Shown here piece after piece: positions 1 to 64,000 of a stretch of 64,000 nucleotides of DNA. The stretch's first letter is position 1, and every line of letters starts with the position of its first letter. Made by a program: the position numbers and the translations under genes. This DNA comes from Thalassomonas sp. RHCl1 (GTDB lineage: Bacteria; Pseudomonadota; Gammaproteobacteria; Enterobacterales; Alteromonadaceae). The DNA lies in the NCBI RefSeq assembly GCF_947387555.1, contig NZ_CANDNZ010000005.1, forward strand, positions 248,001 through 312,000, given 5' to 3'. Under the pieces are notes generated by a model that was given only the letters and a program-made list of their open reading frames with translations, made no database searches and had not been told where the DNA came from.

Positions 1-1367
1 GTGATCTTATCGGCAGAGGTATGAATTTGTTTAACATCCGATGCCGCCTGATCGATATGTTTCGCCAGGTTGGCAAAGCGGCCCTTAAAGCGGCCAAAAT
101 CCTGCGACAACATGGAAAGATGCTGCTGGATCAGGTGAATTTGCTGCCTTGTGGCTTCATCTTTTAATACCGAACGCACGGTAGTTAAAATCGCCATCAA
201 GGTGGTCGGGGATGCCAGCCATACCCGTTTCTTATTGGCAAATTCCACCAGTTCACTTTGGTGGGCATGGATTTCGGCAAAAATCGCCTCCGCCGGAATA
301 AACATAATGGCGCCGTCGGAGGTTTCCCGGTCAATTAAATATTTGTCACTGATATCATTGATGTGTTTTTTAATATCGGCTTTAAACTGGCGCTCCGCCG
401 CTTTGCGCTCGAGCTCCCCCAGTTCGTTGTCCATCATCTTACGGTAGCTTTCCAGCGGGAATTTGGAATCTATCACCACATCCCCGGTCGGCGGCGGTAA
501 AAACAACACGCAATCGGCAATCTTGCCATTGGATAAAGTATGTTGCAGTGAAAAATGCTGCTCAGGCAATACATTCCTAATGAGTGCATTGAGCTGTACC
601 TCACCAAAAGCCCCACGCGAGCGTTTATCCGCCAGCACTTCCTGCAGGCTGACCACATTGGTAGATAATTCGGTAATTTTCTTCTGAGCATCATCGATTA
701 ACGCCAGCCTTTGCAAGATATCGTTAAAGGTCTTGGTGGTTTTATCAAAGCCGTCGCTTAAACGTTTTTCCACCTGGACACTGATATCAGCCAGGCGTTT
801 ATCGGTGGCGCCGGTCAGCTCATTCATTTTAACCGACATTTGTTCGCTGCTGCTCGCCAGGGTCTTAGACAACTCTTCGCGGTTTTCCCGGGTGGTTTTC
901 GTTAAATGCTCAATCAGCTGATCCACCGCTTTTAGCTGGTTGTGGTTAAACTGCTCTTTTTGCTCATTAAGCGACTGGGATAATTCCTGGAAAAACTGCC
1001 GGTTGCTGTATTCCTGTTTGCTGTTTTGCTCACTGATCTGGCGCAGCAGCTTAATGCGTAAATCGGCAATTTGCTGCTCAAAATACACTTTCACCTCTCC
1101 CAGTTGTTTCACCTGGTGCTGGTGCGAATACTGGAGTTGTTGCTGAAATTTATCAAAGGCTTTTTCCTGCGCCCGTCCCCATTGCGTCAGCTGGTTGTTT
1201 AAGGACTCGGTTCCATTTTCTTGCTGGCTTAACTGCTGCAACAAAGCAATTTGTGCAAGTTTTCGCCACAACAGCAAAAAAGCGATCAGAAAAAGACCAG
1301 CGAAAATAAGGAGAAAAATAAACAGGGGATGTTGAAAAAATGGCTCAGGTAAAAGGGAAGTTTCCAT
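1..1367 (-). CDS. rmuC: DNA recombination protein RmuC, 5' part (C-terminus outside window)
   Basis: The reverse strand is open from an ATG at 1367 down to the window edge, giving about 455 residues. The N-terminus is a single membrane-anchor segment (residues about 14-34, rich in F, L and I and followed by WRK). A long Gln/Glu/Lys-rich coiled coil follows to about residue 235. The conserved RmuC nuclease-like core comes next: RGAFGEVQL, LPEQHF, VVIDSKFPLESY, FIPAEAIFAEI, then SPTTLMAIL. RmuC is a membrane-anchored protein of the PD-(D/E)XK type that limits recombination at inverted repeats. The last residues seen (DVKQIHTSADKI) fall inside the core, so roughly the final tens of residues are missing. 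It has no visible operon partner here. Confidence 0.93.
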   Translation of the reverse strand, partial: METSLLPEPFFQHPLFIFLLIFAGLFLIAFLLLWRKLAQIALLQQLSQQENGTESLNNQLTQWGRAQEKAFDKFQQQLQYSHQHQVKQLGEVKVYFEQQIADLRIKLLRQISEQNSKQEYSNRQFFQELSQSLNEQKEQFNHNQLKAVDQLIEHLTKTTRENREELSKTLASSSEQMSVKMNELTGATDKRLADISVQVEKRLSDGFDKTTKTFNDILQRLALIDDAQKKITELSTNVVSLQEVLADKRSRGAFGEVQLNALIRNVLPEQHFSLQHTLSNGKIADCVLFLPPPTGDVVIDSKFPLESYRKMMDNELGELERKAAERQFKADIKKHINDISDKYLIDRETSDGAIMFIPAEAIFAEIHAHQSELVEFANKKRVWLASPTTLMAILTTVRSVLKDEATRQQIHLIQQHLSMLSQDFGRFKGRFANLAKHIDQAASDVKQIHTSADKI

Positions 1368-1522
1368 ATTAGGGCTTTATCACTGTTTTTATTTACAGTT
1401 ATTAAACCATATATAAGGCTAAGAGGTAACTCCTGTTTGCGATTTTCTTCCCGGTTTGAATAAGTATTGAATAAATAAATGAATTTATCTGATAACAGCT
1501 TTGTCCGGGCCAGAAAGATTTT

Positions 1523-1906
1523 TTAGCCCTCGGCAGATGCCTTAATCAACTGCTCTTTATAAATGCAATTACCCGCCAGCGTATCTTTAATCTCCTGTTT
1601 AAAAGCCTGTAACCTGGCTATTTTTTTATCTATTTCCACTTCTTTCTTTTTCAGATAATCATTCATTGCCTGCGGCGGCAGTTTTTTTGACAAAAACAGC
1701 CCCGCCAGCTCCTTGATTTCATTGAGGGTAAAGCCCAATTCCTTAGCGTGTTTGAGTAATTTCAACTGTTCGACATGGCCTTGAGAATAATCTTTATAAC
1801 CGTTGGCTTTACGTTTAATGTCCCCCAACAGACCGATTTTTTCATAAAACCGTATAGTGTCTTTGCTCATACCTGTGCTTTGGCACAATGCCCCTATTTG
1901 CATCAT
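1523..1906 (-). CDS. MerR-family transcriptional regulator
   Basis: This is a protein of about 127 residues. The N-terminus (MQIGALCQSTGMSKDTIRFY, then EKIGLLG) is the MerR winged helix-turn-helix, followed by the wing (NGYKDY) and a dimerisation helix with the family pattern LGFTLNEIKELAGL. Two consecutive ATGs (1906 and 1903) sit just after AGAGGA. The second has the better spacing, so the protein may begin one residue later. A longer frame exists upstream, but it would cross the operator and the divergent gene. The effector-binding tail holds only one Cys (GNCIYKE), unlike the paired-Cys loops of CueR or ZntR, so a metal ligand is not implied. It is divergent from the alpha/beta hydrolase at 1962 and very probably activates that gene. 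Confidence 0.9.
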   Translation of the reverse strand: MMQIGALCQSTGMSKDTIRFYEKIGLLGDIKRKANGYKDYSQGHVEQLKLLKHAKELGFTLNEIKELAGLFLSKKLPPQAMNDYLKKKEVEIDKKIARLQAFKQEIKDTLAGNCIYKEQLIKASAEG

Positions 1907-1912
1907 TTCCTC

Positions 1913-1944
1913 TTGACCGTGGAGTATAGTCCAGGGTTTATGAT
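1913..1944 (+). promoter_or_regulatory. MerR-type promoter with 20-bp spacer and 22-bp operator
   Basis: The -35 TTGACC (1913-1918) and -10 TATGAT (1939-1944) are separated by 20 bp, longer than the usual 17. The 22-bp dyad at 1916-1937 lies between them. Its half-sites read ACCGTGGAGT on the top strand and ACCCTGGACT on the bottom strand, around a central AT. Stretched spacers filled by such a dyad are the hallmark of promoters that MerR proteins activate by DNA distortion. The promoter points to the hydrolase at 1962, with GAGGTGA as its ribosome binding site. Confidence 0.85.
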
Positions 1945-1961
1945 AGGGAAGAGGTGAATTT

Positions 1962-2873
1962 ATGACAATCAAATTTAATGTAAAATGCAAGGATGGCCGG
2001 GTGCTGTCTGCCACTCAATATCTCCCGGCAACGGCTGCGAATAACCGCTTTATCATCATTAACTCGGCCCTGGGAATAAAGCAGGACTTTTACCGGGCAC
2101 TGGCACAATACCTGACCGAACACGGCTGCAGTGTTATCACCTGGGATCCCAGAGGCATAGGCGGTTCACAAAGTGAAAATATCAAAACCGACCCGGCGCA
2201 ATTAAGGGATTGGGGCAGTTTAGATCTTGATGCCCTACTGCATCATGTCACTGATAATCAATGGGCCCGCTGGCAGGATATCACCCTGATAGGCCACAGC
2301 GCCGGCGGTCATCTAACCGGCTTATGCCAGTCGCTTGATAAAATAAAACAGATCATCTTGATCAGCTCCGGCACCTGCAGCTGGAAATTATATCCCTTAA
2401 GCCAATGGCCAAAAATGTTGCTGACCTGGTATTTACTGCTACCTGCAGTGGTAAAAACCCTGAATTATCTTCCCGGCAAACTGGGTATAGGCCATGACTT
2501 GCCCAAAGGAATAGCCCTGGAATGGCGCAACTGGAGCACAAACCAGGAATATTTATTTTCAGATAAGACGCTAAAGCAAACCTATTATCATGAATATCAA
2601 GGAAGTATCCATGCAGTCGGCTTTACTGATGATGTCAGTTTTTCTCCCAGAAAAACCATAGAAGATCTAATAGCACGTTTTCCCAAGGCAAAAAAGCAAC
2701 TGCAGATATTTCATCCCAGTGAATTCAGGCAAAAGCACATTGGCCACTTTGGCTTTTTCAAACAGGATCAGCAACAGCTCTGGCAGCAAATCATTTTAGA
2801 GCAACTGCCCAAGGTGATAGCCGAAGGCAACATAACCGCGGATAACCATGAGCAGCAAAAAGACTCTGCTTAA
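1962..2873 (+). CDS. Alpha/beta hydrolase, MerR-controlled
   Basis: This 303-residue soluble protein has an alpha/beta-hydrolase fold. The nucleophile elbow is GHSAGG with Ser113. It is preceded by the oxyanion region (IIINSALGIKQDFY) and the strand-turn ITWDPRGIGGSQ. A late HIGHFGFF supplies the probable catalytic His. The layout resembles the predicted hydrolases of COG4757. There is no signal peptide, so it probably acts in the cytoplasm on a small ester or lipid. The substrate cannot be read from sequence. The ATG at 1962 follows GAGGTGA with good spacing. It is divergent from the MerR gene and driven by the distorted-spacer promoter just upstream, which points to an inducible detoxification role. 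Confidence 0.87.
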   Translation: MTIKFNVKCKDGRVLSATQYLPATAANNRFIIINSALGIKQDFYRALAQYLTEHGCSVITWDPRGIGGSQSENIKTDPAQLRDWGSLDLDALLHHVTDNQWARWQDITLIGHSAGGHLTGLCQSLDKIKQIILISSGTCSWKLYPLSQWPKMLLTWYLLLPAVVKTLNYLPGKLGIGHDLPKGIALEWRNWSTNQEYLFSDKTLKQTYYHEYQGSIHAVGFTDDVSFSPRKTIEDLIARFPKAKKQLQIFHPSEFRQKHIGHFGFFKQDQQQLWQQIILEQLPKVIAEGNITADNHEQQKDSA

Positions 2874-2925
2874 CGCATCTTTTTCTAAGCTGCTGCTATC
2901 GAGCAAACAGCAGCTTAACTCCTGG

Positions 2926-3261
2926 TTAGCGTGCTATGGTGCTCACCTGTTCAAACTCACCACCGATGCCGCAGTTACCTTCGCCGTTTACGCCAATATT
3001 AATGCCATCACGTTTGGACTCAAGCGCCGTCTGGTACATGATTTGTGCGGTAGCTTTAGTGTTAAAGTCAATAACAAAGTTCAGGGTTTGGCCGTTACAG
3101 CTTTCATCCCTGATATCGATACCGTTAGTGGTATCCAGTTGAAACGTCACCCTGTCGCCTTCGGTAATTAATTCGCTTACCTTACCGTACTGGTAACTTC
3201 CCGCCATTGCGGCAGAAGATAAAGACATAGCACAAAGCATAATAACTGACTTGAGTTTCAT
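2926..3261 (-). CDS. Small secreted protein of unknown function
   Basis: The protein is 111 residues with a clear signal peptide (MKLKSVIMLCAMSLSSAAMA, cut before GSYQ), so it is exported to the periplasm. The mature part is about 90 residues, beta-rich, with two cysteines (DESCNG and GNCGIG) that could form a disulfide. I do not recognise a named family. Similar small 'GTV/GKV...GDRV' periplasmic proteins are common in Vibrio and Alteromonadales, from memory. AAGGATG lies at the right distance before the ATG. It converges on the hydrolase gene and appears to be a single-gene unit. Confidence 0.72.
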   Translation of the reverse strand: MKLKSVIMLCAMSLSSAAMAGSYQYGKVSELITEGDRVTFQLDTTNGIDIRDESCNGQTLNFVIDFNTKATAQIMYQTALESKRDGINIGVNGEGNCGIGGEFEQVSTIAR

Positions 3262-3504
3262 TAATACATCCTTCTTTTTATAAGTAAATAGAGCTTACGG
3301 GCTCAGCCATGATTATATTGAGTTTATTGAGCAGCCGCAAACTAGCTTATTGATATAGCGAGGGTTTTGATAAAAAGCAGATCAGTTTTGCTCTCTTAGG
3401 ACCGATAAAGATCAACTGAAGTGAGATAAAAGCAGCTCTGGCAGCACAGTAATAGCAACAACTGCGAATAGAGCAAATTTACCCACACAGTTTGGAGAGT
3501 CGTG

Positions 3505-4212
3505 ATGAAGCTAAACCAACGTATTGCTTTAGGGGCGATAGGCGGCATTACCCCCTACCTGGTGACTTTGCTGTCAATTGATTTTAAAACAGCCGTAGTC
3601 AACTATGAAATTCTCGATTGGGTAGGTCTTATTGTCAGGTGTATCATACTGATTTTCCTGGGAGCTTTTGTTGCCTACCTGCATAAAACCGAAAACGAAC
3701 CCTTTAAAGTTTTCCAACTGGGATTGGCGGCGCCGGCTTTATTGGCAACCTTTATCAATGGCGGCATCGGTAGCAATGAAAGCCTCCCCGTATCCCCGCT
3801 GGCAAATCAATACTCAATCTCTATTTTCCCGCAAGCTTTTGCCGCCAACCCCTCAGCGGAAAGCACCAAGAAAAAACAATATCAAAATGAGCAGATGCTA
3901 AAAGAGCCCAAGATCAGCGGCTGGTCACGGTTTCTAAGGGGAGTTGCCGGAACAAAGCTGCAAACGTCGCAGCAGAACAGCTACTTTGTTATTGTTGGCT
4001 CACACAATAGCTACAAACAGGCAAAAGCACAGGCCAAAAGCCTGGAAAAGAAAAATTATAAGGCCAAAGTATATAACCCCCAGGGCTTTGCTAAACCTTA
4101 TGCCGTGGCCATTGCCAGTAATATCTCTAAAAAAGAAGCTTTGCAGCTCAGGAACAAAGCTATCGCTGATGGTTTAACAGCAGAGAGTTATATTTGGTCA
4201 TACGGCAAATAA
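3505..4212 (+). CDS. SPOR-domain membrane protein
   Basis: This protein is about 235 residues. The N-terminal third holds three hydrophobic segments (around residues 9-28, 38-58 and 66-84). A polar linker follows, then a C-terminal SPOR domain (residues about 155-235): YFVIVGSHNSYKQAKAQAK, then YKAKVYNPQGFAKPYAVAI, then the Lys/Ala-rich final helix ending in SYIWSYGK. SPOR domains bind septal or denuded peptidoglycan, so this is probably an envelope protein linked to cell division or damage. A GTG at 3502 is in frame, but GGAGAG is spaced for the ATG at 3505. It converges on the gene at 4235. Confidence 0.8.
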   Translation: MKLNQRIALGAIGGITPYLVTLLSIDFKTAVVNYEILDWVGLIVRCIILIFLGAFVAYLHKTENEPFKVFQLGLAAPALLATFINGGIGSNESLPVSPLANQYSISIFPQAFAANPSAESTKKKQYQNEQMLKEPKISGWSRFLRGVAGTKLQTSQQNSYFVIVGSHNSYKQAKAQAKSLEKKNYKAKVYNPQGFAKPYAVAIASNISKKEALQLRNKAIADGLTAESYIWSYGK

Positions 4213-4234
4213 GGCTCATAGCCTGAACTTACTA

Positions 4235-4804
4235 TCAAGGATTGTTTATGGAAACGCCCTGAAGCTTGCCATGCCCGGTTTGCCGGTCATAATCTTCATC
4301 CTGGCGATGATGGCTATTGATTATTGCTGTTATTGCCTTATTGACGGCAGTATCGAGTGCCTGGCAATGGCTAAAGCCATTAAAATTTAATAACGCCTGT
4401 TCAACCGCTGTTGCCGCCTGAATGCCTATTTTTGTATGGCCCTGCTCATGATTAAGCAAGGCTTGATAATAACTGTCGAAGGCATCCCTTACTTTTGGCT
4501 TAACGCTGAACTCAGGCGCAATTGCCGGCATGGTATAAAGGACTTTCAAGGTGATTTCATTCTTTGTTATATGGCAAAGGTCATCACTTTTTTTTCGGTA
4601 ATATTGCCATGCAACCTGCCATAAGGTGCGTCCGTCAAATCTGCTGCCTTGGTTGATGAGCGGAGTTCTTTGTTTAATTTCGCTGCGAATGTCTTCCTTT
4701 GATACAGGATAAATATCGTAAAATTCAAAGCGCTCCTCTATTGCCGGCTTTGCCTGGACAACATTTACAAAAAGCCAAAAAAGCAACATAAACCTGACGT
4801 TCAA
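4235..4804 (-). CDS. DUF922-type secreted Zn-dependent protease-like protein
   Basis: The 189-residue protein has a signal peptide (MNVRFMLLFWLFVNVVQA). The mature region carries HEQGH at residues 119-123, an HExxH zinc motif, in the context YQALLNHEQGHTKIG. This is typical of the DUF922 family of predicted secreted metalloproteases. Two cysteines (LCHIT and SHCQAL) could pair. The C-terminal 30 residues are polar and rich in His, Arg and Asp and look disordered. It lies just upstream of and convergent with the SPOR gene, and about 24 bp downstream of the small membrane protein gene, with which it may be co-transcribed. Confidence 0.8.
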   Translation of the reverse strand: MNVRFMLLFWLFVNVVQAKPAIEERFEFYDIYPVSKEDIRSEIKQRTPLINQGSRFDGRTLWQVAWQYYRKKSDDLCHITKNEITLKVLYTMPAIAPEFSVKPKVRDAFDSYYQALLNHEQGHTKIGIQAATAVEQALLNFNGFSHCQALDTAVNKAITAIINSHHRQDEDYDRQTGHGKLQGVSINNP

Positions 4805-4828
4805 ATTAATCCCTTTGATATTGGTGGG

Positions 4829-5209
4829 CTAAAAACCCGGGTTGGCAACATAAACTAAAAACAACCCGAAAATAAAAGCCCCGACACCGGCCCCCCTGAA
4901 GACAGGTCTAAATTTTTTTGCCGACCAGACGGCGAAATTACGATGTTTCTCTGAGCCATAAATAACCAAGCCAAAAGCAACCGCGATAAGTAAAGTGCCC
5001 AGGCCAAGTATTAACTTTGGATATAAGCTTACCTGGTGATAACTTATCAAAAAACCTCCACCAACCAGTCGGCTAATCACTTCGAACCAGTGAAAATAAG
5101 GCTTTTGGCTAAACTTTACAATGCCGTCAGACCAATACTGGGGGCTGGCAACCATCACGCTACTTAACAACATCAATAACAAGCCAAATCCCGCGATAAA
5201 GTACATCAA
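4829..5209 (-). CDS. Small integral membrane protein, unrecognised
   Basis: This 126-residue protein has three clear membrane segments: residues about 3-22, a pair around 48-62 and 66-84, and 103-121. A short basic loop (SEKHRNFAVWSAKKFR) lies before the last segment. No catalytic motif is visible and I do not recognise the family. Two ATGs open the gene (MMYF); either could be used. It is followed on the same strand by the DUF922 gene after only 24 bp, so the two are probably one transcript. Confidence 0.62.
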   Translation of the reverse strand: MMYFIAGFGLLLMLLSSVMVASPQYWSDGIVKFSQKPYFHWFEVISRLVGGGFLISYHQVSLYPKLILGLGTLLIAVAFGLVIYGSEKHRNFAVWSAKKFRPVFRGAGVGAFIFGLFLVYVANPGF

Positions 5210-5350
5210 TGACTCCCAAGCTCGCAGCGCAAAACGCTAAGTTACACCTTAGTAACCTAAAAGCCTATAGTTTTTCTGCTATTTGAACTATCTGCCTGGT
5301 ATTATTGCCATGTTAAATTGCCCGAGCATAAAACACCTCCCGAAGTTCAA

Positions 5351-5377
5351 GCTTTTTAAAACACGGCTTCCTCCGTG
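5351..5377 (-). terminator. Probable terminator of the metal-efflux operon
   Basis: Read on the minus strand, downstream of the DUF6488 stop, the stem CACGG/CCGTG with a six-base loop is followed by TTTT then AAAAAG. The stem is short, so strength is uncertain. The position at the operon end fits. Confidence 0.45.
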
Positions 5378-5408
5378 AAACCGCGCGGTTTAGCCAAACT
5401 CAAAGGTA

Positions 5409-5768
5409 TTAATGGGCATGACCATGGTCTGATTTAAAATTCGCAGGCTCAGCCACTTCCATCACTTGTCCCTGCTTGCTAATGGTAAAATACAGGGTCT
5501 GATGGGACTCGGTATTGACCCCTTTGATAATGTAAACGTCGCCGCTTTGTTCAAGTAAGGTAAAATTCTCTTTTGTAACCTTATTCCATGACTTATCTAT
5601 TTTGCCAACAGCCATACCGTGATCTTTAAAGGTCAGCATTTTGGCCGAGGTTTGCGCAATGGTAACCGCTTTGTCTGCGCTTACCTGACCATGTCCGCCG
5701 GTATGGGCAAAGACAGAGCCTGAAATGGAAATTGTAGCGATGAGTATTAACTTTAATAACATTTTCAC
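5409..5768 (-). CDS. DUF6488-family periplasmic protein, last gene of RND operon
   Basis: The 119-residue protein begins with a signal peptide (MKMLLKLILIATISISGSVFA) and has a His-rich start (HTGGHG) and end (KSDHGHAH). The mature body (SADKAVTIAQTSAKMLTFKD, SWNKVTKENFTLLE, LYFTISKQGQVMEVAEP) matches what I recall of DUF6488. That family is repeatedly found beside CzcA/HupE clusters in marine bacteria. The His ends suggest metal binding in the periplasm, possibly as a chaperone or buffer for the pump; that role is inferred. It lies 45 bp after the anchor gene on the same strand. Confidence 0.75.
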   Translation of the reverse strand: MKMLLKLILIATISISGSVFAHTGGHGQVSADKAVTIAQTSAKMLTFKDHGMAVGKIDKSWNKVTKENFTLLEQSGDVYIIKGVNTESHQTLYFTISKQGQVMEVAEPANFKSDHGHAH

Positions 5769-5813
5769 TGGTTTATCCTTATAAATGGTGTCGTTAATTT
5801 TTGTTAGTGAAGT

Positions 5814-6341
5814 TTATTTCAGCCCTTCAATGACATAATCGCCATCGAAAAGCAGTTGAATTTGCATGTCTTTTGAAGAAGTGTTTTTCCAGTACCAGCC
5901 ATGGGAGCCGTCAAAGGGTGCGGTAAAACTGCCCTTCATTTCAGGCAAAGTAGCAATGGCATAACTTTCAAAGTATCCGCTGGTATCCCCGGCGGGTTCA
6001 CCGTGAAGGTCGACATAAACCTCACCGCCGTCAGTCAGCCATTCATAATTCACCTTCTTGAACTGCTTCACCGACAATTTGTACTCTATGCCCTTACCCG
6101 CAGGTACAGTCAACACCACAGAGTTTTGTTCACCCGGGGCCTTTTCACTTGAACCTTGCGCGCCGGTATTGGCAGCAGCCTGGTTATCATTAAAAACCGT
6201 CAGGCCAAGCTGCTTGCCGACACCGGTCGGGTCCAGGTTGTATTCTGCGGGTAAAATAAAGAATACAAGGGCAAGTATGGCGGTGCTAAAGGCGATAACT
6301 GACGCTTTAATAAGGGAGCGGCTTTCTTGATTTGATTCCAT
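5814..6341 (-). CDS. Single-span 'transmembrane anchor protein' of the metal operon
   Basis: This 175-residue protein has one N-terminal membrane span (residues about 12-30, SVIAFSTAILALVFFILPAE), then the conserved YNLDPTGVGKQLGL, a low-complexity Ala/Gly/Ser linker, and a periplasmic beta-rich domain (YKLSVKQFKKVNYEWLTDGG, VYVDLHGEP, GSHGWYWKN). Proteins with this PAEYxxDPTGxGxxLGL signature are annotated as transmembrane anchor proteins next to CzcA-like pumps. No function is proven. It lies between hupE and the DUF6488 gene in the same operon. Confidence 0.75.
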   Translation of the reverse strand: MESNQESRSLIKASVIAFSTAILALVFFILPAEYNLDPTGVGKQLGLTVFNDNQAAANTGAQGSSEKAPGEQNSVVLTVPAGKGIEYKLSVKQFKKVNYEWLTDGGEVYVDLHGEPAGDTSGYFESYAIATLPEMKGSFTAPFDGSHGWYWKNTSSKDMQIQLLFDGDYVIEGLK

Positions 6342-6354
6342 AAATAAATATCTC

Positions 6355-6396
6355 TTAGTTTTTGGTTACTGATTTTTCGTTGTTAGTTTTTGGTTA
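6355..6396. repeat. 14-bp direct repeat between hupE and anchor gene
   Basis: TTAGTTTTTGGTTA occurs exactly twice (6355-6368 and 6383-6396) with a 28-bp period in the 66-bp gap between two operon genes. Slippage or an RNA processing site are both possible. Confidence 0.6.
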
Positions 6397-6407
6397 TAAA
6401 GGGGTAA

Positions 6408-7106
6408 TTAGTTAATGAAGTATCCGGTTAACTGCATACCGACCAGCATAAAGCCGGCGCTCATCAAGGCGGTGTTGGTGGTTTTGGCAAACCTGTTGAA
6501 GCTTTCGTGCTTGCGCCAGTAATTGATGGTCAACAAAATAAACAGCAACGCCATAAACTGCCCCAGTTCCACGCCAACGTTGAATGCCAGCAGGTTGGCC
6601 ACCAGGCCTTCCCCCGGCAGCTGAAATTCCTGAATCTTGGTTGCCAAACCAAATCCGTGGAATAAACCGAAAATAAGCACCGCCGCTTTGGGATTAGGTT
6701 GTTTGCCAAAAAAGTGTTTAAAGCCGCCTAAATTATCAAAGCCTTTATAAACCACCGACAAACCAATAATGGCATCTATCAGATAGGCATTAATCTGGAC
6801 ATTGGCGAGTACGCCGGTCATCAGGGTGACACTGTGGCCGATAGTGAACATACTGACATAAAGTAAAACGTCCCGACTGCGGTGAAGGAAAAATAATACC
6901 CCCACCAGGAAAAGCAGATGATCATATCCGGTCACCATATGTTTCGCGCCGATATACATGAAGGGAATGATCTGTACACCTGAGTTCGTTTCTAAAAAAT
7001 TACGGGTACTGCTATCCACCCCGTGGGCAAAGGCTTCTATTGAAGCCATTGCCATCAGCAGCATTAACGGATACAGCAAATAGCTGAGTTTAAATTTTAC
7101 TGACAT
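6408..7106 (-). CDS. HupE/UreJ-family membrane protein
   Basis: The 232-residue protein has a signal-like first segment ending at AFAHGVDS and about six membrane spans. Family motifs are present: GYDHLLFLVGVLFFL, FTIGHSVTL, FGLFHGFGLA and FNVGVELGQF, with the conserved His and Asp placed as in HupE/UreJ. The family is linked to nickel or cobalt handling. In this setting it probably assists the RND efflux system with metal movement across the inner membrane (inferred). Its ATG directly abuts the czcA stop (7106/7107), so translation is likely coupled. Confidence 0.85.
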   Translation of the reverse strand: MSVKFKLSYLLYPLMLLMAMASIEAFAHGVDSSTRNFLETNSGVQIIPFMYIGAKHMVTGYDHLLFLVGVLFFLHRSRDVLLYVSMFTIGHSVTLMTGVLANVQINAYLIDAIIGLSVVYKGFDNLGGFKHFFGKQPNPKAAVLIFGLFHGFGLATKIQEFQLPGEGLVANLLAFNVGVELGQFMALLFILLTINYWRKHESFNRFAKTTNTALMSAGFMLVGMQLTGYFIN

Positions 7107-10100
7107 TTATATTTGTCCTTGTGATTGAAGTGTTGATGTATTCAGGTGCTCCGCCTGCCGTGCTGCTTTACCATGAAGCAAACGGTACAGTGCCGGCAGC
7201 ACAAACAAAGTTAAAATAGTGGAAGAAATGACACCGCCGATCACCACAGTCGCTAACGGGCGTTGTACTTCAGAGCCAATGCCGGTGTTTATCGCCATAG
7301 GAATAAAGCCCAAAGAAGCTACCAGGGCGGTAGTCAGTACCGGCCTTAAGCGGGTCAGCGCTCCTTTGATAATGGCCTCATCCAAGCCTATCTTGTCTTT
7401 ACGCAGCTCGCGGATAAAGGACACCATTACCAGGCCGTTTAAGATGGCGATCCCCGACAGGGCAATAAAGCCAACGGCAGCAGATATAGAAAAAGGAATA
7501 TCCCTTAATATCAGGGCAAAAATGCCGCCGGTAAGGGCCAAAGGCACACCGGTGAAAATAATCATGGCATCCTTAAAGGATGACAGGGCAAGCAATAACA
7601 GGCCGATGATCAATAATAAAGTGACCGGCACAACTATGCTCAGGCGCTTCGATGCCGACTCTAGTTTTTGGTAGGTACCGCCGTATTCCACCCAATAACC
7701 GGACGGTAACAATACCTTATCATCGATAGCCGATTTAATGTCATTAACAAAACTGCCGAGATCCCGGCCGCGCACATTGGCGGTCACCACCACGCGGCGT
7801 TTGCCGTTTTCCCGGTTTACCTGGTTGGCACCGGCAATCAGCTCAATGCGGGCAACTTCCTGTAAGGGGACAAAGCCACCTGTGCTTAAATGGATCGGCA
7901 ACTGGTTAAGGTTTCGCACATCACTTCTTTGCTGCTCGGGCAGCCTGACAACAATGTCAAAGCGTCTGTCCCCCTGATAGAACTTGCCAACGGATTCACC
8001 GCCTAAGGCAATGGCTACCTGCTGCTGCAAGTCTGCTTTTGACAAGGCATAAGCCGCCAGTCGTTCATCTTTAGGGAGCAGGGTTAATATCGGCAAGCCC
8101 GTGGTTTGCTCTACCTGTACATCGGCAATACCGTCAACACCGACAATGGCCGATTCGATTTCTTTGCCAAGACCTGCCAGGGTATCAAAATCATCACCAA
8201 AAACCTTGATCGCCAGCTCGGCACGCACCCCGGCCAATAACTCGTTAAAGCGCATTTGAATGGGTTGCAAAAACTCATAGCGGTTACCCGGTACCGGGGT
8301 CACCAGGGCTTCAAGCTCGCGCACCAGCTCTGCCTTAAGTTTATCCGGGTCGGGCCACTCTTGCCGTGGTTTGATAATAATAAAATTATCGGCAACACTC
8401 GGCGGTACCGCATCGGTTGCCACGTCGGCGGTACCGACTTTGGCAAATACCCGTTCAACTTCAGGTAGCTGCTGGATACGGGCCTCCAGTGCTTTTTGCA
8501 TCTCAATGGACTGGCTTAACGAAGTGCCGGGTATGCGCAGCGCGTGCATAGCGATATCCCCCTCGTCAAGGTTAGGCACAAACTCACTGCCCATTTTAGT
8601 CGCCATAAAACCGGCGCTGGAGACCAGCATTACGGCAACGGCAATAATCAAGTAGCGTCCTTTAAGGGCAAAGATCAGTACCGGCTTATAAAATGCCTCG
8701 CACGCCTTCATGATGATATTCTCTTTTTCAAGGACAGGGCCTTTAAACATCAAGGCAATGGCGGCCGGGACAAAAGTAATCGACAGTATCATGGCGCTTA
8801 CCAGGGCGATCACCACAGTAATGGCCATAGGATGGAACATTTTTCCTTCTACCCCGGAAAGGGCGAAAATAGGCAGGTAAACCGCGGTGATAATAAAGAC
8901 CCCGAATAATGCCGGGCGTATCACTTCCCTGGTGGCGTCAAACACTAACGACAAGCGTTCATTTAGCGGCAACACCTTGCTCTTGTTGCTCTGGGATGCC
9001 TGGCTTAAACGGCGCATACAGTTTTCAACAATAATAATGGCGCCATCCACCAAAAGGCCAAAATCGAGTGCGCCTAAACTCATCAAGTTGGCACTGACCC
9101 CGGCTTGTACCATGCCGGTTACCGTCATCAACATGGCAAAGGGAATAACCGCCGCCGTTAATAATGCCGCCCTGAAGTTACCCAGTAACAGGAACAGGAT
9201 AACAATCACCAGGATCGCCCCTTCCGTCAGGTTGGTTTCCACGGTAGTTAAGGTTTTATTGACCAGTTTGGTCCTGTCATAAACGGCGGTGGCCACTATG
9301 CCTTGCGGCAGACTTTTATTAACTTCCTTAAGCCTTTCCCCGACATCCTTGGCCACCTTCTGGCTATTCTCACCGATAAGCATAAACACGGTACTCATCA
9401 CCACTTCCCGGCCATTTTGCGTGGCGGCGCCGGATCTCAGCTCTTTGCCTTCTTTCACCTCGGCAACATCTTTTACCTTTAAACCCAGTCCTGTTTTCGT
9501 GGCAATCGGCACATTGGCCAATTGCTCAAGATCGGCTAACTGCCCGGGCAAACGCACCAGCCACTGAGCGCCGTTTCGTTCGATAAAACCCGCTCCCCGG
9601 TTTTGGTTGTGCTCGCCGACGGCGCGGATCACATCCTGCTGGCTTAAGCCATGGGCGAGTAATTTTTCCGGTTTGATGGCAATAAGAATTTCTCTTTTGA
9701 AGCCGCCGATTGGATTGACTTCGACAACCCCTTCCACCTGCATCAGCTGGGGACGGATGATCCAGTCATGCACAGTACGCAGATCGGTAGGCGTGATCAA
9801 ACTGCCATCTTCATTGGTAGCGCCGGGCACGGAGTCGACGGTAAACATAAAGATCTCCCCCAAGCCGGTTGAAATTGGTCCCAGCTCAGGCTCTATACCT
9901 TTTGGCAGATCCGCTTTTGCCCCGTTGAGTTTTTCCCCCACCAGCTGGCGGGCAAAATAAACATCGGTGTCGTCGGTAAAAATGGCCACTACCTGAGACA
10001 AACCATAGCGGGACACAGAGCGGGTATTGACCAAACCAGGTACACCCGCCAATGCCGTTTCCAGCGGGAAAGTCACCCTTTGTTCAACTTCCAGCGGCGT

Positions 10101-10268
10101 ATAACCGGGCGCTTCGGTATTAATCACTACCTGGACATTGGTAATGTCAGGCACGGCATCAATAGGCAACTTGGTAAAATTCCAGGCCCCCAAAGCCGCA
10201 AGCGCCAGCACAAATATCAGGATAAGCTTACTGCGCTGTATCGAAAATTTTAAAATAGCTTCTAACAT
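7107..10268 (-). CDS. czcA: Heavy-metal RND efflux pump, CzcA type
   Basis: At 1053 residues this is the usual length of a heavy-metal RND (HME) transporter, with twelve spans and two large periplasmic loops. Membrane span 4 reads DFGLLVDGAIIIVEN. Asp402, Asp408 and Glu415 fall at the same numbers as the proton-relay residues of CzcA from Cupriavidus metallidurans. The DFG..VDGA form favours Zn2+, Co2+, Cd2+ or Ni2+ over the Cu/Ag CusA class. The N-terminus (MLEAILKFSIQRSKLILIFV) and the PIDAVPDITNVQV and GSEFVPNLDEGD segments are family-typical. It is the inner-membrane pump of the tripartite CzcCBA-like complex, 9 bp after czcB. Confidence 0.95.
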   Translation of the reverse strand: MLEAILKFSIQRSKLILIFVLALAALGAWNFTKLPIDAVPDITNVQVVINTEAPGYTPLEVEQRVTFPLETALAGVPGLVNTRSVSRYGLSQVVAIFTDDTDVYFARQLVGEKLNGAKADLPKGIEPELGPISTGLGEIFMFTVDSVPGATNEDGSLITPTDLRTVHDWIIRPQLMQVEGVVEVNPIGGFKREILIAIKPEKLLAHGLSQQDVIRAVGEHNQNRGAGFIERNGAQWLVRLPGQLADLEQLANVPIATKTGLGLKVKDVAEVKEGKELRSGAATQNGREVVMSTVFMLIGENSQKVAKDVGERLKEVNKSLPQGIVATAVYDRTKLVNKTLTTVETNLTEGAILVIVILFLLLGNFRAALLTAAVIPFAMLMTVTGMVQAGVSANLMSLGALDFGLLVDGAIIIVENCMRRLSQASQSNKSKVLPLNERLSLVFDATREVIRPALFGVFIITAVYLPIFALSGVEGKMFHPMAITVVIALVSAMILSITFVPAAIALMFKGPVLEKENIIMKACEAFYKPVLIFALKGRYLIIAVAVMLVSSAGFMATKMGSEFVPNLDEGDIAMHALRIPGTSLSQSIEMQKALEARIQQLPEVERVFAKVGTADVATDAVPPSVADNFIIIKPRQEWPDPDKLKAELVRELEALVTPVPGNRYEFLQPIQMRFNELLAGVRAELAIKVFGDDFDTLAGLGKEIESAIVGVDGIADVQVEQTTGLPILTLLPKDERLAAYALSKADLQQQVAIALGGESVGKFYQGDRRFDIVVRLPEQQRSDVRNLNQLPIHLSTGGFVPLQEVARIELIAGANQVNRENGKRRVVVTANVRGRDLGSFVNDIKSAIDDKVLLPSGYWVEYGGTYQKLESASKRLSIVVPVTLLLIIGLLLLALSSFKDAMIIFTGVPLALTGGIFALILRDIPFSISAAVGFIALSGIAILNGLVMVSFIRELRKDKIGLDEAIIKGALTRLRPVLTTALVASLGFIPMAINTGIGSEVQRPLATVVIGGVISSTILTLFVLPALYRLLHGKAARQAEHLNTSTLQSQGQI

Positions 10269-10277
10269 AGGGCTTCC

Positions 10278-11516
10278 TTAGTGATCGTGCGAGGCGCCCG
10301 ATTTGTCGATATCGGCTTTAATGAGATAACTGTTCTGGGCCACATACTCAGTACCTTGAGGCAAGCCCCCCAGTACTTCTACCCAGGGACCGGCTTCCCG
10401 GCCAAGTTCCAGCATTCTGACTTCGTATTGCTGCCCGACTTTGGCATACACTACGGTGAAATCCCGAAACGCCTGTAATCCGGTAGACTTAACCGCCAGC
10501 GGCACAGGGTAACTGGCCAGAGAAATCTCGGCGCTGACAAACTGGCCGACACTGAGTGCGCCGTTGGTATTATTCACTTCTGCCCTGAAAATTTTCGCCT
10601 GCTGGCGGTTAAGGGCGAACAAGGCATCAAACAATTGCGAGTTAATCACCTGCTCGCTGCCGGGAATGAAAATTTTGACCGGGGCGCCCAGCTTGACTTT
10701 GGCTTTATCCATAGGGAAAACGCCAAGCTCGGCAATCAGTTTACTGGTGTCTGTGATAGTCAATAAGGTTCTGCCATTAGCTTGTTCACCAACGGCAATA
10801 TTCTGCGCCGTGATCACACCACTCACAGGGGCGTAAACAGGGTAAGTTTGCAGGCTTTCATTGCTTTCTATGGTAAACAATACCTGGCCTTTTTTGACAT
10901 GCTGCCCTAATACCGCAGCGAGTTTTTTCACTTCTCCCGGGTAACGGGCGCTGACATCACGGGTCGCATTTGGGGCAAGTTTGAGTTCGCCGAACACTTT
11001 TAAGATTTCATTGAACATCTGGCTGCCGGCCGTTTCGGTTTTTATATTCATCACCTGCGCCATTTCATCGCTAATGGCGGTACGGCCTTCAAAGTTGTCA
11101 TAAGACCATGAATAGCTTTTACCTTTATGGCTGGCGCTTAAGGTAACAACAAAAGAATGAGGTTCATAGATTTCCATATCGCCGCGCAGGTAATCATTTT
11201 CAACAAAGAAATTAATATCGTCGATAACATCCCCCAACCGGGTTAATTTAACATTCACCTCAACGTCTTGTGCGGCAATTTTTTTACCGGCCTTTGTCGC
11301 GAAAATCCTGAACTCGGGAGGAACCCCGTCTTCAAAAATAGCCAGTTCGATGGCAAAATCACCATCACGTAACATACGGCCATTGTTTGGTCCTTTTTCC
11401 ACGGCTTCTTTTACCGCCTCAGGATTAAATTGGGCAAACACACCCTGGCTGCTCAGTGCGCCGCTCAAGGCTAATTGACCGATAAGCATAGCGCTCACTA
11501 TTGATTTAAGTTTCAT
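10278..11516 (-). CDS. czcB: RND efflux periplasmic adaptor subunit, CzcB-like
   Basis: The protein is 412 residues when started at the ATG at 11516, which gives a signal peptide (MKLKSIVSAMLIGQLALSGA). An upstream in-frame ATG at 11567 would overlap czcC and lacks a signal. Order: an N-terminal domain (residues about 35-150), a barrel-sandwich/lipoyl hairpin (RYPGEVKKLAAVLGQHVKKG, then VYAPVSGVITAQNIAVGEQ), a beta-barrel (AELGVFPMDKAKVKLGAPV) and a membrane-proximal domain. It links the RND pump to the outer-membrane channel. The tail ends SGASHDH, a possible metal-touching end. Confidence 0.9.
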   Translation of the reverse strand: MKLKSIVSAMLIGQLALSGALSSQGVFAQFNPEAVKEAVEKGPNNGRMLRDGDFAIELAIFEDGVPPEFRIFATKAGKKIAAQDVEVNVKLTRLGDVIDDINFFVENDYLRGDMEIYEPHSFVVTLSASHKGKSYSWSYDNFEGRTAISDEMAQVMNIKTETAGSQMFNEILKVFGELKLAPNATRDVSARYPGEVKKLAAVLGQHVKKGQVLFTIESNESLQTYPVYAPVSGVITAQNIAVGEQANGRTLLTITDTSKLIAELGVFPMDKAKVKLGAPVKIFIPGSEQVINSQLFDALFALNRQQAKIFRAEVNNTNGALSVGQFVSAEISLASYPVPLAVKSTGLQAFRDFTVVYAKVGQQYEVRMLELGREAGPWVEVLGGLPQGTEYVAQNSYLIKADIDKSGASHDH

Positions 11517-11547
11517 ATTTGTCTCGCTTTCTCTGACTAACAGTGCA

Positions 11548-12822
11548 TTAGTGTGAAATGGATGCACCGGTTAAGCGCTCCAGTTCAATCTTATTTAAAT
11601 GAATATTGGTATAGGCGGTTATCAGTTCAGTCTGAGCCGCAAGCAACTCCTGCTGTACCGCGTACCAGTCTGTGTAGCTATAGCTGCCAGTGCGATAGGC
11701 CTGACCTGCTTTTACACTCGCCAGCTCCAAGGTGGGTATGGTTTCTGACCCCAGCCCCTGAATAACGTGCCGGTTGTGCTTAAGCTTATGAGTTAGCAAC
11801 AGCAAGCGGGTAGAGGTCTCCTGATACCAGGCATCCGCTTGTGCCTGTTGTTCATTCTGCTGTGCCTGCAATGCCAATATTTTTCCCTGATTGCGGTTTT
11901 CACTGCCAAAAGGAATCGAGATACCGGCGGTAAAGGCAAAGTCATCAAGCTGCTCATTGCGTTTAAACCCTGTATTGATTTTCCAGGCAGGTTTTTCTGT
12001 CGCTTTGGCCAGGCTGATCTCTGATTGTGCAAGACGCTGCCTGGCAGCAAAAGCTTTTAATCTCGGATGGTTTTTGAGTTTTTTATCAGCAGCATTTAGC
12101 GCTTCAATTGAAGGGATATCTTGCAAGCTGCCGTTAATTTGAATATTTGCATCCCCCTGCCATTGCGCGACTAAGCGGGCCCGGCTCGCTTTGATCTCAT
12201 GATTAAGATCTTCCACCACCAAAGCTTTTTGCGAAAGCGCTGCTTTTGCCCGCAGCTGATCAACAAGATTTGATTTTCCCGCCTTCACCCTGACGGTGAT
12301 ATTCTCCAGCACTTTTTTCGCTTGCGCCTCGGCCAGTTTAGCCAGTTTTAATTGCTCTTTTTGAGCAAGTAACGTGATAAAGATACCAGCAGTTTCAGCG
12401 GCTAAATCCAAGGCTTCCCCCTGACGGGCAAGTTCACTGGTCTGTGCTTGTTCACCTGCCACCTTTACCCGCGATTTTATGATTTCATCTTCAAGCAACC
12501 AGGAAATACTCAGCGTGGTTTGCATTGCCGACAAGCCGGAATAATTACCGGTTCCGATCACATCTTCAACATCCAGGTTAATATTCATAGGGGTCGAGAT
12601 ACCCGCTTGCTGCACCATGCCCTTTACCGCCTCGCTCTGATAGGCATATTTTTTTAACTGCGGATGCTGAGCCAGCGTAAGCCTGATGGCATCATTAAGG
12701 GATAGACTTGTTTGCGCAAAAGCACCGGATGAGACAGCAACTAACCCCAACAGGACCAGTTTCATCTTGGCTTTAAACCGATTGCTAGTCGGTTTTTTTC
12801 TTATGTAGCTACGAATGGGCAT
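11548..12822 (-). CDS. czcC: TolC-family outer membrane efflux protein, CzcC-like
   Basis: The 424-residue protein is the outer-membrane factor of the efflux complex. It has long Ala/Gln/Lys/Leu-rich helices in two repeats and the typical start SLSLNDAIRLTLAQHPQLKK. The ATG at 12822 follows GGAAGAGG and gives a long basic n-region before a signal peptide (MKLVLLGLVAVSSGAFA). A second in-frame ATG at 12765 starts right at the signal peptide but has a weak ribosome site. The choice matters because a BlaI-type dyad lies at 12775-12795, inside the 5' end or in the leader. It is the first gene of the six-gene operon. Confidence 0.9.
   Translation of the reverse strand: MPIRSYIRKKPTSNRFKAKMKLVLLGLVAVSSGAFAQTSLSLNDAIRLTLAQHPQLKKYAYQSEAVKGMVQQAGISTPMNINLDVEDVIGTGNYSGLSAMQTTLSISWLLEDEIIKSRVKVAGEQAQTSELARQGEALDLAAETAGIFITLLAQKEQLKLAKLAEAQAKKVLENITVRVKAGKSNLVDQLRAKAALSQKALVVEDLNHEIKASRARLVAQWQGDANIQINGSLQDIPSIEALNAADKKLKNHPRLKAFAARQRLAQSEISLAKATEKPAWKINTGFKRNEQLDDFAFTAGISIPFGSENRNQGKILALQAQQNEQQAQADAWYQETSTRLLLLTHKLKHNRHVIQGLGSETIPTLELASVKAGQAYRTGSYSYTDWYAVQQELLAAQTELITAYTNIHLNKIELERLTGASISH
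12775..12795. promoter_or_regulatory. BlaI-type operator copy D (within czcC 5' end)
   Basis: This is a 21-bp dyad with half-sites AAACCGATTG (top strand) and AAACCGACTA (bottom strand) around a central C. It matches the arms found at the other three copies (consensus AAACC, G/T, A, pyrimidine, pyrimidine, G) with the same spacing. It is centred 88 bp from copy C. Confidence 0.68.
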
Positions 12823-12862
12823 AGCACCTCTTCCTTAGATCAAATTAAGGGATAATATTGTA

Positions 12863-12883
12863 AATCCGATCGCCGATCGGTTT
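12863..12883. promoter_or_regulatory. BlaI-type operator copy C (upstream of czcC)
   Basis: This 21-bp dyad has half-sites AATCCGATCG (top) and AAACCGATCG (bottom) around a central C, ending 41 bp before the czcC start. It overlaps where the operon promoter should lie (AT-rich TACAATATTAT on the minus strand just downstream). The T-run after it makes it look like a terminator, but the arms match the dyads in front of the blaI-like gene. Confidence 0.75.
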
Positions 12884-12943
12884 TTCGGTTAAAAATAAAC
12901 AGCCGCCGGCTGTTATGGTTTACCTGAATTCAGGCTATATCTA

Positions 12944-13909
12944 TTAGTGGCTAAAGATTGTTTCCATCAGGTGGTGAACGCTGTCAATGGCAGATAAACT
13001 GGCAGCAATAATAAGCACAATAAATATCAGGGTTAGCAGCTTATTTACCGGCTTTAACTCCAGCTGGCCAAGCAGAAAAAATACCCGCTGCTCTAAGACA
13101 TCGGCGCCAAAATTGGCTACCAGCTCATTATTCACCAGCGGCGCTTCGGCAGCATTTAACCGGGCGACTTTGACCAAAGTCGCCGCTACCATAGTCGATG
13201 AAATATTCTCCTCACTTAAAACCGCGTTATCTGCCGCCTGCTCCATGGCCAGTGTCATATGAAGTTTTAACCTCGCCGTCAGTGAGGGAAGAAAAAATGT
13301 CGCCAAAATACTGAACAGCCATTTTTTTAACGGATCATTACGTTTGGCATGGGCTTTTTCATGTCCCAAAATAACCGCCTGCTCCTGCACTGTTGTCGCT
13401 TTAAGCATGCCAGAGGTGATATAACAATGTTTAGTCAAAAAGCCACTGGTAAAGGCGCAGGCTTGCGGCAGCTCCAACTCATATACCTGGTGCCCTATTT
13501 TCCTGGCAAAGCCGGATAAAAGCGACAATTCATTTTTATGCTTTAGCAAAAGACTGACTTTGCGGATCAGCACATAAGCAATCCCGAGTAAGGCCAAAAG
13601 CAAGGTAATGCTGTGCCAGCTAAAAACAGCATAGACATCCATATGATGCCAGTGGGCATAAGCCGTGCTCCAGCTAAAAGGATCCAGGCTACTGAATTTA
13701 TATAAAAAATAACCAGAAACCAGCACAGCCACGCACCAGGGAATCACCACCAGTAACCATAAAATGTTTTTGCGCGGCTCAACCTCCATACCAAGAAATC
13801 GCTGGTCTAAAACAGAAATAATCAGGGATACGGCAAGATTGGCAATAAAAAAAGTGATCACTGCAATAGCAAGTGTATTGAGCCAAATAGCCAATGCCCC
13901 CTCAATCAT
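12944..13909 (-). CDS. M56-family (BlaR1-like) membrane metalloprotease without sensor domain
   Basis: The 321-residue protein has about four membrane segments (residues about 8-32, 48-68, 92-112 and a C-terminal one at 290-310). The M56 zinc motif HEKAH is at 183-187, in the context VILGHEKAHAKRNDPLKKW, with the downstream EQAADNAV supplying the third ligand. BlaR1/MecR1 proteins are about 600 residues and end in a penicillin-binding sensor; that domain is absent here. The first ATG overlaps the stop of the repressor gene (TAATG), so translation is coupled. It is inferred to cleave or inactivate the BlaI-like repressor on a signal sensed in the membrane or periplasm, probably metal given the neighbouring pump. 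Confidence 0.87.
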   Translation of the reverse strand: MIEGALAIWLNTLAIAVITFFIANLAVSLIISVLDQRFLGMEVEPRKNILWLLVVIPWCVAVLVSGYFLYKFSSLDPFSWSTAYAHWHHMDVYAVFSWHSITLLLALLGIAYVLIRKVSLLLKHKNELSLLSGFARKIGHQVYELELPQACAFTSGFLTKHCYITSGMLKATTVQEQAVILGHEKAHAKRNDPLKKWLFSILATFFLPSLTARLKLHMTLAMEQAADNAVLSEENISSTMVAATLVKVARLNAAEAPLVNNELVANFGADVLEQRVFFLLGQLELKPVNKLLTLIFIVLIIAASLSAIDSVHHLMETIFSH

Positions 13910-14295
13910 TACTTACTTTCCTGCCCTAGCTTAAGACGTTGCTGTTCAATCAGGCTCTCTAATTTAAGCAGCTGCTCTTCGTTAAACTCTTTTGAAATGG
14001 AAGAAAAGGCAGCCACTAAGCTACTGTCGTCTTCGGTAATGAAATCACTGGTCACCGACTTGATTAACTGGCCGATAAGTTCATGTCTTTCTACTTTCGC
14101 CTGATAGACAAATGCATGCCCCTCTTTATGGCGCGTTAATAAATCTTTTTTATACAAGCGATCCAGGGTACTTTGAATGGTATTTAAACTACCGCCACGC
14201 GTTTTTTCAAAATGGCCAAAGACCTGCTTCACGTCGGCAGAGTCGTTTTGCCAAAGGTATTGCAGCACCAGTTTTTCCAGCTCACCAAGTTTCAT
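13909..14295 (-). CDS. BlaI/MecI/CopY-family transcriptional repressor
   Basis: This protein is about 128 residues from the ATG at 14295, preceded by AAGAGGTA. The winged helix (MKLGELEKLVLQYLWQNDSA, then the VKQVF helix, and NTIQSTLDRLYKKDLLTRHK with wing GHAFVYQA) matches BlaI, and a C-terminal helix supports dimerisation. A longer frame runs up to 14415, but it would read through the two operators and has no ribosome site. Two 21-bp dyads lie in its promoter, one of them covering a TTGACA -35, so it should repress itself. The same dyad occurs twice at the czc operon, making this the likely regulator of the efflux genes. Confidence 0.9.
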   Translation of the reverse strand: MKLGELEKLVLQYLWQNDSADVKQVFGHFEKTRGGSLNTIQSTLDRLYKKDLLTRHKEGHAFVYQAKVERHELIGQLIKSVTSDFITEDDSSLVAAFSSISKEFNEEQLLKLESLIEQQRLKLGQESK

Positions 14296-14337
14296 GAAGT
14301 TACCTCTTTTGTCATAAAATTTTGCCAGAGTAAATAA

Positions 14338-14358
14338 AAACCGACCGACAATAGGTTT
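14338..14358. promoter_or_regulatory. BlaI-type operator copy A
   Basis: This 21-bp dyad has half-sites AAACCGACCG (top) and AAACCTATTG (bottom) around a central A. It lies between the inferred -10 and the repressor start codon, centred 36 bp from copy B. Confidence 0.8.
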
Positions 14359-14372
14359 ATTGTTTACCATAT

Positions 14373-14395
14373 AAAACCGACTGTCAATAGGTTTT
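14373..14395. promoter_or_regulatory. BlaI-type operator copy B over the blaI-like promoter
   Basis: This dyad has half-sites AAACCGACTG (top) and AAACCTATTG (bottom), extended by further A/T symmetry outside (ATAAAACC and GGTTTTAT). On the minus strand it contains TTGACA (14387-14382). A weak AACAAT -10 lies 17 bp downstream, so repressor binding would block the -35. Confidence 0.82.
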
Positions 14396-14415
14396 ATATT
14401 TATACATAATATCAA

Positions 14416-14940
14416 GCTATTAACACTAATAAATCTTAAAAGTTATTCTCCGCAACAATAACAAGCTTGAATAAGCTTACATCGGTAATACACAAATACT
14501 CACATCAAAAACATTGATCACCACCAGTTTGTCACGGCAAAGACGTCGACAATTTTTACAAACCGGTATGCTCTCATACCGGTCACGACTCACTTCGACA
14601 ATCCCGGGGAAAAAATAATAATTGTTAATCAAAAGTAATCATTAAGTACCCCCAAAAAATCACTTCAGTAGCTCATTAAAAAATAAGATGAGTTTCTCTC
14701 GGGCGAAATATTTGTAAATAAGCCTGCCAATATTTGATTTACATTTATCTGAAACCAGCTGGTTGTAAATTCAATCTTGGTACACAAAATGCTGAACTAG
14801 CCGCGCCCACTTTTAGCGGTAGTTAGTGGACTAAAATCGTATTTTCACATTGTCGCAGTTTGGTATTACAAAGTGAATCAAGCGGGATTGCATCAGTATC
14901 TGCATCTCCCTTTTAGAAATTTTTGTAGTAGGAAAAACTA
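14416..14940. other. Intergenic region with no recognised gene
   Basis: These 525 bp separate the repressor promoter from the PEP-CTERM gene. The sequence is AT-rich with stops in all frames. I see no clear -24/-12 pair (TGGCA then TTGC), although sigma-54 control is known for some PEP-CTERM genes. It probably holds the promoter and a long 5' leader for the gene at 14941. Confidence 0.4.
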
Positions 14941-15648
14941 ATGAAAAAGATAATGAAATTTATTATTTTGGTTTTATCTTTTAACCTTTGGGTAAATCTT
15001 GCCTGGGCTTGTGGTCATCCGCCACCACCACCACCGGTACCTGATCCTCCTCCTCCTGAAGTCTGGATGATAGACCATGGCATCGACCCGACCACAGGAA
15101 TGAGCAATATGTGGTTTGGGGTTGAGATTGACCCGGAACTCTTTCCCATCACCGAACCCACAGTGTGCACCTGTGGCATAGGTCTTGGCGGAGCAAACCT
15201 GCCTTTTGTTCCTTCTCTTAATGTTACCAGCGCCATGCTTGCGGTAACCAATATGATGACACATGAAGTCGAACGTGTGGATGGCTTTGACTTTGAACCC
15301 GACTCCGCCATAGCCGGCAACTCAGCCGGCAATGCCCTGATACCGGGCCAGCAGTGGAACGGCTTTTCAGCGCTGGTGACAAATTTTGTCCAGCCAATAT
15401 TAGAGGATAACGAAGTATTAAAGCTTTGGTTTAACCTTGAAATTGATCCCGATGACATCGAAACCTTACATGAAGCCACCGACGGTCAGCTGCTGGGCTT
15501 TAGCATAGGCGGCTCTCCAGACGATCCGGAGCACCAGCCCCAGCAATTTATTGGCCACAAAACTTCAGTGCCAGAGCCCGCCTCTGCGCTCCTGTTGGCC
15601 ATGGGACTTGTGTTATTTGTTGCAGGCCGGAAAAAGCGGCTCAGCTAA
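14941..15648 (+). CDS. PEP-CTERM sorting-domain protein with Pro-rich N-terminus
   Basis: This 235-residue exported protein has a signal peptide (ending at VNLAWA), then CGH and two runs of prolines (residues about 27-39). It ends in a PEP-CTERM signal: VPEP at 210-213, a hydrophobic stretch (ALLLAMGLVLFVAG) and the basic end RKKRLS. Such proteins are processed by an exosortase at the inner membrane and released to the surface or exopolysaccharide. The central 160 residues are acidic (theoretical Ca-binding or matrix type) with no known domain. No exosortase gene lies in the window. A hairpin terminator follows at 15666. Confidence 0.87.
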   Translation: MKKIMKFIILVLSFNLWVNLAWACGHPPPPPPVPDPPPPEVWMIDHGIDPTTGMSNMWFGVEIDPELFPITEPTVCTCGIGLGGANLPFVPSLNVTSAMLAVTNMMTHEVERVDGFDFEPDSAIAGNSAGNALIPGQQWNGFSALVTNFVQPILEDNEVLKLWFNLEIDPDDIETLHEATDGQLLGFSIGGSPDDPEHQPQQFIGHKTSVPEPASALLLAMGLVLFVAGRKKRLS

Positions 15649-15665
15649 TCACTTATTAAGTCAAT

Positions 15666-15692
15666 AAAAAAGGCAGCTATGTTGCCTTTTTT
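15666..15692 (+). terminator. Rho-independent terminator after the PEP-CTERM gene
   Basis: A-rich left arm with GGCA, a seven-base loop, then TGCC and six Ts. The symmetry of As and Ts makes the stem longer and possibly bidirectional. Confidence 0.75.
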
Positions 15693-15739
15693 AACCAATC
15701 CGCCTGATATTCCAGCTCAAATTTGTTAGAGGAATAACA

Positions 15740-17143
15740 ATGACAAACAAATGTAACTTTAGCCGCTATGAAAGTAACTTACGGTTAGCAGTATTAAAAA
15801 AATGTCTGCTGATCTCTCTTGTCATCTTAGCATTATTGCTCCTGGCCATGTTTAAAGCTTCGGCAACCGTTATAGAAGTTTTGCCAAAACTGGAGCAGAT
15901 GATCGAGAACCAGCAATTGCCTCAAGACAATAACAACCAGCTACAGTTGGGGGCTGTAACTGCTCTGATGGTAGATAAACAATATCAGGAAGCAATAACA
16001 CTTTTACAGCAACACCAAAAGCAATATCCCGCCAACAAAAGCGTGTGTTACCTGCTGGCTTTATCCTACGTGGGCCAGGAAAATTGGCAAAAGGCCGACT
16101 TGGCAAGCCAGGAGTGCATAAAAATAGATAACAGATGGCCGGTCATATATAGCTTAAGAGGCCCGATACTCTCGGCCCTCGGCAAAAAGAAACAAGCCCT
16201 GCAACAGTATAATTTTGTTATCGCCCTAACACCTGATGAACCCGGCAGCTATCTGCAAAGAGCCAAATTCCTTTATGCAAACCGAAAAAATGACAAACAA
16301 GCCCTGAATAAAGCAACAAAAGATATCGCTAAATACCTCCAGCTTAACGGTGATGCCAGCAATAGTTATGGCTTGCAAGGCCTGGTTCATTTGGCTTTAA
16401 ACCAACCCCGCCAGGCAAAACCCTATTTACTTAAAACAATAAAAGCTCAGCCCGGAAACCTGACGATACTCGCCGAACTCTTACCCCTTTATTATCAGGA
16501 AGGCAAAACAAACCAGGCAAAGGAGTTACTCCTTAGCAGTAGTAAATCCTTCAATAAACTGGATAAGAAAAAAAGCAGCCTGTTCCAATATTTACAGGCA
16601 AAACACGCCATAGCTACCAAAGAAAAAAACAAGGTGGAAGGTTATTTTCAGGCTGCACTTAAGCTCAAGCCGGATAATTTGGCGGCGCGCAAAGCACTTA
16701 TCTACTGGCTCGACAAACAGGAAAGATTGCCCGAAACTATTCCCCTGGCGAAAAAAGGCCTAGTTTTTTCACCCAAAGACAGTTATTTCACCTCCTACTT
16801 AGCCTGGGCCCTGACAGATGAAGGCACAGATTTAGCTCAGGCACAAAGTTGGATAGACAAAGCCAAAGCCTTAACACCTGGTAACGTGTTTCTCAGCGAT
16901 ACCCAGGCCTGGCTGGATGTACAACAAGGCAATTACCAGCAGGCACTAAAACACATTCAACCCAGCATCAGTTACGCACCGCAGGTGCCTGAAATTGCCT
17001 ATCACCTCGGGGTGATCCACTATAACCTTGGGTCAAAAAATAAAGCCATCGAGTATTTGCAGCTGGCCCTGAAATTACCCGAGTCATTTAACGGCAGAAC
17101 CCAGGCCAAAGCCCTGTTAAATAACTTAACGAGCAGCAGTTAA
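15740..17143 (+). CDS. Tetratricopeptide-repeat protein, membrane-anchored or exported
   Basis: The 467-residue protein has one N-terminal hydrophobic segment (residues about 23-41, LLISLVILALLLLAMF) followed by about nine TPR-like helical pairs from residue 50 to 465. Clear TPR signatures include QEAITLLQQHQKQYPAN, ALGKKKQALQQYNFVIALTP, AHLALNQPRQAKPYL-type and LGSKNKAIEYLQLALKLP. TPR arrays act as protein-binding scaffolds. Its place 90 bp after a PEP-CTERM gene suggests a role in envelope or exopolysaccharide assembly, as PrsT-like TPR proteins do, but it has no lipobox and is shorter than PrsT. A terminator separates it from the upstream gene, so it has its own promoter. Confidence 0.8.
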   Translation: MTNKCNFSRYESNLRLAVLKKCLLISLVILALLLLAMFKASATVIEVLPKLEQMIENQQLPQDNNNQLQLGAVTALMVDKQYQEAITLLQQHQKQYPANKSVCYLLALSYVGQENWQKADLASQECIKIDNRWPVIYSLRGPILSALGKKKQALQQYNFVIALTPDEPGSYLQRAKFLYANRKNDKQALNKATKDIAKYLQLNGDASNSYGLQGLVHLALNQPRQAKPYLLKTIKAQPGNLTILAELLPLYYQEGKTNQAKELLLSSSKSFNKLDKKKSSLFQYLQAKHAIATKEKNKVEGYFQAALKLKPDNLAARKALIYWLDKQERLPETIPLAKKGLVFSPKDSYFTSYLAWALTDEGTDLAQAQSWIDKAKALTPGNVFLSDTQAWLDVQQGNYQQALKHIQPSISYAPQVPEIAYHLGVIHYNLGSKNKAIEYLQLALKLPESFNGRTQAKALLNNLTSSS

Positions 17144-17182
17144 CTTAACACTGCGACAACATACTTTTTATAAACAATCGCC

Positions 17183-17205
17183 GGCAGGGTATATCACTCC
17201 CTGCC
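17183..17205. terminator. Hairpin between convergent TPR and GNAT genes
   Basis: GGCAGGG and CCCTGCC form a perfect 7-bp stem with a nine-base loop, four bases from the GNAT stop. No strong T-run follows on either strand, so it may act only partly as a terminator. Confidence 0.4.
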
Positions 17206-17208
17206 AAA

Positions 17209-17682
17209 TCAAACGATATGATTGAATGTCATGTAAAGCTGAGCATTTTCCCGGTGACTTACGCTAAACCCGGCTCTTTGATAGGTTTTTAAGGCACTTG
17301 TATTATCTTCAAAAACGCTCAGCACCAAAGACCGGGCGTGAAAGCTGTTCAAACGTTGCTTGGCCAGTGACAATAATTTTGCTCCCACCCCGGTGCGCCG
17401 GTGCGCCGCAGCAACATACATCTGGATGATCTCAACAGTGCCGGGAGACGAAACAATCAGGCCACATAGCCCCACTAACTCACTTTCATGAAAAGCCCCA
17501 AGCATTAAACCTTTCGGGCTAGCGTTTTCTATTAATTGTTCAAAATAGAGTTTGCCAGTTTGCATTTCTCTTTCATAATTTGAACCAAAGCATTCAGGAT
17601 GAAGTTTTAAACTTTCAAGCCGTACTCTGCGGTAATCAAGGCTGTCTTTCGCCGTTAACACTCTACAACTGATATCCGTCAT
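17209..17682 (-). CDS. GNAT-family N-acetyltransferase
   Basis: The 157-residue protein has the GNAT fold. Motif A reads MYVAAAHRRTGVGAKLLSLA (the R-x-x-G-x-G/A acetyl-CoA loop), preceded by the beta-4 strand GTVEIIQMYV and followed by LVLSVFEDNTSALKTYQRAGF (motif B). The substrate is not predictable. Its ATG shares four bases (ATGA) with the stop of a small upstream frame, suggesting translational coupling. Confidence 0.87.
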   Translation of the reverse strand: MTDISCRVLTAKDSLDYRRVRLESLKLHPECFGSNYEREMQTGKLYFEQLIENASPKGLMLGAFHESELVGLCGLIVSSPGTVEIIQMYVAAAHRRTGVGAKLLSLAKQRLNSFHARSLVLSVFEDNTSALKTYQRAGFSVSHRENAQLYMTFNHIV

Positions 17683-17876
17683 TTCTTCTTAAATTTCCCT
17701 TTACCTTGCTGATGTGAAAAATGATCCGTTAACTTATCAAAGGCATCACACTTTAAACAACAATAAATGACCTTATCCGGAAAATGTCGACCAATTCCCG
17801 GCTTCTGGCTAAATGCTAAAAACACCGCTCTGCCGCCGTTCAACAATATTAACTCTGCTAGACTAGTAACAAGCAT
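17679..17876 (-). CDS. Possible small ORF coupled to the GNAT gene
   Basis: A 65-residue frame ends by an ATGA overlap with the acetyltransferase start. The C-terminal half (PDKVIYCCLKCDAF, DHFSHQQGKGKFKKK) has two Cys pairs and a basic tail and looks protein-like. The N-terminal half is unremarkable and no good ribosome site precedes the ATG at 17876. It could be a short zinc-binding protein with a different start, or a remnant. I do not recognise it. Confidence 0.28.
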   Translation of the reverse strand: MLVTSLAELILLNGGRAVFLAFSQKPGIGRHFPDKVIYCCLKCDAFDKLTDHFSHQQGKGKFKKK

Positions 17877-17939
17877 TTTGGAATGCCTGCCAAAATGGCC
17901 GCCAAGGGAGTTCTCTCTTCAACCTAAAAGGAATTTGTT

Positions 17940-18782
17940 ATGTCACGCTTAGTTACTTATTTCAACAACGGCAGTATTGAACTAAATCATGCCGTCAACC
18001 AGCCTTATACCGATATCAACCTGGCTTTTTTACTGCCCAATGCAGACAACCCCCTCGATCTTGAACTGGCCGGGGCAATCGCAGCAAGCCCCTCGACACT
18101 GACGCAAACCACTAAACAGGCGATATCCGCCCTGCAGGCAAGTGGTAAAAAGGTTTTATTGTCCTTTGGCGGCGGCACGGTTTCCTCTGAAACTTATCAC
18201 CAGCTGGCAGGAAACGAAACAGAGTTGGCACAAAATATTGCCTGTTTTATAACCGAAAACCAGTTAAACGGCGTGGATATCGACTTTGAAGATACCGGTG
18301 CTTTTACCGGCAGTGCCGGGTATAACGGCGTTGATTTTTTGGTCAATTTAACCAGAGCACTACGAGCAACATTACCCGCCGCTAACTCCCTGATCACCCA
18401 TGCGCCACAGCCCCCCTATTTAGAGTGCGGCAATCCCATGGGGGGTTATGTACAAGTGATGGCAGAGGCCGGCGAGGATATAGATTGGCTCAATGTTCAG
18501 TTTTATAATAACCCGCCCTGGAGCAGTAACCCGCAAGAAATTGTCAGCTCCTATAAAAAATATGCACAGTTACCCGGATTAAATGCAGAAAAATTATTGA
18601 TAGGTTTGCCCGTTACCGAACATGATGCCGGCAGCGGCTATATGCCGGTAGATGAGATAATTTCTGATGTCATCCAGCCGGTGCAAGCAAACGGCGCTTT
18701 AGGCGGCATGATGAACTGGCAATTTTCCAGTGATAAAGGCGGCGCCTGGACCGAACAAATTGGCGCGGCGATAGGTTTGTAA
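17940..18782 (+). CDS. Glycoside hydrolase family 18 (chitinase-like) protein
   Basis: The 280-residue single-domain protein carries the GH18 signature NGVDIDFED, with Asp113, Asp115 and the catalytic acid Glu117. It also has the typical LSFGGGTVSS strand, IDWLNVQFYNNP on a later strand, and GGMMNWQFSSD near the end. GH18 enzymes cut chitin or related beta-1,4-GlcNAc chains by substrate-assisted catalysis. It is short for a chitinase, and no signal peptide or binding module is visible from the ATG at 17940 (AAGGAA upstream). It may act inside the cell, use another export route, or be an endo-N-acetylglucosaminidase-like enzyme. Confidence 0.84.
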   Translation: MSRLVTYFNNGSIELNHAVNQPYTDINLAFLLPNADNPLDLELAGAIAASPSTLTQTTKQAISALQASGKKVLLSFGGGTVSSETYHQLAGNETELAQNIACFITENQLNGVDIDFEDTGAFTGSAGYNGVDFLVNLTRALRATLPAANSLITHAPQPPYLECGNPMGGYVQVMAEAGEDIDWLNVQFYNNPPWSSNPQEIVSSYKKYAQLPGLNAEKLLIGLPVTEHDAGSGYMPVDEIISDVIQPVQANGALGGMMNWQFSSDKGGAWTEQIGAAIGL

Positions 18783-18926
18783 AGCGCCCATTATCGGGGC
18801 CGGGTTTGTTAAAGCCGGTAAAAAACGGCCCCAGCTGCTTCTGTTTACGGTTACCCGGCACCCGTTCGAACCTTTTCAAACAAGATCACAAAACACTCCG
18901 TTTACGGCGCCTTTTATACCTTTATC

Positions 18927-19334
18927 TTACTTCACCGGAGGAATGGAATATGTGCCGACCGCATGGGCCACCGGCTCCGGCGAATCTCCGGAATAGATGG
19001 ACACCTCGCCAATCGCCAGTACCTTACCCAGTTTGATTAAGGTGCACTTGGCAATAATGTCTTTTTCAGCCGAAGGTTTGCGCAAAAAGTTAATATTTAA
19101 ATTTGTGGTTACCGCATGGGCCACCAGGCCAATTTCACTCAAGATGGCCACATATAAAGCCGCATCTGCCAGCTCCATCAACACAGGCCCCGATACCGTA
19201 CCGCCGGGGCGTAAATGTCCCTGGTTGATCTTTTTCCTTATCGTTGCCGATTTTTCACCGACATTGTCGATAATGAAATCAGCCTGCGGAAAATCCGTTT
19301 GAAAAAAATGGGTAAGTTCTGCTTTGGTTGCCAT
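18927..19334 (-). CDS. PaaI-family thioesterase (hot-dog fold)
   Basis: This 135-residue protein has the hot-dog pattern GHLRPGGTVSGPVLMELADA, the long central helix, followed by TTNLNINFLRKP, the strand that closes the acyl-CoA pocket. The Gly-x-x-Ser-Gly and Asp residues match the PaaI/YbgC-like class that hydrolyses acyl- or aryl-CoA thioesters. The substrate is unknown. AGGAGAG precedes the ATG. The gene stands alone between the GH18 and amylase genes. Confidence 0.85.
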   Translation of the reverse strand: MATKAELTHFFQTDFPQADFIIDNVGEKSATIRKKINQGHLRPGGTVSGPVLMELADAALYVAILSEIGLVAHAVTTNLNINFLRKPSAEKDIIAKCTLIKLGKVLAIGEVSIYSGDSPEPVAHAVGTYSIPPVK

Positions 19335-19561
19335 ACTCTCTCCTGAAACATGGTTTATCGCTCACTCATCATACCAGTTGGCTAAAATAACTAAACGGTT
19401 AATTGCCGTTTGCGCTAAAACCGCTGTAGACTCGCCACTGACCGGCACTTGCCCCCGGTTAGCACAAAGGAGCGCTATCCAAGCGGGCAAGAGAGCAGGA
19501 AAGCGTACATTCGCAGGAGCGCCGCTTACCTTAGCAACTCAAAACGCCCCTTACTTTGGTG

Positions 19562-21010
19562 TTATTCCTTTAACCACATCCTTGCCTGGCGGGCGGGTAA
19601 ATAGAATTTATGCCAGGTACTGGAAATATTTTGTACATCTGCATTGCCGATAGTATCGCGGTAATTGGCGTGCCACCACAAATTATGGTTAGCGGTATTT
19701 ACCCAGACATCCTGTCCGCTGCCGCATTTATTAATGCCGACAATACCAACTTCTTCCCGCTGAAACAGCAAAATACAATCATTATTGCTCATTACCTGCA
19801 TACTGCGTCCCTGGGTGGCATTATGAAATTTCAGCATGCCTTGAATATCGGATCGTTTGTATAAGTCCTGCCAGCGACCGCCGTCATTACTCTCATTGTG
19901 ATCGGAATAAATCAGGGGTGAACCGCCGTCACGCCCCATAATATAAGCGTTGGCCAGGTACTCATCGGTGGGATCCATAATTTGATAACGAAAGCCGTCA
20001 TTAGTGGGAATATCATGGGTAATAGAAAAGGTAATTGCCCTGCTGCCTGCTAACGCCTGGCCATAAGCTCCGGGATCCACCAACTGATTCATCGAGCCGC
20101 CAAAACCTAAGGCACGACGCAAACTGGCGAACAAGGGAAAATCATAAGCACCATGCTCGGTATCACGTAAGTAGGGCGCCAAAAAATTATCATAACTGCC
20201 GTCCCCTGCTCCACCCGAGGTAATGATTTCACCAAAAACATGCACACCGCTGCGAATGTCAGCGCTGAACACCTGGTTAATATGATAACTGCTCATGTGT
20301 TTAGCGGCATCGACCCGAAAACCTTTGACCCCTAAAGTTTTAAGCGCCCGCAAGTAGGCTTGCTGCTGGCTCACCACCCAGTTATTGGAATCAAGATCCG
20401 GTAAACCGGTATCACCGTTACCGCCGCATAAACGCCAGTATTGCACATGCCCGGGATCGCCCCAGTTGGTAATACAACCGGGGGGATGAAAATCCCCGGC
20501 AGCATACTGGTTTTCACTGAGATCACCAAAGAGTTTTATCCCGTTATAATAGGCGCTGTCTGCAGCATAAGTACTTAAAACCGCCGCCCCCGGATAATTC
20601 AGATCCGAACGTTGGTACGACTCGTTAGCCATATGGTTAAAAACGATATCGGCATAGGTTTCAACCCCCTGGCTTTGCAAGGCTGCAATCATCTGCTTAA
20701 AGTCTGTGGTATCCCCCAAAGGGCTGTGAATGACCCGTAAATCCTGAGGCTGATAACGCGCCCACCACTCATTACCTGCTGATTTATAGGCGGGTGACAC
20801 CAGCACCTTTTTATAACCTAATGCGGCTATTTCAGAGGCTTTGCCGGCGACATCGTCATAGGTCCAGTTAAAGGCATGCAAGATCGCATCTGCCGAGGCA
20901 TTATTTGTTGTCAACAGGGCCGCCAGGATAATGCCGGCGCTACCAAGCTGGCGTTTACTCTTTGGGCTGACCGACGGGAATTCCGATTTCTGCTCGTTGT
21001 TTTTTTGCAT
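19562..21010 (-). CDS. Secreted alpha-amylase, GH13
   Basis: The 482-residue enzyme hydrolyses alpha-1,4 bonds in starch. After a signal peptide (GSAGIILAALLTTNNASA) the GH13 regions appear in order: ADIVFNHMAN (region I), GFRVDAAKH with nucleophile Asp234 (II), FGEII with acid/base Glu261 (III), and THDIP with Asp333 (IV). A C-terminal beta domain (GIVGINKCGSGQDVWVNTAN) ends the protein. It is shorter than the amylase at 57766 and has no added binding domain. A 16-bp sequence shared with that gene lies 109 bp upstream, indicating joint control. Confidence 0.92.
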   Translation of the reverse strand: MQKNNEQKSEFPSVSPKSKRQLGSAGIILAALLTTNNASADAILHAFNWTYDDVAGKASEIAALGYKKVLVSPAYKSAGNEWWARYQPQDLRVIHSPLGDTTDFKQMIAALQSQGVETYADIVFNHMANESYQRSDLNYPGAAVLSTYAADSAYYNGIKLFGDLSENQYAAGDFHPPGCITNWGDPGHVQYWRLCGGNGDTGLPDLDSNNWVVSQQQAYLRALKTLGVKGFRVDAAKHMSSYHINQVFSADIRSGVHVFGEIITSGGAGDGSYDNFLAPYLRDTEHGAYDFPLFASLRRALGFGGSMNQLVDPGAYGQALAGSRAITFSITHDIPTNDGFRYQIMDPTDEYLANAYIMGRDGGSPLIYSDHNESNDGGRWQDLYKRSDIQGMLKFHNATQGRSMQVMSNNDCILLFQREEVGIVGINKCGSGQDVWVNTANHNLWWHANYRDTIGNADVQNISSTWHKFYLPARQARMWLKE

Positions 21011-21120
21011 AATATTCTCTTATTGTTTTTTTAAGTGTTGAATTGGCACACCCGCTGTTTTTTTGTACTGGCGGGCATAAAAATGAGCGTAGAACAGGAG
21101 GTTTTTAATAGATAGCAGGC

Positions 21121-21134
21121 TGCATACGTATTCA
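21121..21134. promoter_or_regulatory. LacI-type operator candidate upstream of amylase 1
   Basis: TGCATACGTATTCA is a 14-bp dyad with a central CG and one mismatched pair. The extended 16 bp GCTGCATACGTATTCA is identical to the sequence at 59697-59712 upstream of the second amylase. Distances to the start codons are about 109 and 111 bp. Central-CG dyads of this size are typical of LacI-family sugar repressors. Confidence 0.72.
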
Positions 21135-21180
21135 TTTGTTCAACTTTTATGCAGCGGCTGTGATGCCGGTGGCAAGGGTT

Positions 21181-21204
21181 GTGCAGAAAAAAATTTTTCT
21201 GCAC
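21181..21204. repeat. Perfect palindrome between RDD operon and amylase 1
   Basis: GTGCAGAAAAA and its exact complement TTTTTCTGCAC are separated by two bases. It may back up the adjacent terminator or serve as an operator for the amylase. Confidence 0.65.
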
Positions 21205-21214
21205 ATGAGACATA

Positions 21215-21241
21215 AAAAAACCGCGGTTAAGCGGTTTTTTT
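21215..21241 (-). terminator. Terminator of the MoxR-VWA-RDD operon
   Basis: AAAAAACCGC, a six-base loop, then GCGGTTTTTT lie directly after the RDD stop codon. The As and Ts on both sides make it bidirectional. Confidence 0.8.
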
Positions 21242-21253
21242 AAAAGATGAGTC

Positions 21254-22423
21254 TTACCGGACCTGCTGCCGGTGCAGGTCTATCACCACAGTGGCCGATA
21301 TTTTATCGTGTATCGCCTGGCGGTTGGGATCCCAATAAACCTGTAAAAATCCCAGCAAACCGGTGGCAATCCCGGCGCCATATCCCCCGTAGCGGCCGAA
21401 GCTGTCCCACATGGACAAAGGCGTGCCGTCAAGTTGCAACACTTTTATACCAAAAAGTTTTTTCCCCGGAGTTTGCCCCTTCCACATAGCGGTAAAGCAG
21501 GTGAAATAAAACGCCGCCCAGCCAAAGCCTAGCCCGAGGTCATCAACAATACCTTTAACCAGTTCCAGGATGGAATAGACAGATTTTTCGGCTTTGCTCT
21601 CCTGTGCCTTTTTTACCGGCTCAGCAGGTTCGACTACCGCCTCAGGCACAGGTTTTTCCCCGGTATTATCAGCACCTCTTCTTGTTTCCTTTGCTCCAAC
21701 AAACTCTCCTTGATAGAGGGTGAGCAAATTCAATACCAGCTGCTTTTGCTGCGCTTCATTTAAGTCGGTATTGGCAGCCAGGCCGGTTAAACTTTGTTTA
21801 AAGAGTTCATCGTTAACGGCCAATTCATGTATAGCTGCGGTCGTCTCACTAAGCTCCCTTTGCCAGCAATCAAGGCTCTGACATTCACTTAAGGCAATGT
21901 CTGCACTGCCGGCAAGCACGACAGCACTCATCGCCAGCGACTTATCTTTCGGTACCGGCACACCGCCAATATTGACCAGGGTGGTTTCTTGCTTGCTGGC
22001 ATCCTTAGTAAATTGACTTTTTTGCTCGTCAAATTGCCCTATCAACTCGGGCAAACTGCCCGCCAGTACAACAAAGAGAATAAAGACCCCGATAAAACGG
22101 GCCAGGGAGCGGGTTTTGCGCCATTTTATTTGCCCGCCGGCCTGAGCCTGTTTTTTGCTGCCTAAACGGTAGAGCATCACGGAAACCACCAATGCCAGTA
22201 TTTCCCCCGGCATGACACTTAATGCGCCCACCAGCAAGAAATCCAGGGCGATCGCCAGCAGACGCTTTTTCGGTGTCGCCAGCGGCAAACCAAATAAAGA
22301 ATGATCCATTTTAAAGGCAAAAGGCGTTAATACCTGCCGGGTTTCACTGTCGGTCATGGCATGCGTACCGGCAAGCTGCAGGTTTGCTTCCCCGTCGGGT
22401 TGTTGTTCTTGTTCTTGTTTCAT
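21254..22423 (-). CDS. RDD-domain membrane protein
   Basis: The 389-residue protein starts with a polar, Glu/Gln-rich 45 residues. Two spans follow (LLAIALDFLLVGALSVMPGE and the next segment), then one at about 105-125. A long soluble section of about 150 residues contains DIALSECQSLDCWQ, and the C-terminus is an RDD domain: WKGQTPGKKLFGIKVLQLDG, RYGGYGAGIATGL and YWDPNRQAIHDKISATVVI. RDD proteins are poorly characterised membrane proteins. It is the last gene after moxR and the VWA gene on the same strand, so it may be the membrane partner of that chaperone pair. Confidence 0.82.
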   Translation of the reverse strand: MKQEQEQQPDGEANLQLAGTHAMTDSETRQVLTPFAFKMDHSLFGLPLATPKKRLLAIALDFLLVGALSVMPGEILALVVSVMLYRLGSKKQAQAGGQIKWRKTRSLARFIGVFILFVVLAGSLPELIGQFDEQKSQFTKDASKQETTLVNIGGVPVPKDKSLAMSAVVLAGSADIALSECQSLDCWQRELSETTAAIHELAVNDELFKQSLTGLAANTDLNEAQQKQLVLNLLTLYQGEFVGAKETRRGADNTGEKPVPEAVVEPAEPVKKAQESKAEKSVYSILELVKGIVDDLGLGFGWAAFYFTCFTAMWKGQTPGKKLFGIKVLQLDGTPLSMWDSFGRYGGYGAGIATGLLGFLQVYWDPNRQAIHDKISATVVIDLHRQQVR

Positions 22424-22526
22424 AGATGAAGTTTTATCGACTGTATTTAATTTGCCCGTTTAACCGTGTCGGTGTGCTAAGCCGGTGACAATAACATCAG
22501 CCGGGCCTGGCAATACTCACCTGTGA

Positions 22527-23699
22527 TTAAAGCAGTTCCTTGATCCCTTCGGTCAAACCTTCCAGGGTGAGGGGAAACATTTTGTCTTTAGTGATCTCCT
22601 GCATGATCTGTATCGAGGCATGATAAGGCCAGTGCGCCTGCGGCTGCGGATTTAGCCAGATACTGTGGTCAAAATGATCCAATATCCGCTGCATCCAGAC
22701 ACTGCCCGCTTCCTGGTTCCAGTGCTCGACACTGCCGCCGGGATAAGTGATTTCATAAGGGCCCATAGTGGCATCACCGACAAAAATCACCTTGTAATCC
22801 CTACTATAGGTATGCAGCAACTGATGTAAGTCCATACCCTCGTTATAACGCCTGGCATTATCTTTCCATACCTGCTCGTACACACAGTTATGGAAATAGA
22901 AAAACTCCAGGTGTTTAAACTCGGTATGCACCGCGGAAAACAGCTGTTCGCAGACCTTGATATGATCGTCCATAGAGCCGCCGACATCAAAAAACATCAA
23001 CACCTTAACCGCATTATGGCGCTCGGGTTTCATCTTGATATCCAGGTAACCGGCATTTCTGGCGGTAGCGGCAATGGTATCGTCCAGGGCAAGTTCTTCC
23101 CCGGCGCCGGTGCGGGCAAACTGGCGTAATTTCCTTAACGCCACCTTGATATTACGGGTGCCGATTTCCACCTGGTTATCCAGATTACGGAACTGGCGTT
23201 TATCCCAGATCTTCACCGCGCGGCGATGACGCGAGCCGTCCTGCCCTATCCTGACCCCTTCCGGGTTATAACCATAGGCGCCAAATGGCGAGGTACCGCC
23301 GGTCCCTATCCATTTATTGCCCCCCTGGTGGCGTTTTTCCTGCTCTTTCAAGCGCTTCGCCAGGGTTTCCATGATTTTATCCAGGCCGCCGAGGGCTTCA
23401 ATTTTCGCTTTTTCTTCTTCGCTGAGCTGCTTTTCAAACTGCTTTCTCAGCCAGTCTTCGGGTACGCCGCTTAAGTCCAGCTCCAGCGAAGAAACCCCTT
23501 TGAAATAATCGGCAAAGGCCCGGTCAAATTTATCGAAATAACTTTCGTCCTTGACCAAAAGAGTACGGCTGAGCAGGTAGAATTCTTCCATATCGGCAAA
23601 CACCACCCGCTGCTCCAGCGCGCGGATCAAATCCAGCAGTTCCCGGATGGTACAAGGCACCTTGTAGTCCCGTACCTTACAAAAAAAATCAATCAGCAC
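22527..23699 (-). CDS. VWA-containing CoxE-like protein
   Basis: The 390-residue soluble protein has a helical N-terminal half and a C-terminal von Willebrand A domain. The metal-site motif is the variant FFDVGGSMDDH, with later GDATMGPYE. CoxE-like proteins of this form pair with MoxR AAA+ ATPases and help mature or insert metals into partner enzymes. The moxR gene lies 57 bp upstream on the same strand, which supports such a pair here. The client protein is unknown and no carbon-monoxide dehydrogenase is nearby. Confidence 0.87.
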   Translation of the reverse strand: MLIDFFCKVRDYKVPCTIRELLDLIRALEQRVVFADMEEFYLLSRTLLVKDESYFDKFDRAFADYFKGVSSLELDLSGVPEDWLRKQFEKQLSEEEKAKIEALGGLDKIMETLAKRLKEQEKRHQGGNKWIGTGGTSPFGAYGYNPEGVRIGQDGSRHRRAVKIWDKRQFRNLDNQVEIGTRNIKVALRKLRQFARTGAGEELALDDTIAATARNAGYLDIKMKPERHNAVKVLMFFDVGGSMDDHIKVCEQLFSAVHTEFKHLEFFYFHNCVYEQVWKDNARRYNEGMDLHQLLHTYSRDYKVIFVGDATMGPYEITYPGGSVEHWNQEAGSVWMQRILDHFDHSIWLNPQPQAHWPYHASIQIMQEITKDKMFPLTLEGLTEGIKELL

Positions 23700-23756
23700 C
23701 TTTTATTCCCCATAAAAAGACCGGCTTTCGCGTTTGCTTGTTTTAGCTGCCGGCAT

Positions 23757-24602
23757 CTATCGGCCGCCGCGCTGCATAAAAGCCAGTTTTTCGAATAAGT
23801 GCACGTCCTGTTCGTTTTTCAGCAAAGCGCCATGTAGCGGCGGGATCACTTTTTTCGTTCTGCTTTCCTGTAAAACTTCCGGGTCGATATCTTCCGCCAG
23901 CAGCAGTTTTAGCCAGTCAATCAGCTCAGAGGTGGACGGTTTTTTCTTTAACCCCGGGATTTCCCGTAAATCAAAAAACAGCGCCAGCGCTTCATCAAGT
24001 AACTTCTGTTTGATTTGCGGAAAATGCACATCGACAATTTGCTTCATTTCCTGTGCTTCCGGGAAGCGGATATAGTGGAAGAAACAGCGGCGCAGGAAGG
24101 CATCCGGCAGCTCTTTTTCATTGTTGGAAGTGATGATGATCACCGGTCTCTGTTTTGCTACCACCTTTTCCTGGGTCTCGTAAACGAAGAACTCCATTTT
24201 ATCGAGCTCTAGCAGCAAATCATTGGGGAACTCTATATCCGCCTTATCAATTTCATCAATCAACAGTACCGGGCGCTGATCGGCGGTAAAGGCATGCCAT
24301 AACTTGCCCTTGACGATATAGTTACCGATATCTTTTACTTTTTCATCACCTAGCTGACTGTCACGCAATCTGGAAACTGCATCATATTCATACAGGCCCT
24401 GCTGCGCCTTGGTGGTTGATTTGATATGCCAGGGAATTAATTGGGTACCTAAACTCTCGGCCAGTTCCTGTGCCAGCAAGGTTTTTCCCGTGCCCGGCTC
24501 CCCTTTAATTAATAACGGCCGCTCCAGGGCAATTGCCGCATTTACCGCAAGTTGTAAGTCTTTTGAGGCAATATAATTTGTTGTACCATTAAATGAAGTC
24601 AT
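23757..24602 (-). CDS. MoxR-family AAA+ ATPase
   Basis: The 281-residue ATPase has Walker A GEPGTGKT (Lys40), Walker B VLLIDEIDKAD, sensor 1 IITSNNEKELPDAFLRRC with the arginine finger, and the MoxR-like C-terminal lid. It is about the expected family length. MoxR proteins act as chaperones with a VWA partner, which follows directly downstream. It is divergent from cysK, and the 140-bp gap contains an inverted repeat. Confidence 0.9.
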   Translation of the reverse strand: MTSFNGTTNYIASKDLQLAVNAAIALERPLLIKGEPGTGKTLLAQELAESLGTQLIPWHIKSTTKAQQGLYEYDAVSRLRDSQLGDEKVKDIGNYIVKGKLWHAFTADQRPVLLIDEIDKADIEFPNDLLLELDKMEFFVYETQEKVVAKQRPVIIITSNNEKELPDAFLRRCFFHYIRFPEAQEMKQIVDVHFPQIKQKLLDEALALFFDLREIPGLKKKPSTSELIDWLKLLLAEDIDPEVLQESRTKKVIPPLHGALLKNEQDVHLFEKLAFMQRGGR

Positions 24603-24634
24603 TAAGTTTCCAATTGATTTGTACTATAACAATC

Positions 24635-24672
24635 TTTAGTTATTCCATTTTCGTATATATGATATAACTAAA
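24635..24672. promoter_or_regulatory. Inverted repeat between moxR and cysK
   Basis: TTTAGTTAT (24635-24643) and ATAACTAAA (24664-24672) form a perfect 9-bp inverted repeat with 20 bp between. It is a possible operator for cysK, moxR or both. TATAAA at 24691 is a candidate -10 for cysK. Confidence 0.45.
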
Positions 24673-24742
24673 TGTCACTTCTTTTTCTGCTATAAATGGC
24701 TAATCTTAACGAGTAAATAAAAATAATCCACAGGATTTAATA

Positions 24743-25711
24743 ATGTCAGCAATATTCACAGATAATTCTACCTCTATAGGTAACACCCCCCTGGTTAAAC
24801 TGAACCGGGTAACAGGTGGCAACGTATACGCAAAAATTGAAGCAAGAAACCCGAGCTTCAGCGTTAAATGCCGTATCGGCGCCAGCATGGTGTGGGACGC
24901 GGAAGAGAAAGGTTTACTCGGCCCGGGCAAAGAGATCATTGAGCCTACCAGCGGCAATACCGGGATCGCTTTAGCCTTTGTTGCTGCAGCCCGTGGCTAC
25001 GGCATTACCTTGACCATGCCAAATACCATGAGTTTAGAACGCCGTAAGTTACTGACCGCCCTGGGCGCTAAAGTAGAGCTAACCGAAGGCGCCAAAGGCA
25101 TGAAAGGCGCCATCGAAAAAGCGCAGGAAATTAAAGACTCCAACCCGGATAAATATGTTTTATTGGGTCAGTTCGAAAACCCTGCCAACCCTAAAATCCA
25201 CGAAGAAACCACAGGCCCGGAAATCTGGAAAGATACCGAAGGCAAGGTTGATATCTTTGTGGCGGGTGTCGGTACCGGCGGTACCATTACCGGTGTCAGC
25301 CGTTATATTAAACTGACAGAAGGTAAGAAGATTCTTTCTGTTGCCGTTGAACCGACAGATTCTCCGGTGATCAGCCAGACTCTGGCGGGTCAGGAAGTTA
25401 AACCGGGCCCTCATAAAATCCAGGGCATAGGTGCAGGCTTTATCCCGGGCAACCTGGATCTGGAAATGATCGACCAGGTTGAACAGGTAAGCAATGACGA
25501 TGCCATGGCAATGGCCCACCGCTTAATGAAGGAAGAAGGCATTCTCGCCGGTATTTCTTCAGGCGCCGCCGTAGTTGCCGCCAAACGCCTGGCCGAACTG
25601 CCGGAAAATGCCGATAAAAATATTGTCGTTATTTTACCAAGCTCTGCCGAGCGTTATCTGTCCAGCCCGCTGTTTAGCGACAGCTTCAGCGATAAAGAAC
25701 TGGTACAGTAA
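24743..25711 (+). CDS. cysK: Cysteine synthase A
   Basis: The 322-residue enzyme makes L-cysteine from O-acetyl-L-serine and sulfide using pyridoxal phosphate. The PLP lysine is Lys42 in [11 protein letters not shown]. The substrate loop TSGNTGIAL and the phosphate loop [11 protein letters not shown] are intact, and [10 protein letters not shown] matches CysK rather than CysM. Length and ends are normal. The sequence is in single copy here and is followed by a strong terminator. Confidence 0.96.
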
Positions 25712-25755
25712 AACTGCCGGTCTTACCGCGAAAATAAATAGCAGATACAAAACTC

Positions 25756-25780
25756 AAAAGGCGCTTTAGGCGCCTTTTTT
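25756..25780 (+). terminator. Rho-independent terminator after cysK
   Basis: AAAAGGCGC, a five-base loop, then GCGCC and six Ts. Confidence 0.85.
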
Positions 25781-25858
25781 CGTATATAAAACATAGCAAT
25801 TACGTCTACAGTTGCGCTATGATGGAACCAAGATCCCGGTATATTGTTTATTAAACAG

Positions 25859-26290
25859 ATGATGAAGTTTCTTAGTTTTCTACTCCTTGGTTTTGCCTTT
25901 TTGCTCAGTGGCTGTAGTGAAGACGCCAACGTTATTGAAGTTGAACATCCTGAAAAAGTCACCGTTGCCTTTTTTGAAGCCCTGTATAACGAAAAAAATA
26001 TCGAAAAAGCCGCCTCCGCCTGCAGCCCTGCCCTGGCCCGCATTATTCGTCATTACCGCTCCCCCCAGGCCGTGGCCCGACATATGTTTAATATGTCTTA
26101 TGATAAGGTTGAAATAAAACCCGATGACAGTGGCGTCAAGGTTCGGGAACAATTTAAAAACAAAGCAGTGATTACCGTTTATTTCGACGGTTATTACCAG
26201 GAAAATCGTATCAAGGATGTCAAACGCCTGTCACTGATCCAACAAGATAATAAATGGTTCATAGATAAAATCCTTAAAGACCCGTTTTAA
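25859..26290 (+). CDS. Small lipoprotein with NTF2-like/DUF4878-type body
   Basis: This protein is about 143 residues, starting at one of two adjacent ATGs (25859 or 25862). A frame from a TTG at 25844 adds only five residues. The lipobox is LLSGC, so the protein is lipid-anchored. The mature part (VTVAFFEALYNEKNIEKAAS, MSYDKVEIK, RLSLIQQDNKWFIDKIL) resembles the short NTF2-like DUF4878 lipoproteins, where the final strand reads 'KWxIxxI'. No ligand is predictable. It lies between cysK and the PAS-MCP gene and appears monocistronic. Confidence 0.72.
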   Translation: MMKFLSFLLLGFAFLLSGCSEDANVIEVEHPEKVTVAFFEALYNEKNIEKAASACSPALARIIRHYRSPQAVARHMFNMSYDKVEIKPDDSGVKVREQFKNKAVITVYFDGYYQENRIKDVKRLSLIQQDNKWFIDKILKDPF

Positions 26291-26509
26291 TCATCATCTG
26301 CCTGTTCACTTTTATATCTCCGGACACAGACAAACCTCTGTGTTCCGCCCAAAATCAAACATTCCCTCTATAAACAAGTTCCTAAGCAGCAAATGCACCG
26401 CGATAAAAGTAAATTATTTTCCTTAATTCGTCATATTAAGGGTATATTTTATCTTCCAGTTATGGTTAATTTAACACTCTGATAACAAGTATTTCTCTGG
26501 AGGTCTTTA

Positions 26510-27811
26510 ATGTTTTACAGCAAGTTAAAAGAAGAACTTAGTCAGACAAAGCAAGAAGTCGAGACGCTGCAAGCGATAATAGCCTCAATCAATGAGCATG
26601 TCGCCACCATAGAATTTAATACCCAGGGAGAAATTTTAACGGCAAACCAGCATTTTCTCGATGCCAGCGGTTATAGCCTCAAGGAAATAATTGGTAAACA
26701 CCATGCCGTCATGTGTTGTCCCGGTTACAGCAACTCGGATGAATATAAGCAGTTTTGGCGCGCCTTAAATGAAGGCCAGCCGATACAGGGGACTTTTGAG
26801 CGTAGAAATAAGGCGGGGAAAATGCTTTGGCTCGAAGCCACTTATTTTCCCATCAAGGTTAATGGTGTTACGGTCAAGGTGATGAAAATCGCTTCCGATG
26901 TCACCGACAGTAAAATTCAAAGCCAGAGCAAGGAAAGCGTCTTAACCGCCCTGGATCGCTCACTGGCGACCATAGAATTTGACGCCTGCGGCAACATCTT
27001 AAACGCCAACCAAAACTTCCTCACTACGGTCGGCTATTCACTGGAGGAAATCAAAGGCAAACACCACAAGATATTCTGCGATGACTGTTTTTATCAGGAA
27101 AACCCTACCTTCTGGGAAGATCTCGCCCGCGGTAGTTTTAAATCCGGGCAATTCTCCCGGAAAAACAAACATGGCGAGACCATCTGGCTCGAGGCCACTT
27201 ATAATCCCATTCCCGGCGACGACGGCAAAATAGAAAGGGTCATTAAATTTGCTACCGATATCACCCGGCAAATCACCCAAAACGAAGCCGTTTCCGAAGC
27301 CGCCAACATAGCTTACACCACCTCGGTAGAAACCGCTAAAATCGCCCGCCAGGGCTCTGAGTTGCTGGCGGATTCGGTGGAAGTGTCCGTGGGCATATCA
27401 GAAAAAGTTAAGGAGACCTCAGGCAAGTTGAATATGCTCAATTCACAATCACAAAGCATAGAGGAAATCGTATTAACGATAAAAAATATCGCCGACCAGA
27501 CCAATTTACTGGCGCTTAATGCCGCCATCGAAGCGGCCCGGGCGGGGGAGCAAGGGCGGGGATTTGCCGTGGTAGCCGATGAAGTACGCCAGCTGGCCTC
27601 GAGAACCAATGAATCCACCAGCGAAATTGCCAATGTGGTCACGGACAATCGCAACCTTACCGACGATGTCACCAGCGCCATGCAAGATGTTGCCAATATT
27701 GCCGATGAGGGCATGAATAAAATCTCTGAAGTCTCCACCGTCATGGATGAAATCCATACCGGGGCCGAAAATGTTTCAGAAACCGTGATGCAGTTATCCG
27801 CCAACGGCTAA
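26510..27811 (+). CDS. Soluble PAS-PAS methyl-accepting protein, BdlA-like
   Basis: The 433-residue protein has no membrane span. An N-terminal coiled coil leads into two tandem PAS domains (residues about 20-140 and 142-260). Each has IEFxxxGxIlxANQxFL and the closing WLEATYxPI. A short MCP signalling domain follows with the conserved hairpin tip [20 protein letters not shown], then [17 protein letters not shown]. This is the architecture of Pseudomonas aeruginosa BdlA, a biofilm-dispersion sensor. The PAS domains carry Cys/His ([16 protein letters not shown]) that could hold heme or sense redox. AGGTCTTT precedes the ATG at 26510. It may work in c-di-GMP-linked dispersal together with the NO system at 51-55 kb (inferred). 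Confidence 0.9.
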
Positions 27812-27849
27812 CGCAAGGGAAAATACAGTTTTCCCTTTGCCAAAAAAAT

Positions 27850-27871
27850 AAACCTCCACAGAGGGAGGTTT
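27850..27871 (-). terminator. Terminator of ggt (usable on both strands)
   Basis: AAACCTCC and GGAGGTTT form an 8-bp stem. On the minus strand it is followed by ATTTTTTT, giving a good terminator for ggt. Confidence 0.78.
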
Positions 27872-27915
27872 ATGCAAAATATCAATAATTGCGCTTTTAG
27901 CTGTTAAAGCAGCTG

Positions 27916-29673
27916 TTACTGACCCAGCACTTTCCCTTCCCTGCGCGGATCAGCGCCGCCAAGCAAGCCTGCTTTTTTCACTTCAATGGCATGAATACCG
28001 CTGTTAAGGTCCCGCACACTCACCTGATGCCCTTTGGCTTCCAGTGCTGGTTTTAACTGGGCAATCGATGTACCTTTTTCCAGCGTGGTCACCTTATTGC
28101 GGTTAGTAACATGCGGCAGGTTAATCGCCTGCTGCGGATTAAGCTGCCAGTCCAAAACCCCTAAGATGGTTTGGGCAACATAATTAATGATACGGCTGCC
28201 GCCGGGGGAGCCGACCACAAGTTTTAGCGAGCCATCGCTATTAAACACCATCATAGGCGCCATAGAGCTGCGGGGACGCTTAAACGGCTCAAGGCGGTTG
28301 GCCACCCACTCCCCGTTGATTTTCGGCGCCAGCGAGAAATCCGTAAGCTGGTTATTTAAGATAAAACCTTCCACCATTACTGCCGAGCCAAAGGCCATTT
28401 CCACGCTCGTGGTCATGGAAATACCGTTACCGTCTTTATCAACAATAGAAACATGACTGGTAGAGGGACGTTCTATCGCCTGGTCATCCGCCAGTGCCAA
28501 AGCGCCGACCGGGTCTCCGGCCTGTGCCTTGCCCATGTCCTGGCCGGCTTTGATCAGCTTGGCCCGCCTCGCCAGGTAACGACGGTCGATCAAACCTTCA
28601 ACCGGCACATCAACAAAAGCACTGTCGGCAAGGAAGCGATCACGGTCGGCAAAAGCCAGGCGCGAGCTTTGGGTAAACAAATGCACCGCCTGGAGATCTC
28701 CCGGCTGATATTGGCTGAGATTAAAAGACTCCAGCTGTCCCAGGATCTGCACCACGCTGATACCACCTGAGCTTGGCGGCCCCATGCCGCAAACCTTGTA
28801 GCTGCGATAAGGTCCGCATACCGCAGGCAATTGTTTTGCCTGATAGTTTTTCATATCCGAAAGGCTTAACCGTCCCGGGGCAATAGGAGATTTCTGCACC
28901 GCATCCACAATTTTTTTAGCTATCCAGCCCTGGTAGAAAGGTTTGATGCCTTCTTTGGCCAAACTGCGGTAGACCGCCGCCAGTTTAGGATTCTTTAATA
29001 CCGTACCCGCTTTTACCGGCTGGTTATTCGGAAAGAAATAGCCGCTGATCTCCGGCAGTTTGCTGATCCCCGGGTTATATTGCATGGTCACCAGTTTTTC
29101 CAGGCGCGGAGAGACAACAAAACCCTCTTCAGCCAGCTTGATGGCATCAGTAAACAGCACTTCCCAGGGCAACTTACCGTATTGCTGATGGGCCTTTTTA
29201 AACGCTTTTAACACCCCGGGCACCCCGACAGAGCGGCCGCCAACAACAGCATCTATCCAGCGCACAGGCTTACCTGAAGCGTCTAAAAACATCTCCTGGC
29301 TGGCTTTTTCCGGCGCGGTTTCCCGACCGTCGAAGGTGGTCAGCAGTGCTTTACTTTTATCCCAATGCAAAATAAAGGCGCCGCCGCCGATCCCCGAAGA
29401 CTGGGGTTCAACCAGGGTTAATACCAGCTGGACCGCGATGGCGGCATCAACCGCACTGCCCCCCTGCTTTAAAATATTAAAACCCGCTTCACTGGCATAA
29501 GGGTTAGCGGCAGCCACCATAAAGTCTTTAGCGCTGACCCCCTGCTTGGCAACAAGCCCGGTGGCCGCTTCCGGCTCCCGGTCTTCAATTTTGAAAGGGG
29601 GAGTTTCTTTGGCTGCCACTGTGCCGGCAAATAATAAGGTGCTCAGGCAAAGGCCGGTGATGATTCTGGACAT
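27916..29673 (-). CDS. ggt: Gamma-glutamyltransferase
   Basis: The 585-residue periplasmic enzyme breaks down glutathione and transfers gamma-glutamyl groups. A signal peptide (MSRIITGLCLSTLLFAGTVA) is followed by the large subunit, with GGSAVDAAIAVQLVLTLVEP and SSGIGGGAF. Autocleavage should occur before Thr405 in RPSTSHVSIVD, the catalytic nucleophile of the small subunit. Downstream PPSSGG and GSPGGSRIINYV are conserved. It shares a strand and a 25-bp gap with tapT, so they may be co-transcribed. Confidence 0.95.
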   Translation of the reverse strand: MSRIITGLCLSTLLFAGTVAAKETPPFKIEDREPEAATGLVAKQGVSAKDFMVAAANPYASEAGFNILKQGGSAVDAAIAVQLVLTLVEPQSSGIGGGAFILHWDKSKALLTTFDGRETAPEKASQEMFLDASGKPVRWIDAVVGGRSVGVPGVLKAFKKAHQQYGKLPWEVLFTDAIKLAEEGFVVSPRLEKLVTMQYNPGISKLPEISGYFFPNNQPVKAGTVLKNPKLAAVYRSLAKEGIKPFYQGWIAKKIVDAVQKSPIAPGRLSLSDMKNYQAKQLPAVCGPYRSYKVCGMGPPSSGGISVVQILGQLESFNLSQYQPGDLQAVHLFTQSSRLAFADRDRFLADSAFVDVPVEGLIDRRYLARRAKLIKAGQDMGKAQAGDPVGALALADDQAIERPSTSHVSIVDKDGNGISMTTSVEMAFGSAVMVEGFILNNQLTDFSLAPKINGEWVANRLEPFKRPRSSMAPMMVFNSDGSLKLVVGSPGGSRIINYVAQTILGVLDWQLNPQQAINLPHVTNRNKVTTLEKGTSIAQLKPALEAKGHQVSVRDLNSGIHAIEVKKAGLLGGADPRREGKVLGQ

Positions 29674-29698
29674 AGTTTTCCTTAGTTAATAGCCGGGG

Positions 29699-30334
29699 CT
29701 ATTCATGCTCTTGTTGTCTGGCGGATGAACCCGGTTCAGTCCTGCCGGGATGAAAGGATAACTGAAACTGGTTAAATTTCACAAACTGTTCGAGTAAATC
29801 CCGGTATTTTTGTGGTTGTTGCTCCATTATCCCTAAAGCATAACAGCAGGCTTCCAGGGTAGATAAGGCATTTTTTTTCGCTGTTTTTCGGATCTGGTAA
29901 CGTCCGGTCAAATCCCCGGGCAGGCAAAAGTGGGGGATCTGGTGTAGCACTTTTGACAGCATATACATGCGGTAGGCCTTCTTCCAGGTACCGTCGAGTA
30001 AGATAATACAGCTTTTACCTGAGGCTGCCTGGTGCGCAGGGCATTGCCCGCTGCCCAGTTCAAGCGCATCTTCACCGGGATAAAGCAAATAGATATTATC
30101 CCGGTAACGCTCAAGCAGCTCGTTTAACCCTTCATGCCCAGAAAAGTCTTCCCCTACCAGCACGGTACAGGATTTCAGCGAACCGGCAAGCAAAGGCAAA
30201 GTGCCCTTGGTCTGGCCAACTTCGCTTGGATGCTGGAGCACCACTACATGAGGCACATTATCCACGTCTGTCATCAAGTGACAAATACAGGCTTTTTCGG
30301 GACGCTGACACTGGCAGCAATATTGACGGGACAT
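29699..30334 (-). CDS. tapT: tRNA-uridine aminocarboxypropyltransferase, DTW domain
   Basis: This 211-residue protein is of the TDD/DTW family that adds acp3 to U47 of tRNA using S-adenosylmethionine. The DTW motif appears as DGTW (Asp114 to Trp117) in ILLDGTWKKAYRM. The N-terminus has a zinc-type Cys cluster (CCQCQRPEKACICH), and HPSEVGQTKGT is the conserved SAM-side loop. It resembles E. coli YfiP/TapT in length and order. It lies just upstream of ggt. Confidence 0.88.
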   Translation of the reverse strand: MSRQYCCQCQRPEKACICHLMTDVDNVPHVVVLQHPSEVGQTKGTLPLLAGSLKSCTVLVGEDFSGHEGLNELLERYRDNIYLLYPGEDALELGSGQCPAHQAASGKSCIILLDGTWKKAYRMYMLSKVLHQIPHFCLPGDLTGRYQIRKTAKKNALSTLEACCYALGIMEQQPQKYRDLLEQFVKFNQFQLSFHPGRTEPGSSARQQEHE

Positions 30335-30509
30335 AGTTAACGCTAATAAAATTTAAGACAATAAAGCCGGGTATTTTACGCCTTAATTGCCGCCTTGATA
30401 AGTGGGCTTGCACATTTCATGCATCCAAACACTCGGGAGAGGCTAGTTCAGACATTTGTTAAGACATTTGTTATCATCCCAGCATCATGAATTTATCCCA
30501 ATTTTTTCG

Positions 30510-31148
30510 ATGTTAAAGCTCTCTTTATTTGCCAATTTTAAGCAAAGCTTATTACTGCCCCTGACAGTGGCACTGTTAGCCGTTATCGCTTATTTTCTCG
30601 ATATTTTTGTTAACGGCACTTTAAGTGAAACCCTGGTTTACCATAGAAGCGCCATCAGCCAGGGCGAACTATGGCGTCTGCTTAGCGGTCACTTTTTCCA
30701 TACCAATGGTTACCATTTATTACTCAATCTCGCAGCCATCGCCTTGTTATTTGGCTTACATGGCCGCTATTACCGCTTTAGCTCTTACCTGATATTATTT
30801 TTCCTTTCGGCATTCACTACCAGTACCGGCATTTATTATTTTGCTCCCGAACTAACACAATATGTTGGTTTGTCCGGGGTCTTGCACGGTGTTTTTCTCT
30901 GGGGCGCCCTGATGGACATTAAGCATCAGGATAAAACCGGTTACCTGTTATTGATCGGCATTTGCGTAAAAGTTGCCCATGAACAGCTTTACGGCGCCAG
31001 TGAGGACGTTATCAATTTAATCGATGCCAATGTCGCCATTGATGCCCACTTATGGGGGGCAATCTCGGGGTTAATTTTTGGCCTTTATTGCTGGTTCAGC
31101 AAAAAAAACACGGCCGACATTAAGGGGCAAATAAAAGGAAATAATTGA
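30510..31148 (+). CDS. rrtA: Rhombosortase
   Basis: The protein is about 212 residues from the ATG at 30510; an earlier TTG-initiated frame adds 18 residues without a ribosome site. It is a six-span rhomboid-like intramembrane protease with catalytic Ser122 in GLSGVLHG and His180 in DAHLWGAISG, plus GHFFHTNGYHLLLN. This short form is the rhombosortase that cleaves the GlyGly-CTERM tail of type II-secreted proteins. No GlyGly-CTERM substrate is encoded in this window. An 11-bp direct repeat (GACATTTGTTA) lies upstream at 30451-30473. Confidence 0.87.
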   Translation: MLKLSLFANFKQSLLLPLTVALLAVIAYFLDIFVNGTLSETLVYHRSAISQGELWRLLSGHFFHTNGYHLLLNLAAIALLFGLHGRYYRFSSYLILFFLSAFTTSTGIYYFAPELTQYVGLSGVLHGVFLWGALMDIKHQDKTGYLLLIGICVKVAHEQLYGASEDVINLIDANVAIDAHLWGAISGLIFGLYCWFSKKNTADIKGQIKGNN

Positions 31149-31200
31149 TTTCCATGTCTATTCTTATAGTCATTTACTAAAGCCGATGACGAGAGGAAGC

Positions 31201-31776
31201 ATGATATACAGCCAAAAAGCCCCGGGAATGATACTCTTGCTCAGCCTGTTTGTACTCTTAAGCACGGCATGTTCCAGCCGCTATGGCGACACGGATTTAT
31301 CCAAGCGCCAGGTGCTGACCATGAGCAACCCCCAGTTAACCATAAAGCGCAGCACCCCGTTAACCTGGTACTCAGACCTGGCGCTACACAGCGCCATCAC
31401 CCCGGGTGAGGAAGCCGGTGAAATGCTCAGTTATATCCAGGGACTCATTTCAGATACCTTAGTTAACAAAGGCTTTAATTTAATCGCGCAACCGCCCGTT
31501 TCCCAGTATCAGTTGGTGGCCGTTGCCATGCTGGGAAATAATCCCGCCAACCAAAAGATTTTAGAATTATTTAAATTATTCCCGGGCCTGGCAGAAAAAG
31601 AGGATTATCAGCAAGGCACACTGCTGGTGGCAATTGTTGATGTGAACCGGAAAAAAGCCGCCTGGCGCGGTTCGGTGCAAATGTTTGTCGACCCCAGCCT
31701 GCCCAAAGCGCTGCGCCTGGAGCGTATCAACGGCGCAGTTGCCCGGTTGTTGCAACACCTTAAACCCCATGCCTGA
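31201..31776 (+). CDS. DUF4136-like lipoprotein
   Basis: This protein is about 191 residues from the ATG at 31201, which follows GAGAGGAAGC; an ATG 15 bp earlier lacks such a site. It has a signal and lipobox (LLSTACSS). The mature region (STPLTWYSDLALHS, YIQGLISDTLVNKGFNLI, YQLVAVAMLGN, LLVAIVDVNRKKAAWRGSVQ) follows the pattern of DUF4136 outer-membrane lipoproteins. Function is unknown. Its stop abuts the end of the convergent regulator gene (31776/31777). Confidence 0.75.
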   Translation: MIYSQKAPGMILLLSLFVLLSTACSSRYGDTDLSKRQVLTMSNPQLTIKRSTPLTWYSDLALHSAITPGEEAGEMLSYIQGLISDTLVNKGFNLIAQPPVSQYQLVAVAMLGNNPANQKILELFKLFPGLAEKEDYQQGTLLVAIVDVNRKKAAWRGSVQMFVDPSLPKALRLERINGAVARLLQHLKPHA

Positions 31777-32649
31777 TCAAGACCCCCTCCCCGGGGAATG
31801 GTATTCAAGCAGGCGATAATAACGATCTCCCTTCTCAGGTACAAAACCGGGGGAAGATCGGCTGTTTATCCCTGATGGCAGGATAGCGGCTATGGCGCTG
31901 CTGTCGTTTAAAAAAGTAGAAGAACTGCCGCCAGCTCCGATTTCCCCGCGCTCACCTAGAATCCCTGGTTGCCGCAAGCCAGGCATCTGCTGCTCTACTG
32001 GCGCTAAATTTTGCGCAAAGTTACGAAAAGCTTCACCGGCAGGAGCATATGCCGCCACTTCAGATCTGCTCTCCTTAACACTCATCGCAGCTACCGGGAC
32101 ACTTCTCCCCTGGGGGAAACTCATCAGGGTGTACCACCCCAGCAATATCATCAGGGATAATACCAAAAAACAAGCCAGATATAAGTAGCGGCCAGGAAAC
32201 GGTTTAGCCTGCATATATTCTCCGCCTTTATCAGGGCGAGTATCACGGTCAACCAGCATCTGCCCGGAAAGCAATTCCTGATCGCCATGAAGTTCAAGCA
32301 AGGCTTTGGTACGCGGATTTTCCAAAGTCATCACCGGCGCCACCAGTTTATAACCGACTTTTCTGACGGTGGCGATATATTTGGGATGGCAGGCATTATC
32401 GTTAAAGGCGCGGCGCAGGGTCGACATTACCCGGTTGAGGGCATCCTGGGTTACCACCTGATTTGGCCAGAACTGGCTAAATAATTCTTCCCGGGTCACG
32501 ACAATTCCCGGGCGGGCGGCAAGGTACTGCAACACCATCATGGCCTTAGGCTCAACACTCACCCGACGTTTTCCCCGCCATGCCAGGTTCTGCACACAAT
32601 CAATGCGCCAGTCATCAAATAAAAATAAGTCGGGTAAAACAGCGTCCAT
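31777..32649 (-). CDS. ToxR/CadC-like membrane-bound winged-helix regulator
   Basis: This 290-residue protein has an N-terminal OmpR-type DNA-binding winged helix (residues about 8-105: VSVEPKAMMVLQYLAARPG, VVTQDALNRVMSTLRRAF, KYIATVRKVGYKL), a linker, one membrane span (residues about 153-172, YLYLACFLVLSLMILLGWY), and about 115 periplasmic residues. The periplasmic part is low-complexity (Ser/Gly/Ala/Pro) without the TolB or TPR repeats seen in longer relatives, and has no cysteines. It may need a partner or be shortened. It converges on the lipoprotein gene. Confidence 0.83.
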   Translation of the reverse strand: MDAVLPDLFLFDDWRIDCVQNLAWRGKRRVSVEPKAMMVLQYLAARPGIVVTREELFSQFWPNQVVTQDALNRVMSTLRRAFNDNACHPKYIATVRKVGYKLVAPVMTLENPRTKALLELHGDQELLSGQMLVDRDTRPDKGGEYMQAKPFPGRYLYLACFLVLSLMILLGWYTLMSFPQGRSVPVAAMSVKESRSEVAAYAPAGEAFRNFAQNLAPVEQQMPGLRQPGILGERGEIGAGGSSSTFLNDSSAIAAILPSGINSRSSPGFVPEKGDRYYRLLEYHSPGRGS

Positions 32650-32727
32650 ATTTTTTAATCGTTATTATTTATTATTTTCCATATTGCATACTGTATACCG
32701 TATAAAATTTCAGCGCAAGTTGCCCAT

Positions 32728-32752
32728 AAAAAAAGCCGCTCAAAAGAGCGGC
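32728..32752 (-). terminator. Orphan minus-strand terminator
   Basis: GCCGCTC, loop of four, GAGCGGC, then seven Ts on the minus strand. No recognised gene lies upstream on that strand before 33165, so it may end a small RNA. Confidence 0.68.
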
Positions 32753-33165
32753 CGAAATGAGCAGAAGACTCAAAAAATCAACTAACCAAAGTAGGAAAAG
32801 AGATGCTAAAAAAACATTTTTAGCTAAACACATATTGTCCATTAACCCGGCTGCAATGCATGCCTTCGCATCCAGGGGCAAAGTTCACACCAGCCAGGTT
32901 AATGCACCCGGCTAAGATAACCCACTTCGCCACAGGCAAACTAATGATGAAAGCTGATATTAACTGATATTAACCGATATCAGCTAAGGTTTGCTGATGA
33001 AAGCTTACAATATAACCCCATGATTTGACTTATTTTTATGACTTGATAATTATCTTGCCCAAGAAAAGCCAGCACATTTAGCCAATAAGAGGCAGCTCGC
33101 TGGTATGGCGACAGCGCTTTTTAAAAAACCTTACAACAGCAATAACAAAGAAGGACGATTAAAAA
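32753..33165. other. Intergenic region with short repeats upstream of the M43 gene
   Basis: It contains TGATGAAAGCT twice (32945-32955 and 32995-33005). Between them are repeated CTGATATTAA units and a GCTGATAT/ATATCAGC inverted pair. It should hold the protease promoter and, on the other strand, the source of the transcript ended at 32728. I see no convincing protein gene. Confidence 0.45.
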
Positions 33166-35550
33166 ATGAAAAACAAAAAATGGCTATCAAGCTCCCTGCT
33201 GATGCTGGTCATGCCGTCATTACCCGTATTAGCGGCAGAAGCGACCTTCAGCGCTTTATCCTCAACACCTGACCCGGATTTCCTCAGGCAGGCAGATGAT
33301 CAACCAGGCAGGCATATTTGCGGTGTCGACGACAACGGCCAGGACTGGCCTGAGCTGCTTGAGACACTGACACAAGAACTCAAGGCAAACCGCCAGGCAC
33401 GCAAACTTGCCGACGGTTTAAAAAGCCCGCTCACCGCCAGACAAGCCCTTAACCAAGCAGCAGAAAATAATATTATCGCCCGCGGTGAAGGCCTCAAAGA
33501 TCGCTATTATATTCCCGTGGTCGTGCATGTTTATGGCCAGAGATACAATTGCGACGATGCCGCCGGCTACTGTTTAACCGATGAAAAAATCATCGAGGCC
33601 TTAAATCTAACCAATGCCGACTTTCAGGGGTTAAACACCCAGGACGGACCTATCCATGAGCATTTTCAGTCTATCCGCGACAACCTCAACATAGAATTTG
33701 TCCTCGCGGCAAAAACACCCGGCGGCGAGCCCAGTAACGGCATAGTCCGTTATGAGCACGAGCAAACCGGCTACGGCGGCACCCGGGTCAACAGCCAGGT
33801 AGCGAACGACGCCTGGGACAACTATAAATACCTCAACATCTATATCATGCAGGATCTCTACGGTAGCGGTACCCTCAACAATTCCGGTGTTGCCTGGTAC
33901 CCGGATGTTGCTATGTCTGATGCCGGTATCGCCCGCGTGGTATATAACGGCGATTATCTCGGGGTCAATACCAATGAAAACTTTCGCTCGGTACTCACCC
34001 ATGAATTTGGCCACTGGCTCAATCTGATCCATACCTTCAGCGGCAATGCCTGTTCAATAGACGGTGAAGCCTTTTGCCGCTTAAGCGGTGATCGCAGCTG
34101 TGATACCCCGCAAATGGAAAATTCCTATTTACGTGATAACGAAGCCAACTGTATCGGCCAGGCCACCAATACCGAAAACTTTATGCATTATTCCGACAAC
34201 TATGCCATGTTTACCGCCGAGCAAGTCTCCCGGATGAAGGCGGCTTTACATGGCGATGCGCGCAGGAGTATCTGGTCAAACAGCAACTTGATTGCCACCG
34301 GCTTAGCACAATATACCAGCAGCGAGCAGCCGGTGTGGGACGGCACAGGTGCAGACCAGGCATTTGACCCGCAAGGTAAAACTGTTATTTTCCAGCAGAC
34401 AGATCTTAGCGCCGAACAAGACGATATCAGCCGCTTCGAGCTTGCAGTGCCCGAAGGTACCCAGGCGCTGGCATTTTACCTGGATGGCTACAGCCAGGAT
34501 CCCGATCTTTACCTGTCAAAGGGATCCGAGCCAACGGCGGATGAAAATGGCAACTGGGATGCCGACTATATTTCATTTAACGCCAGCGGCGCCCCTGAGA
34601 TCGCCCTGACAACAACACCGGTGAACGCCCCCGATTACCATGGCGCCATTCATGCCTACAGCAGTTATTCCTCGGCGCAGCTGAGAGTATTCAGCCTTGA
34701 AGATGCCACCCTATGCGACGGCTGCAGCCGGGTATTTTTACATCATGAAAAAGAACTGGCGGCACAAGCAGGCGATCCGGTAAAAAATTATCGCTTTAAT
34801 GTACCCGAAGATGCCGAGCAGGTAGTTATAGTGATCAATGACGTATTAAGGGGCAACCCGGATCTCTATGTCAGTCAGAATATTCCTTTTGCTTCAACTA
34901 CGGCCGAATCAGATAATACGGTTACCCCGGGTGAAACGATTAACCGCCAGGATGCCCACTGCCAGCCTCAGGCGGCAAAATATGGCGTCGAATATTGCGA
35001 GTTTGACAGCGGCGGCAGTTTCTATGTGCAAATAGATACCGCCAGCAGCTACAGCCAAAATACCCTGCAGGTGTATTATCAAACATCCGGCTCCACCGAT
35101 TTATTGCCCTATGCAAAAATTGCCCATCAGGGCGCTAAGCTGGTGGACAATGTCATCACCTTCAACGGTGAAAACTCATACGATACCGATGGCAATATCC
35201 AGGAATATTTCTGGCAGTTCGGCGACGGTGAAGTGAGCGAACAGGCATCACCACAGCATAGCTATGCCGAAACGGGCACGTATACCGTATCCCTGATGGT
35301 TACCGATAACCGCGGCAACAGCGCCACCGAATCCCTCACCCTGAATATCCACTTATCCGGTGACTGGGATCTGGACGGCGATATTGATATGGCCGACATC
35401 CGCAGTTTGATGACGGCGATACAACAGGGGCAGGATATCCCTTCCCAGTTTGATGCCAACCGGGACGGACAGTTCGATGTCACCGATGTGCGCGCACTAC
35501 AGGCCCGTTGCAGCTACGACAGATGCGCGCTGCAAGCGCCGGCGCCTTAG
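33166..35550 (+). CDS. Secreted M43-family metalloprotease with PPC, PKD and dockerin domains
   Basis: This 794-residue exported protease has, in order: a signal peptide (ending at LPVLAAEA); a pro-region; an M43 (pappalysin-type) catalytic domain with HEFGHWLNLIH (His279, Glu280, His283, His289) and a later Met-turn region NFMHYSDNYAMF; two bacterial pre-peptidase-like (PPC) domains (about 395-510 and 530-640); a PKD domain (about 645-728, GENSYDTDGNIQEYFWQFGD); and a dockerin-like tail. The tail has two Ca-loop repeats, DWDLDGDIDMAD (from 733) and DANRDGQFDVTD (from 763), then RCSYDRC. The next gene encodes a cohesin-like PEP-CTERM protein, a likely docking partner. Confidence 0.92.
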   Translation: MKNKKWLSSSLLMLVMPSLPVLAAEATFSALSSTPDPDFLRQADDQPGRHICGVDDNGQDWPELLETLTQELKANRQARKLADGLKSPLTARQALNQAAENNIIARGEGLKDRYYIPVVVHVYGQRYNCDDAAGYCLTDEKIIEALNLTNADFQGLNTQDGPIHEHFQSIRDNLNIEFVLAAKTPGGEPSNGIVRYEHEQTGYGGTRVNSQVANDAWDNYKYLNIYIMQDLYGSGTLNNSGVAWYPDVAMSDAGIARVVYNGDYLGVNTNENFRSVLTHEFGHWLNLIHTFSGNACSIDGEAFCRLSGDRSCDTPQMENSYLRDNEANCIGQATNTENFMHYSDNYAMFTAEQVSRMKAALHGDARRSIWSNSNLIATGLAQYTSSEQPVWDGTGADQAFDPQGKTVIFQQTDLSAEQDDISRFELAVPEGTQALAFYLDGYSQDPDLYLSKGSEPTADENGNWDADYISFNASGAPEIALTTTPVNAPDYHGAIHAYSSYSSAQLRVFSLEDATLCDGCSRVFLHHEKELAAQAGDPVKNYRFNVPEDAEQVVIVINDVLRGNPDLYVSQNIPFASTTAESDNTVTPGETINRQDAHCQPQAAKYGVEYCEFDSGGSFYVQIDTASSYSQNTLQVYYQTSGSTDLLPYAKIAHQGAKLVDNVITFNGENSYDTDGNIQEYFWQFGDGEVSEQASPQHSYAETGTYTVSLMVTDNRGNSATESLTLNIHLSGDWDLDGDIDMADIRSLMTAIQQGQDIPSQFDANRDGQFDVTDVRALQARCSYDRCALQAPAP

Positions 35551-35705
35551 TTGCGCCCCTTGACCATCAACCCTTAAGCCAAAAATGGCGGGATACGGCA
35601 CAACATTCAGCAGCGGCTTGTTTAGCAACCAGGCGCTGCCGTTAACCCCTTTACCGCCAGAAAATAAGACGTACCGATAACAATAACGAATAACAGGAAA
35701 TCATC

Positions 35706-36239
35706 ATGAAAAAACTTTTTATTTTACTCACGTTTTTAACGGGATTTACTGCCCATGCAGGTTTGATCGATATTGAGTTGAGCACAAATCAACTGCTTCA
35801 GGGAGAAAGCCTGGAGATACAATTAAACGCCCACGATTTTGCCGGGTTCGACTATTTTGACCTTGATTTTACATTCGACAGCTCGATATTTTCGCTGGAT
35901 CTAACTTCTCTTGTTACAGACCTGGCTCCGTTTGGTTTTGTCAGCTCGCAAACCACCAGCGGGCTGGCCATCAGTTTTATAGATTTTTCAGCAAACAGCG
36001 GTGACTTTTTGCTGGCGGGCTTTACCTTAACCGCCTTAAACCCGGGCAGCTCAAGTTTCTCTTTCGAGCCAAGTGGCAACTTCTATGCCCCGGGCACTTC
36101 GTCACCGTTAACGGGGATCGACTTTAGCGCCACGGCCTCTGCAGAAGTGGCGGCACAAGTGCCTGAACCGGCGGGCAGTGCCCTGCTGTTATTGGCCTTA
36201 AGCGGACTGCTGTTATTGCGCCGTTCTCAAAGAAACTAA
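35706..36239 (+). CDS. PEP-CTERM protein with cohesin-like domain
   Basis: This 177-residue protein has a signal peptide (MKKLFILLTFLTGFTAHA). Residues about 20-140 follow the cohesin pattern: LLQGESLEIQLNAHDF, then FDYFDLDFTFDSSIFSLDL, then SFIDFSANSGDFLLAGFTLT and a closing GSSSFSF strand. Then come VPEP (152-155), a hydrophobic stretch and RRSQRN, a standard exosortase sorting tail. Cohesins bind dockerins, and the gene just before it encodes a protease ending in a dockerin. It lies 155 bp downstream on the same strand, so co-expression is plausible. Confidence 0.8.
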   Translation: MKKLFILLTFLTGFTAHAGLIDIELSTNQLLQGESLEIQLNAHDFAGFDYFDLDFTFDSSIFSLDLTSLVTDLAPFGFVSSQTTSGLAISFIDFSANSGDFLLAGFTLTALNPGSSSFSFEPSGNFYAPGTSSPLTGIDFSATASAEVAAQVPEPAGSALLLLALSGLLLLRRSQRN

Positions 36240-36419
36240 TTGATAAAGCATTGCTTTTTATGATGAAAAAGCGACAACCGGATGTAACCATATAACGGAT
36301 AACAGCCGATCATAAACCTTGGATAATTGGTCGGCTTGATTGAACCACTCGGCAGGTACTGGACGAAATAATATAATTGCTTTAAGTTAGCACTAGGGCT
36401 CCCCGGCGGTTAAAGCGGC

Positions 36420-37208
36420 ATGAAAATAAAGTTTTTTATTTTTTTACTGGTCGGCCTGTTGCTGCCCACGACCGTCGCGGCGAAAGCAGGCACAGCCAAA
36501 TTATTGATCGTGACCGAGCACATGCCTCCCTTTCAAATGAAAATTGACAATGAGCTCACAGGTTTTACCACAGATGTCATACGTGCCGCCCTTGCCCTGA
36601 CTCCCTATAAGTATCAACTGGCCTTATATCCCTGGAGCCGCTCCTACAATATCGCCAGTAAAAAAGAAAATGCCTGTATTTATTCCATTGCCCGGACAAA
36701 AGAAAGGGAAAAGCTCTTTCAATGGACAACGCCGATCTCCATCACCAACAGTAGTTTTGTCGGTTTAGCTGCCAATAAATCTATTTCCTTAAACAGTCTC
36801 GAGGATGCAAAAAAATATCATACCGCGGTACTTAAGGATGACTTTACCCAGCAACACCTGCTCAAACACGGCTTTATCGTCAACAAAAACCTGTTTATTG
36901 TTGATAACCCCGACTCCTTCCTTAAGTTGTTAATCACCCGAAACCATATCGACCTGATACTGACCGATGATATTACCCTGAGCTATCGGGCCAAATATAA
37001 TCAGATTGACCCTGGGGTCTTTCAGGAATATTTCCGTATTAATCATGCACCGATAAAATTTTATCTCGCCTGCAGCAATAAAACCGCTCCCGATATTATC
37101 GCCACCCTGTCGGCAGCCATTAACAGCATTAAAAGCAATGGCCGCTTCCGGCAAATCGCCGAAAAATGGCGTTATCACAATATCGAAGCAGTCCTGAAAC
37201 AAAACTAA
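36420..37208 (+). CDS. Family-3 extracellular solute-binding protein
   Basis: This 262-residue periplasmic binding protein has a signal peptide (FFIFLLVGLLLPTTVAAKA) and the SBP_bac_3 two-lobe pattern: LLIVTEHMPPFQMKIDNELT, GFTTDVIRAAL, YPWSRSYNIA, then RFRQIAEKWRYH at the end. It usually binds amino acids or related compounds. No permease or ATPase gene is nearby, a common state for these proteins in Alteromonadales. A sensing role is possible. Confidence 0.83.
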   Translation: MKIKFFIFLLVGLLLPTTVAAKAGTAKLLIVTEHMPPFQMKIDNELTGFTTDVIRAALALTPYKYQLALYPWSRSYNIASKKENACIYSIARTKEREKLFQWTTPISITNSSFVGLAANKSISLNSLEDAKKYHTAVLKDDFTQQHLLKHGFIVNKNLFIVDNPDSFLKLLITRNHIDLILTDDITLSYRAKYNQIDPGVFQEYFRINHAPIKFYLACSNKTAPDIIATLSAAINSIKSNGRFRQIAEKWRYHNIEAVLKQN

Positions 37209-37274
37209 TAAAACGACTGACACTCAGCCTTATTGCCTTGCTCCAGGACTTGGCAGCAAATTTATGATTTACGC

Positions 37275-38324
37275 CTAAACCAGACTGGCAAGCATATCTT
37301 CGGAGTAAGCGGTCAGCGCTTCACCACCACGCACCTTAGCCACATAATCCGGGTTGGCAATAAAAGGCCGGCCAATGGCAATTAAGTCGAATTTATCCTC
37401 ACCGATGGCGGCACTGGCACTGTCTGCACTATAGCTGCCGACACCGACCAAGGTTTTGCGGTAATTGGCACGCACATAACTCGAAGCCCGGCCACCAAGG
37501 TAATCAAATTCCATACTGTCATCGAAAATGCCAATATGTAAAAAGGCCAGATCCCTTTGCTCAAGCTCAGCCAGCAGAAGGTCAAATACGTCGCGGTCCC
37601 GGCTGTCACCGGCCATATTAAAATAAGCCCCCGGGCTGATACGCAATGCGGTTCTGTCGCTGCCGATACGGCTGGTGATGGCATCAACAACTTCCAGGGC
37701 AAACCGGGTCATGTTTTCAGGGCTGCCGCCATATTCATCGCTGCGGCGGTTGCTGTCATGATGTAAAAACTGGTCGATTAAATAACCGTTCGCCCCGTGA
37801 ATTTCGACGCCGTCAAAACCGGCGTCGATAGCATTGGCCGCCGCCTGGGCATAATCTTTTACCAGCTGGGCAATTTCCTGATGGTTAACCGCTTTCGGGG
37901 TCTGATAAACCAGGTCACGCATTCTCGGCACTGTGCCTTCCACGCCTACGGCAGAAGGTGCCAAGACCTCAGTGCCGCCAAAAAAGTGGGGATGGGCTAC
38001 CCGGCCGGTATGCCATAACTGGGCAAAAATTTTACCGCCATTTTTATGTACCGCCTCGGTCACTTTTGACCAGCCGCGGATTTGCTCGGGCGTAAATAAC
38101 CCCGGGGTATTAGGATAACCCTGACCATCGGGGCGGATAATGACCGCTTCGGAAATGATCAGCCCGGCCTCGGCACGGCGGCCGTAATAATCTGCCATGG
38201 CTTGCGTTGGCACTAAATCATCATCCGCCATACAACGGGTCAATGGTGCCATCAGGATACGGTTATTGAGCTCAATGGTGTCATTAAGGGCATAAGGGTG
38301 AAATAAATTGTCTGTCATAGCCAT
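37275..38324 (-). CDS. nemA: Old Yellow Enzyme-family alkene reductase, NemA-like
   Basis: This 349-residue FMN oxidoreductase reduces activated double bonds and nitro or maleimide electrophiles with NADPH. Family landmarks: MAPLTRCMADDDLVPT near the start, AQLWHTGRVAHP, the substrate pair in GVEIHGANGYLIDQFL, DSNRRSDEYGG, RISPGAYFN and FDLIAIGRPFIANPDYV. Divergent from a TetR regulator, with three tandem operators between, as in nemRA-type stress loci. Confidence 0.92.
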   Translation of the reverse strand: MAMTDNLFHPYALNDTIELNNRILMAPLTRCMADDDLVPTQAMADYYGRRAEAGLIISEAVIIRPDGQGYPNTPGLFTPEQIRGWSKVTEAVHKNGGKIFAQLWHTGRVAHPHFFGGTEVLAPSAVGVEGTVPRMRDLVYQTPKAVNHQEIAQLVKDYAQAAANAIDAGFDGVEIHGANGYLIDQFLHHDSNRRSDEYGGSPENMTRFALEVVDAITSRIGSDRTALRISPGAYFNMAGDSRDRDVFDLLLAELEQRDLAFLHIGIFDDSMEFDYLGGRASSYVRANYRKTLVGVGSYSADSASAAIGEDKFDLIAIGRPFIANPDYVAKVRGGEALTAYSEDMLASLV

Positions 38325-38332
38325 CTCTCTTT

Positions 38333-38402
38333 CTTGAATATACGTTCAAGATACGCTTTCTTGAACGCATATTCAAGTATTATTTTTGAATGCCTGTTCA
38401 AA
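38333..38402. promoter_or_regulatory. Three tandem TetR operators between nemA and its regulator
   Basis: There are three 18-bp dyads of the form TTGAA-N6-TTCAA: CTTGAATATACGTTCAAG (38333-38350), CTTGAACGCATATTCAAG (38360-38377) and TTTGAATGCCTGTTCAAA (38385-38402). The first two are near-identical when one is inverted. Centres are about 27 and 25 bp apart. They cover the shared divergent promoter. Confidence 0.85.
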
Positions 38403-38497
38403 TTCAAGTACAATAACCGGGAATGTTATTAACCCTCCCCTTGTTTCTCATATGAGCAGCGGGGAGTAATGCCGGAAACAATGGACAAGAATGACCC

Positions 38498-39079
38498 ATG
38501 AGAAATGCCGAGTTTGATCGCGAACACGTATTAAGAGCAGCCATGCATGCCTTTATGAATAAAGGTTACGCTAAAACCAGCATGCAGGATTTGACCAAAG
38601 CCACGGGCTTGCATCCGGGATCCATTTATTGTGCCTTTGATAATAAACGGGGTTTATTGCTGGCGGCATTAGATCAATATCAGCAAGACAGAACAACAGA
38701 GCTGCAAGGCTTTTTCTCCGGCAAAGGGCCGGTTTTATCTCAGCTAAAAAACTATCTGGACAGCATAGTCGGCGAATGTTTACTCACCGGCGTACCCCAG
38801 GCATGTTTATTGACTAAGGCGCTGAGCGAAATTGCCAGCCAGGACGAAGAAATACAAGCCATGATCACCGCCAACCTCAGCGGCTGGCAACAGGCGCTCA
38901 CGGATAAGTTCAGCCTGGCACAAGCAAACGGCGAGCTCAGCAGCCAAAGGGATAGCGCACATCTGGGACGTTTTTTTGTGATGGGCATTTATGGCCTGCG
39001 CACTTTTGCCCAAACCTCGCCGGAGCCGGCAATTTTACAACAACTGGCAGATCAGCTGTTTCAAGACGTTTGCGCTTAA
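38498..39079 (+). CDS. TetR/AcrR-family regulator, NemR-like
   Basis: This 193-residue repressor has an N-terminal helix-turn-helix (FDREHVLRAAMHAFMNKGYA, KTSMQDLTKATGLHPGSIYC, AFDNKRGLLLAAL) and a C-terminal ligand domain with two cysteines (SIVGECLLTGVPQACLLTK) that could sense electrophiles or oxidants. Divergent from the alkene reductase. The three dyads in between are its probable binding sites, including over its own promoter. Other ATGs upstream are out of frame. Confidence 0.88.
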   Translation: MRNAEFDREHVLRAAMHAFMNKGYAKTSMQDLTKATGLHPGSIYCAFDNKRGLLLAALDQYQQDRTTELQGFFSGKGPVLSQLKNYLDSIVGECLLTGVPQACLLTKALSEIASQDEEIQAMITANLSGWQQALTDKFSLAQANGELSSQRDSAHLGRFFVMGIYGLRTFAQTSPEPAILQQLADQLFQDVCA

Positions 39080-39143
39080 AACAGCAGCCGGGGCCGTTTT
39101 CCTGTGAACATATCCCGGCGACTCCTCCAAAAATGAACGGGCT

Positions 39144-39803
39144 TTAAACTTCTGCGCCGGCGATGGTTTCACTTTCATTCTGCGCAGCCTTTAGCCAGAG
39201 CTGATAGGCCGGTAAGTTCAGCATATGCTCCATATATTGCCTGACATCTGCCGGCACCGAAATCTGATAGCTGTGAAAACGTGAAACCACAGGCATAAAC
39301 ATGGCATCGGCAATAGAGAATCGACCAAACAAAAAGTGAGCTTGTTCCCCGCTGCTATTGCCATTAAGCGACAAACATTGCTGCCATATTTCAATAATAC
39401 GCCCAACATCTGCCTTTACCCCATCACTAAGCTCAAGTGCAGCCGGCTCACGACGGCAGTTCATCGGCAGACAGGAACGAAGCTGGGTAAACCCCGCATG
39501 CATTTCGGCGCAAACCGCCCTCGCCCGGGCACGTTGGCCAATGTCTTCCGGCCAGGCTACAGAGTCTAAATATTGCTCATTAATATACTCGCAGATCGCC
39601 AGTGAATCCCATACGGTTAAAGAGCCATCAAGCAAAACCGGTACTTTATAATTGGGGCAAAAAGGCGCCATTTGTGCGTGCATATCAGCTGCAGCTAGGC
39701 TGATCAGCTGCTCTTCGAAAGGCAGCTGGAAATATTGCAGTAACAACCAGGGCCTTAATGACCAGGAAGAGTAGTTCTTATTGCCGATAACTAATTTCAT
39801 CAT
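39144..39803 (-). CDS. Glutathione S-transferase family protein
   Basis: This 219-residue protein has a thioredoxin-like N-terminal domain (KLVIGNKNYSSWSLRPWLLL, with SSWS as the likely active loop, then YKVPVLLDGSLTVWDSLAIC, the glutathione-binding cis-Pro and DS motif). The C-terminal helical domain has FGRFSIADAMFMPV. It resembles the GST subgroup often called YfcF-like. It probably helps in electrophile defence, in keeping with the nearby NemA/NemR pair, but it is a separate transcript. Confidence 0.87.
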   Translation of the reverse strand: MMKLVIGNKNYSSWSLRPWLLLQYFQLPFEEQLISLAAADMHAQMAPFCPNYKVPVLLDGSLTVWDSLAICEYINEQYLDSVAWPEDIGQRARARAVCAEMHAGFTQLRSCLPMNCRREPAALELSDGVKADVGRIIEIWQQCLSLNGNSSGEQAHFLFGRFSIADAMFMPVVSRFHSYQISVPADVRQYMEHMLNLPAYQLWLKAAQNESETIAGAEV

Positions 39804-39965
39804 CTTGTTATTTTTTGTGAAAATTTTTCTTACTTTAAATAATTTGCCACGATAAATCAGCCATTAATCAAGCAGGTGCAAAATATAATGAAAATACCCG
39901 GCATAAGCACCAGTAACGACCAGCTTACTTGCCGGGTATTAAACAGCGAATAAACTTGCTCCCCG

Positions 39966-40700
39966 TTATTTAAACAGTGCTAACTTAACGGTTTCAATGG
40001 CCTGGTACGGAGGAAACATCGCGGTGATCGAACTTGCAGTAAAGTCTGCTTCAAACGAGTAATAAGGTCCGCTCGGCGCTTTAATCTGCTGTAAGGCTTT
40101 TAAAATCTCAGACGGATCCTCAACCTGGGCAGAATAATTTTCCAACGTCAGCTGACAGTTTTGCTCGCTTTCATATGGCGGTACTTCCCGGGTTATTTGG
40201 GTACAATTTAAACGTCCCTGAACCAGGTAAGCCGGACCGGTTTGCGCTTGTATTTTGCGCGATGCCGCCAGGATTTCTTTCGTGGGAATATAAGCCGCCA
40301 CGATAATTTCAGCTTTATCGTTCACTTGATAAGGCGGCACTTCCTGACTGATTGAAGAGGCGCTAAAATTGGCATCAAAAGAATAGGCCGGCCCGGTCAT
40401 AGGTTTGATCTGCTTTAAGGCTGTCAGTAATTTTTCCGGCTTTTCAATGGCTCTTGTTTCATTATTTACGGTCAGTTGACAATCACTATCGGCGCCGTAA
40501 GGAGGAAATTCTTTGGCAAATTCACTACAGCTGATCACGCCGTTAACCAGGTAAGCGGGACCGGTTTGCGTTTGTATTTCCCTTGCAGCATCTAAAATTT
40601 CACTGGCATCTACAGCACGGGTTTCATAGGAGAGGCCTTGTGCATAACTGGTCGTTGAAACCATTAGCGCCAAACTCAATGCTGATAAATAACTTCTCAT
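39966..40700 (-). CDS. Secreted protein with four internal repeats (ABAB), unrecognised
   Basis: This 244-residue protein has a signal peptide (MRSYLSALSLALMVSTTSYA) and four repeats of about 55 residues that alternate in type. Repeats 1 and 3 share EIQTQTGPAYLVNG/KIQAQTGPAYLVQG, then C-containing SCSEF.KEFPPY or NCTQITREVPPY, and end QLTxxN. Repeats 2 and 4 share LKQIKPMTGPAYSFDANFSA or LQQIKAPSGPYYSFEADFTA, then SSIS.EVPPYQ. Every repeat carries a TGP(A/Y)Y-like turn and a PPY. I know no named family. It is likely periplasmic or surface-exposed. Confidence 0.75.
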   Translation of the reverse strand: MRSYLSALSLALMVSTTSYAQGLSYETRAVDASEILDAAREIQTQTGPAYLVNGVISCSEFAKEFPPYGADSDCQLTVNNETRAIEKPEKLLTALKQIKPMTGPAYSFDANFSASSISQEVPPYQVNDKAEIIVAAYIPTKEILAASRKIQAQTGPAYLVQGRLNCTQITREVPPYESEQNCQLTLENYSAQVEDPSEILKALQQIKAPSGPYYSFEADFTASSITAMFPPYQAIETVKLALFK

Positions 40701-40951
40701 TTTATATCCTTAAAAATTTATTAAATTCGCTTTGCAATATCAAAGCAATACCACTTCATACAAACTCTTTTTGTACAAACAAGGTTAATATAGCGTTAAT
40801 TTATTATAAATTAATGACAATAAATGAAAAAAAGATGAATGTTTGATGTCGCTCAAGTTATCGGCCAAGGCAAAGTCACACTCGGGCAAGCGAATATTGA
40901 ACTCGGAGACTATAATTACTAGCACATGAAACCATCTGAAAAGAGCCGGTA

Positions 40952-41827
40952 ATGAAAAAAATTCTTGTTATTCTGGAGCAGGATCAAGAGGACCAATATG
41001 CCTTAGAAAGAGCGGTTTTAATGGCTGAAAAACTCAAGGCAAGGGTGCATGTCTTAATTTGTTGTTATCAGGAGTTAAGCTGGATCAATAATGTTTTCGG
41101 CATGATGGAAAACATCCATATCAAAGAGAAAATTATTGAACAAAAAGAGCTCTGGTGGCAAGACTATGCCAAGCCCTACATCAACACGGTATTGATCAGC
41201 CATGAAATCATTTGGAGCAAATATTTCGTTGATTCCATTTTAGAGCATTGCCAGACGCACGAATATGATTTTTATGTCAAAAGAGGCCACCGCAGTGAAA
41301 CCCTCTTTTATACCCCCTCCGACTGGCTGTTGCTGCGAAAAAGCCAAATCCCTTCCTATATCGTGGTGGAAAAAGAACGTAAAAGCGCAGACGCTGTTTT
41401 ACTGGCCCTGGATTTTCTTGCCAGCAGTACCGAGAAACAACAACTGAATAAAAAGCTGCTGGAGTTTGCCCGTGACTATGCCGATAAAATGGCGATAGAA
41501 CTTCATTGCTGCTTTGCGATTTCCCCGCCTAAAGTGTTGTCCGATACCGGCTTTATCGACCCGGAAGAATATGCGCAAAAATCCACGGCACTGGCGAAAG
41601 AAACCGCCTCCGTTTTGCTTGAACCATACCAGATTGCCCAGCAGCACCAGCACATAAAAATTGGCTCTTCCGATAAGGTAATCACAGGCATTGCGCAGAA
41701 AATCAATGCCGGTGTGATCATTATCGGCAGCATGGGAAAAAGCGCGATGAGCGGCAAAGTGATCGGCAACACCTGTGAGCAGGTATTGCATATCAGTAAA
41801 AAAGACGTTTTGGTGCTGGGTTTATAA
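40952..41827 (+). CDS. Tandem universal stress protein
   Basis: This 291-residue protein has two Usp domains. The first starts KKILVILEQDQEDQYALERA and lacks a clean ATP loop. The second ends in GVIIIGSMGKSAMSGKVIGN, the G-2X-G-9X-G(S/N) nucleotide loop, then EQVLHISKKDVLVLGL. This matches the two-domain UspE-type layout, with one binding site retained. Expression is probably tied to stress or low energy. It is a single-gene unit. Confidence 0.88.
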   Translation: MKKILVILEQDQEDQYALERAVLMAEKLKARVHVLICCYQELSWINNVFGMMENIHIKEKIIEQKELWWQDYAKPYINTVLISHEIIWSKYFVDSILEHCQTHEYDFYVKRGHRSETLFYTPSDWLLLRKSQIPSYIVVEKERKSADAVLLALDFLASSTEKQQLNKKLLEFARDYADKMAIELHCCFAISPPKVLSDTGFIDPEEYAQKSTALAKETASVLLEPYQIAQQHQHIKIGSSDKVITGIAQKINAGVIIIGSMGKSAMSGKVIGNTCEQVLHISKKDVLVLGL

Positions 41828-41880
41828 ACCGGCCCCTGTTTTCTTTTATTGCCGGTTTAGCGGAGGAGCGGGTTCCAAGG

Positions 41881-42450
41881 TCAATTAAGGGCTTTATCCT
41901 GCCAGAACTTAATGCCCTTCACCGTCGCTTGCAAGGCTAAGCCGCTTTCGGTAAAAGAATATACCGTCACATCACCATAATGGGCTTCACCTTCCACCGA
42001 TGCCCCTTTATCAGCGGCTTTGGCGGCAGCATCGGCATGGCCGCCAAAGCTCCAGCCACTGTTGATAAAATCATTTATCGCCTGGCTGTTATGAAAAACC
42101 AGCACCAGGCGGTAATCTTTCGCTCCCAATCCCAAGCCGACACCGCCTTCAGCCATATTCATATAGGTATAGTGACCGGTGCGGCGGTTTTTAACCACAC
42201 CATAACCCGTGCCTGCCGACACCAATAATAAATTAATACTGGCGTTGCTAAACACCGCATATCCGGGGGCGGCATTAATTTGCGCCCGTGTATCGGGCTT
42301 TTTCGCAAACAGTTGCGTAAGTACGCTGTCTTTCATTTTGAGGATTTGCTGCTGTTTTTCCGCCTTAGAGCCGTCCCCCATAGAGGCACAACCGTTCAGG
42401 ACTAAGGGTAAAGTTAAGATAATGACAGTCAGTATTCGTATTGAGGGCAT
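41881..42450 (-). CDS. SYLF-domain (Ysc84-type) lipoprotein
   Basis: This protein is about 189 residues from the ATG at 42450, preceded by AAGGAAACC. An upstream in-frame ATG adds 15 residues before the signal and is less likely. The lipobox is LVLNGCAS. The SYLF domain has APGYAVFSNASINLLLVSAG, GTGYGVVKNRRTGHYTYMNM and GGVGLGLGAKDYRLVLVFHN, as in lipid-binding Ysc84/DUF799-like proteins. It is an envelope lipoprotein of uncertain role. Confidence 0.85.
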   Translation of the reverse strand: MPSIRILTVIILTLPLVLNGCASMGDGSKAEKQQQILKMKDSVLTQLFAKKPDTRAQINAAPGYAVFSNASINLLLVSAGTGYGVVKNRRTGHYTYMNMAEGGVGLGLGAKDYRLVLVFHNSQAINDFINSGWSFGGHADAAAKAADKGASVEGEAHYGDVTVYSFTESGLALQATVKGIKFWQDKALN

Positions 42451-42765
42451 AATGGTTTCCTTTTTCTTGTTAAGAAAAAGTCTAGACCAGAACATAAGAC
42501 TTTAAAGATATTTGAACAGATATCACAGGAAAGACAGGTATATATTCTTGCTGCCCTACTTTAACGGTTATCCCCGACTCAAAAACCTGCCTGAGATGAC
42601 AAAGCTAAGCTGCTGACTTTATTTTAAGCACTTGCTCATTATTTAAAACCTTTAAGGGCAAAATAACAGCGTTCACTTGCCCTGCCGCTATCTTCTTTTT
42701 ACATATCCGACCAGTTTAGCTATATTGCCGCCACTTTAAGTATTTACTCTAAAAATAACGATAAA
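42451..42765. other. Divergent promoter region between SYLF lipoprotein and fadL
   Basis: These 315 bp separate two divergent genes. I see no protein gene, strong dyad or terminator. It presumably holds both promoters. Confidence 0.35.
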
Positions 42766-44304
42766 ATGACCAATCACAAGATAAAAATTGCCTTAACAGC
42801 ACTGGCAGTTTCCAGCACCTTAACCGCCGGGGTAAACGCCGCCGGTTATAAATTATATGAACAGTCCACCAGCGCTATGGGCAATGCCTATGCCGGGCGC
42901 GGCGCACAAATTACCGATGCCAGTGTCGGTTTTACCAATCCGGCCGCGCTGATCCATCTCAAGCAGGCACAATATTCTTTCGGTATCAATCTGATAGATG
43001 TTGACGGCAAGTACCGTAATGCCCGGGCCACCAGTGCAGCCGGTATGCCGGTAAGCGGCGGGCAAAGTGATAATATTGGCGGTATCAGTGCTATCCCCCA
43101 CTTTCATTATTACCAACCACTGAGTGAAAAGCTGGGATTAGGTCTGTCCCTGGCGGTGCCTTTTGGCACCAAAAGCGATTATGACGATGACTTTGTCGGC
43201 CGTTATTTTGCCCAAAAAACCGAATTAGATGTCGTCGCACTGCAAGGGGCACTCAGTTATCAGTTGACGGAGAAATTATCCATCGGCGGCGCCTTAGCCC
43301 TTAATTACGCCAAAGGGACTTTAAGCAAATATAAAGATCACGGCGGCTTATGCGAGCTCGGTGCAAATATCAATAATACCTATGCCCAGCTCAGCGGCGG
43401 CGCCTTTAGCGATGTTGCCCAAGACGCTTATTGTGACAGTGTTTACCAGGTAAAAGGCGACGATATTCAGCCGGGTTATACCTTAGGTTTGCATTACGCC
43501 ATCACAGATCAACTTAAACTTGCCCTGAGCTATCATTCTGAGGTTGACTATACCCTGAAAGGGGATTCAAGCATTTATAATACCCCGCTCAGTGGCGAGT
43601 TTGTCCCTTATAGCCAAAACCCGGAGCAATACTGGACAGTGCCGACCATTGCCGGTGTAGTCAACGGGCAAAAGTTACCGGCGATAGATTTAACCACAGG
43701 AAAACAGGCGATCAATGCACCGAAAAAAGAAGCGTCCAAGCTGAAATTGCATACCCCGCAAAGCGTAGTGTTCAGCCTGGACCATCAGTTTACTCAAGCG
43801 TTATCCTTCCAGTTTAGTGCCACCTGGACCGAGTGGAGCCAGTTCACCGATATCACCATAATGTCGGATGTTGATGAGATAAGCGATAAAACCATCAGCA
43901 CCAGCACCCAGATGCCGGAGAACTTAAACAGTGAAGGTTATATCGGCTACATCCCCGAGTACTGGCATAATACCTGGGCTTATGCCCTGGGAGCGACCTA
44001 CCGGTATAGTGATGAGCTCACCTTAAAAGCCGGTTTCGCCCGCGACTTTTCACCGGTGGACAGCAAATACCGCAGCGCCCGCATTCCGTCCGATGACAGA
44101 AGCTGGCTCACCTTAGGTGTACATTATCAATCCCAGAAAAAATGGAGTGCCGACTTTGCCGCCGGTATGATGTTTATGGATGACTCTTCGGTGTTGGATC
44201 ATGAATATAACGCCCAGGATAACCGTATTTATCAGTCCGAATATCAGGCGGATTATTCTATCAAGGCTTATGTGCTTTCTATGCAGTTGAATTACTTTTT
44301 ATAA
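42766..44304 (+). CDS. FadL-family outer membrane transporter
   Basis: This 512-residue outer-membrane beta-barrel imports long-chain fatty acids or other hydrophobic compounds. A signal peptide is followed by the hatch-domain pattern YKLYEQSTSAMGNAYAGRGA, then ITDASVGFTNPAALIHL (the conserved NPA). Regular barrel strands follow, to a C-terminal aromatic (NYFL). The hydrophobic-compound subgroup (FadL versus TodX) cannot be settled by eye. A strong terminator follows. Confidence 0.92.
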   Translation: MTNHKIKIALTALAVSSTLTAGVNAAGYKLYEQSTSAMGNAYAGRGAQITDASVGFTNPAALIHLKQAQYSFGINLIDVDGKYRNARATSAAGMPVSGGQSDNIGGISAIPHFHYYQPLSEKLGLGLSLAVPFGTKSDYDDDFVGRYFAQKTELDVVALQGALSYQLTEKLSIGGALALNYAKGTLSKYKDHGGLCELGANINNTYAQLSGGAFSDVAQDAYCDSVYQVKGDDIQPGYTLGLHYAITDQLKLALSYHSEVDYTLKGDSSIYNTPLSGEFVPYSQNPEQYWTVPTIAGVVNGQKLPAIDLTTGKQAINAPKKEASKLKLHTPQSVVFSLDHQFTQALSFQFSATWTEWSQFTDITIMSDVDEISDKTISTSTQMPENLNSEGYIGYIPEYWHNTWAYALGATYRYSDELTLKAGFARDFSPVDSKYRSARIPSDDRSWLTLGVHYQSQKKWSADFAAGMMFMDDSSVLDHEYNAQDNRIYQSEYQADYSIKAYVLSMQLNYFL

Positions 44305-44353
44305 GCAAACACTTTTTTAGCTCCGGCCTGCCTGATAGCTAATGGTTAACAAA

Positions 44354-44382
44354 AATCCCCGGCTTTGCGCCGGGTATTTTTT
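44354..44382 (+). terminator. Rho-independent terminator after fadL
   Basis: CCCGGC, a five-base loop, GCCGGG, then TATTTTTT. Confidence 0.82.
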
Positions 44383-44421
44383 CCCGTTCACACGGGTGCG
44401 CCAACGCTAAAAACAAGCCGG

Positions 44422-45297
44422 CTATAACATCAGACCATGGCGCTGTAGCCAGTTATCCACCAGCTGTTGATAACTGCCATCACGTTTGCTTTCAAGCAGT
44501 ATCTGCTCAAAACGCCTGGCAATCCCCATTAACCCCGGATAGTTGGACATCTTGGCAAAAGGCATAGGATAACCTTTAGAAAACAAAACATTATCATAGT
44601 AGCTTATGCTGTCTTGCAGACCTAGGGTGTTGATCAGATACAGGCCTATGGATTTGTCATTGATCACCACATCCATACGCTCAAACTCGATCATTTTAAA
44701 CAGCAATTCAGGTGTCCGGACACCATATAGCTGTTGATGGTAATCCCGGTTATCGGGTATATAACTGGCAGCCCCGTTTTGGTAGGGAAAGGCGGACCAG
44801 AAGCTTTTATGGTAGGAATAGCCGTTGACGATACCAATTTTTGCCCCAAGCTTTTGCATTTCGGCGTAACTGCCCAGCAGCGGCCGCTTTTTCGACTTTT
44901 TAACAAAAAACACATATTCGCTGACCCAGAGATCCTGCTGCGGATACCACAAATAGGGTTTTCTCGGGGCTTTGCGTGAAGCCGACATAATCGCCTCCGC
45001 CTGCCCTTTTTTAATGGTATTCCAGGCGCTGGACCAGGGCTGCTCGACAAATTTGACCGGTATTTTCATCTTGGCAAAAATATATTTGACGATATCGACA
45101 TTAATGCCATCCACCTGCCCGGTTTGTTCGTTGAAAAACTGCCAGGGGGGAAACGGGTGAGACAATACCAGCAGTTCAGGATGCGCCGGGGTCTGCAGTG
45201 CCGGCTCCGAAGTGGCAGAATAAGCCCGGCAGGAAATGACAAACAATAAAATCAACAATATCAAAATAGCAAATATACGCTGATTATTGCGGCTCAT
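44422..45297 (-). CDS. Family-3 extracellular solute-binding protein
   Basis: This protein is about 291 residues. The ATG at 45297 has a better ribosome site (CGAGGCGCC) than an in-frame ATG seven codons earlier. A membrane/signal segment (IFAILILLILLFVISC) is followed by the SBP_bac_3 fold: ELLVLSHPFPPWQFFNEQTG, VDGINVDIVKYIFAKMKI, VEQPWSSAWNTIKKGQAEAI and a closing QQLVDNWLQRHG. The FVISC ending could be a lipobox, making it a lipoprotein. No transporter genes are adjacent. Confidence 0.8.
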   Translation of the reverse strand: MSRNNQRIFAILILLILLFVISCRAYSATSEPALQTPAHPELLVLSHPFPPWQFFNEQTGQVDGINVDIVKYIFAKMKIPVKFVEQPWSSAWNTIKKGQAEAIMSASRKAPRKPYLWYPQQDLWVSEYVFFVKKSKKRPLLGSYAEMQKLGAKIGIVNGYSYHKSFWSAFPYQNGAASYIPDNRDYHQQLYGVRTPELLFKMIEFERMDVVINDKSIGLYLINTLGLQDSISYYDNVLFSKGYPMPFAKMSNYPGLMGIARRFEQILLESKRDGSYQQLVDNWLQRHGLML

Positions 45298-45426
45298 GGC
45301 GCCTCGATAAAAAGTCATGTAAAACAGCTACAACATGGAAGTAACTTTACTACCATTTTAGCAGGTCAATACCTGGCTGTTTCACTCAAGGCCATAAAGG
45401 GCCCCCAGCAAATATCAGATAAATGA

Positions 45427-45969
45427 TCACCTGTTTGCCTTTAACCGGGAAAAATACACCTCTTCGGCCACCACATCCGCCATTGACTCTACCCGGTCGA
45501 GCCAGGTTTTTCCCGTGAGGTGATCATATTCGTGTTGAAAAATACGTGCCAAAAAACCCTGCCAGCTAAGGCGGTGCTCTGTCCCCTGTTCATCCTGATA
45601 ACTAAAAGTCACTTGCCTGTGCCTGGGCACCAGGCCCCTTAATTTCGGCACACTGAGACAACCTTCCCAGTCTTTTTCCATTTCGGGCGAACAGGAGATG
45701 ATTTTCGGATTGATCATCACCACAGGCAACATGTCCGGCGCATCCGGATAGCGCTCATTCGCTTTTGAGGCGATGATCATAACCGCCCTTGGGTCAAACA
45801 CCTGGGGAGCGGCAATGCCGATGCCACCGGCCGCCAGCATGGTCTGCTTTAATTTTGCAATAAAAGCGGCTAACTCCGCATCTGAAAAGTCCTCTACGGC
45901 TTGTGCGCTTTGGCGTAAAACCTCTTCACCCAGCAGGGCTATTTTCATGGCTTGTTTGTCGCTTGGCAT
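45427..45969 (-). CDS. def: Peptide deformylase
   Basis: This 180-residue metal hydrolase removes the formyl group from new N-terminal Met. All three motifs are present: GIGIAAPQ (I), EGCLSV with metal ligand Cys104 (II), and HEYDH with His146, Glu147 and His150 (III). AAGGAAATGTT precedes the ATG. It is not next to fmt, so it may be an additional copy to the housekeeping def-fmt locus elsewhere. Confidence 0.94.
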   Translation of the reverse strand: MPSDKQAMKIALLGEEVLRQSAQAVEDFSDAELAAFIAKLKQTMLAAGGIGIAAPQVFDPRAVMIIASKANERYPDAPDMLPVVMINPKIISCSPEMEKDWEGCLSVPKLRGLVPRHRQVTFSYQDEQGTEHRLSWQGFLARIFQHEYDHLTGKTWLDRVESMADVVAEEVYFSRLKANR

Positions 45970-46038
45970 AACATTTCCTTCTTTTGCTTTTGCTGCTTGC
46001 CACTATCCGGCAAGGTTCACCCTAATTCTTGTCTATAA

Positions 46039-46071
46039 AAAATGCCGGCAAACACAGCTTACCGGCATTTT
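46039..46071 (-). terminator. Terminator of the S9 peptidase gene
   Basis: On the minus strand AAAATGCCGG, a 13-base loop, then CCGGCATTTTTT lie after the peptidase stop. Confidence 0.78.
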
Positions 46072-46125
46072 CTCAGACATTTTAGCACGCTGCAATTAAC
46101 CTGCTAACCTGCCACTTGCTTATCC

Positions 46126-48228
46126 TTATTCCTGGCTATGCTTGCTATCGGCATCACGGTACTTTTCAAACCAGGCAAGGATATGGCCGACTTTCTGGAT
46201 AAAGTTACTGGGCCGGGCATAAATGCCATGGCTGGCTTTAGGAATACGCACCATAGCGGTATCGACTTTTTGTAACTTTAATGCCTGATAATATTGCTCG
46301 GTTTCACTCATGGGGGTGCGGTAGTCCTGCTCGCCCGTCATCAGCATGGTCGGAGTTTTAACATTGCCCACCAAAGATAACGGCGAATGCTTCCATAAAT
46401 GCTCCACCTGCTCCCAGGGTTTGCCCGGCATCCAGTACTGGCTGAAATAGGGGTAATAATCTGCGGTCAGGCTAAAGCTGAGCCAGTTGATCACAGGTTT
46501 TACCACCACGGCGGCACGGAAACGGTCGGTTTTACCGACAATCCAGGACGTCAGTACGCCGCCGCCGGAGCCGCCGGTAACAAACAGCTCCTGTTCATCG
46601 ATATAGCCCTGGTCAATCACACCGTCAACCACATCCATTAAATCGTTATAATCCTTGGAGGGGTAATCGTGATGGATCAAATTGGCAAAATCTTTGCCAT
46701 AGGATGTACTGCCCCTGGGATTGGCCCATACCACGACATAACCTTTGGCAGCCATCAGTTGCAGCTCGGCGGCAAAGTTAGGACCATAGGCAGCATGGGG
46801 ACCGCCGTGGATTTCCAATATCAGCGGATATTTTTTCTTGGCGTCAAAGCCCGGCGGCAAAGCGATCCAGGACTCGATATCGCGGCCGTCAACAGAAGAT
46901 TTTACCGTCAAGGCTTGCACCTCGGCCAGAGATTTATGCCCCAGCAAGTCTTCATTTAAACGGGTCAATACCGTTTCATGGCCCTGGCGTTTTCTAAACA
47001 CCAGATCCGACGGCCGGCTGCTATCCCCTTTGGTATACACTAAAGCGCCGTTTTTTCCGGCGCGGAAATTACCTGAGGTATAAGGGCGTCCAAGGAATAA
47101 ACCGCCAAGTTCAATATCCAGCTCGCGCCGCTTACCGGACATATTGACATAACTGACCCGGCGCAGGCCATGGTCGTCATAGGAAAAATAAATGCCTTTG
47201 CCGTCCGTTGACCACTGAAGATCCTGGATATTACGGTCAAGTGTTTCCGTCAGGTTAACCGCGTTGCTGCCGTCTTTGTCCATCACGTACAGATCTAAAT
47301 TCTGGCTGGACATTTTCGTGTCTTCAAAGCTCAAATAAGCGATTTTATCGCCTTTGGGATTAACCACAGGGCGGCTATCCGGACCCGAGCGGCTGGTGAG
47401 CGCCTTGATACTGCCGTCTTTTACCGACACCTGGTAAATATCCGACTCCAGCGGGCGGTATTCCCAGTCGTCGTGACGGTTGGCGGAGAAAATCAGCTGC
47501 TCGCTGTCTGCCGACCAGCTGATAGTGCCGTTATGGTGATAATCCCCCCCGGTAATTTCCCTGGGGGTACCGCCGTTTGCCGGCACTACATATAAATGGC
47601 TGTAGCCGGGTTTGCCATAACCTGCACCGTCATTGCGATAGATAGTACTGTCGATATATTTGGCTTTACCCGCCCATTTGGCTCCTTCAGGCTTTTCCGG
47701 CATGTCTTTGAATAAGGTCGTGCCCTTGCCTTTTTTAAACATGGAGAATGCCAGCCACTTACCATCCGGCGACCAGGAAATATCTCCCGGGGATTGCAAT
47801 AAGTTGGTGATGCGCGCCGTTTGTCCGCTGTCGAGCCAACGCACATATAACTGGCTTTTACCTTCGACCGAAGAAATATAGGCCAGGCGCTTACCGTCGG
47901 GTGAAAACCTCGCCATACGGTAACTGGCTTTACCCGAGAGTAACGGCTTGTGGTTATTGCCGTTAATATCAACCTGCCACAGATTAGTGCGGGTACCGTC
48001 GGACATGATATCCATTGAGCGGCGCTCATAGATCAGGGTTTGGCCATCCGGGCTGAGCCTTGGCGAGGCGGCGTATTCAAGTTCAAAAATATCCTTATAA
48101 TCGAGCATCTGCGCCTTGCCGGCTGCCGCCTGGTGCTCCGCCATGGCGCCAGTCGCCGTTAAGGTCATCACCGCCAGGGCCAGGCCTTTGAGCGAAGTGA
48201 CCAGTGTTGTTTTATTATTGCTTGCCAT
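46126..48228 (-). CDS. S9-family (prolyl oligopeptidase-like) secreted peptidase
   Basis: This protein is about 700 residues from the ATG at 48228; an earlier ATG adds 23 residues ahead of the signal peptide (SLKGLALAVMTLTATGAMA). The N-terminal half is a seven-bladed TolB-like propeller (repeats ending in SPDGK). The C-terminal half is the alpha/beta hydrolase with Ser554 in TGGSGGGVLTSW, an upstream EIHGGPHAAYG, and the late HGIYARPS with the catalytic His. This fits the S9C acylaminoacyl-peptidase-like group. It probably cuts peptides in the periplasm. Confidence 0.92.
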   Translation of the reverse strand: MASNNKTTLVTSLKGLALAVMTLTATGAMAEHQAAAGKAQMLDYKDIFELEYAASPRLSPDGQTLIYERRSMDIMSDGTRTNLWQVDINGNNHKPLLSGKASYRMARFSPDGKRLAYISSVEGKSQLYVRWLDSGQTARITNLLQSPGDISWSPDGKWLAFSMFKKGKGTTLFKDMPEKPEGAKWAGKAKYIDSTIYRNDGAGYGKPGYSHLYVVPANGGTPREITGGDYHHNGTISWSADSEQLIFSANRHDDWEYRPLESDIYQVSVKDGSIKALTSRSGPDSRPVVNPKGDKIAYLSFEDTKMSSQNLDLYVMDKDGSNAVNLTETLDRNIQDLQWSTDGKGIYFSYDDHGLRRVSYVNMSGKRRELDIELGGLFLGRPYTSGNFRAGKNGALVYTKGDSSRPSDLVFRKRQGHETVLTRLNEDLLGHKSLAEVQALTVKSSVDGRDIESWIALPPGFDAKKKYPLILEIHGGPHAAYGPNFAAELQLMAAKGYVVVWANPRGSTSYGKDFANLIHHDYPSKDYNDLMDVVDGVIDQGYIDEQELFVTGGSGGGVLTSWIVGKTDRFRAAVVVKPVINWLSFSLTADYYPYFSQYWMPGKPWEQVEHLWKHSPLSLVGNVKTPTMLMTGEQDYRTPMSETEQYYQALKLQKVDTAMVRIPKASHGIYARPSNFIQKVGHILAWFEKYRDADSKHSQE

Positions 48229-48330
48229 TATTATTATTTTTCCTGCCAATGAAAGTGCATAAATTAAACACAAGTTAGCACAAGACAACAATGCCAAAAT
48301 TGTAACGCATTGTTATGCCCTGTTTTTATA

Positions 48331-48711
48331 CTATTTTTTATAGTAAAGGGCACAGGCAGCCCCGGCAGGATCCTTGATCACCACATAACGATCTGCTCCG
48401 CCCATCGACTTGATTTCGGTCAGCAACTCGCCCCCCTGTGCCACCACCTGCTTTGCCGCCTGCTCTATGTCTGCCACCAAAAAATAAGGTAACCAACTGG
48501 CCGGCAAATCCGCATTTACCCCGCGGGCATGGCAGATGCCGGTTACAGGCTCATTGGTTTCAGGATGGTTCATGGAATAATCGTTATACTCCCCCATGTC
48601 TACCGCTTCTGCCTGCCAGCCGATCACCTGCTGGTAAAAGTCTTTTACTTCAATGGCATTGCCCACGGTTAAGTCTATCCATGCCAGTTCACCGGTTTGT
48701 TTCTTGTTCAT
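48331..48711 (-). CDS. VOC-family (glyoxalase/bleomycin-resistance fold) protein
   Basis: This 126-residue protein has two beta-alpha-beta-beta-beta units: ELAWIDLTVGNAIEVKDFYQ and VIGWQAEAVDMGEY, then WLPYFLVADIEQAAKQVVAQ and the end IKDPAGAACALYYK. The function within VOC is not predictable (enzyme or binding protein). Short, standalone gene between the S9 peptidase and the kinase. Confidence 0.86.
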   Translation of the reverse strand: MNKKQTGELAWIDLTVGNAIEVKDFYQQVIGWQAEAVDMGEYNDYSMNHPETNEPVTGICHARGVNADLPASWLPYFLVADIEQAAKQVVAQGGELLTEIKSMGGADRYVVIKDPAGAACALYYKK

Positions 48712-48769
48712 GTCTTGTTCCCGTTAATAATTGGTTCAACCTTAGGGTCTGTTTAACATATAACGGCGG

Positions 48770-50605
48770 TCAACTTTTAGCCACTGCCAATTTAGGATTT
48801 TTCGGATAAAATTTATCGGGTAAGACATTAATATGTTCAAAAAAGCGGGTATCTTTATAGGGCAATTTCATAAAGCCCGAGATCCCTATGCCGGTAATGG
48901 TAGGTAATAACTGCAGCAACTCCGCCAGGCACTGGGTGAATTCCTCAACCTTATCGTGATTAAGCAGCATCAGGTAACTGTGAATTTTAAGATGGGTAGG
49001 CAGCACCTCGAAAATGATACAGCCGGTGTGGTGAATAAGGTTCAGCCGCGCCAGCACCGCCATAATATCATCCGGCAGGTGCAGATATTCATCGGGATCT
49101 TTACCGTCTTCAAAATAGGAGTGCAAGCGGGTGACATCGTCCATTTCCGGTACCGGACTGACATCAAAGGGAATTCTTTGCTCAGGGGAGGCAATAAACA
49201 TATCGGTTTCATGCTCGCGCTCAACATGCAAGGTATAACGGGCATTAAACAAACAGCTCTTGAACATACCGATATGGAAAATGCCCTGGGCCAGATGCAC
49301 CATGTTATTGACCGCACTTTGAAAAGAGGCTTTAAGGGCCTGGTCGAACAGGGTCAGGTTGGAATCGATATAAACGCCGTCTTTTTCCCAGCGGATCGCA
49401 AGCCCCCCTACCACGGGGAAATTACCTAAGCGGCTTACCGCGGCAATAAAGGCTTTTTCGGTATCCCCCATGCCCATTAGAAAGTTTTTATAGTATTTTT
49501 CCAGCTGGACGTCATCAACATCACTTAAGCCTTCTTCTTCCGACGAGGCCCGTAAAAACGACTTACGCGAACCATAAACCACGGTATCTATGTCTTCGTC
49601 TGTGTGTTTCACCCAAACCGGCACCAGCGGCTCTTCGCTATATACCGTCGGCTCATCCGCCAATACCAGCTGTTTAAAATAATGCAGATGCGAGAAAAAA
49701 TAATCCCCCGCCTGACGGCGCATTTTCGCGCAGTCGCTGAGCATGCCGTCAATCACCTTGGCCAATGCCTTGGGCAAACCGAGGGAGCTGGCGGGAATAA
49801 CCTTGCTGCCATAACGGCACGACTGGCCGGAGGCCAGGGCATATAAGGTCGCCGCCAGACCCTGCTCGTCAAAACGCGGCGAAGACAACCCGCCTTCAAG
49901 CTGCTCCGGGCCGATAAAATAAACATCGCCGAGACGGGCATTGGAATTTTGCAAGTCGCTGCTCATCAAATCCATCACATTATTGGCGGTACTTTGCCCG
50001 AAGATATCCATCTGGGCAGTGACCGACGAGCCCCAGTCCACCAGGTAGACCTTGCCGTCGCTCTCGTCATAGACCACGTTTGAGGGTTTGATATCCCCGT
50101 GCACATAAGGTTTGCCGCCGTCATGGCTTTTACTGGTACGCAGATACAATAAAATCTCCGCCAGCTGAATGGCAATATTAACCACCAGCTCGGGACTGAG
50201 CGGTCCCAGCTTATGGGACAGGCGCTCCAGATCCAGTCCCGGCGCCCGGGACATCTGCAAAATCGATTGCCGCTTGATTTTATGAAAGTCGATCACCCGG
50301 GGGATTCTCGGATGGTTTAACTCCCCCTGGATATCGGCTTCATCCGCCAAACGGTCCTGGACATGCTGAGGCAGGGTGATGCGGGAAAACTTAAACACAA
50401 ACGGCTTGCCTTCGCTGTTTTCACCGTTAAAGACAAAACCATAAGCCCCCTTGCCCAGCAAAGAAATATTCGCATACCCCAGTTGTTTAAGTTGTTGCTG
50501 ACAAAGCTCCACCCATTGCTTTAACTTTTCCGCATCCTTGTGGCTTAACAGATAGATCGACTGCTCTTCGGCAATGTAAAAATGTTGGAGTTTTTTCGCT
50601 GTCAT
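48770..50605 (-). CDS. Hanks-type Ser/Thr protein kinase with long unknown C-terminus
   Basis: This protein is about 611 residues from the ATG at 50605 (AGGAAAAGC upstream; an earlier in-frame ATG at 50629 lacks one). Kinase landmarks: glycine loop LGKGAYGFVFNG, lysine strand FVFKFSR, catalytic loop HGDIKPSNV (Asp171), and DWGS (Asp190) in place of DFG. The kinase ends near residue 310. The C-terminal 300 residues have no domain I recognise; they include ISGFMKLPYKD and many acidic stretches. No membrane span is seen. A phosphatase partner is not encoded nearby. Confidence 0.85.
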   Translation of the reverse strand: MTAKKLQHFYIAEEQSIYLLSHKDAEKLKQWVELCQQQLKQLGYANISLLGKGAYGFVFNGENSEGKPFVFKFSRITLPQHVQDRLADEADIQGELNHPRIPRVIDFHKIKRQSILQMSRAPGLDLERLSHKLGPLSPELVVNIAIQLAEILLYLRTSKSHDGGKPYVHGDIKPSNVVYDESDGKVYLVDWGSSVTAQMDIFGQSTANNVMDLMSSDLQNSNARLGDVYFIGPEQLEGGLSSPRFDEQGLAATLYALASGQSCRYGSKVIPASSLGLPKALAKVIDGMLSDCAKMRRQAGDYFFSHLHYFKQLVLADEPTVYSEEPLVPVWVKHTDEDIDTVVYGSRKSFLRASSEEEGLSDVDDVQLEKYYKNFLMGMGDTEKAFIAAVSRLGNFPVVGGLAIRWEKDGVYIDSNLTLFDQALKASFQSAVNNMVHLAQGIFHIGMFKSCLFNARYTLHVEREHETDMFIASPEQRIPFDVSPVPEMDDVTRLHSYFEDGKDPDEYLHLPDDIMAVLARLNLIHHTGCIIFEVLPTHLKIHSYLMLLNHDKVEEFTQCLAELLQLLPTITGIGISGFMKLPYKDTRFFEHINVLPDKFYPKNPKLAVAKS

Positions 50606-50840
50606 GCTTTTCCTGTACCCGGGGAACACCTGCTTAACCTGAACAGGTGCGCTAAAAAGATATTATATCCTGCAGATATCCAAGCAAATTACACATTTAT
50701 CAGGGCAACAACAAGGGCTAAAACCGGATCCGCTAAAAAAATTTCCACATGTCATATTTTCTTCACACTGTTAGCTTATCCTGCCCCTGCTTTGAAATTT
50801 TACTTCATTGTTTCTATCCCTGGATTGCAGTGGCTTGAGG

Positions 50841-50963
50841 TAAAAATATTAAATAGGTCCTTTTTTAATATTTTTAGTGCACCCTTAAGTCACTGCCATT
50901 TGGACGCTATTTGTCGAAATGGACATATCGATACCCGCTCTGCCACTGGCAGAGCGTTTTTTT
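50841..50963 (+). ncRNA. Candidate small RNA ending at an orphan terminator
   Basis: No plus-strand gene lies upstream, yet a strong terminator ends at 50963. The segment opens with a perfect 13-bp inverted repeat (TAAAAATATTAAA at 50841-50853, its complement at 50864-50876, 10-base loop). A short linker and the terminator hairpin follow. The 5' end is a guess. Confidence 0.35.
50936..50963 (+). terminator. Strong orphan plus-strand terminator
   Basis: CGCTCTGCC, a three-base loop, GGCAGAGCG, then seven Ts: a perfect 9-bp GC-rich stem with no coding gene before it on this strand. Confidence 0.82.
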
Positions 50964-51277
50964 ATTTGGCTGACAAACTTTTCTCTGCCAGCCACATTAT
51001 CCCGGGAAGAATTAAAGAAAACCAAATCACTCACGTCGCCACTTTATAAAGATAATGTGCTGCCAGCCAGAGGATCGATGATAAAGCCCGGGTCTGCGTA
51101 TTATTATTTGACAGCAATGATTCCGACAATATGCTGCTCGATGCGCGGCGATACCCGGAGTGATTATCAGGCTTTGCCCCCTCAGACGCGCTGGAGATTT
51201 TTCCCAAACCGTAACATTGAAAGCGGCATAGAACCGGTGCCGAAAATGCAGACGCTGGATGTGAAAACAAAAAAAGA
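50964..51277. other. Intergenic region downstream of the HTH-REC gene
   Basis: Open frames exist on both strands here, but none has a ribosome site, family motif or sensible composition. I see nothing that I would call a gene. Confidence 0.35.
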
Positions 51278-51850
51278 TCAATCGTTAACGGTTATATCCA
51301 CTAAGCTGTTGGCCACTGCCAGCAACCTTTGATTATCAAAAGGTTTCGCTAATATCGCCCCGGCCCCCATAGCTTTAGCTTTTTGCAATTGTTCCTCGTT
51401 ACAACCGGAAAGCACCAAAACAGGGATTTTGCTAAGTTCGGGATTATTCGTCAGCACCTCTAATACCGAAAAACCATCCATACCCGGCATCATTAAATCT
51501 AAGGTGATTAAATTCACTTTAGTATCGGCAAGCGCCAAACCGGCCTGAAACCCGTCCCTGGCATGAATAATATGCCAGCCATCACGGCGCATCACCCGGG
51601 TGATGGCATTGGCCATTTCTTCATCATCTTCAACCACCAGCACCCGTTTTTCCCGGGATAACAACTCTTGCGGCACCGGCATCTGGTTGCGAGTTAAAAA
51701 AGCCAGGAATTCTTCTTTTAATACCCGGTTATTACCCCTGCCCGGTAATTTATAACCCTTTAAATACCCTTGCTCAATCCAGCGAATCACAGTTCGTAAA
51801 TGCACCCCGCAATATTTTGCAATCTGCCCGGTGGAAAAGGATTCGTTCAT
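51278..51850 (-). CDS. hnoC: Response regulator with N-terminal HTH (HnoC-like)
   Basis: The 190-residue protein begins with an excisionase/MerR-like helix-turn-helix (MNESFSTGQIAKYCGVHLRT, VIRWIEQGYLKGYKLPGRG). A receiver domain follows (VLVVEDDEEM, phospho-acceptor Asp118 in LITLDLMMPGMDG, LVLSG, and KPF). This order and its place next to an H-NOX operon match HnoC of Shewanella oneidensis. There, HnoC is a repressor of the nitric-oxide signalling genes, released on phosphorylation. It is divergent from the operon at 52021, with TGTCA repeats between. Confidence 0.83.
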   Translation of the reverse strand: MNESFSTGQIAKYCGVHLRTVIRWIEQGYLKGYKLPGRGNNRVLKEEFLAFLTRNQMPVPQELLSREKRVLVVEDDEEMANAITRVMRRDGWHIIHARDGFQAGLALADTKVNLITLDLMMPGMDGFSVLEVLTNNPELSKIPVLVLSGCNEEQLQKAKAMGAGAILAKPFDNQRLLAVANSLVDITVND

Positions 51851-51900
51851 TTTTTTACCTGTTTTCTGTGATTACATGTCATTTAATCTATACTTTAAAC

Positions 51901-51920
51901 ATATGTCACATATGTCACAT
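51901..51920. promoter_or_regulatory. Tandem ATATGTCAC repeats, candidate HnoC site
   Basis: ATATGTCAC is repeated head-to-tail (51901-51909 and 51910-51918). A further TGTGATTACATGTCA lies at 51868-51882. These TGTCA/TGTGA half-sites sit in the divergent promoter of the HTH-REC gene and the H-NOX operon. Confidence 0.55.
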
Positions 51921-52020
51921 AAGCAATATTTTCACAATGTAAACATTTTCAATGCAAAACCGGCGGCGGATAATATAGTTAACCGCCTGATAATTAACAT
52001 GATAATGAATAGGTGGTATT

Positions 52021-53325
52021 ATGAGCAATGTTGTTTCCGCCCCTCAGCCTATGCTGTCCTTATTATTACTTGACGATGAGCAGGATATCCTCAATTCACT
52101 GCAACGCTTATTGCGTAAGGACTATCAGTTAATTTGCTTTACCCAGGCCCATGATGCCCTCGCCTACCTTGAAAGTAATAACGTCGACATCATACTGTCG
52201 GATATGAGAATGCAAAACATGAACGGCGCCGAATTTTTATGCTTGTCCCGTCAGGTACAACCCGATGCCATGCGCTTATTGATCACCGGTTATAGCGATA
52301 TTGACTTAACCATTGCCGCCATTAACGACGGCGGGGTTTACAGCTATATCAATAAACCCTGGGAGAATGAAAAGCTGAAACTGACCTTGGCCAAGGCCGC
52401 CGAGCACTATTTATTAAAAAAAGAAAAACAGGCATTAAGCGAAAGCCTTGCCCGGGCCAACAACAGCTTACAAAGCTTAAACCAGTCGCTGGAAGTTAAA
52501 GTGACGCAACGGACCCAGGCACTGCAGCAGAGCAAACAAAAACTGCAGCAAAGCTTAGCCACGCAAAAAGATTTGCTGCATGATGTAATCGACATGATGG
52601 CAGCCACCATAGAATACCGCACCGGCTTTTCCGGCAGCCACAACAAACGCATTGCCCTGCAAAGCCGGGCTGTTGCCGCCCGAATGGGCATGGAAGAAGC
52701 ACAGTGCCGCCGCATATATTTATGCGCCCTGCTGCATGAAATCGGCATTATAGGTTTAAGCGATGCGGCCCTGGCAAGCACGAATGTTACCGGGACACAG
52801 CTTGACGATGCCTTTATGGCACATCCTGTTATCGGCGCGGAGATAGTGGAAAAAATAAAGCGCCTGGCACCGTTAACCGAAAATATCCGCCATCAAAACG
52901 AGAACATCGACGGTAGCGGCCGCCCGGCTCACCTGTCCGGCAATGAAATTCCTGTCGGCGCACGCATTATCCGCATAGTCAAAGATTTTGATTTCCTGAT
53001 CGCCGGTAAGCATAACAATAACAAACTGGCGGTGGCCAATGCCAAAAAACGTATGAATGAAAAAGCCGGCAGTGACTACGACAAAAGAATCCTGGAGCAT
53101 TTTTTCACCCTGCTATCGCAAAGGCAGCAAGATGAAGAGTCGGAGATGCAATACAGCCTGGCCCTGGAAGAGTTAAAACCCGGCGATGTGTTATCAGAAG
53201 ATCTGGTGCTGGAAAACGGCAACATTATGCTGACAACCGGGCAGGAAATTAACGAATCAATGATAGAAAAACTGCGCGAGTACGAACACAACTTTAATAC
53301 CAAAATAACCCTTTTTACGGCATAG
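52021..53325 (+). CDS. hnoD: Response regulator with degenerate HD-GYP domain (HnoD-like)
   Basis: The 434-residue protein has a receiver domain (Asp61 in IILSDMRM), a coiled-coil linker (about 135-185) and an HD-GYP-type domain. The domain has lost key residues: HE at 239-240 where HD is expected, RHQNENIDGSG for HHE..DG.G, and GRP for GYP. It is thus probably unable to hydrolyse c-di-GMP, as reported for HnoD of Shewanella oneidensis, which instead controls a phosphodiesterase partner. It is the first gene of the H-NOX operon; the H-NOX gene begins 10 bp later. Confidence 0.85.
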   Translation: MSNVVSAPQPMLSLLLLDDEQDILNSLQRLLRKDYQLICFTQAHDALAYLESNNVDIILSDMRMQNMNGAEFLCLSRQVQPDAMRLLITGYSDIDLTIAAINDGGVYSYINKPWENEKLKLTLAKAAEHYLLKKEKQALSESLARANNSLQSLNQSLEVKVTQRTQALQQSKQKLQQSLATQKDLLHDVIDMMAATIEYRTGFSGSHNKRIALQSRAVAARMGMEEAQCRRIYLCALLHEIGIIGLSDAALASTNVTGTQLDDAFMAHPVIGAEIVEKIKRLAPLTENIRHQNENIDGSGRPAHLSGNEIPVGARIIRIVKDFDFLIAGKHNNNKLAVANAKKRMNEKAGSDYDKRILEHFFTLLSQRQQDEESEMQYSLALEELKPGDVLSEDLVLENGNIMLTTGQEINESMIEKLREYEHNFNTKITLFTA

Positions 53326-53335
53326 GAGAAAGACT

Positions 53336-53881
53336 GTGCAAGGTTCAATCTACACTGCCCTGGCCGATATGATAGTCGAGCAGATGGGAATAGAAAAATG
53401 GAATGACTTATTATCGCAGACCCGGCCCGCTTCGGGCGGGATTTATACCAGCGGCGAGCAATATGAAGACAGCGAGCTCGTGAATATCCTGGTATTGCTG
53501 GCTGAAGAAAAAAACATCCCGCTTGAAAAAGTGGTGGAAAATTTTGGCCGGTATTTATTTAAAAAGCTCTACGATACCAGCCCGGTTGATGTCTCCAAAC
53601 TGGACAATTTAAAAGACTTCCTGCTGGCAATAGACCAGGTTATCCATGCCGAGGTAAAGCGACTTCATCCCAATGCCTACTTACCAAAATTTGAATACGA
53701 GCAAAACACGCCGAACACCCTGACCATGTATTACAGCTCCAAGCGCAAGCTCTGCCACGCCAGCGTCGGCTTGATATTAGGCGCGGCGAAACAATTTAAT
53801 GAAGCCATTGAAATCACCCACCCCGAATGTATGCACCGGGGAGCATCGCGCTGTAAATTAATTATTCACTTTAAGGATTAA
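53336..53881 (+). CDS. hnoX: H-NOX heme-nitric oxide sensor
   Basis: The 181-residue heme protein binds NO (or O2/NO by type). The proximal heme ligand is His104 in AIDQVIHAEVKRLHPNAYLP, and the porphyrin-propionate motif YxSxR is intact (Tyr133, Ser135, Arg137 in YYSSKR). Start is the GTG at 53336, preceded by AGGAG. It is flanked by a receiver/HD-GYP protein and a histidine kinase, the standard H-NOX operon. When NO binds, H-NOX proteins usually inhibit the paired kinase. Confidence 0.93.
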   Translation: MQGSIYTALADMIVEQMGIEKWNDLLSQTRPASGGIYTSGEQYEDSELVNILVLLAEEKNIPLEKVVENFGRYLFKKLYDTSPVDVSKLDNLKDFLLAIDQVIHAEVKRLHPNAYLPKFEYEQNTPNTLTMYYSSKRKLCHASVGLILGAAKQFNEAIEITHPECMHRGASRCKLIIHFKD

Positions 53882-53884
53882 ACA

Positions 53885-54883
53885 GTGAGCCAGACCAGCC
53901 CCTATAAAGAAGCGTATGAACGCGAGCGCCAGGCCAGATTGCTTGCCGAAAAACTGCTGGATGAAAAAACACGCCGTTTATATGAAAACTGCGCCACCCT
54001 GGAGCAAACCCTAAAGACCCTGGAAGATACCCAGGGGCAGCTTATCCAGGCAGAAAAACTGGTTTCGCTTGGCCAGCTCGCCGCCGGGGTCGCCCATGAA
54101 ATCAATAATCCGGTGGGCTTTTCCCTGAGTAACCTGAGCACCTTAACAGACTATGTTCAATCCCTGCTCAGCCTGGATGCCCTGGTGCTGGACAACCTGC
54201 CCGCTTTGGCTGATCACCCGTTAAGCAAGCACTATCAGCAACTCAGGCAAGAGCAGGATATTGACTTTATCCGCGGCGATATCAGCCCGTTACTGGCAGA
54301 GACCACCGATGGGTTGCGCCGGGTAAGTGACATTGTTGCCAATCTCAGGCGGGTCAGTCATAGCGGCGAATTGGAAAAAGAACAGCAGGACATACACCAG
54401 CTTATTGAAGAGTCGATAAAAGTTGTCTGGAACGAATTAAAATACTGCCTGGAAGTGAAACGGGATTTTGCCCGGCTCCCTAAAGTGACCTGTCACGGCA
54501 GTGAAATTCACCAGGTATTGATCAATATGTTTTTAAATGCCGCCCACGCCTGCGAAGGCGGCGGTAGGCTGTTGATCAAAACCTCTTTAACGCAAATTAA
54601 GCACCGGGCCTATATCGCTATCGATATTTGCGATAACGGCAAGGGCATGTCAAAAGCCACCAGTAAAAAAATCTTCGACCCCTTTTTTACCACGAAAGCG
54701 GTCGGTAAAGGCACCGGACTCGGGCTGTCCATTGCTTTTGCCATTATTGAAAAACATCAGGGAAAAATCACCGTCAACAGCGATGAAGGCAAAGGGACCA
54801 CCTTTACCATTTACTTACCGGTAGAGCCGCCAAACGCAAATACCCCGGGGACAGCCTCAACCCCTACAGCAACCAAGGGCTGA
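53885..54883 (+). CDS. hnoK: Soluble histidine kinase paired with H-NOX (HnoK-like)
   Basis: The 332-residue kinase lacks membrane spans and a sensor domain. Order: N-terminal coiled coil (about 10-60), HisKA with phospho-His71 in GQLAAGVAHEINNPVG, and an HATPase with NLRRVSH, MFLNAAHACEGGG, IDICDNGKGM and KGTGLGLSIAF. The initiator is a GTG at 53885, four bases after the H-NOX stop. It is expected to phosphorylate both the HTH-REC and REC-HD-GYP proteins of this locus. Confidence 0.9.
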   Translation: MSQTSPYKEAYERERQARLLAEKLLDEKTRRLYENCATLEQTLKTLEDTQGQLIQAEKLVSLGQLAAGVAHEINNPVGFSLSNLSTLTDYVQSLLSLDALVLDNLPALADHPLSKHYQQLRQEQDIDFIRGDISPLLAETTDGLRRVSDIVANLRRVSHSGELEKEQQDIHQLIEESIKVVWNELKYCLEVKRDFARLPKVTCHGSEIHQVLINMFLNAAHACEGGGRLLIKTSLTQIKHRAYIAIDICDNGKGMSKATSKKIFDPFFTTKAVGKGTGLGLSIAFAIIEKHQGKITVNSDEGKGTTFTIYLPVEPPNANTPGTASTPTATKG

Positions 54884-54894
54884 AGCTTGAGCGG

Positions 54895-55332
54895 TTACTC
54901 ACCGATATCTTCATTCCATAACTGCGGGTTTTCTTTGATAAAATTCGCCATCATCTTGATAGTGTAATCATCTTGGACAATATCGAGTTTTACCCCGCGA
55001 GATTTCAGCAATTCCTCTTCCCCGGTGAAATTGACATTTTCAGCAATCACCACATGGGGAATACCGTAAAGTAAAATGGTGCCCGAGCACATGGCACAGG
55101 GTGAAAGCGTGGTATAGAGAGTAGAGTTTTGATAGACGGAGGCGCTTAATCGCCCGGCATTTTCCAGCGCATCCATTTCCCCGTGTAAAATCGTACTGCC
55201 TTTTTGTATTCTGCGGTTATGGCCGCGGCCGATGATTTTGCCATCATGCACCAATACCGAGCCGATAGGAATACCGCCTTCCTGCCAGCCATGCTCCGCT
55301 TCTTCAATTGCTGCTTTTAAAAATTCATCCAT
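54895..55332 (-). CDS. Cytosine deaminase of the yeast Fcy1 type
   Basis: This 145-residue zinc deaminase has the catalytic HGEMDAL (His50, Glu52) and PCAMC (Cys79, Cys82). Beyond the common CDA fold, long stretches match yeast Fcy1 as I recall it: EGGIPIGSVL, GRGHNRRIQKGS, TLYTTLSPC, YGIPHVVIAENVNF and the closing W..EDIGE. Fcy1 turns cytosine to uracil, whereas the bacterial codA enzyme is unrelated. Other nucleoside deaminases are possible but fit less well. Confidence 0.88.
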   Translation of the reverse strand: MDEFLKAAIEEAEHGWQEGGIPIGSVLVHDGKIIGRGHNRRIQKGSTILHGEMDALENAGRLSASVYQNSTLYTTLSPCAMCSGTILLYGIPHVVIAENVNFTGEEELLKSRGVKLDIVQDDYTIKMMANFIKENPQLWNEDIGE

Positions 55333-55369
55333 TGTTATTTCCCCTTAAAAGGTACATCTTTTATTCTTG

Positions 55370-55409
55370 TCGTAAAAGAAAGGCACTGACCCTGTAAAGT
55401 CAATGCCTT
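55370..55409 (-). terminator. Terminator of the minCDE operon
   Basis: On the minus strand AAGGCATTGAC, an eight-base loop, then GTCAGTGCCTT (one G-U pair) and TTCTTTT lie about 55 bp after the minE stop. Confidence 0.7.
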
Positions 55410-55464
55410 AATTATATCGCGCTTAAGAAAAATAGCTTAGCTCACGCCAAAGCTTGCTAGCGCG

Positions 55465-55743
55465 TTATTTGCTGCCGTTTTCATCCTGAAGCTCAATATT
55501 AAGCTCCAATACATTTAAATCACCGTCTTTTTTATCGACATTCACCGATAAGCTGTTTTCCGATACCGGGATATATTTGCGCAATACCGCCAGCAGGTCT
55601 TCCGTTAACTGGGGCAAATAGTCTGGCTGCTTGTTTCTTTGGTTGCGCTCGTGGGCCACAATGATCTGCAGCCTTTCTTTGGCTTTAGAGGCTGTGGAGA
55701 CCTGTTTTTCCTTAGAGCGTAAAAAGTAATCCAGTAATGCCAT
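55465..55743 (-). CDS. minE: Cell division topological specificity factor MinE
   Basis: This 92-residue MinE has the conserved start MALLDYFLRSKEKQVSTASK, then AKERLQIIVAHERN, the MinD-interacting helix, and a C-terminal dimerisation domain (YLPQLTEDLLAVLRKY). It drives MinD off the membrane so that the division septum stays at mid-cell. It begins 1 bp after the minD stop, third gene of minCDE. Confidence 0.96.
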   Translation of the reverse strand: MALLDYFLRSKEKQVSTASKAKERLQIIVAHERNQRNKQPDYLPQLTEDLLAVLRKYIPVSENSLSVNVDKKDGDLNVLELNIELQDENGSK

Positions 55744-55744
55744 A

Positions 55745-56554
55745 TTAACCCCCGAATAAACGGCTGAAGATGCCTTTTTTCTGTTCGCTTAAAAACCTGA
55801 AGTCTACCGTTTCCCCCAGAATACGGTCCACCGCGTCCTGGTACGCCTGACCGGCATCACTTTCGGTATCGAAGATCACCGGCTCACCGGCATTGGACGC
55901 CTTAAGCACCGCCTGAGACTCGGGAATAACCCCCAACAGCGGAATAGCGAGAATCTCTTCAACATCTTCCACGCTCAGCATTTCCCCTTCACTGACACGT
56001 TTGGGAGAATAACGGGTTAATAACAAATGTTCTTTAATCGGCTCAAGCCCCTGCTCGGCACGGCGGGAGCGGCTGGATAACATGCCTAAAATGCGGTCTG
56101 AGTCACGCACGGAAGAAACTTCCGGGTTGGTGGTCACTATGGCTTCGTCGGCATAATAAAGCGCCATCATAGCACCGGCTTCGATACCCGCCGGGGAGTC
56201 ACAGATAATATAATCAAAGCTTTCACCCAGCTCTTCCAGCACCTTACCGACGCTTTCTTTATTCAGAGCGTCTTTATCCCGGGTTTGCGAAGCGGGCAGG
56301 ATAGATAAAGTATCAACGCGCTTATCCTTGATCAATGCCTGGTTCAGCGTTGCTTCACCATTGATGACATTGACAAAGTCATAAACCACGCGACGTTCAC
56401 AGCCCATAATTAAGTCCAGATTACGCAGGCCGATGTCAAAGTCAATCACTACCACCTTATGACCCTTTAACGCCAACCCTACGCTGATGGCGGCACTGGA
56501 AGTTGTTTTACCAACCCCACCCTTTCCTGAAGTTACTACAATTACTCGTGCCAT
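55745..56554 (-). CDS. minD: Septum site-determining ATPase MinD
   Basis: This protein is about 269 residues. The ATG at 56554 (GAGGAAG upstream) opens MARVIVVTSGKGGVGKTTSS, the deviant Walker A. A longer frame from 56575 adds only seven residues. DFDIGLRNLDLIMGCE, DSPAGIE and the membrane-targeting amphipathic tail (FSRLFGG) are present. MinD recruits MinC to the membrane and oscillates with MinE. Confidence 0.97.
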   Translation of the reverse strand: MARVIVVTSGKGGVGKTTSSAAISVGLALKGHKVVVIDFDIGLRNLDLIMGCERRVVYDFVNVINGEATLNQALIKDKRVDTLSILPASQTRDKDALNKESVGKVLEELGESFDYIICDSPAGIEAGAMMALYYADEAIVTTNPEVSSVRDSDRILGMLSSRSRRAEQGLEPIKEHLLLTRYSPKRVSEGEMLSVEDVEEILAIPLLGVIPESQAVLKASNAGEPVIFDTESDAGQAYQDAVDRILGETVDFRFLSEQKKGIFSRLFGG

Positions 56555-56578
56555 AAAACGCACTTCCTCTATCAAAAA

Positions 56579-57331
56579 TTAAACGAGTTTTGACGACGCC
56601 AGTTCGGTGTCGGTCAAATATATATAGGCGGGATAACCCCAGTCCTGCTCCATTGATTCGCTCAGCCAATAGTTGCCGTTAATAGACACCAGCTCGGCTT
56701 CCAGGTTCTGGCAATAAATTTGCGCCTGGTGATGCCCTTTGGCACCGGCGATAGCCCGGCCGCGCAGGGCGCCATAAATATGAATATTACCGTCGGCGAT
56801 CACTTCCGCCCCGGCAGACACCGAGCCGATGATCACCAGGTTCTGATCTTTTGCGTATAACTGCTGCCCCGAGCGTACCTGCCCGCGATGCACCTTGTCG
56901 CTGAACACACTGGTGTGGGGAACCTGTCCGGAACTCTCATCTGCTTTATCACTAAGCGCTGCATTACCGGCATCTGCCTTTTTTTCAACCTTGGCCGGGG
57001 CCGCTTTTCTCGGCGCCGTTTTTGCGGCATTGATAAAAGACAAACCAAGCTCGCGAATATGTTGTTTTTGCCCGGCAGCAACCACCCCGGTAAAACCGAC
57101 AAAATTAAAGTTTAATAATTCCACCAGGTTTTTAATGGCCTGATAATCTATGTCGTTATCACTGTTAACCTGGTCGATATTAACCGCCAAAGGCACCAGA
57201 TGAAAAAAGTCCGGCGCCTGGGCTATTTTGGCTTCGAGATCCCTGCAGATATCGCTAAGTTCAATGGTTTTCAGATGTAAAACAGAAAGGGTAAAACTTG
57301 TACCTTTAAATTCAACAGTGGCATCAGCCAT
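56579..57331 (-). CDS. minC: Septum site-determining protein MinC
   Basis: This protein is about 250 residues from the ATG at 57331 (MADATVEFKGTSFTLSVLHL); an upstream in-frame ATG at 57376 adds 15 residues unlike MinC. The N-terminal FtsZ-inhibiting domain is followed by an Ala/Lys linker and the C-terminal beta-helix (VRSGQQLYAKDQNLVIIGSV, GAEVIADGNIHIYGALRGRA, then CQNLEAELVSINGNYWLS). It inhibits FtsZ ring formation at the poles. Confidence 0.95.
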   Translation of the reverse strand: MADATVEFKGTSFTLSVLHLKTIELSDICRDLEAKIAQAPDFFHLVPLAVNIDQVNSDNDIDYQAIKNLVELLNFNFVGFTGVVAAGQKQHIRELGLSFINAAKTAPRKAAPAKVEKKADAGNAALSDKADESSGQVPHTSVFSDKVHRGQVRSGQQLYAKDQNLVIIGSVSAGAEVIADGNIHIYGALRGRAIAGAKGHHQAQIYCQNLEAELVSINGNYWLSESMEQDWGYPAYIYLTDTELASSKLV

Positions 57332-57568
57332 AGAGGACAACTTCCTACATAAGTAAATTGGGATGTCTATATACATCTAAAAAAAATTTATCTTATAGCT
57401 TGTGCGGTGCAGAGGCAATGGCCCTGGGTGATATTTCATCGTAAATGACGATAAATTCAGCAAAGATTGCGATAAATCCTATTCTTGGGCTTTTGCCTGC
57501 CCGGGATTGCTTAGCGAAAATGAGTTCTTGGTTTACGCCTGATGCATATAAGTTGAAAGACACCCCCG

Positions 57569-57678
57569 TATAAATCCAGCTCTTTGGCTTCCTGCCTCCG
57601 CTGGATACATACTTCCTGTATTAACCCAGCTCTCTGGCTTGCTGCCTCCGCCGGATACATACCTCCTGTATTAAAAAG
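57569..57678. repeat. 50-bp tandem repeat upstream of minC
   Basis: Two full copies and a short third one of a 50-bp unit (57569-57618, 57619-57668, then GTATTAAAAA) differ at only a few bases. Each contains CCAGCTCT, TGGCTT, CTGCCTCCGC and GGATACATAC. It lies in the 434-bp gap between amylase 2 and minC, which otherwise holds a terminator and the minC promoter region. Confidence 0.8.
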
Positions 57679-57700
57679 GGCTGATATGCTCAGCCCTTTT
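57674..57700. terminator. Terminator after amylase 2 (bidirectional)
   Basis: AAAAGGGCTGA, a five-base loop, TCAGCCCTTTT. On the minus strand the stem is followed by TTTTTAAT, ending the amylase transcript. Confidence 0.82.
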
Positions 57701-57765
57701 ACACAGGTTAAAGTTTGCCCGGGGGAAAATAATGGCAGCATTACTTTACCCGGCCAGCCACAACA

Positions 57766-59586
57766 CTAAAAATTATGAAACTCAGCGCCGGCTTCCCCCC
57801 GGCGAAACACATTAATTTTACCGCACTGGGCAAAGTGATTTCCGCTGGCATAGGGGGTGCCAGCCTGACTGACATCCGCTTCCCAGCCGGGGCCATTGCT
57901 GATATAAGTTTTCAGCTCAAACCAGCCGTTGACGGTTTTACTGCAATCCATTTGCACATCCAGCATCCAGTAATGGTCGCCGTAGTTGTTTAGCACCTCT
58001 TCACCGAAACCGTTTACCGCCACCGTCATTTTCGTGCCCCAGCTGTCCGGCCAGACATTGGTGGTCCAGTCGGCGGCGGTGCCTTCGGCGCCTGCGCCCT
58101 GCCCGTTTTCGATGCCGTACCAGTCAAGATAGTTGTCGTTGTTTTTCCAGGCCAGCGTAGTGGCATTGCGTAAATTATTATGGCTGATCGGCAGTGCACA
58201 TAACTTGTTTGCTTCGGTACAGTTTAACCCCAGATTGGCCGCAGCATAACCATGGTCGATACCGCCACGGATAAACATATCCTGTCCCGACGCTGTTTCA
58301 CCGTAAACAAACACCACGGTGCGCTCTTTTTCACTATTGTCCTCACCTAAGATCCACACCGCATAATCTGTGCCGCTGGCAGCCAATTGCCACTGACTGC
58401 CCGCAGGGCTCCAGTTATTGCCGCCTATCTTAACCGCCACCTTATCGTCTATGATCGCAGCGTATAAACCCGTTTCAGCCGCCTGAACCGACACGGTCGA
58501 AGTTGAAGTCAGTCCCTGCTGCTGCCTGATATCCGCCAGCACTTTAATGTCGTCATACAAATTCCAGTCAAAGGCATGGGCCCAGTAAATCGTCGGGATG
58601 CCCGGATGGGTAAGGATATAAGCATAACCCTGCATCACCTTGTCGCAGGGCACCGGCCAGTGCTCTTGCCCGCTGCCGCAACTTTCACTCGGGCCTGTGT
58701 CATGGTTATCAACAAAGGTCACCATTTTCTGTCCCCACCAGCCGATACCGCCGGCCGGAACGCCGTTGTTGGCCAAACGCCAGTATTCGTTACTGTCCAG
58801 GGCTTTGTTGAGCAAACCTTTAGTGGTGAAATCAAACACGCCGCATTCGCCGCTGGTGCCGTTAATATAATCCATCAACAGCTGGCGGTGGGCATCGACA
58901 TTGTCATAATGCAGATCTGTCCACACTTCCCCGACGCAAAAATTAGAACCAAAGCCACGGGAATACATACCGGCATAATAGGGATCGTAACCTTTGGAAT
59001 AATCGTAACGTATGCCCTCAAACCCCACGCCTTTTAAGCGGGTATTAAGCCAGGTCACAATATCCGCCTGCACGGTATTATTGACATGGTTGACATCCCG
59101 GGCGGCGGCATAACCGCCGCCGGTATCGCAATCGCCGGTGGCGCCGGGCCATTCATCATCACAGGTCACCGCCCAGCTGCCCCAGGTCGGGTTGGTAAAA
59201 TCTGCCCAGTCTAACGTACCGACCCTGTGATTGATCACCACATCGGCTACCGCGCTGACACCTTTATTTTTTAAGGCGGAAATCGCCTGCGTTAACGCCT
59301 GCTCGCTGCCGTATTTTGAATCAAGCACATTAAGCTGGCGCGGCAAATAACCTTCATCCGAGGCCGCATCGGATGCCGGGGGAAACCAGACATGGCTTAC
59401 CCCTAAACCGGCAACACTGTCCGCCTGGTTTTTTATGGTGTCATACCAGTTACTTTTATGGGAGTGCCAGTGAAAGCCCTGTAATAAAATTGCACTGCTT
59501 GCTTTGTCCTGCTCGGTTGCCGCCTGCGTCGCTGCACTGCTGGCGGCAGTCCCTACCGCTATGGCTAAAATCATTTTTCTTATCAT
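57766..59586 (-). CDS. Secreted alpha-amylase, GH13, with C-terminal domain
   Basis: This protein is about 606 residues from the ATG at 59586, which opens a signal peptide (MIRKMILAIAVGTAASSAAT). GH13 regions: ADVVINHRVG (I), GIRYDYSKGY with Asp195 (II), VGEVWTD with Glu220 (III), FVDNHDTG with Asp296 (IV). The catalytic part ends near residue 440. The last 165 residues form an extra domain with paired cysteines (LNCTEANKLCALP, MDCSK, FAQCGK), probably starch-binding. A 16-bp sequence shared with amylase 1 lies about 111 bp upstream. Confidence 0.92.
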   Translation of the reverse strand: MIRKMILAIAVGTAASSAATQAATEQDKASSAILLQGFHWHSHKSNWYDTIKNQADSVAGLGVSHVWFPPASDAASDEGYLPRQLNVLDSKYGSEQALTQAISALKNKGVSAVADVVINHRVGTLDWADFTNPTWGSWAVTCDDEWPGATGDCDTGGGYAAARDVNHVNNTVQADIVTWLNTRLKGVGFEGIRYDYSKGYDPYYAGMYSRGFGSNFCVGEVWTDLHYDNVDAHRQLLMDYINGTSGECGVFDFTTKGLLNKALDSNEYWRLANNGVPAGGIGWWGQKMVTFVDNHDTGPSESCGSGQEHWPVPCDKVMQGYAYILTHPGIPTIYWAHAFDWNLYDDIKVLADIRQQQGLTSTSTVSVQAAETGLYAAIIDDKVAVKIGGNNWSPAGSQWQLAASGTDYAVWILGEDNSEKERTVVFVYGETASGQDMFIRGGIDHGYAAANLGLNCTEANKLCALPISHNNLRNATTLAWKNNDNYLDWYGIENGQGAGAEGTAADWTTNVWPDSWGTKMTVAVNGFGEEVLNNYGDHYWMLDVQMDCSKTVNGWFELKTYISNGPGWEADVSQAGTPYASGNHFAQCGKINVFRRGEAGAEFHNF

Positions 59587-59698
59587 GTTTTTATCGCCGT
59601 CCGTTGTCGTTAAATATAGTTGATTTTTATATTGATTCTTTGCCGCCAGAAGGCAGCTTAAATTAATATAGAGACAGGATAAAAAGATGAACACAAGC

Positions 59699-59712
59699 TG
59701 CATACGTATTCA
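59699..59712. promoter_or_regulatory. LacI-type operator candidate upstream of amylase 2
   Basis: TGCATACGTATTCA, in the same orientation and nearly the same distance from the start as at amylase 1. The shared sequence extends to GCTGCATACGTATTCA (59697-59712). Confidence 0.72.
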
Positions 59713-59822
59713 GTTAAATTGTTTATTCATTCACCACAGGCGGGTTGTCCAAGCTGCTACTCAGACAATAAAATCAGTCATAACTGGCTGAAGAGGCTGG
59801 AAAAAGCCGGTTAACACCCGTG

Positions 59823-60602
59823 TCAATCGGCCTGGCTGCCATCGGGTAAGGTCGCACCGGCAAGGGATTTTGCCCGTGACAATTGTTCGGCCGTTACTTT
59901 GGCAGCGCGCAGATTGGCCTTACTCAAATCAGCCCCTTCAAGATTGGCGCCGCGTAAATCGGCATTGACCAATTTGGCCCCTTTTAAGCTGGCATGACTA
60001 AGATCAGCATCACGCAAGTCCGCGCCAACCAGATTGGTCTTATTCAGGAGTGAACCATGCAGATCCGCAGCAATCAGGTGCACCCGGGTTAAATAACCTT
60101 CGGATAAAAAGACCCGGCTAAGCACAGCACCGCTAAGATCCGCCCGGCTAAGCACAGTTTCATCAACCGACGCTTCCCCGAAGATGCCGCCCCCCAAAGT
60201 GATCACAGGAGCGGCGGCAGAGATCAGCCCGGCCTCATACAAAAAGCGCAGCAAATAGCCCTTGCGCCTGCCGTCAAGCTGACTGAGTACGGTTAAGGTA
60301 CGGGCGCGGGCAAGACTGCGCACTTCATCCCGCCGGCCAGAAGTTTTTAAGCCGTGTGCCAACAACAGGTTCGACATTTTATCCAGGTACATTTGCAGGG
60401 CATTTTCCCGGGCCTGCTCCCTGGCGACATCAAGCTCAATTTCCGCCCGTTTGGCCGCCGCCTGGCGGCTACGCTCACTTTCGGCTAAATCAAACCAGAG
60501 CAAACCAAAGGTAAGTACGCCAGGGATAATCAGCAGCTCCAGCCAGTCCCACAGGGTTTTATCCCTCAAACCGGCAGAGGAGGTTTCTTTCACCCTAGTC
60601 AT
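59823..60602 (-). CDS. Pentapeptide-repeat membrane protein
   Basis: This 259-residue protein has one N-terminal span (residues about 22-40, LELLIIPGVLTFGLLWF), a coiled-coil section rich in Arg, Glu and Ala (about 42-75), and a helical section with GRRDEVRSLARARTLTVLSQ. Pentapeptide repeats A(D/N)LxX run from about residue 140 to 245 (ADLSGA, ADLRDADLSHASLKGAKLVN, ADLRGANLEGADLSKANLRA), forming a right-handed beta-helix. Function is unknown. It lies next to the unrecognised helical gene on the same strand. Confidence 0.85.
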   Translation of the reverse strand: MTRVKETSSAGLRDKTLWDWLELLIIPGVLTFGLLWFDLAESERSRQAAAKRAEIELDVAREQARENALQMYLDKMSNLLLAHGLKTSGRRDEVRSLARARTLTVLSQLDGRRKGYLLRFLYEAGLISAAAPVITLGGGIFGEASVDETVLSRADLSGAVLSRVFLSEGYLTRVHLIAADLHGSLLNKTNLVGADLRDADLSHASLKGAKLVNADLRGANLEGADLSKANLRAAKVTAEQLSRAKSLAGATLPDGSQAD

Positions 60603-60720
60603 GGCAAGTCTCTCCTTTATTGGTCGTTAACTTGCGGGTAAGTAACAGCCGCTCATGTTACTGTCACTTACCTGATGCCGCTTAGCTGGTGCCAAGTGTT
60701 CAGACACTTACCCCACAGGA

Positions 60721-61932
60721 TCAGGATAAGTCTTTGTTCGCAGCTTCAAATAACTTCACCAGGTATTCATTGTCGCTTTGAGGTAATACCGCATACATTT
60801 GCTTGTTAAAGACTAAGCATAATCCATTGATGTACATAAGCAGTAAATTCTTGCGAACATCCGTCATATCCTCCTCTGAACAGCAAGTGCGTATTTCCTC
60901 AGACAGTTTTCGCGCCTGCTCTCCCGAACTCACCACCAGAGAATAAGCCTTACATAACAACGAGCTGATGCCTAAAGTGGCAAAACCAATGGCTTTTTTA
61001 ATGGCATCTTCTTCCACATGATGTTGCAGCTTGGCGGTATATTGCAGCATTTTGCTTATCAAGGCATCTTCCCCGGTTAGCTTCAATGAATTGAGCCAGT
61101 CCATCAGGTCGAGCAAGTTGATATTCTTACTGTTTAAACCGTCAAACACTTTTACCTGGGAAAAAGGCGTAATGTTGCTCGCCTTGATATGTCCGCCGCT
61201 CAGGGCTTTTAGCGGCACGACTTTATCCACCACGGTATTGATTTTATCAACATGCTCTATCATATAAGCGAAGATAGTGTCATCGAGGCCTTTGCTGGCC
61301 GAACTGTCCCCTTTAAACATGATATAACTCCACACCGCCTGCATGCTGGTGTTGTTTTGCGGCGGGCGAAGCGCCAGTATTTTAGCGGCGTTTATCTGTT
61401 CAACCAGTTCGAGTTGACGCTGGCATAATTCATCATTAAGGGAATCGATAAGGTTATAAATTTCATCTAAGTCAGCGTTCACTTTAAGCCACTCATTAAA
61501 GAGATCCTGAATATCATCTGAGCTCATTTCAACACTAAAAAGTGATGAAAAGCTCCTGGTAGGCTCCTTCACCAAAAACAAGCGTTCATAATTTCTTGAG
61601 TTTTGCCACTCTTCAACCTTTTCCTTCAACGCCAGATAGGTTTTATTGCTTTCCCCCAACTCCTGCCATTTACTCAACTCCAGCTTATAAAGCTCTTTCA
61701 GCCTTACGGCAACCGCTATCTCAGCTCCCTTTATCACCAGGTTGGCACTGCTATCCAGGTCAAGGGTCAACTTTCTGAAGGCTTCGGATTTAACGGTATC
61801 GGCATCATAGCCCCCCGGGGTGGCAATCAGCACATTTTCGAGAAATGTTTCCAGGTCGCCGATATATTTATCCCTCATTTTGTTAAAGAAATTTTTAAAG
61901 TCATCTTCATTTTGGATTTTGATATGAGACAT
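60721..61932 (-). CDS. Large helical protein, unrecognised
   Basis: This protein is about 403 residues from the ATG at 61932 (AAAGGAAAAATC upstream; an earlier in-frame ATG adds six residues). It is almost all alpha-helical and has coiled-coil-like stretches: LYKLELSKWQELGESNKTYL, DLFNEWLKVNADLDEIYNLI, ISKMLQYTAKLQHHVEEDAI. A hydrophobic patch near residues 318-337 (KKAIGFATLGISSLLCKAYS) could be a membrane-active segment. No signal peptide. The length and helical plan recall alpha-helical pore-forming toxins such as the xenorhabdolysin A family, but I cannot confirm that. It may pair with the pentapeptide gene downstream. Confidence 0.6.
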   Translation of the reverse strand: MSHIKIQNEDDFKNFFNKMRDKYIGDLETFLENVLIATPGGYDADTVKSEAFRKLTLDLDSSANLVIKGAEIAVAVRLKELYKLELSKWQELGESNKTYLALKEKVEEWQNSRNYERLFLVKEPTRSFSSLFSVEMSSDDIQDLFNEWLKVNADLDEIYNLIDSLNDELCQRQLELVEQINAAKILALRPPQNNTSMQAVWSYIMFKGDSSASKGLDDTIFAYMIEHVDKINTVVDKVVPLKALSGGHIKASNITPFSQVKVFDGLNSKNINLLDLMDWLNSLKLTGEDALISKMLQYTAKLQHHVEEDAIKKAIGFATLGISSLLCKAYSLVVSSGEQARKLSEEIRTCCSEEDMTDVRKNLLLMYINGLCLVFNKQMYAVLPQSDNEYLVKLFEAANKDLS

Positions 61933-62222
61933 GATTTTTCCTTTCGTCATGTTTAAGTTTCAGACACAGTGCCAACCAAAACTACGCTTGGGGATTAACA
62001 TCCCTTCACACCACAAATGAAATGGATGGCATAACATTTACCCGGCAAGATTACTGTGAGAGAGAAGGGAAAACTCAGGTCAAACGCGGATTTTTCCTGA
62101 CAATCTGGCTTATAGCATCAGCCAGGTAAAGCCGCGCCTGTAAACACATACGGTTAAGCAGATAACAAAATTTTCTTTATCAATTGAGCTTTGCAGCCAG
62201 TTGGCCGACTTCAGGGGATGGG

Positions 62223-62266
62223 CTGTTTTTATGCGTGACCTGCCGGGCAGTTACGCATAAAAACAG
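62223..62266. repeat. 44-bp nested palindrome
   Basis: CTGTTTTTATGCGT (62223-62236) and its exact complement ACGCATAAAAACAG (62253-62266) enclose a second hairpin (CTGCC, G, GGCAG). It begins 42 bp past the DUF2892 stop on the minus strand and lies in a 375-bp gap that holds no other recognised element. It may end the DUF2892 transcript or act as an RNA structure. Confidence 0.72.
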
Positions 62267-62307
62267 TTTTGGTTGGATAGCGGTCAATAATCACCGTAAA
62301 GTACGGC

Positions 62308-62499
62308 TTAACTTTTGAGCGGACAGCTGCTTAAACCGAAAATTTTATAAAGCGGGCAAAAACCCACGACACCGGTAACCAGCGGGATCAAACCGACATA
62401 ACCCCAAAGGGTCTGCGGCCCGATAAAAACCATCGCCAATAAAAGCAGTCCAAGAATAATGCGCAGTGTACGGTCAATGAAACCTTCATTTTTGTTCAT
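62308..62499 (-). CDS. DUF2892 small membrane protein
   Basis: This 63-residue protein has two short spans and the DUF2892 features: NEGFIDRTLRIILGLLLL at the start and VGLIPLVTGVVGFCPLYKIF near the end. GFCPLYxxxGxxSC is the conserved tail that also occurs at the C-terminus of YgaP-type rhodaneses. The Cys pair may carry sulfur or bind metal. It is alone here without a rhodanese domain. Confidence 0.85.
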   Translation of the reverse strand: MNKNEGFIDRTLRIILGLLLLAMVFIGPQTLWGYVGLIPLVTGVVGFCPLYKIFGLSSCPLKS

Positions 62500-62703
62500 A
62501 ATACTTAACCTGTTGTTTTGTTTAACTTCAGGGCTATTGTAAAAGCCTGAAAAATAAAACTCAGTGACATCGTCACATTAACAGCGAAAAAATGAATAAT
62601 TGTCGCTTTTGCGCCGGGATAGCCTTAGCTGTTAGGGTTTGGCTCGCGGGGTTACCCTGGTGCTCACCACGCTTAAGCCATAACTAAAGAGGCTGGATTA
62701 CCA

Positions 62704-62733
62704 AGCGCCAACAGCTGAAACAGCGTTGGCGCT
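62704..62733. repeat. 9-bp inverted repeat after the IPT/GEVED gene
   Basis: AGCGCCAAC and GTTGGCGCT are perfect complements with a 12-base loop, 26 bp past the stop of the gene at 62760. No T-run follows on the minus strand. It may be a stability hairpin. Confidence 0.5.
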
Positions 62734-62759
62734 AAAGTAAAAACAGCCTATTACAATAC

Positions 62760-64000
62760 TTAGTGCTCCTGCCCTTTCGGATAACTAAAAGTCAACCCGG
62801 GTAATTTATCCAGATGTTTGTCAATGAAGTTCTGCTTGTCGGCTTCACTCAGGCTTTCATTGTTATTAATCAGGTCAATCACCTGCTCGGAAATATCAAC
62901 TGGTTTAGCCGTATTGTCGAGACTACCCTTCACTTTCGCCTGCAATACCCCATTTACTGATGTCACATCTAAGACGTAATCTTGTGTTTCACCAAACGGG
63001 TAATAGCCACATGCCTGAACATCATCGACCGTTTCAACAACGCCGCTGTAATATAACGCATTAACCATACGCAGCCGCGTGGTGCCGATAGAGGCGAAGT
63101 CAGGCACGGGAATCGTCAAATTGTATAATTGATCACTGGCAACACTTGCCGCCGCCAGGACATACTCGGCCGGATCATCAAAATCTGTATCCTGATTCCA
63201 GTCAACATACACTTTAAACATGCGGCTGTAAGCCGTGGTACCGCAGGTGCCAAACTGTACCTGGATGGTATCGACATCAAGCCCCGGCGAGGTGATGGTA
63301 AAGAAATTGGTATTATCGGTATAGTTTGGACAGTTAGACGTGCCTACGTCATTGTAAATATTACTGTTATCTAACTTCACGTAAGCAATTTTACCGTAAC
63401 CATTATTGCTGGCACCCGAGTCACAATATTCAGGCACAGCTGTCACAACAAATTGACTGGGAGAGCGTCCCGGATCGGTAGAACAAAGCTTATGGTAACC
63501 GTTAGCCTCTTTCACCTGGATATAGCCGGTACTGGCACCCGCTGGCACAAGGGCAATAATTTCATCCGGGCTCAGCACCGCCCGTGCAGCGGCAATACCG
63601 TCAATATAAACCGCTGTGGTACTGTTATCAAACAAGCTGCCGTTAATATGGACAATAGAGCCGGGGTGGCCGGAGGCAGGTGAAAAGCTGGTAATTTTCG
63701 GAGATCCCGCGATGACATCGTCAATATAACCATTAATATTGAAGCCGATATCATTAACATCATCGCCAACTTTAGCCAATATATAACCTCCGCTGTCGAT
63801 AAAACAATCCAGCCCCTGGCTGGTTGTCGGTAAAGTCAATGTGGTTTGCACAACAGAGGAGCAATATGAACCGGGTTGAAAAACCGTAGCGCTATTACCG
63901 CCTAAATATTGACTGCTTCCCGTGACGGAAGGGGTCAGCGAATAATAGAAGCTGATCGGTATGGTTGATGTTGCATTGCGCAGCGCCCCCACTGAAGCAC
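62760..64000 (-). CDS. Surface protein with IPT/TIG and GEVED domains (5' end outside window)
   Basis: The frame stays open to the window edge, so only the C-terminal 410-plus residues are seen. A GTG at 63992 is not a convincing start. Domains in order: an unassigned N-terminal part with a Cys pair (SYCSSV...LDCFIDSG); an IPT/TIG Ig-like domain (ITSFSPASGHPGSIVHINGS); and a GEVED domain (from YCDSGASNNGYGKIAYVKLD, through VYVDWNQDTDFDDPAEYVL, to ACGYYPFGETQDYVLDV). The C-terminal 60 residues are helical with a charged end (SYPKGQEH). GEVED is common in secreted or adhesive proteins. It is followed by no sorting signal. Confidence 0.83.
   Translation of the reverse strand, partial: ASVGALRNATSTIPISFYYSLTPSVTGSSQYLGGNSATVFQPGSYCSSVVQTTLTLPTTSQGLDCFIDSGGYILAKVGDDVNDIGFNINGYIDDVIAGSPKITSFSPASGHPGSIVHINGSLFDNSTTAVYIDGIAAARAVLSPDEIIALVPAGASTGYIQVKEANGYHKLCSTDPGRSPSQFVVTAVPEYCDSGASNNGYGKIAYVKLDNSNIYNDVGTSNCPNYTDNTNFFTITSPGLDVDTIQVQFGTCGTTAYSRMFKVYVDWNQDTDFDDPAEYVLAAASVASDQLYNLTIPVPDFASIGTTRLRMVNALYYSGVVETVDDVQACGYYPFGETQDYVLDVTSVNGVLQAKVKGSLDNTAKPVDISEQVIDLINNNESLSEADKQNFIDKHLDKLPGLTFSYPKGQEH

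Follow-up and report, generated by a model that had tools for sequence, protein, structure and literature searches.

The window analysed here, a stretch of 64,000 nucleotides, carries a run of genes that all lie on the - strand. At its head are a BlaI-family repressor of 128 amino acids with a winged-helix domain (PF03965; 13909..14295, start ATG at 14295) and an M56 membrane metalloprotease of 321 amino acids that has no sensor domain (12944..13909; HEKAH at 183-187, E223). Domain matches further identified a czcC-like outer-membrane factor with an OEP domain (11548..12822), a czcB-like periplasmic adaptor (10278..11516), a HupE/UreJ_2 membrane protein (6408..7106) and a DUF6488 protein (5409..5768). 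The czcA-like heavy-metal RND transporter (7107..10268) matched TIGR00914 at 1441.7 bits (cut-off 701.45), which places this putative heavy-metal cation exporter in the HME-RND (CusA/CzcA) family; all four of the downstream RNDs tested were of the CusA/CzcA family. An additional protein, p175 (5814..6341), was recognized by eye as an N-terminal membrane anchor with a periplasmic part; it belongs to no Pfam family and is found with HupE in orthologous loci. Between blaI and the DUF6488 gene there was no kinase/response regulator, anti-sigma factor or MerR gene.

A preliminary description of this DNA had listed four 21-bp dyads with a common arm sequence, and rereading the sequence bore this out: all eight half-sites are within one change of AAACC[GT]A[CT][CT]G. 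Three of the four starts were correct as first given, but the dyad placed at 14373 was one base off. None of the dyads is assigned a strand. Dyads 1 (14374..14394; AAACCGACTG-T-CAATAGGTTT) and 2 (14338..14358; AAACCGACCG-A-CAATAGGTTT) lie 36 bp apart in the blaI promoter, and the - strand of dyad 1 includes the -35-like hexamer TTGACA. A sigma-70-type promoter match, TTGACA-17-AACAAT (14359..14387, - strand; 10/12, by pattern match only), had the top score among 5 in the blaI promoter region, where shuffles averaged 3.7. Dyad 3 (12863..12883; AATCCGATCG-C-CGATCGGTTT) lies between the M56 gene and czcC, and dyad 4 (12775..12795; AAACCGATTG-C-TAGTCGGTTT) within czcC. Both of the dyads reported at czcC are thus present, but the Shine-Dalgarno-like aaggaagagg places the likely start of czcC (ATG) at 12822, so that the 12775 dyad is intragenic and only that at 12863 is intergenic. 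Given this start, dyad 4 corresponds to czcC codons 10-16 (KPTSNRF); the dyad closest to czcC sits in signal-peptide codons, a placement that is new relative to the preliminary description.

We scanned the whole genome (7.56 Mb) with the 21-bp consensus AAACCKAYYGNCRRTMGGTTT, as had been suggested at the outset. The four window dyads were the only sites with one mismatch or fewer, while 2 further sites were found at two mismatches and 12 at three, making a total of 18 places. A first-order Markov simulation using the window composition gave, for 7.56 Mb and averaged over 20 runs, 0.0 sites at both 0 and 1 mismatch, 0.55 at 2 and 7.8 at 3, and a reversed control pattern had 12 genome sites at three or fewer mismatches versus the 18 for the consensus.

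When 394 genomes of the order were compared, 20 of the 22 that have an ortholog of this BlaI contained a dyad with at most one mismatch, versus 6 of the 372 that lack one (Fisher p 2.5e-26), and the reversed pattern matched 5 of the 394. Together, the genome scan, the Markov expectation and this contrast rule out chance palindromes. Among 34 BlaI loci, 29 had a dyad with three or fewer mismatches in the blaI promoter, and 23 had one at the same threshold directly behind the M56 gene. The blaI-side dyad was missing in L087, L104 and L111, and the downstream dyad in L056, L096, L103, L105-L109 and L115, some of which are cut by contig ends; L113 and L114, which come from one genome with M56 present and a BlaI that is 41% identical, had a dyad at neither position. 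An M56 match was obtained by tblastn in 31 of the 34 loci and was absent from L056 and L109. A CzcA-type RND and/or HupE match was found in 28, and neither in the remaining six (L056, L108, L109, L111, L113 and L114). In a later phylum-wide search, all 5 new loci had the dyad at the blaI promoter, 4 of them at zero mismatches. The dyad was found in none of 26 paralog BlaI loci of the same order (25 distinct places, as L024 and L089 coincide), which rules it out as a general feature of BlaI loci. The proposed link between BlaI, the dyads and the metal pump operon is therefore upheld by the 394-genome co-occurrence, the 5/5 new loci and the 0/26 paralogs. Genome comparison makes a strong case for the identity of the operator and its regulon, and BlaI is the protein that would occupy it.

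Six genomes carried the dyad without a BlaI ortholog. In the sister genomes G143 and G157 an unrelated transporter-like gene has an exact dyad at its 5' end, those of G103, G200 and G397 fall within unrelated genes, and G234, with its dyad at HupE, is the only such case among the six. Extra dyads in two BlaI-positive genomes (G231:C2 and G230:C13) were intergenic, with neighbours unlike the operon genes. We rejected these two and the three viral contigs L142-L144 as further targets, since tblastn matched none of the eight operon proteins there despite the dyad.

In the 20 loci that we tabulated, the downstream dyad was always in frame within leader codons; CCG was used in all 20 and CGG in 18, codons whose shares among synonyms are 26% and 13%. 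This table retains L084, L085 and L100, represents a locus with two downstream sites by the one closer to czcC, and omits 3 of the 23 downstream-dyad loci (L087, L104 and L111), in which the dyad is outside the czcC-like frame. The near-fixation of CCG and CGG, together with the presence of this palindrome in non-coding blaI promoters, rules out that the dyad is a mere by-product of the peptide KPxxxRF. Downstream sites were located by DNA pattern, yet where a czcC match was obtained independently of that pattern, 18 of 19 loci have one behind M56. Similarity between blaI-side and downstream sites was higher within than between loci (17 loci, permutation p 0.0014), a test that is confounded by phylogeny. 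The pairing and promoter tests omit L084 and L085, from the window's genus, and the near-duplicate L100. The mean TATAAT match was flat across spacers and did not single out 17 bp; the xAxxxT count alone favoured a 17-bp spacer (22/26), a measure picked after looking.

The window BlaI matched PF03965 (Penicillinase_R) at 82.3 bits (cut-off 22.6) and a solved penicillinase repressor, 1p6r, at E 6.7e-9. Its Phe97 aligned to the scissile Phe102 of S. aureus BlaI, and the residue was kept in 31 of 34 BlaI rows (missing in L105-L107), consistent with cleavage of the repressor before this Phe. The partner protease scored 30 against Pfam M56, slightly below the cut-off of 31, and we call the gene an M56/M48-type protease. 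Its profile matched BlaR1 (8exp, E 8.8e-7) with F267 printed opposite the BlaR1 autocleavage residue Phe284, and the gluzincin motif HExxH...E (H183, E184, H187, E223) was present in 31 of 31 rows. The preliminary description was right that this M56 has no penicillin sensor: Pfam detected no other domain in it, hence no penicillin-binding one, it terminates after the last predicted membrane helix, and 37 of 37 M56 proteins of this type have only 130-143 residues after HExxH.

Taking the topology by analogy to BlaR1, we predict an outward loop with H86-W-H-H and S97-W-H99, and a C-tail with D309..H312-H313..E316....H321. At least three His/Cys residues were found in the loop of 37/37 proteins, and the tail motif in 36/37. 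Over all 31 M56 rows, H86 and H88 were each kept in 28, H89 in 29, H312 in 30 and E316 in 31; the 'core' of 19 rows was picked after looking and omits 12 of the 31, namely 11 distant ones and the near-duplicate L100. There are two ligand sets, one His-only (HWHH...SWH) and one Cys/His-rich (DHCxxH..HxHxC..H), the latter adjoining other HME-RND or HupE clusters. An AlphaFold model of M56 alone (pLDDT 51, pTM 0.23) was too poor to judge contact between the His residues. Other pairs of the same order also combine a BlaI-family repressor with an M56 protein, but there at least 228 residues follow HExxH, by eye TonB-, ankyrin- or peptidase-like, the tail motif occurs in 1 of 26 frames and the AAACC dyad is absent. 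The conserved outward histidines possibly form a metal sensor in place of the penicillin sensor.

We propose, with a probability of about 0.72, that CzcCBA-HupE-p175-DUF6488 is controlled by a proteolytic switch of the BlaI/BlaR1 type that has been adapted to metal. A BlaI-family dimer would bind the 21-bp AAACC[GT]AYYG dyads, which would cover the -35 element of the blaI promoter as well as the czcC leader and first codons, so that BlaI would repress itself, M56 and the pump operon. M56 would be a membrane gluzincin without a penicillin-binding domain, in which the loop joining helices 2 and 3 corresponds to the BlaR1 signalling loop EL1; this loop and the short C-tail, both predicted to be periplasmic, would bear the conserved His (or Cys/His) and acidic residues. 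On building up in the periplasm, divalent metal would bind there and alter the membrane bundle, the cytoplasm-facing HExxH would then cut BlaI near Phe97, and the vacated dyads would allow the pump to be produced. We infer metal as the signal for M56, with the outward loop and C-tail as the candidate site; that the two form a composite metal site, through which periplasmic metal gates cytoplasmic repressor proteolysis, we consider slightly better than an even bet.

BlaR1 and MecR1 are the classic example of a signal relayed by destroying a repressor, and their input is a beta-lactam. In the BlaR1-BlaI and MecR1-MecI systems of S. aureus a BlaI-family repressor likewise adjoins an M56 membrane gluzincin (HExxH...E), a Phe is conserved at the repressor and self-cleavage positions, and operators lie at the system's own promoter and at its target. 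The window differs in its operator sequence, its metal RND operon target, its Gram-negative host group and its M56, which has a His/Cys loop and tail instead of the penicillin-binding sensor. This kinship with BlaR1 raises an alternative that leaves pump control to BlaI and the dyads but has M56 sense envelope damage or cell-wall fragments, metal being only one cause of the damage. M56 is membrane-spanning, and its studied homologs BlaR1 and MecR1 sense beta-lactams (PMC9834060, PMC7593790). However, the outward segments of this sensor-less M56 are short and conserved chiefly at His/Trp/Asp/Glu or His/Cys, and the CzcA-type RND and/or HupE matches recur in 28/34 loci, making this alternative unlikely. 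That the operon partners p175, HupE and DUF6488 sense metal and then act on M56 is quite unlikely: HupE and p175 do accompany BlaI-M56 without CzcCBA in the stretch in L087, L096, L103 and L104, but the stretches of L105-L107, L110, L112, L115 and L116 contain BlaI and an RND without any match to HupE or p175.

CopY carries a cysteine metal site. Like the window BlaI, CopY/CopR, the Gram-positive copper repressors, are BlaI-family repressors of a metal export operon, and the top NCBIfam match of the window BlaI was TIGR02698 CopY_TcrY (48.1 bits, under the cut-off of 121.95). Its wing His60 is conserved in 28/34 rows. BlaI might therefore sense metal itself, as CopY does, with M56 an accessory. 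The window BlaI, though, has no Cys, and no row of the 34 has more than one, so that a CopY-type Cys site is absent; with its protease partner conserved alongside it and bearing ligand-type residues, we consider this reading very unlikely.

According to PMC7253601, copper is sensed by CopY itself, and its binding site is RNYKACANNTGTMRNY. The dyads had been described as of the kind that BlaI repressors are known to bind, which did not hold up, as none of the four fits RNYKACANNTGTMRNY within two mismatches; the TACANNTGTA/RNYKACANNTGTMRNY core has 75 window matches at two or fewer mismatches, none overlapping them. The dyad differs from the operator known for BlaI, MecI and CopY, and BlaI binding is our reading of the comparison, but that another regulator binds it and BlaI/M56 merely adjoins is highly improbable, given that the dyads track BlaI orthologs across families and occupy the blaI promoter, and that no other regulator common to the loci was noticed in passing.

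HME-RND pumps are under metal-induced control by CzcRS, CnrYXH and MerR-type regulators. A metal-induced HME-RND pump would be the feature shared with the proteolytic switch, whereas control in the window would be by destruction of a repressor. To our knowledge, M56 proteins without a penicillin-binding domain have no defined signal. No report of such a BlaI/M56 metal switch appeared among the literature matches listed, and on balance we lean slightly towards a metal-gated M56 protease being a sensor class undescribed among them. The locus supplies a sensor-less M56 group with a defined operator and regulon and a predicted sensing site that can be tested. If the switch operates as proposed, heavy-metal RND pumps in Proteobacteria would have a further, recurrent route of control in addition to two-component systems, ECF sigma factors and MerR regulators, and the signal-peptide codons of the first pump gene would contain a second operator. 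Such a system might also explain 'blaR1' annotations next to metal-resistance genes, which are perhaps misread as beta-lactam resistance; a Shewanella 'blaR1' beside metal-resistance genes, mentioned in PMC11253441, is possibly one.

The locus lies on the minus strand, where a BlaI repressor gene (14295-13909, PF03965) is followed in order by genes for an M56/M48-type membrane protease, OEP/CzcC, CzcB, CzcA (TIGR00914, 1441.7 bits), HupE_UreJ_2, p175 (an anchored protein without a Pfam family) and a DUF6488 protein. The preliminary description had claimed four 21-bp dyads here, and sequence matching found all of them, at 12775-12795, 12863-12883, 14338-14358 and 14374-14394. We scanned the 7.56-Mb genome with the pattern AAACCKAYYGNCRRTMGGTTT, using the reversed pattern as a control. 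At one mismatch or fewer only the four window dyads were recovered; two further sites appeared at 2 mismatches and 12 at 3, and the reversed pattern gave 12 sites at up to 3 mismatches. A Markov simulation put the chance expectation at 0.0 sites for 0-1 mismatch and 0.55 for 2, which answers, for this genome, the concern that the matrix might match random sites as often as promoters. The second PF03965 match in the genome adjoins an M56 gene with a long TonB-like tail, as judged by eye, and no dyad was found at that locus. We put the probability that the dyads are the operator and the metal-pump operon the regulon at about 0.9.

At E ≤ 1e-18, BlaI orthologs were found in 22 of 394 genomes of the order, 9 of 369 in the class (the window's own among the 9) and 8 of 398 in the phylum, 3 of the 8 having been met before. 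The dyad occurred at one mismatch or fewer in 26 of the 394 order genomes, 20 of which were among the 22 with a BlaI ortholog, vs 5 for the reversed pattern; the two ortholog genomes missing, G306 and G336, carry weaker sites with 2-3 mismatches. No dyad was present at up to 3 mismatches in 26 paralog BlaI loci (92,266 bases, 25 distinct places). Six dyad-positive genomes had no BlaI ortholog, and in three of them (G103, G200 and G397) the dyads fell within unrelated genes. In the sister genomes G143 and G157 the dyads are exact and sit at the 5' end of one transporter-like gene common to both (L146 9083-9103, L147 1142-1162), reflecting either chance or a different use of the motif. In the sixth, G234, where no BlaI ortholog was found at E ≤ 1e-18, a dyad is kept between a probable M56 remnant (a weak match, E 0.007) and DUF6488-HupE-p175 (L149 8387-10823); either the switch is decaying in this genome or the draft assembly is in error.

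BlaI is present at 34 loci, the window's and 33 more. Counting dyads at up to 3 mismatches, the blaI promoter carried a dyad in 29 of them and the stretch right behind the M56 gene in 23, and tblastn matched M56 in 31. The blaI-side dyad was absent from L087, L104, L111, L113 and L114, and the downstream one from L056, L096, L103, L105-L109 and L113-L115, some of which are cut by contig ends. In a MAG of Algicola sp. (L056 1471-1951), a BlaI ortholog with 81% identity has two dyads in its promoter and no M56 match behind it. In five phylum-level loci unused in any prior step, the blaI-side dyad was present in all five (four exact, one with 1 mismatch) and the downstream dyad in two, with 2 and 3 mismatches. 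Both of these (L159 and L161) fall within the opening codons of the frame at the czcC position, and the L161 frame matches CzcC.

The dyad provides a -35-like hexamer at the blaI promoter, TTG-type in 24 of 26 loci, and the window's best regional promoter match, TTGACA-17-AACAAT, overlaps it. An xAxxxT hexamer follows 16-18 bp beyond in 22 of 26 loci, vs 2 to 14 at centre spacings of 15 and 19-44; the 16-18 bp spacing did not stand out when the plain TATAAT match was used. The dyad nearest czcC is in frame within the signal-peptide region, encoding K-P-[IT]-x-x-R-F or near it. Across 20 tabulated loci its Pro codon is CCG in all 20 and its Arg codon CGG in 18, and since these make up 26% and 13% of synonyms in the same loci, the DNA itself is conserved, not only the peptide. 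In species with a single downstream dyad in the czcC-like frame, the dyad begins 39-46 bp past the stop codon of M56, so a separate promoter would have little room. Our inference is a single autoregulated operon whose second operator is intragenic and could serve as a roadblock; an extra intergenic site is present in the window's genus. In 28 of 34 rows BlaI residue 60 is a His, within a wing motif K-x-G-H-A; the solved repressor 1p6r has Arg at the aligned position (KEGR). This His may be related to the unusual AAACC operator.

CzcA and/or HupE matched in 28 of the 34 BlaI loci, some only 33-34% identical to CzcA, and family assignment placed all four RNDs examined in this way (window, L107, L112, L116) in CusA/CzcA. 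CzcCBA is absent from the stretch in L087, L096, L103 and L104, with HupE-p175 still there. Neither protein matched in L056, L108, L109, L111, L113 and L114; L114 has DUF6488 behind M56, and L108 ends within 140 bases. Of the five phylum-level loci, four matched both HupE and CzcA and the fifth is cut by a contig end. A 102-103-aa protein precedes HupE in four of these five, directly in L158 (4444-4755), L160 (4447-4758) and L161 (10299-10610) and one gene away in L159 (8891-9199). PMC10142276 calls a Shewanella HupE/UreJ protein nickel-transferring, crediting Albareda 2015.

A profile of 30 M56 proteins matched the beta-lactam sensor BlaR1 (8exp) at E 8.8e-7 across its membrane and protease region, and HExxH and the third-ligand Glu were invariant in 31 of 31 M56 proteins. 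According to PMC9834060, both BlaR1 termini are outside, the extracellular loop EL1, which connects helices 2 and 3 (residues 56-96), has long been regarded as a signalling loop, and cleavage falls at Asn101-Phe102 of BlaI and, in self-cleavage, at Ser283-Phe284 of BlaR1. In the alignments, M56 F267 of the window fell on BlaR1 Phe284 and the window's BlaI F97 on Phe102; cleavage of BlaI by M56 is a prediction we make with good confidence. In the window M56, H86-W-H-H and S-W-H99 lie in the EL1-equivalent, and D309..H312-H313..E316....H321 is found in the short tail that follows the last helix. At least three His/Cys occur in the loop of all 37 M56 proteins of this type, and the tail motif H-[HNQYR]-x-x-E in 36 (30 in the HH form); distant members have a DHCxxH..HxHxC..H loop. 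The tail motif occurs in one of the 26 paralog M56 frames (L024 and L089 represent a single gene), and the 25 with HExxH extend at least 228 residues beyond HExxH. Three paralog frames also have at least three His/Cys in a loosely placed loop segment (L032 5, L050 5, L033 3), which counts against the loop as the sole mark. That metal is a direct ligand of loop and tail is somewhat favoured. The M56-like L032 frame (G005), beside a BlaI-like gene, lacks HExxH but has an EHCHVSVCGPH loop, and may be related to the sensor without being proteolytic.

The window's pair would work like BlaR1-BlaI, with which it has protease and repressor families in common, but two features that define that system are missing: the penicillin sensor and the operator known for it. 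Nor is its BlaI a CopY, the copper-sensing relative, because it has no cysteines. A full-text literature search covering titles and abstract openings, with subscription papers and preprints outside its scope, returned no BlaI/M56 control of an HME-RND pump among the matches listed, a limited negative. Near the locus, at 14941-15648, a secreted protein ends in a VPEP...GRKKR tail, which resembles a PEP-CTERM sorting signal; its neighbour is a repeat-rich 467-aa protein (15740-17143).
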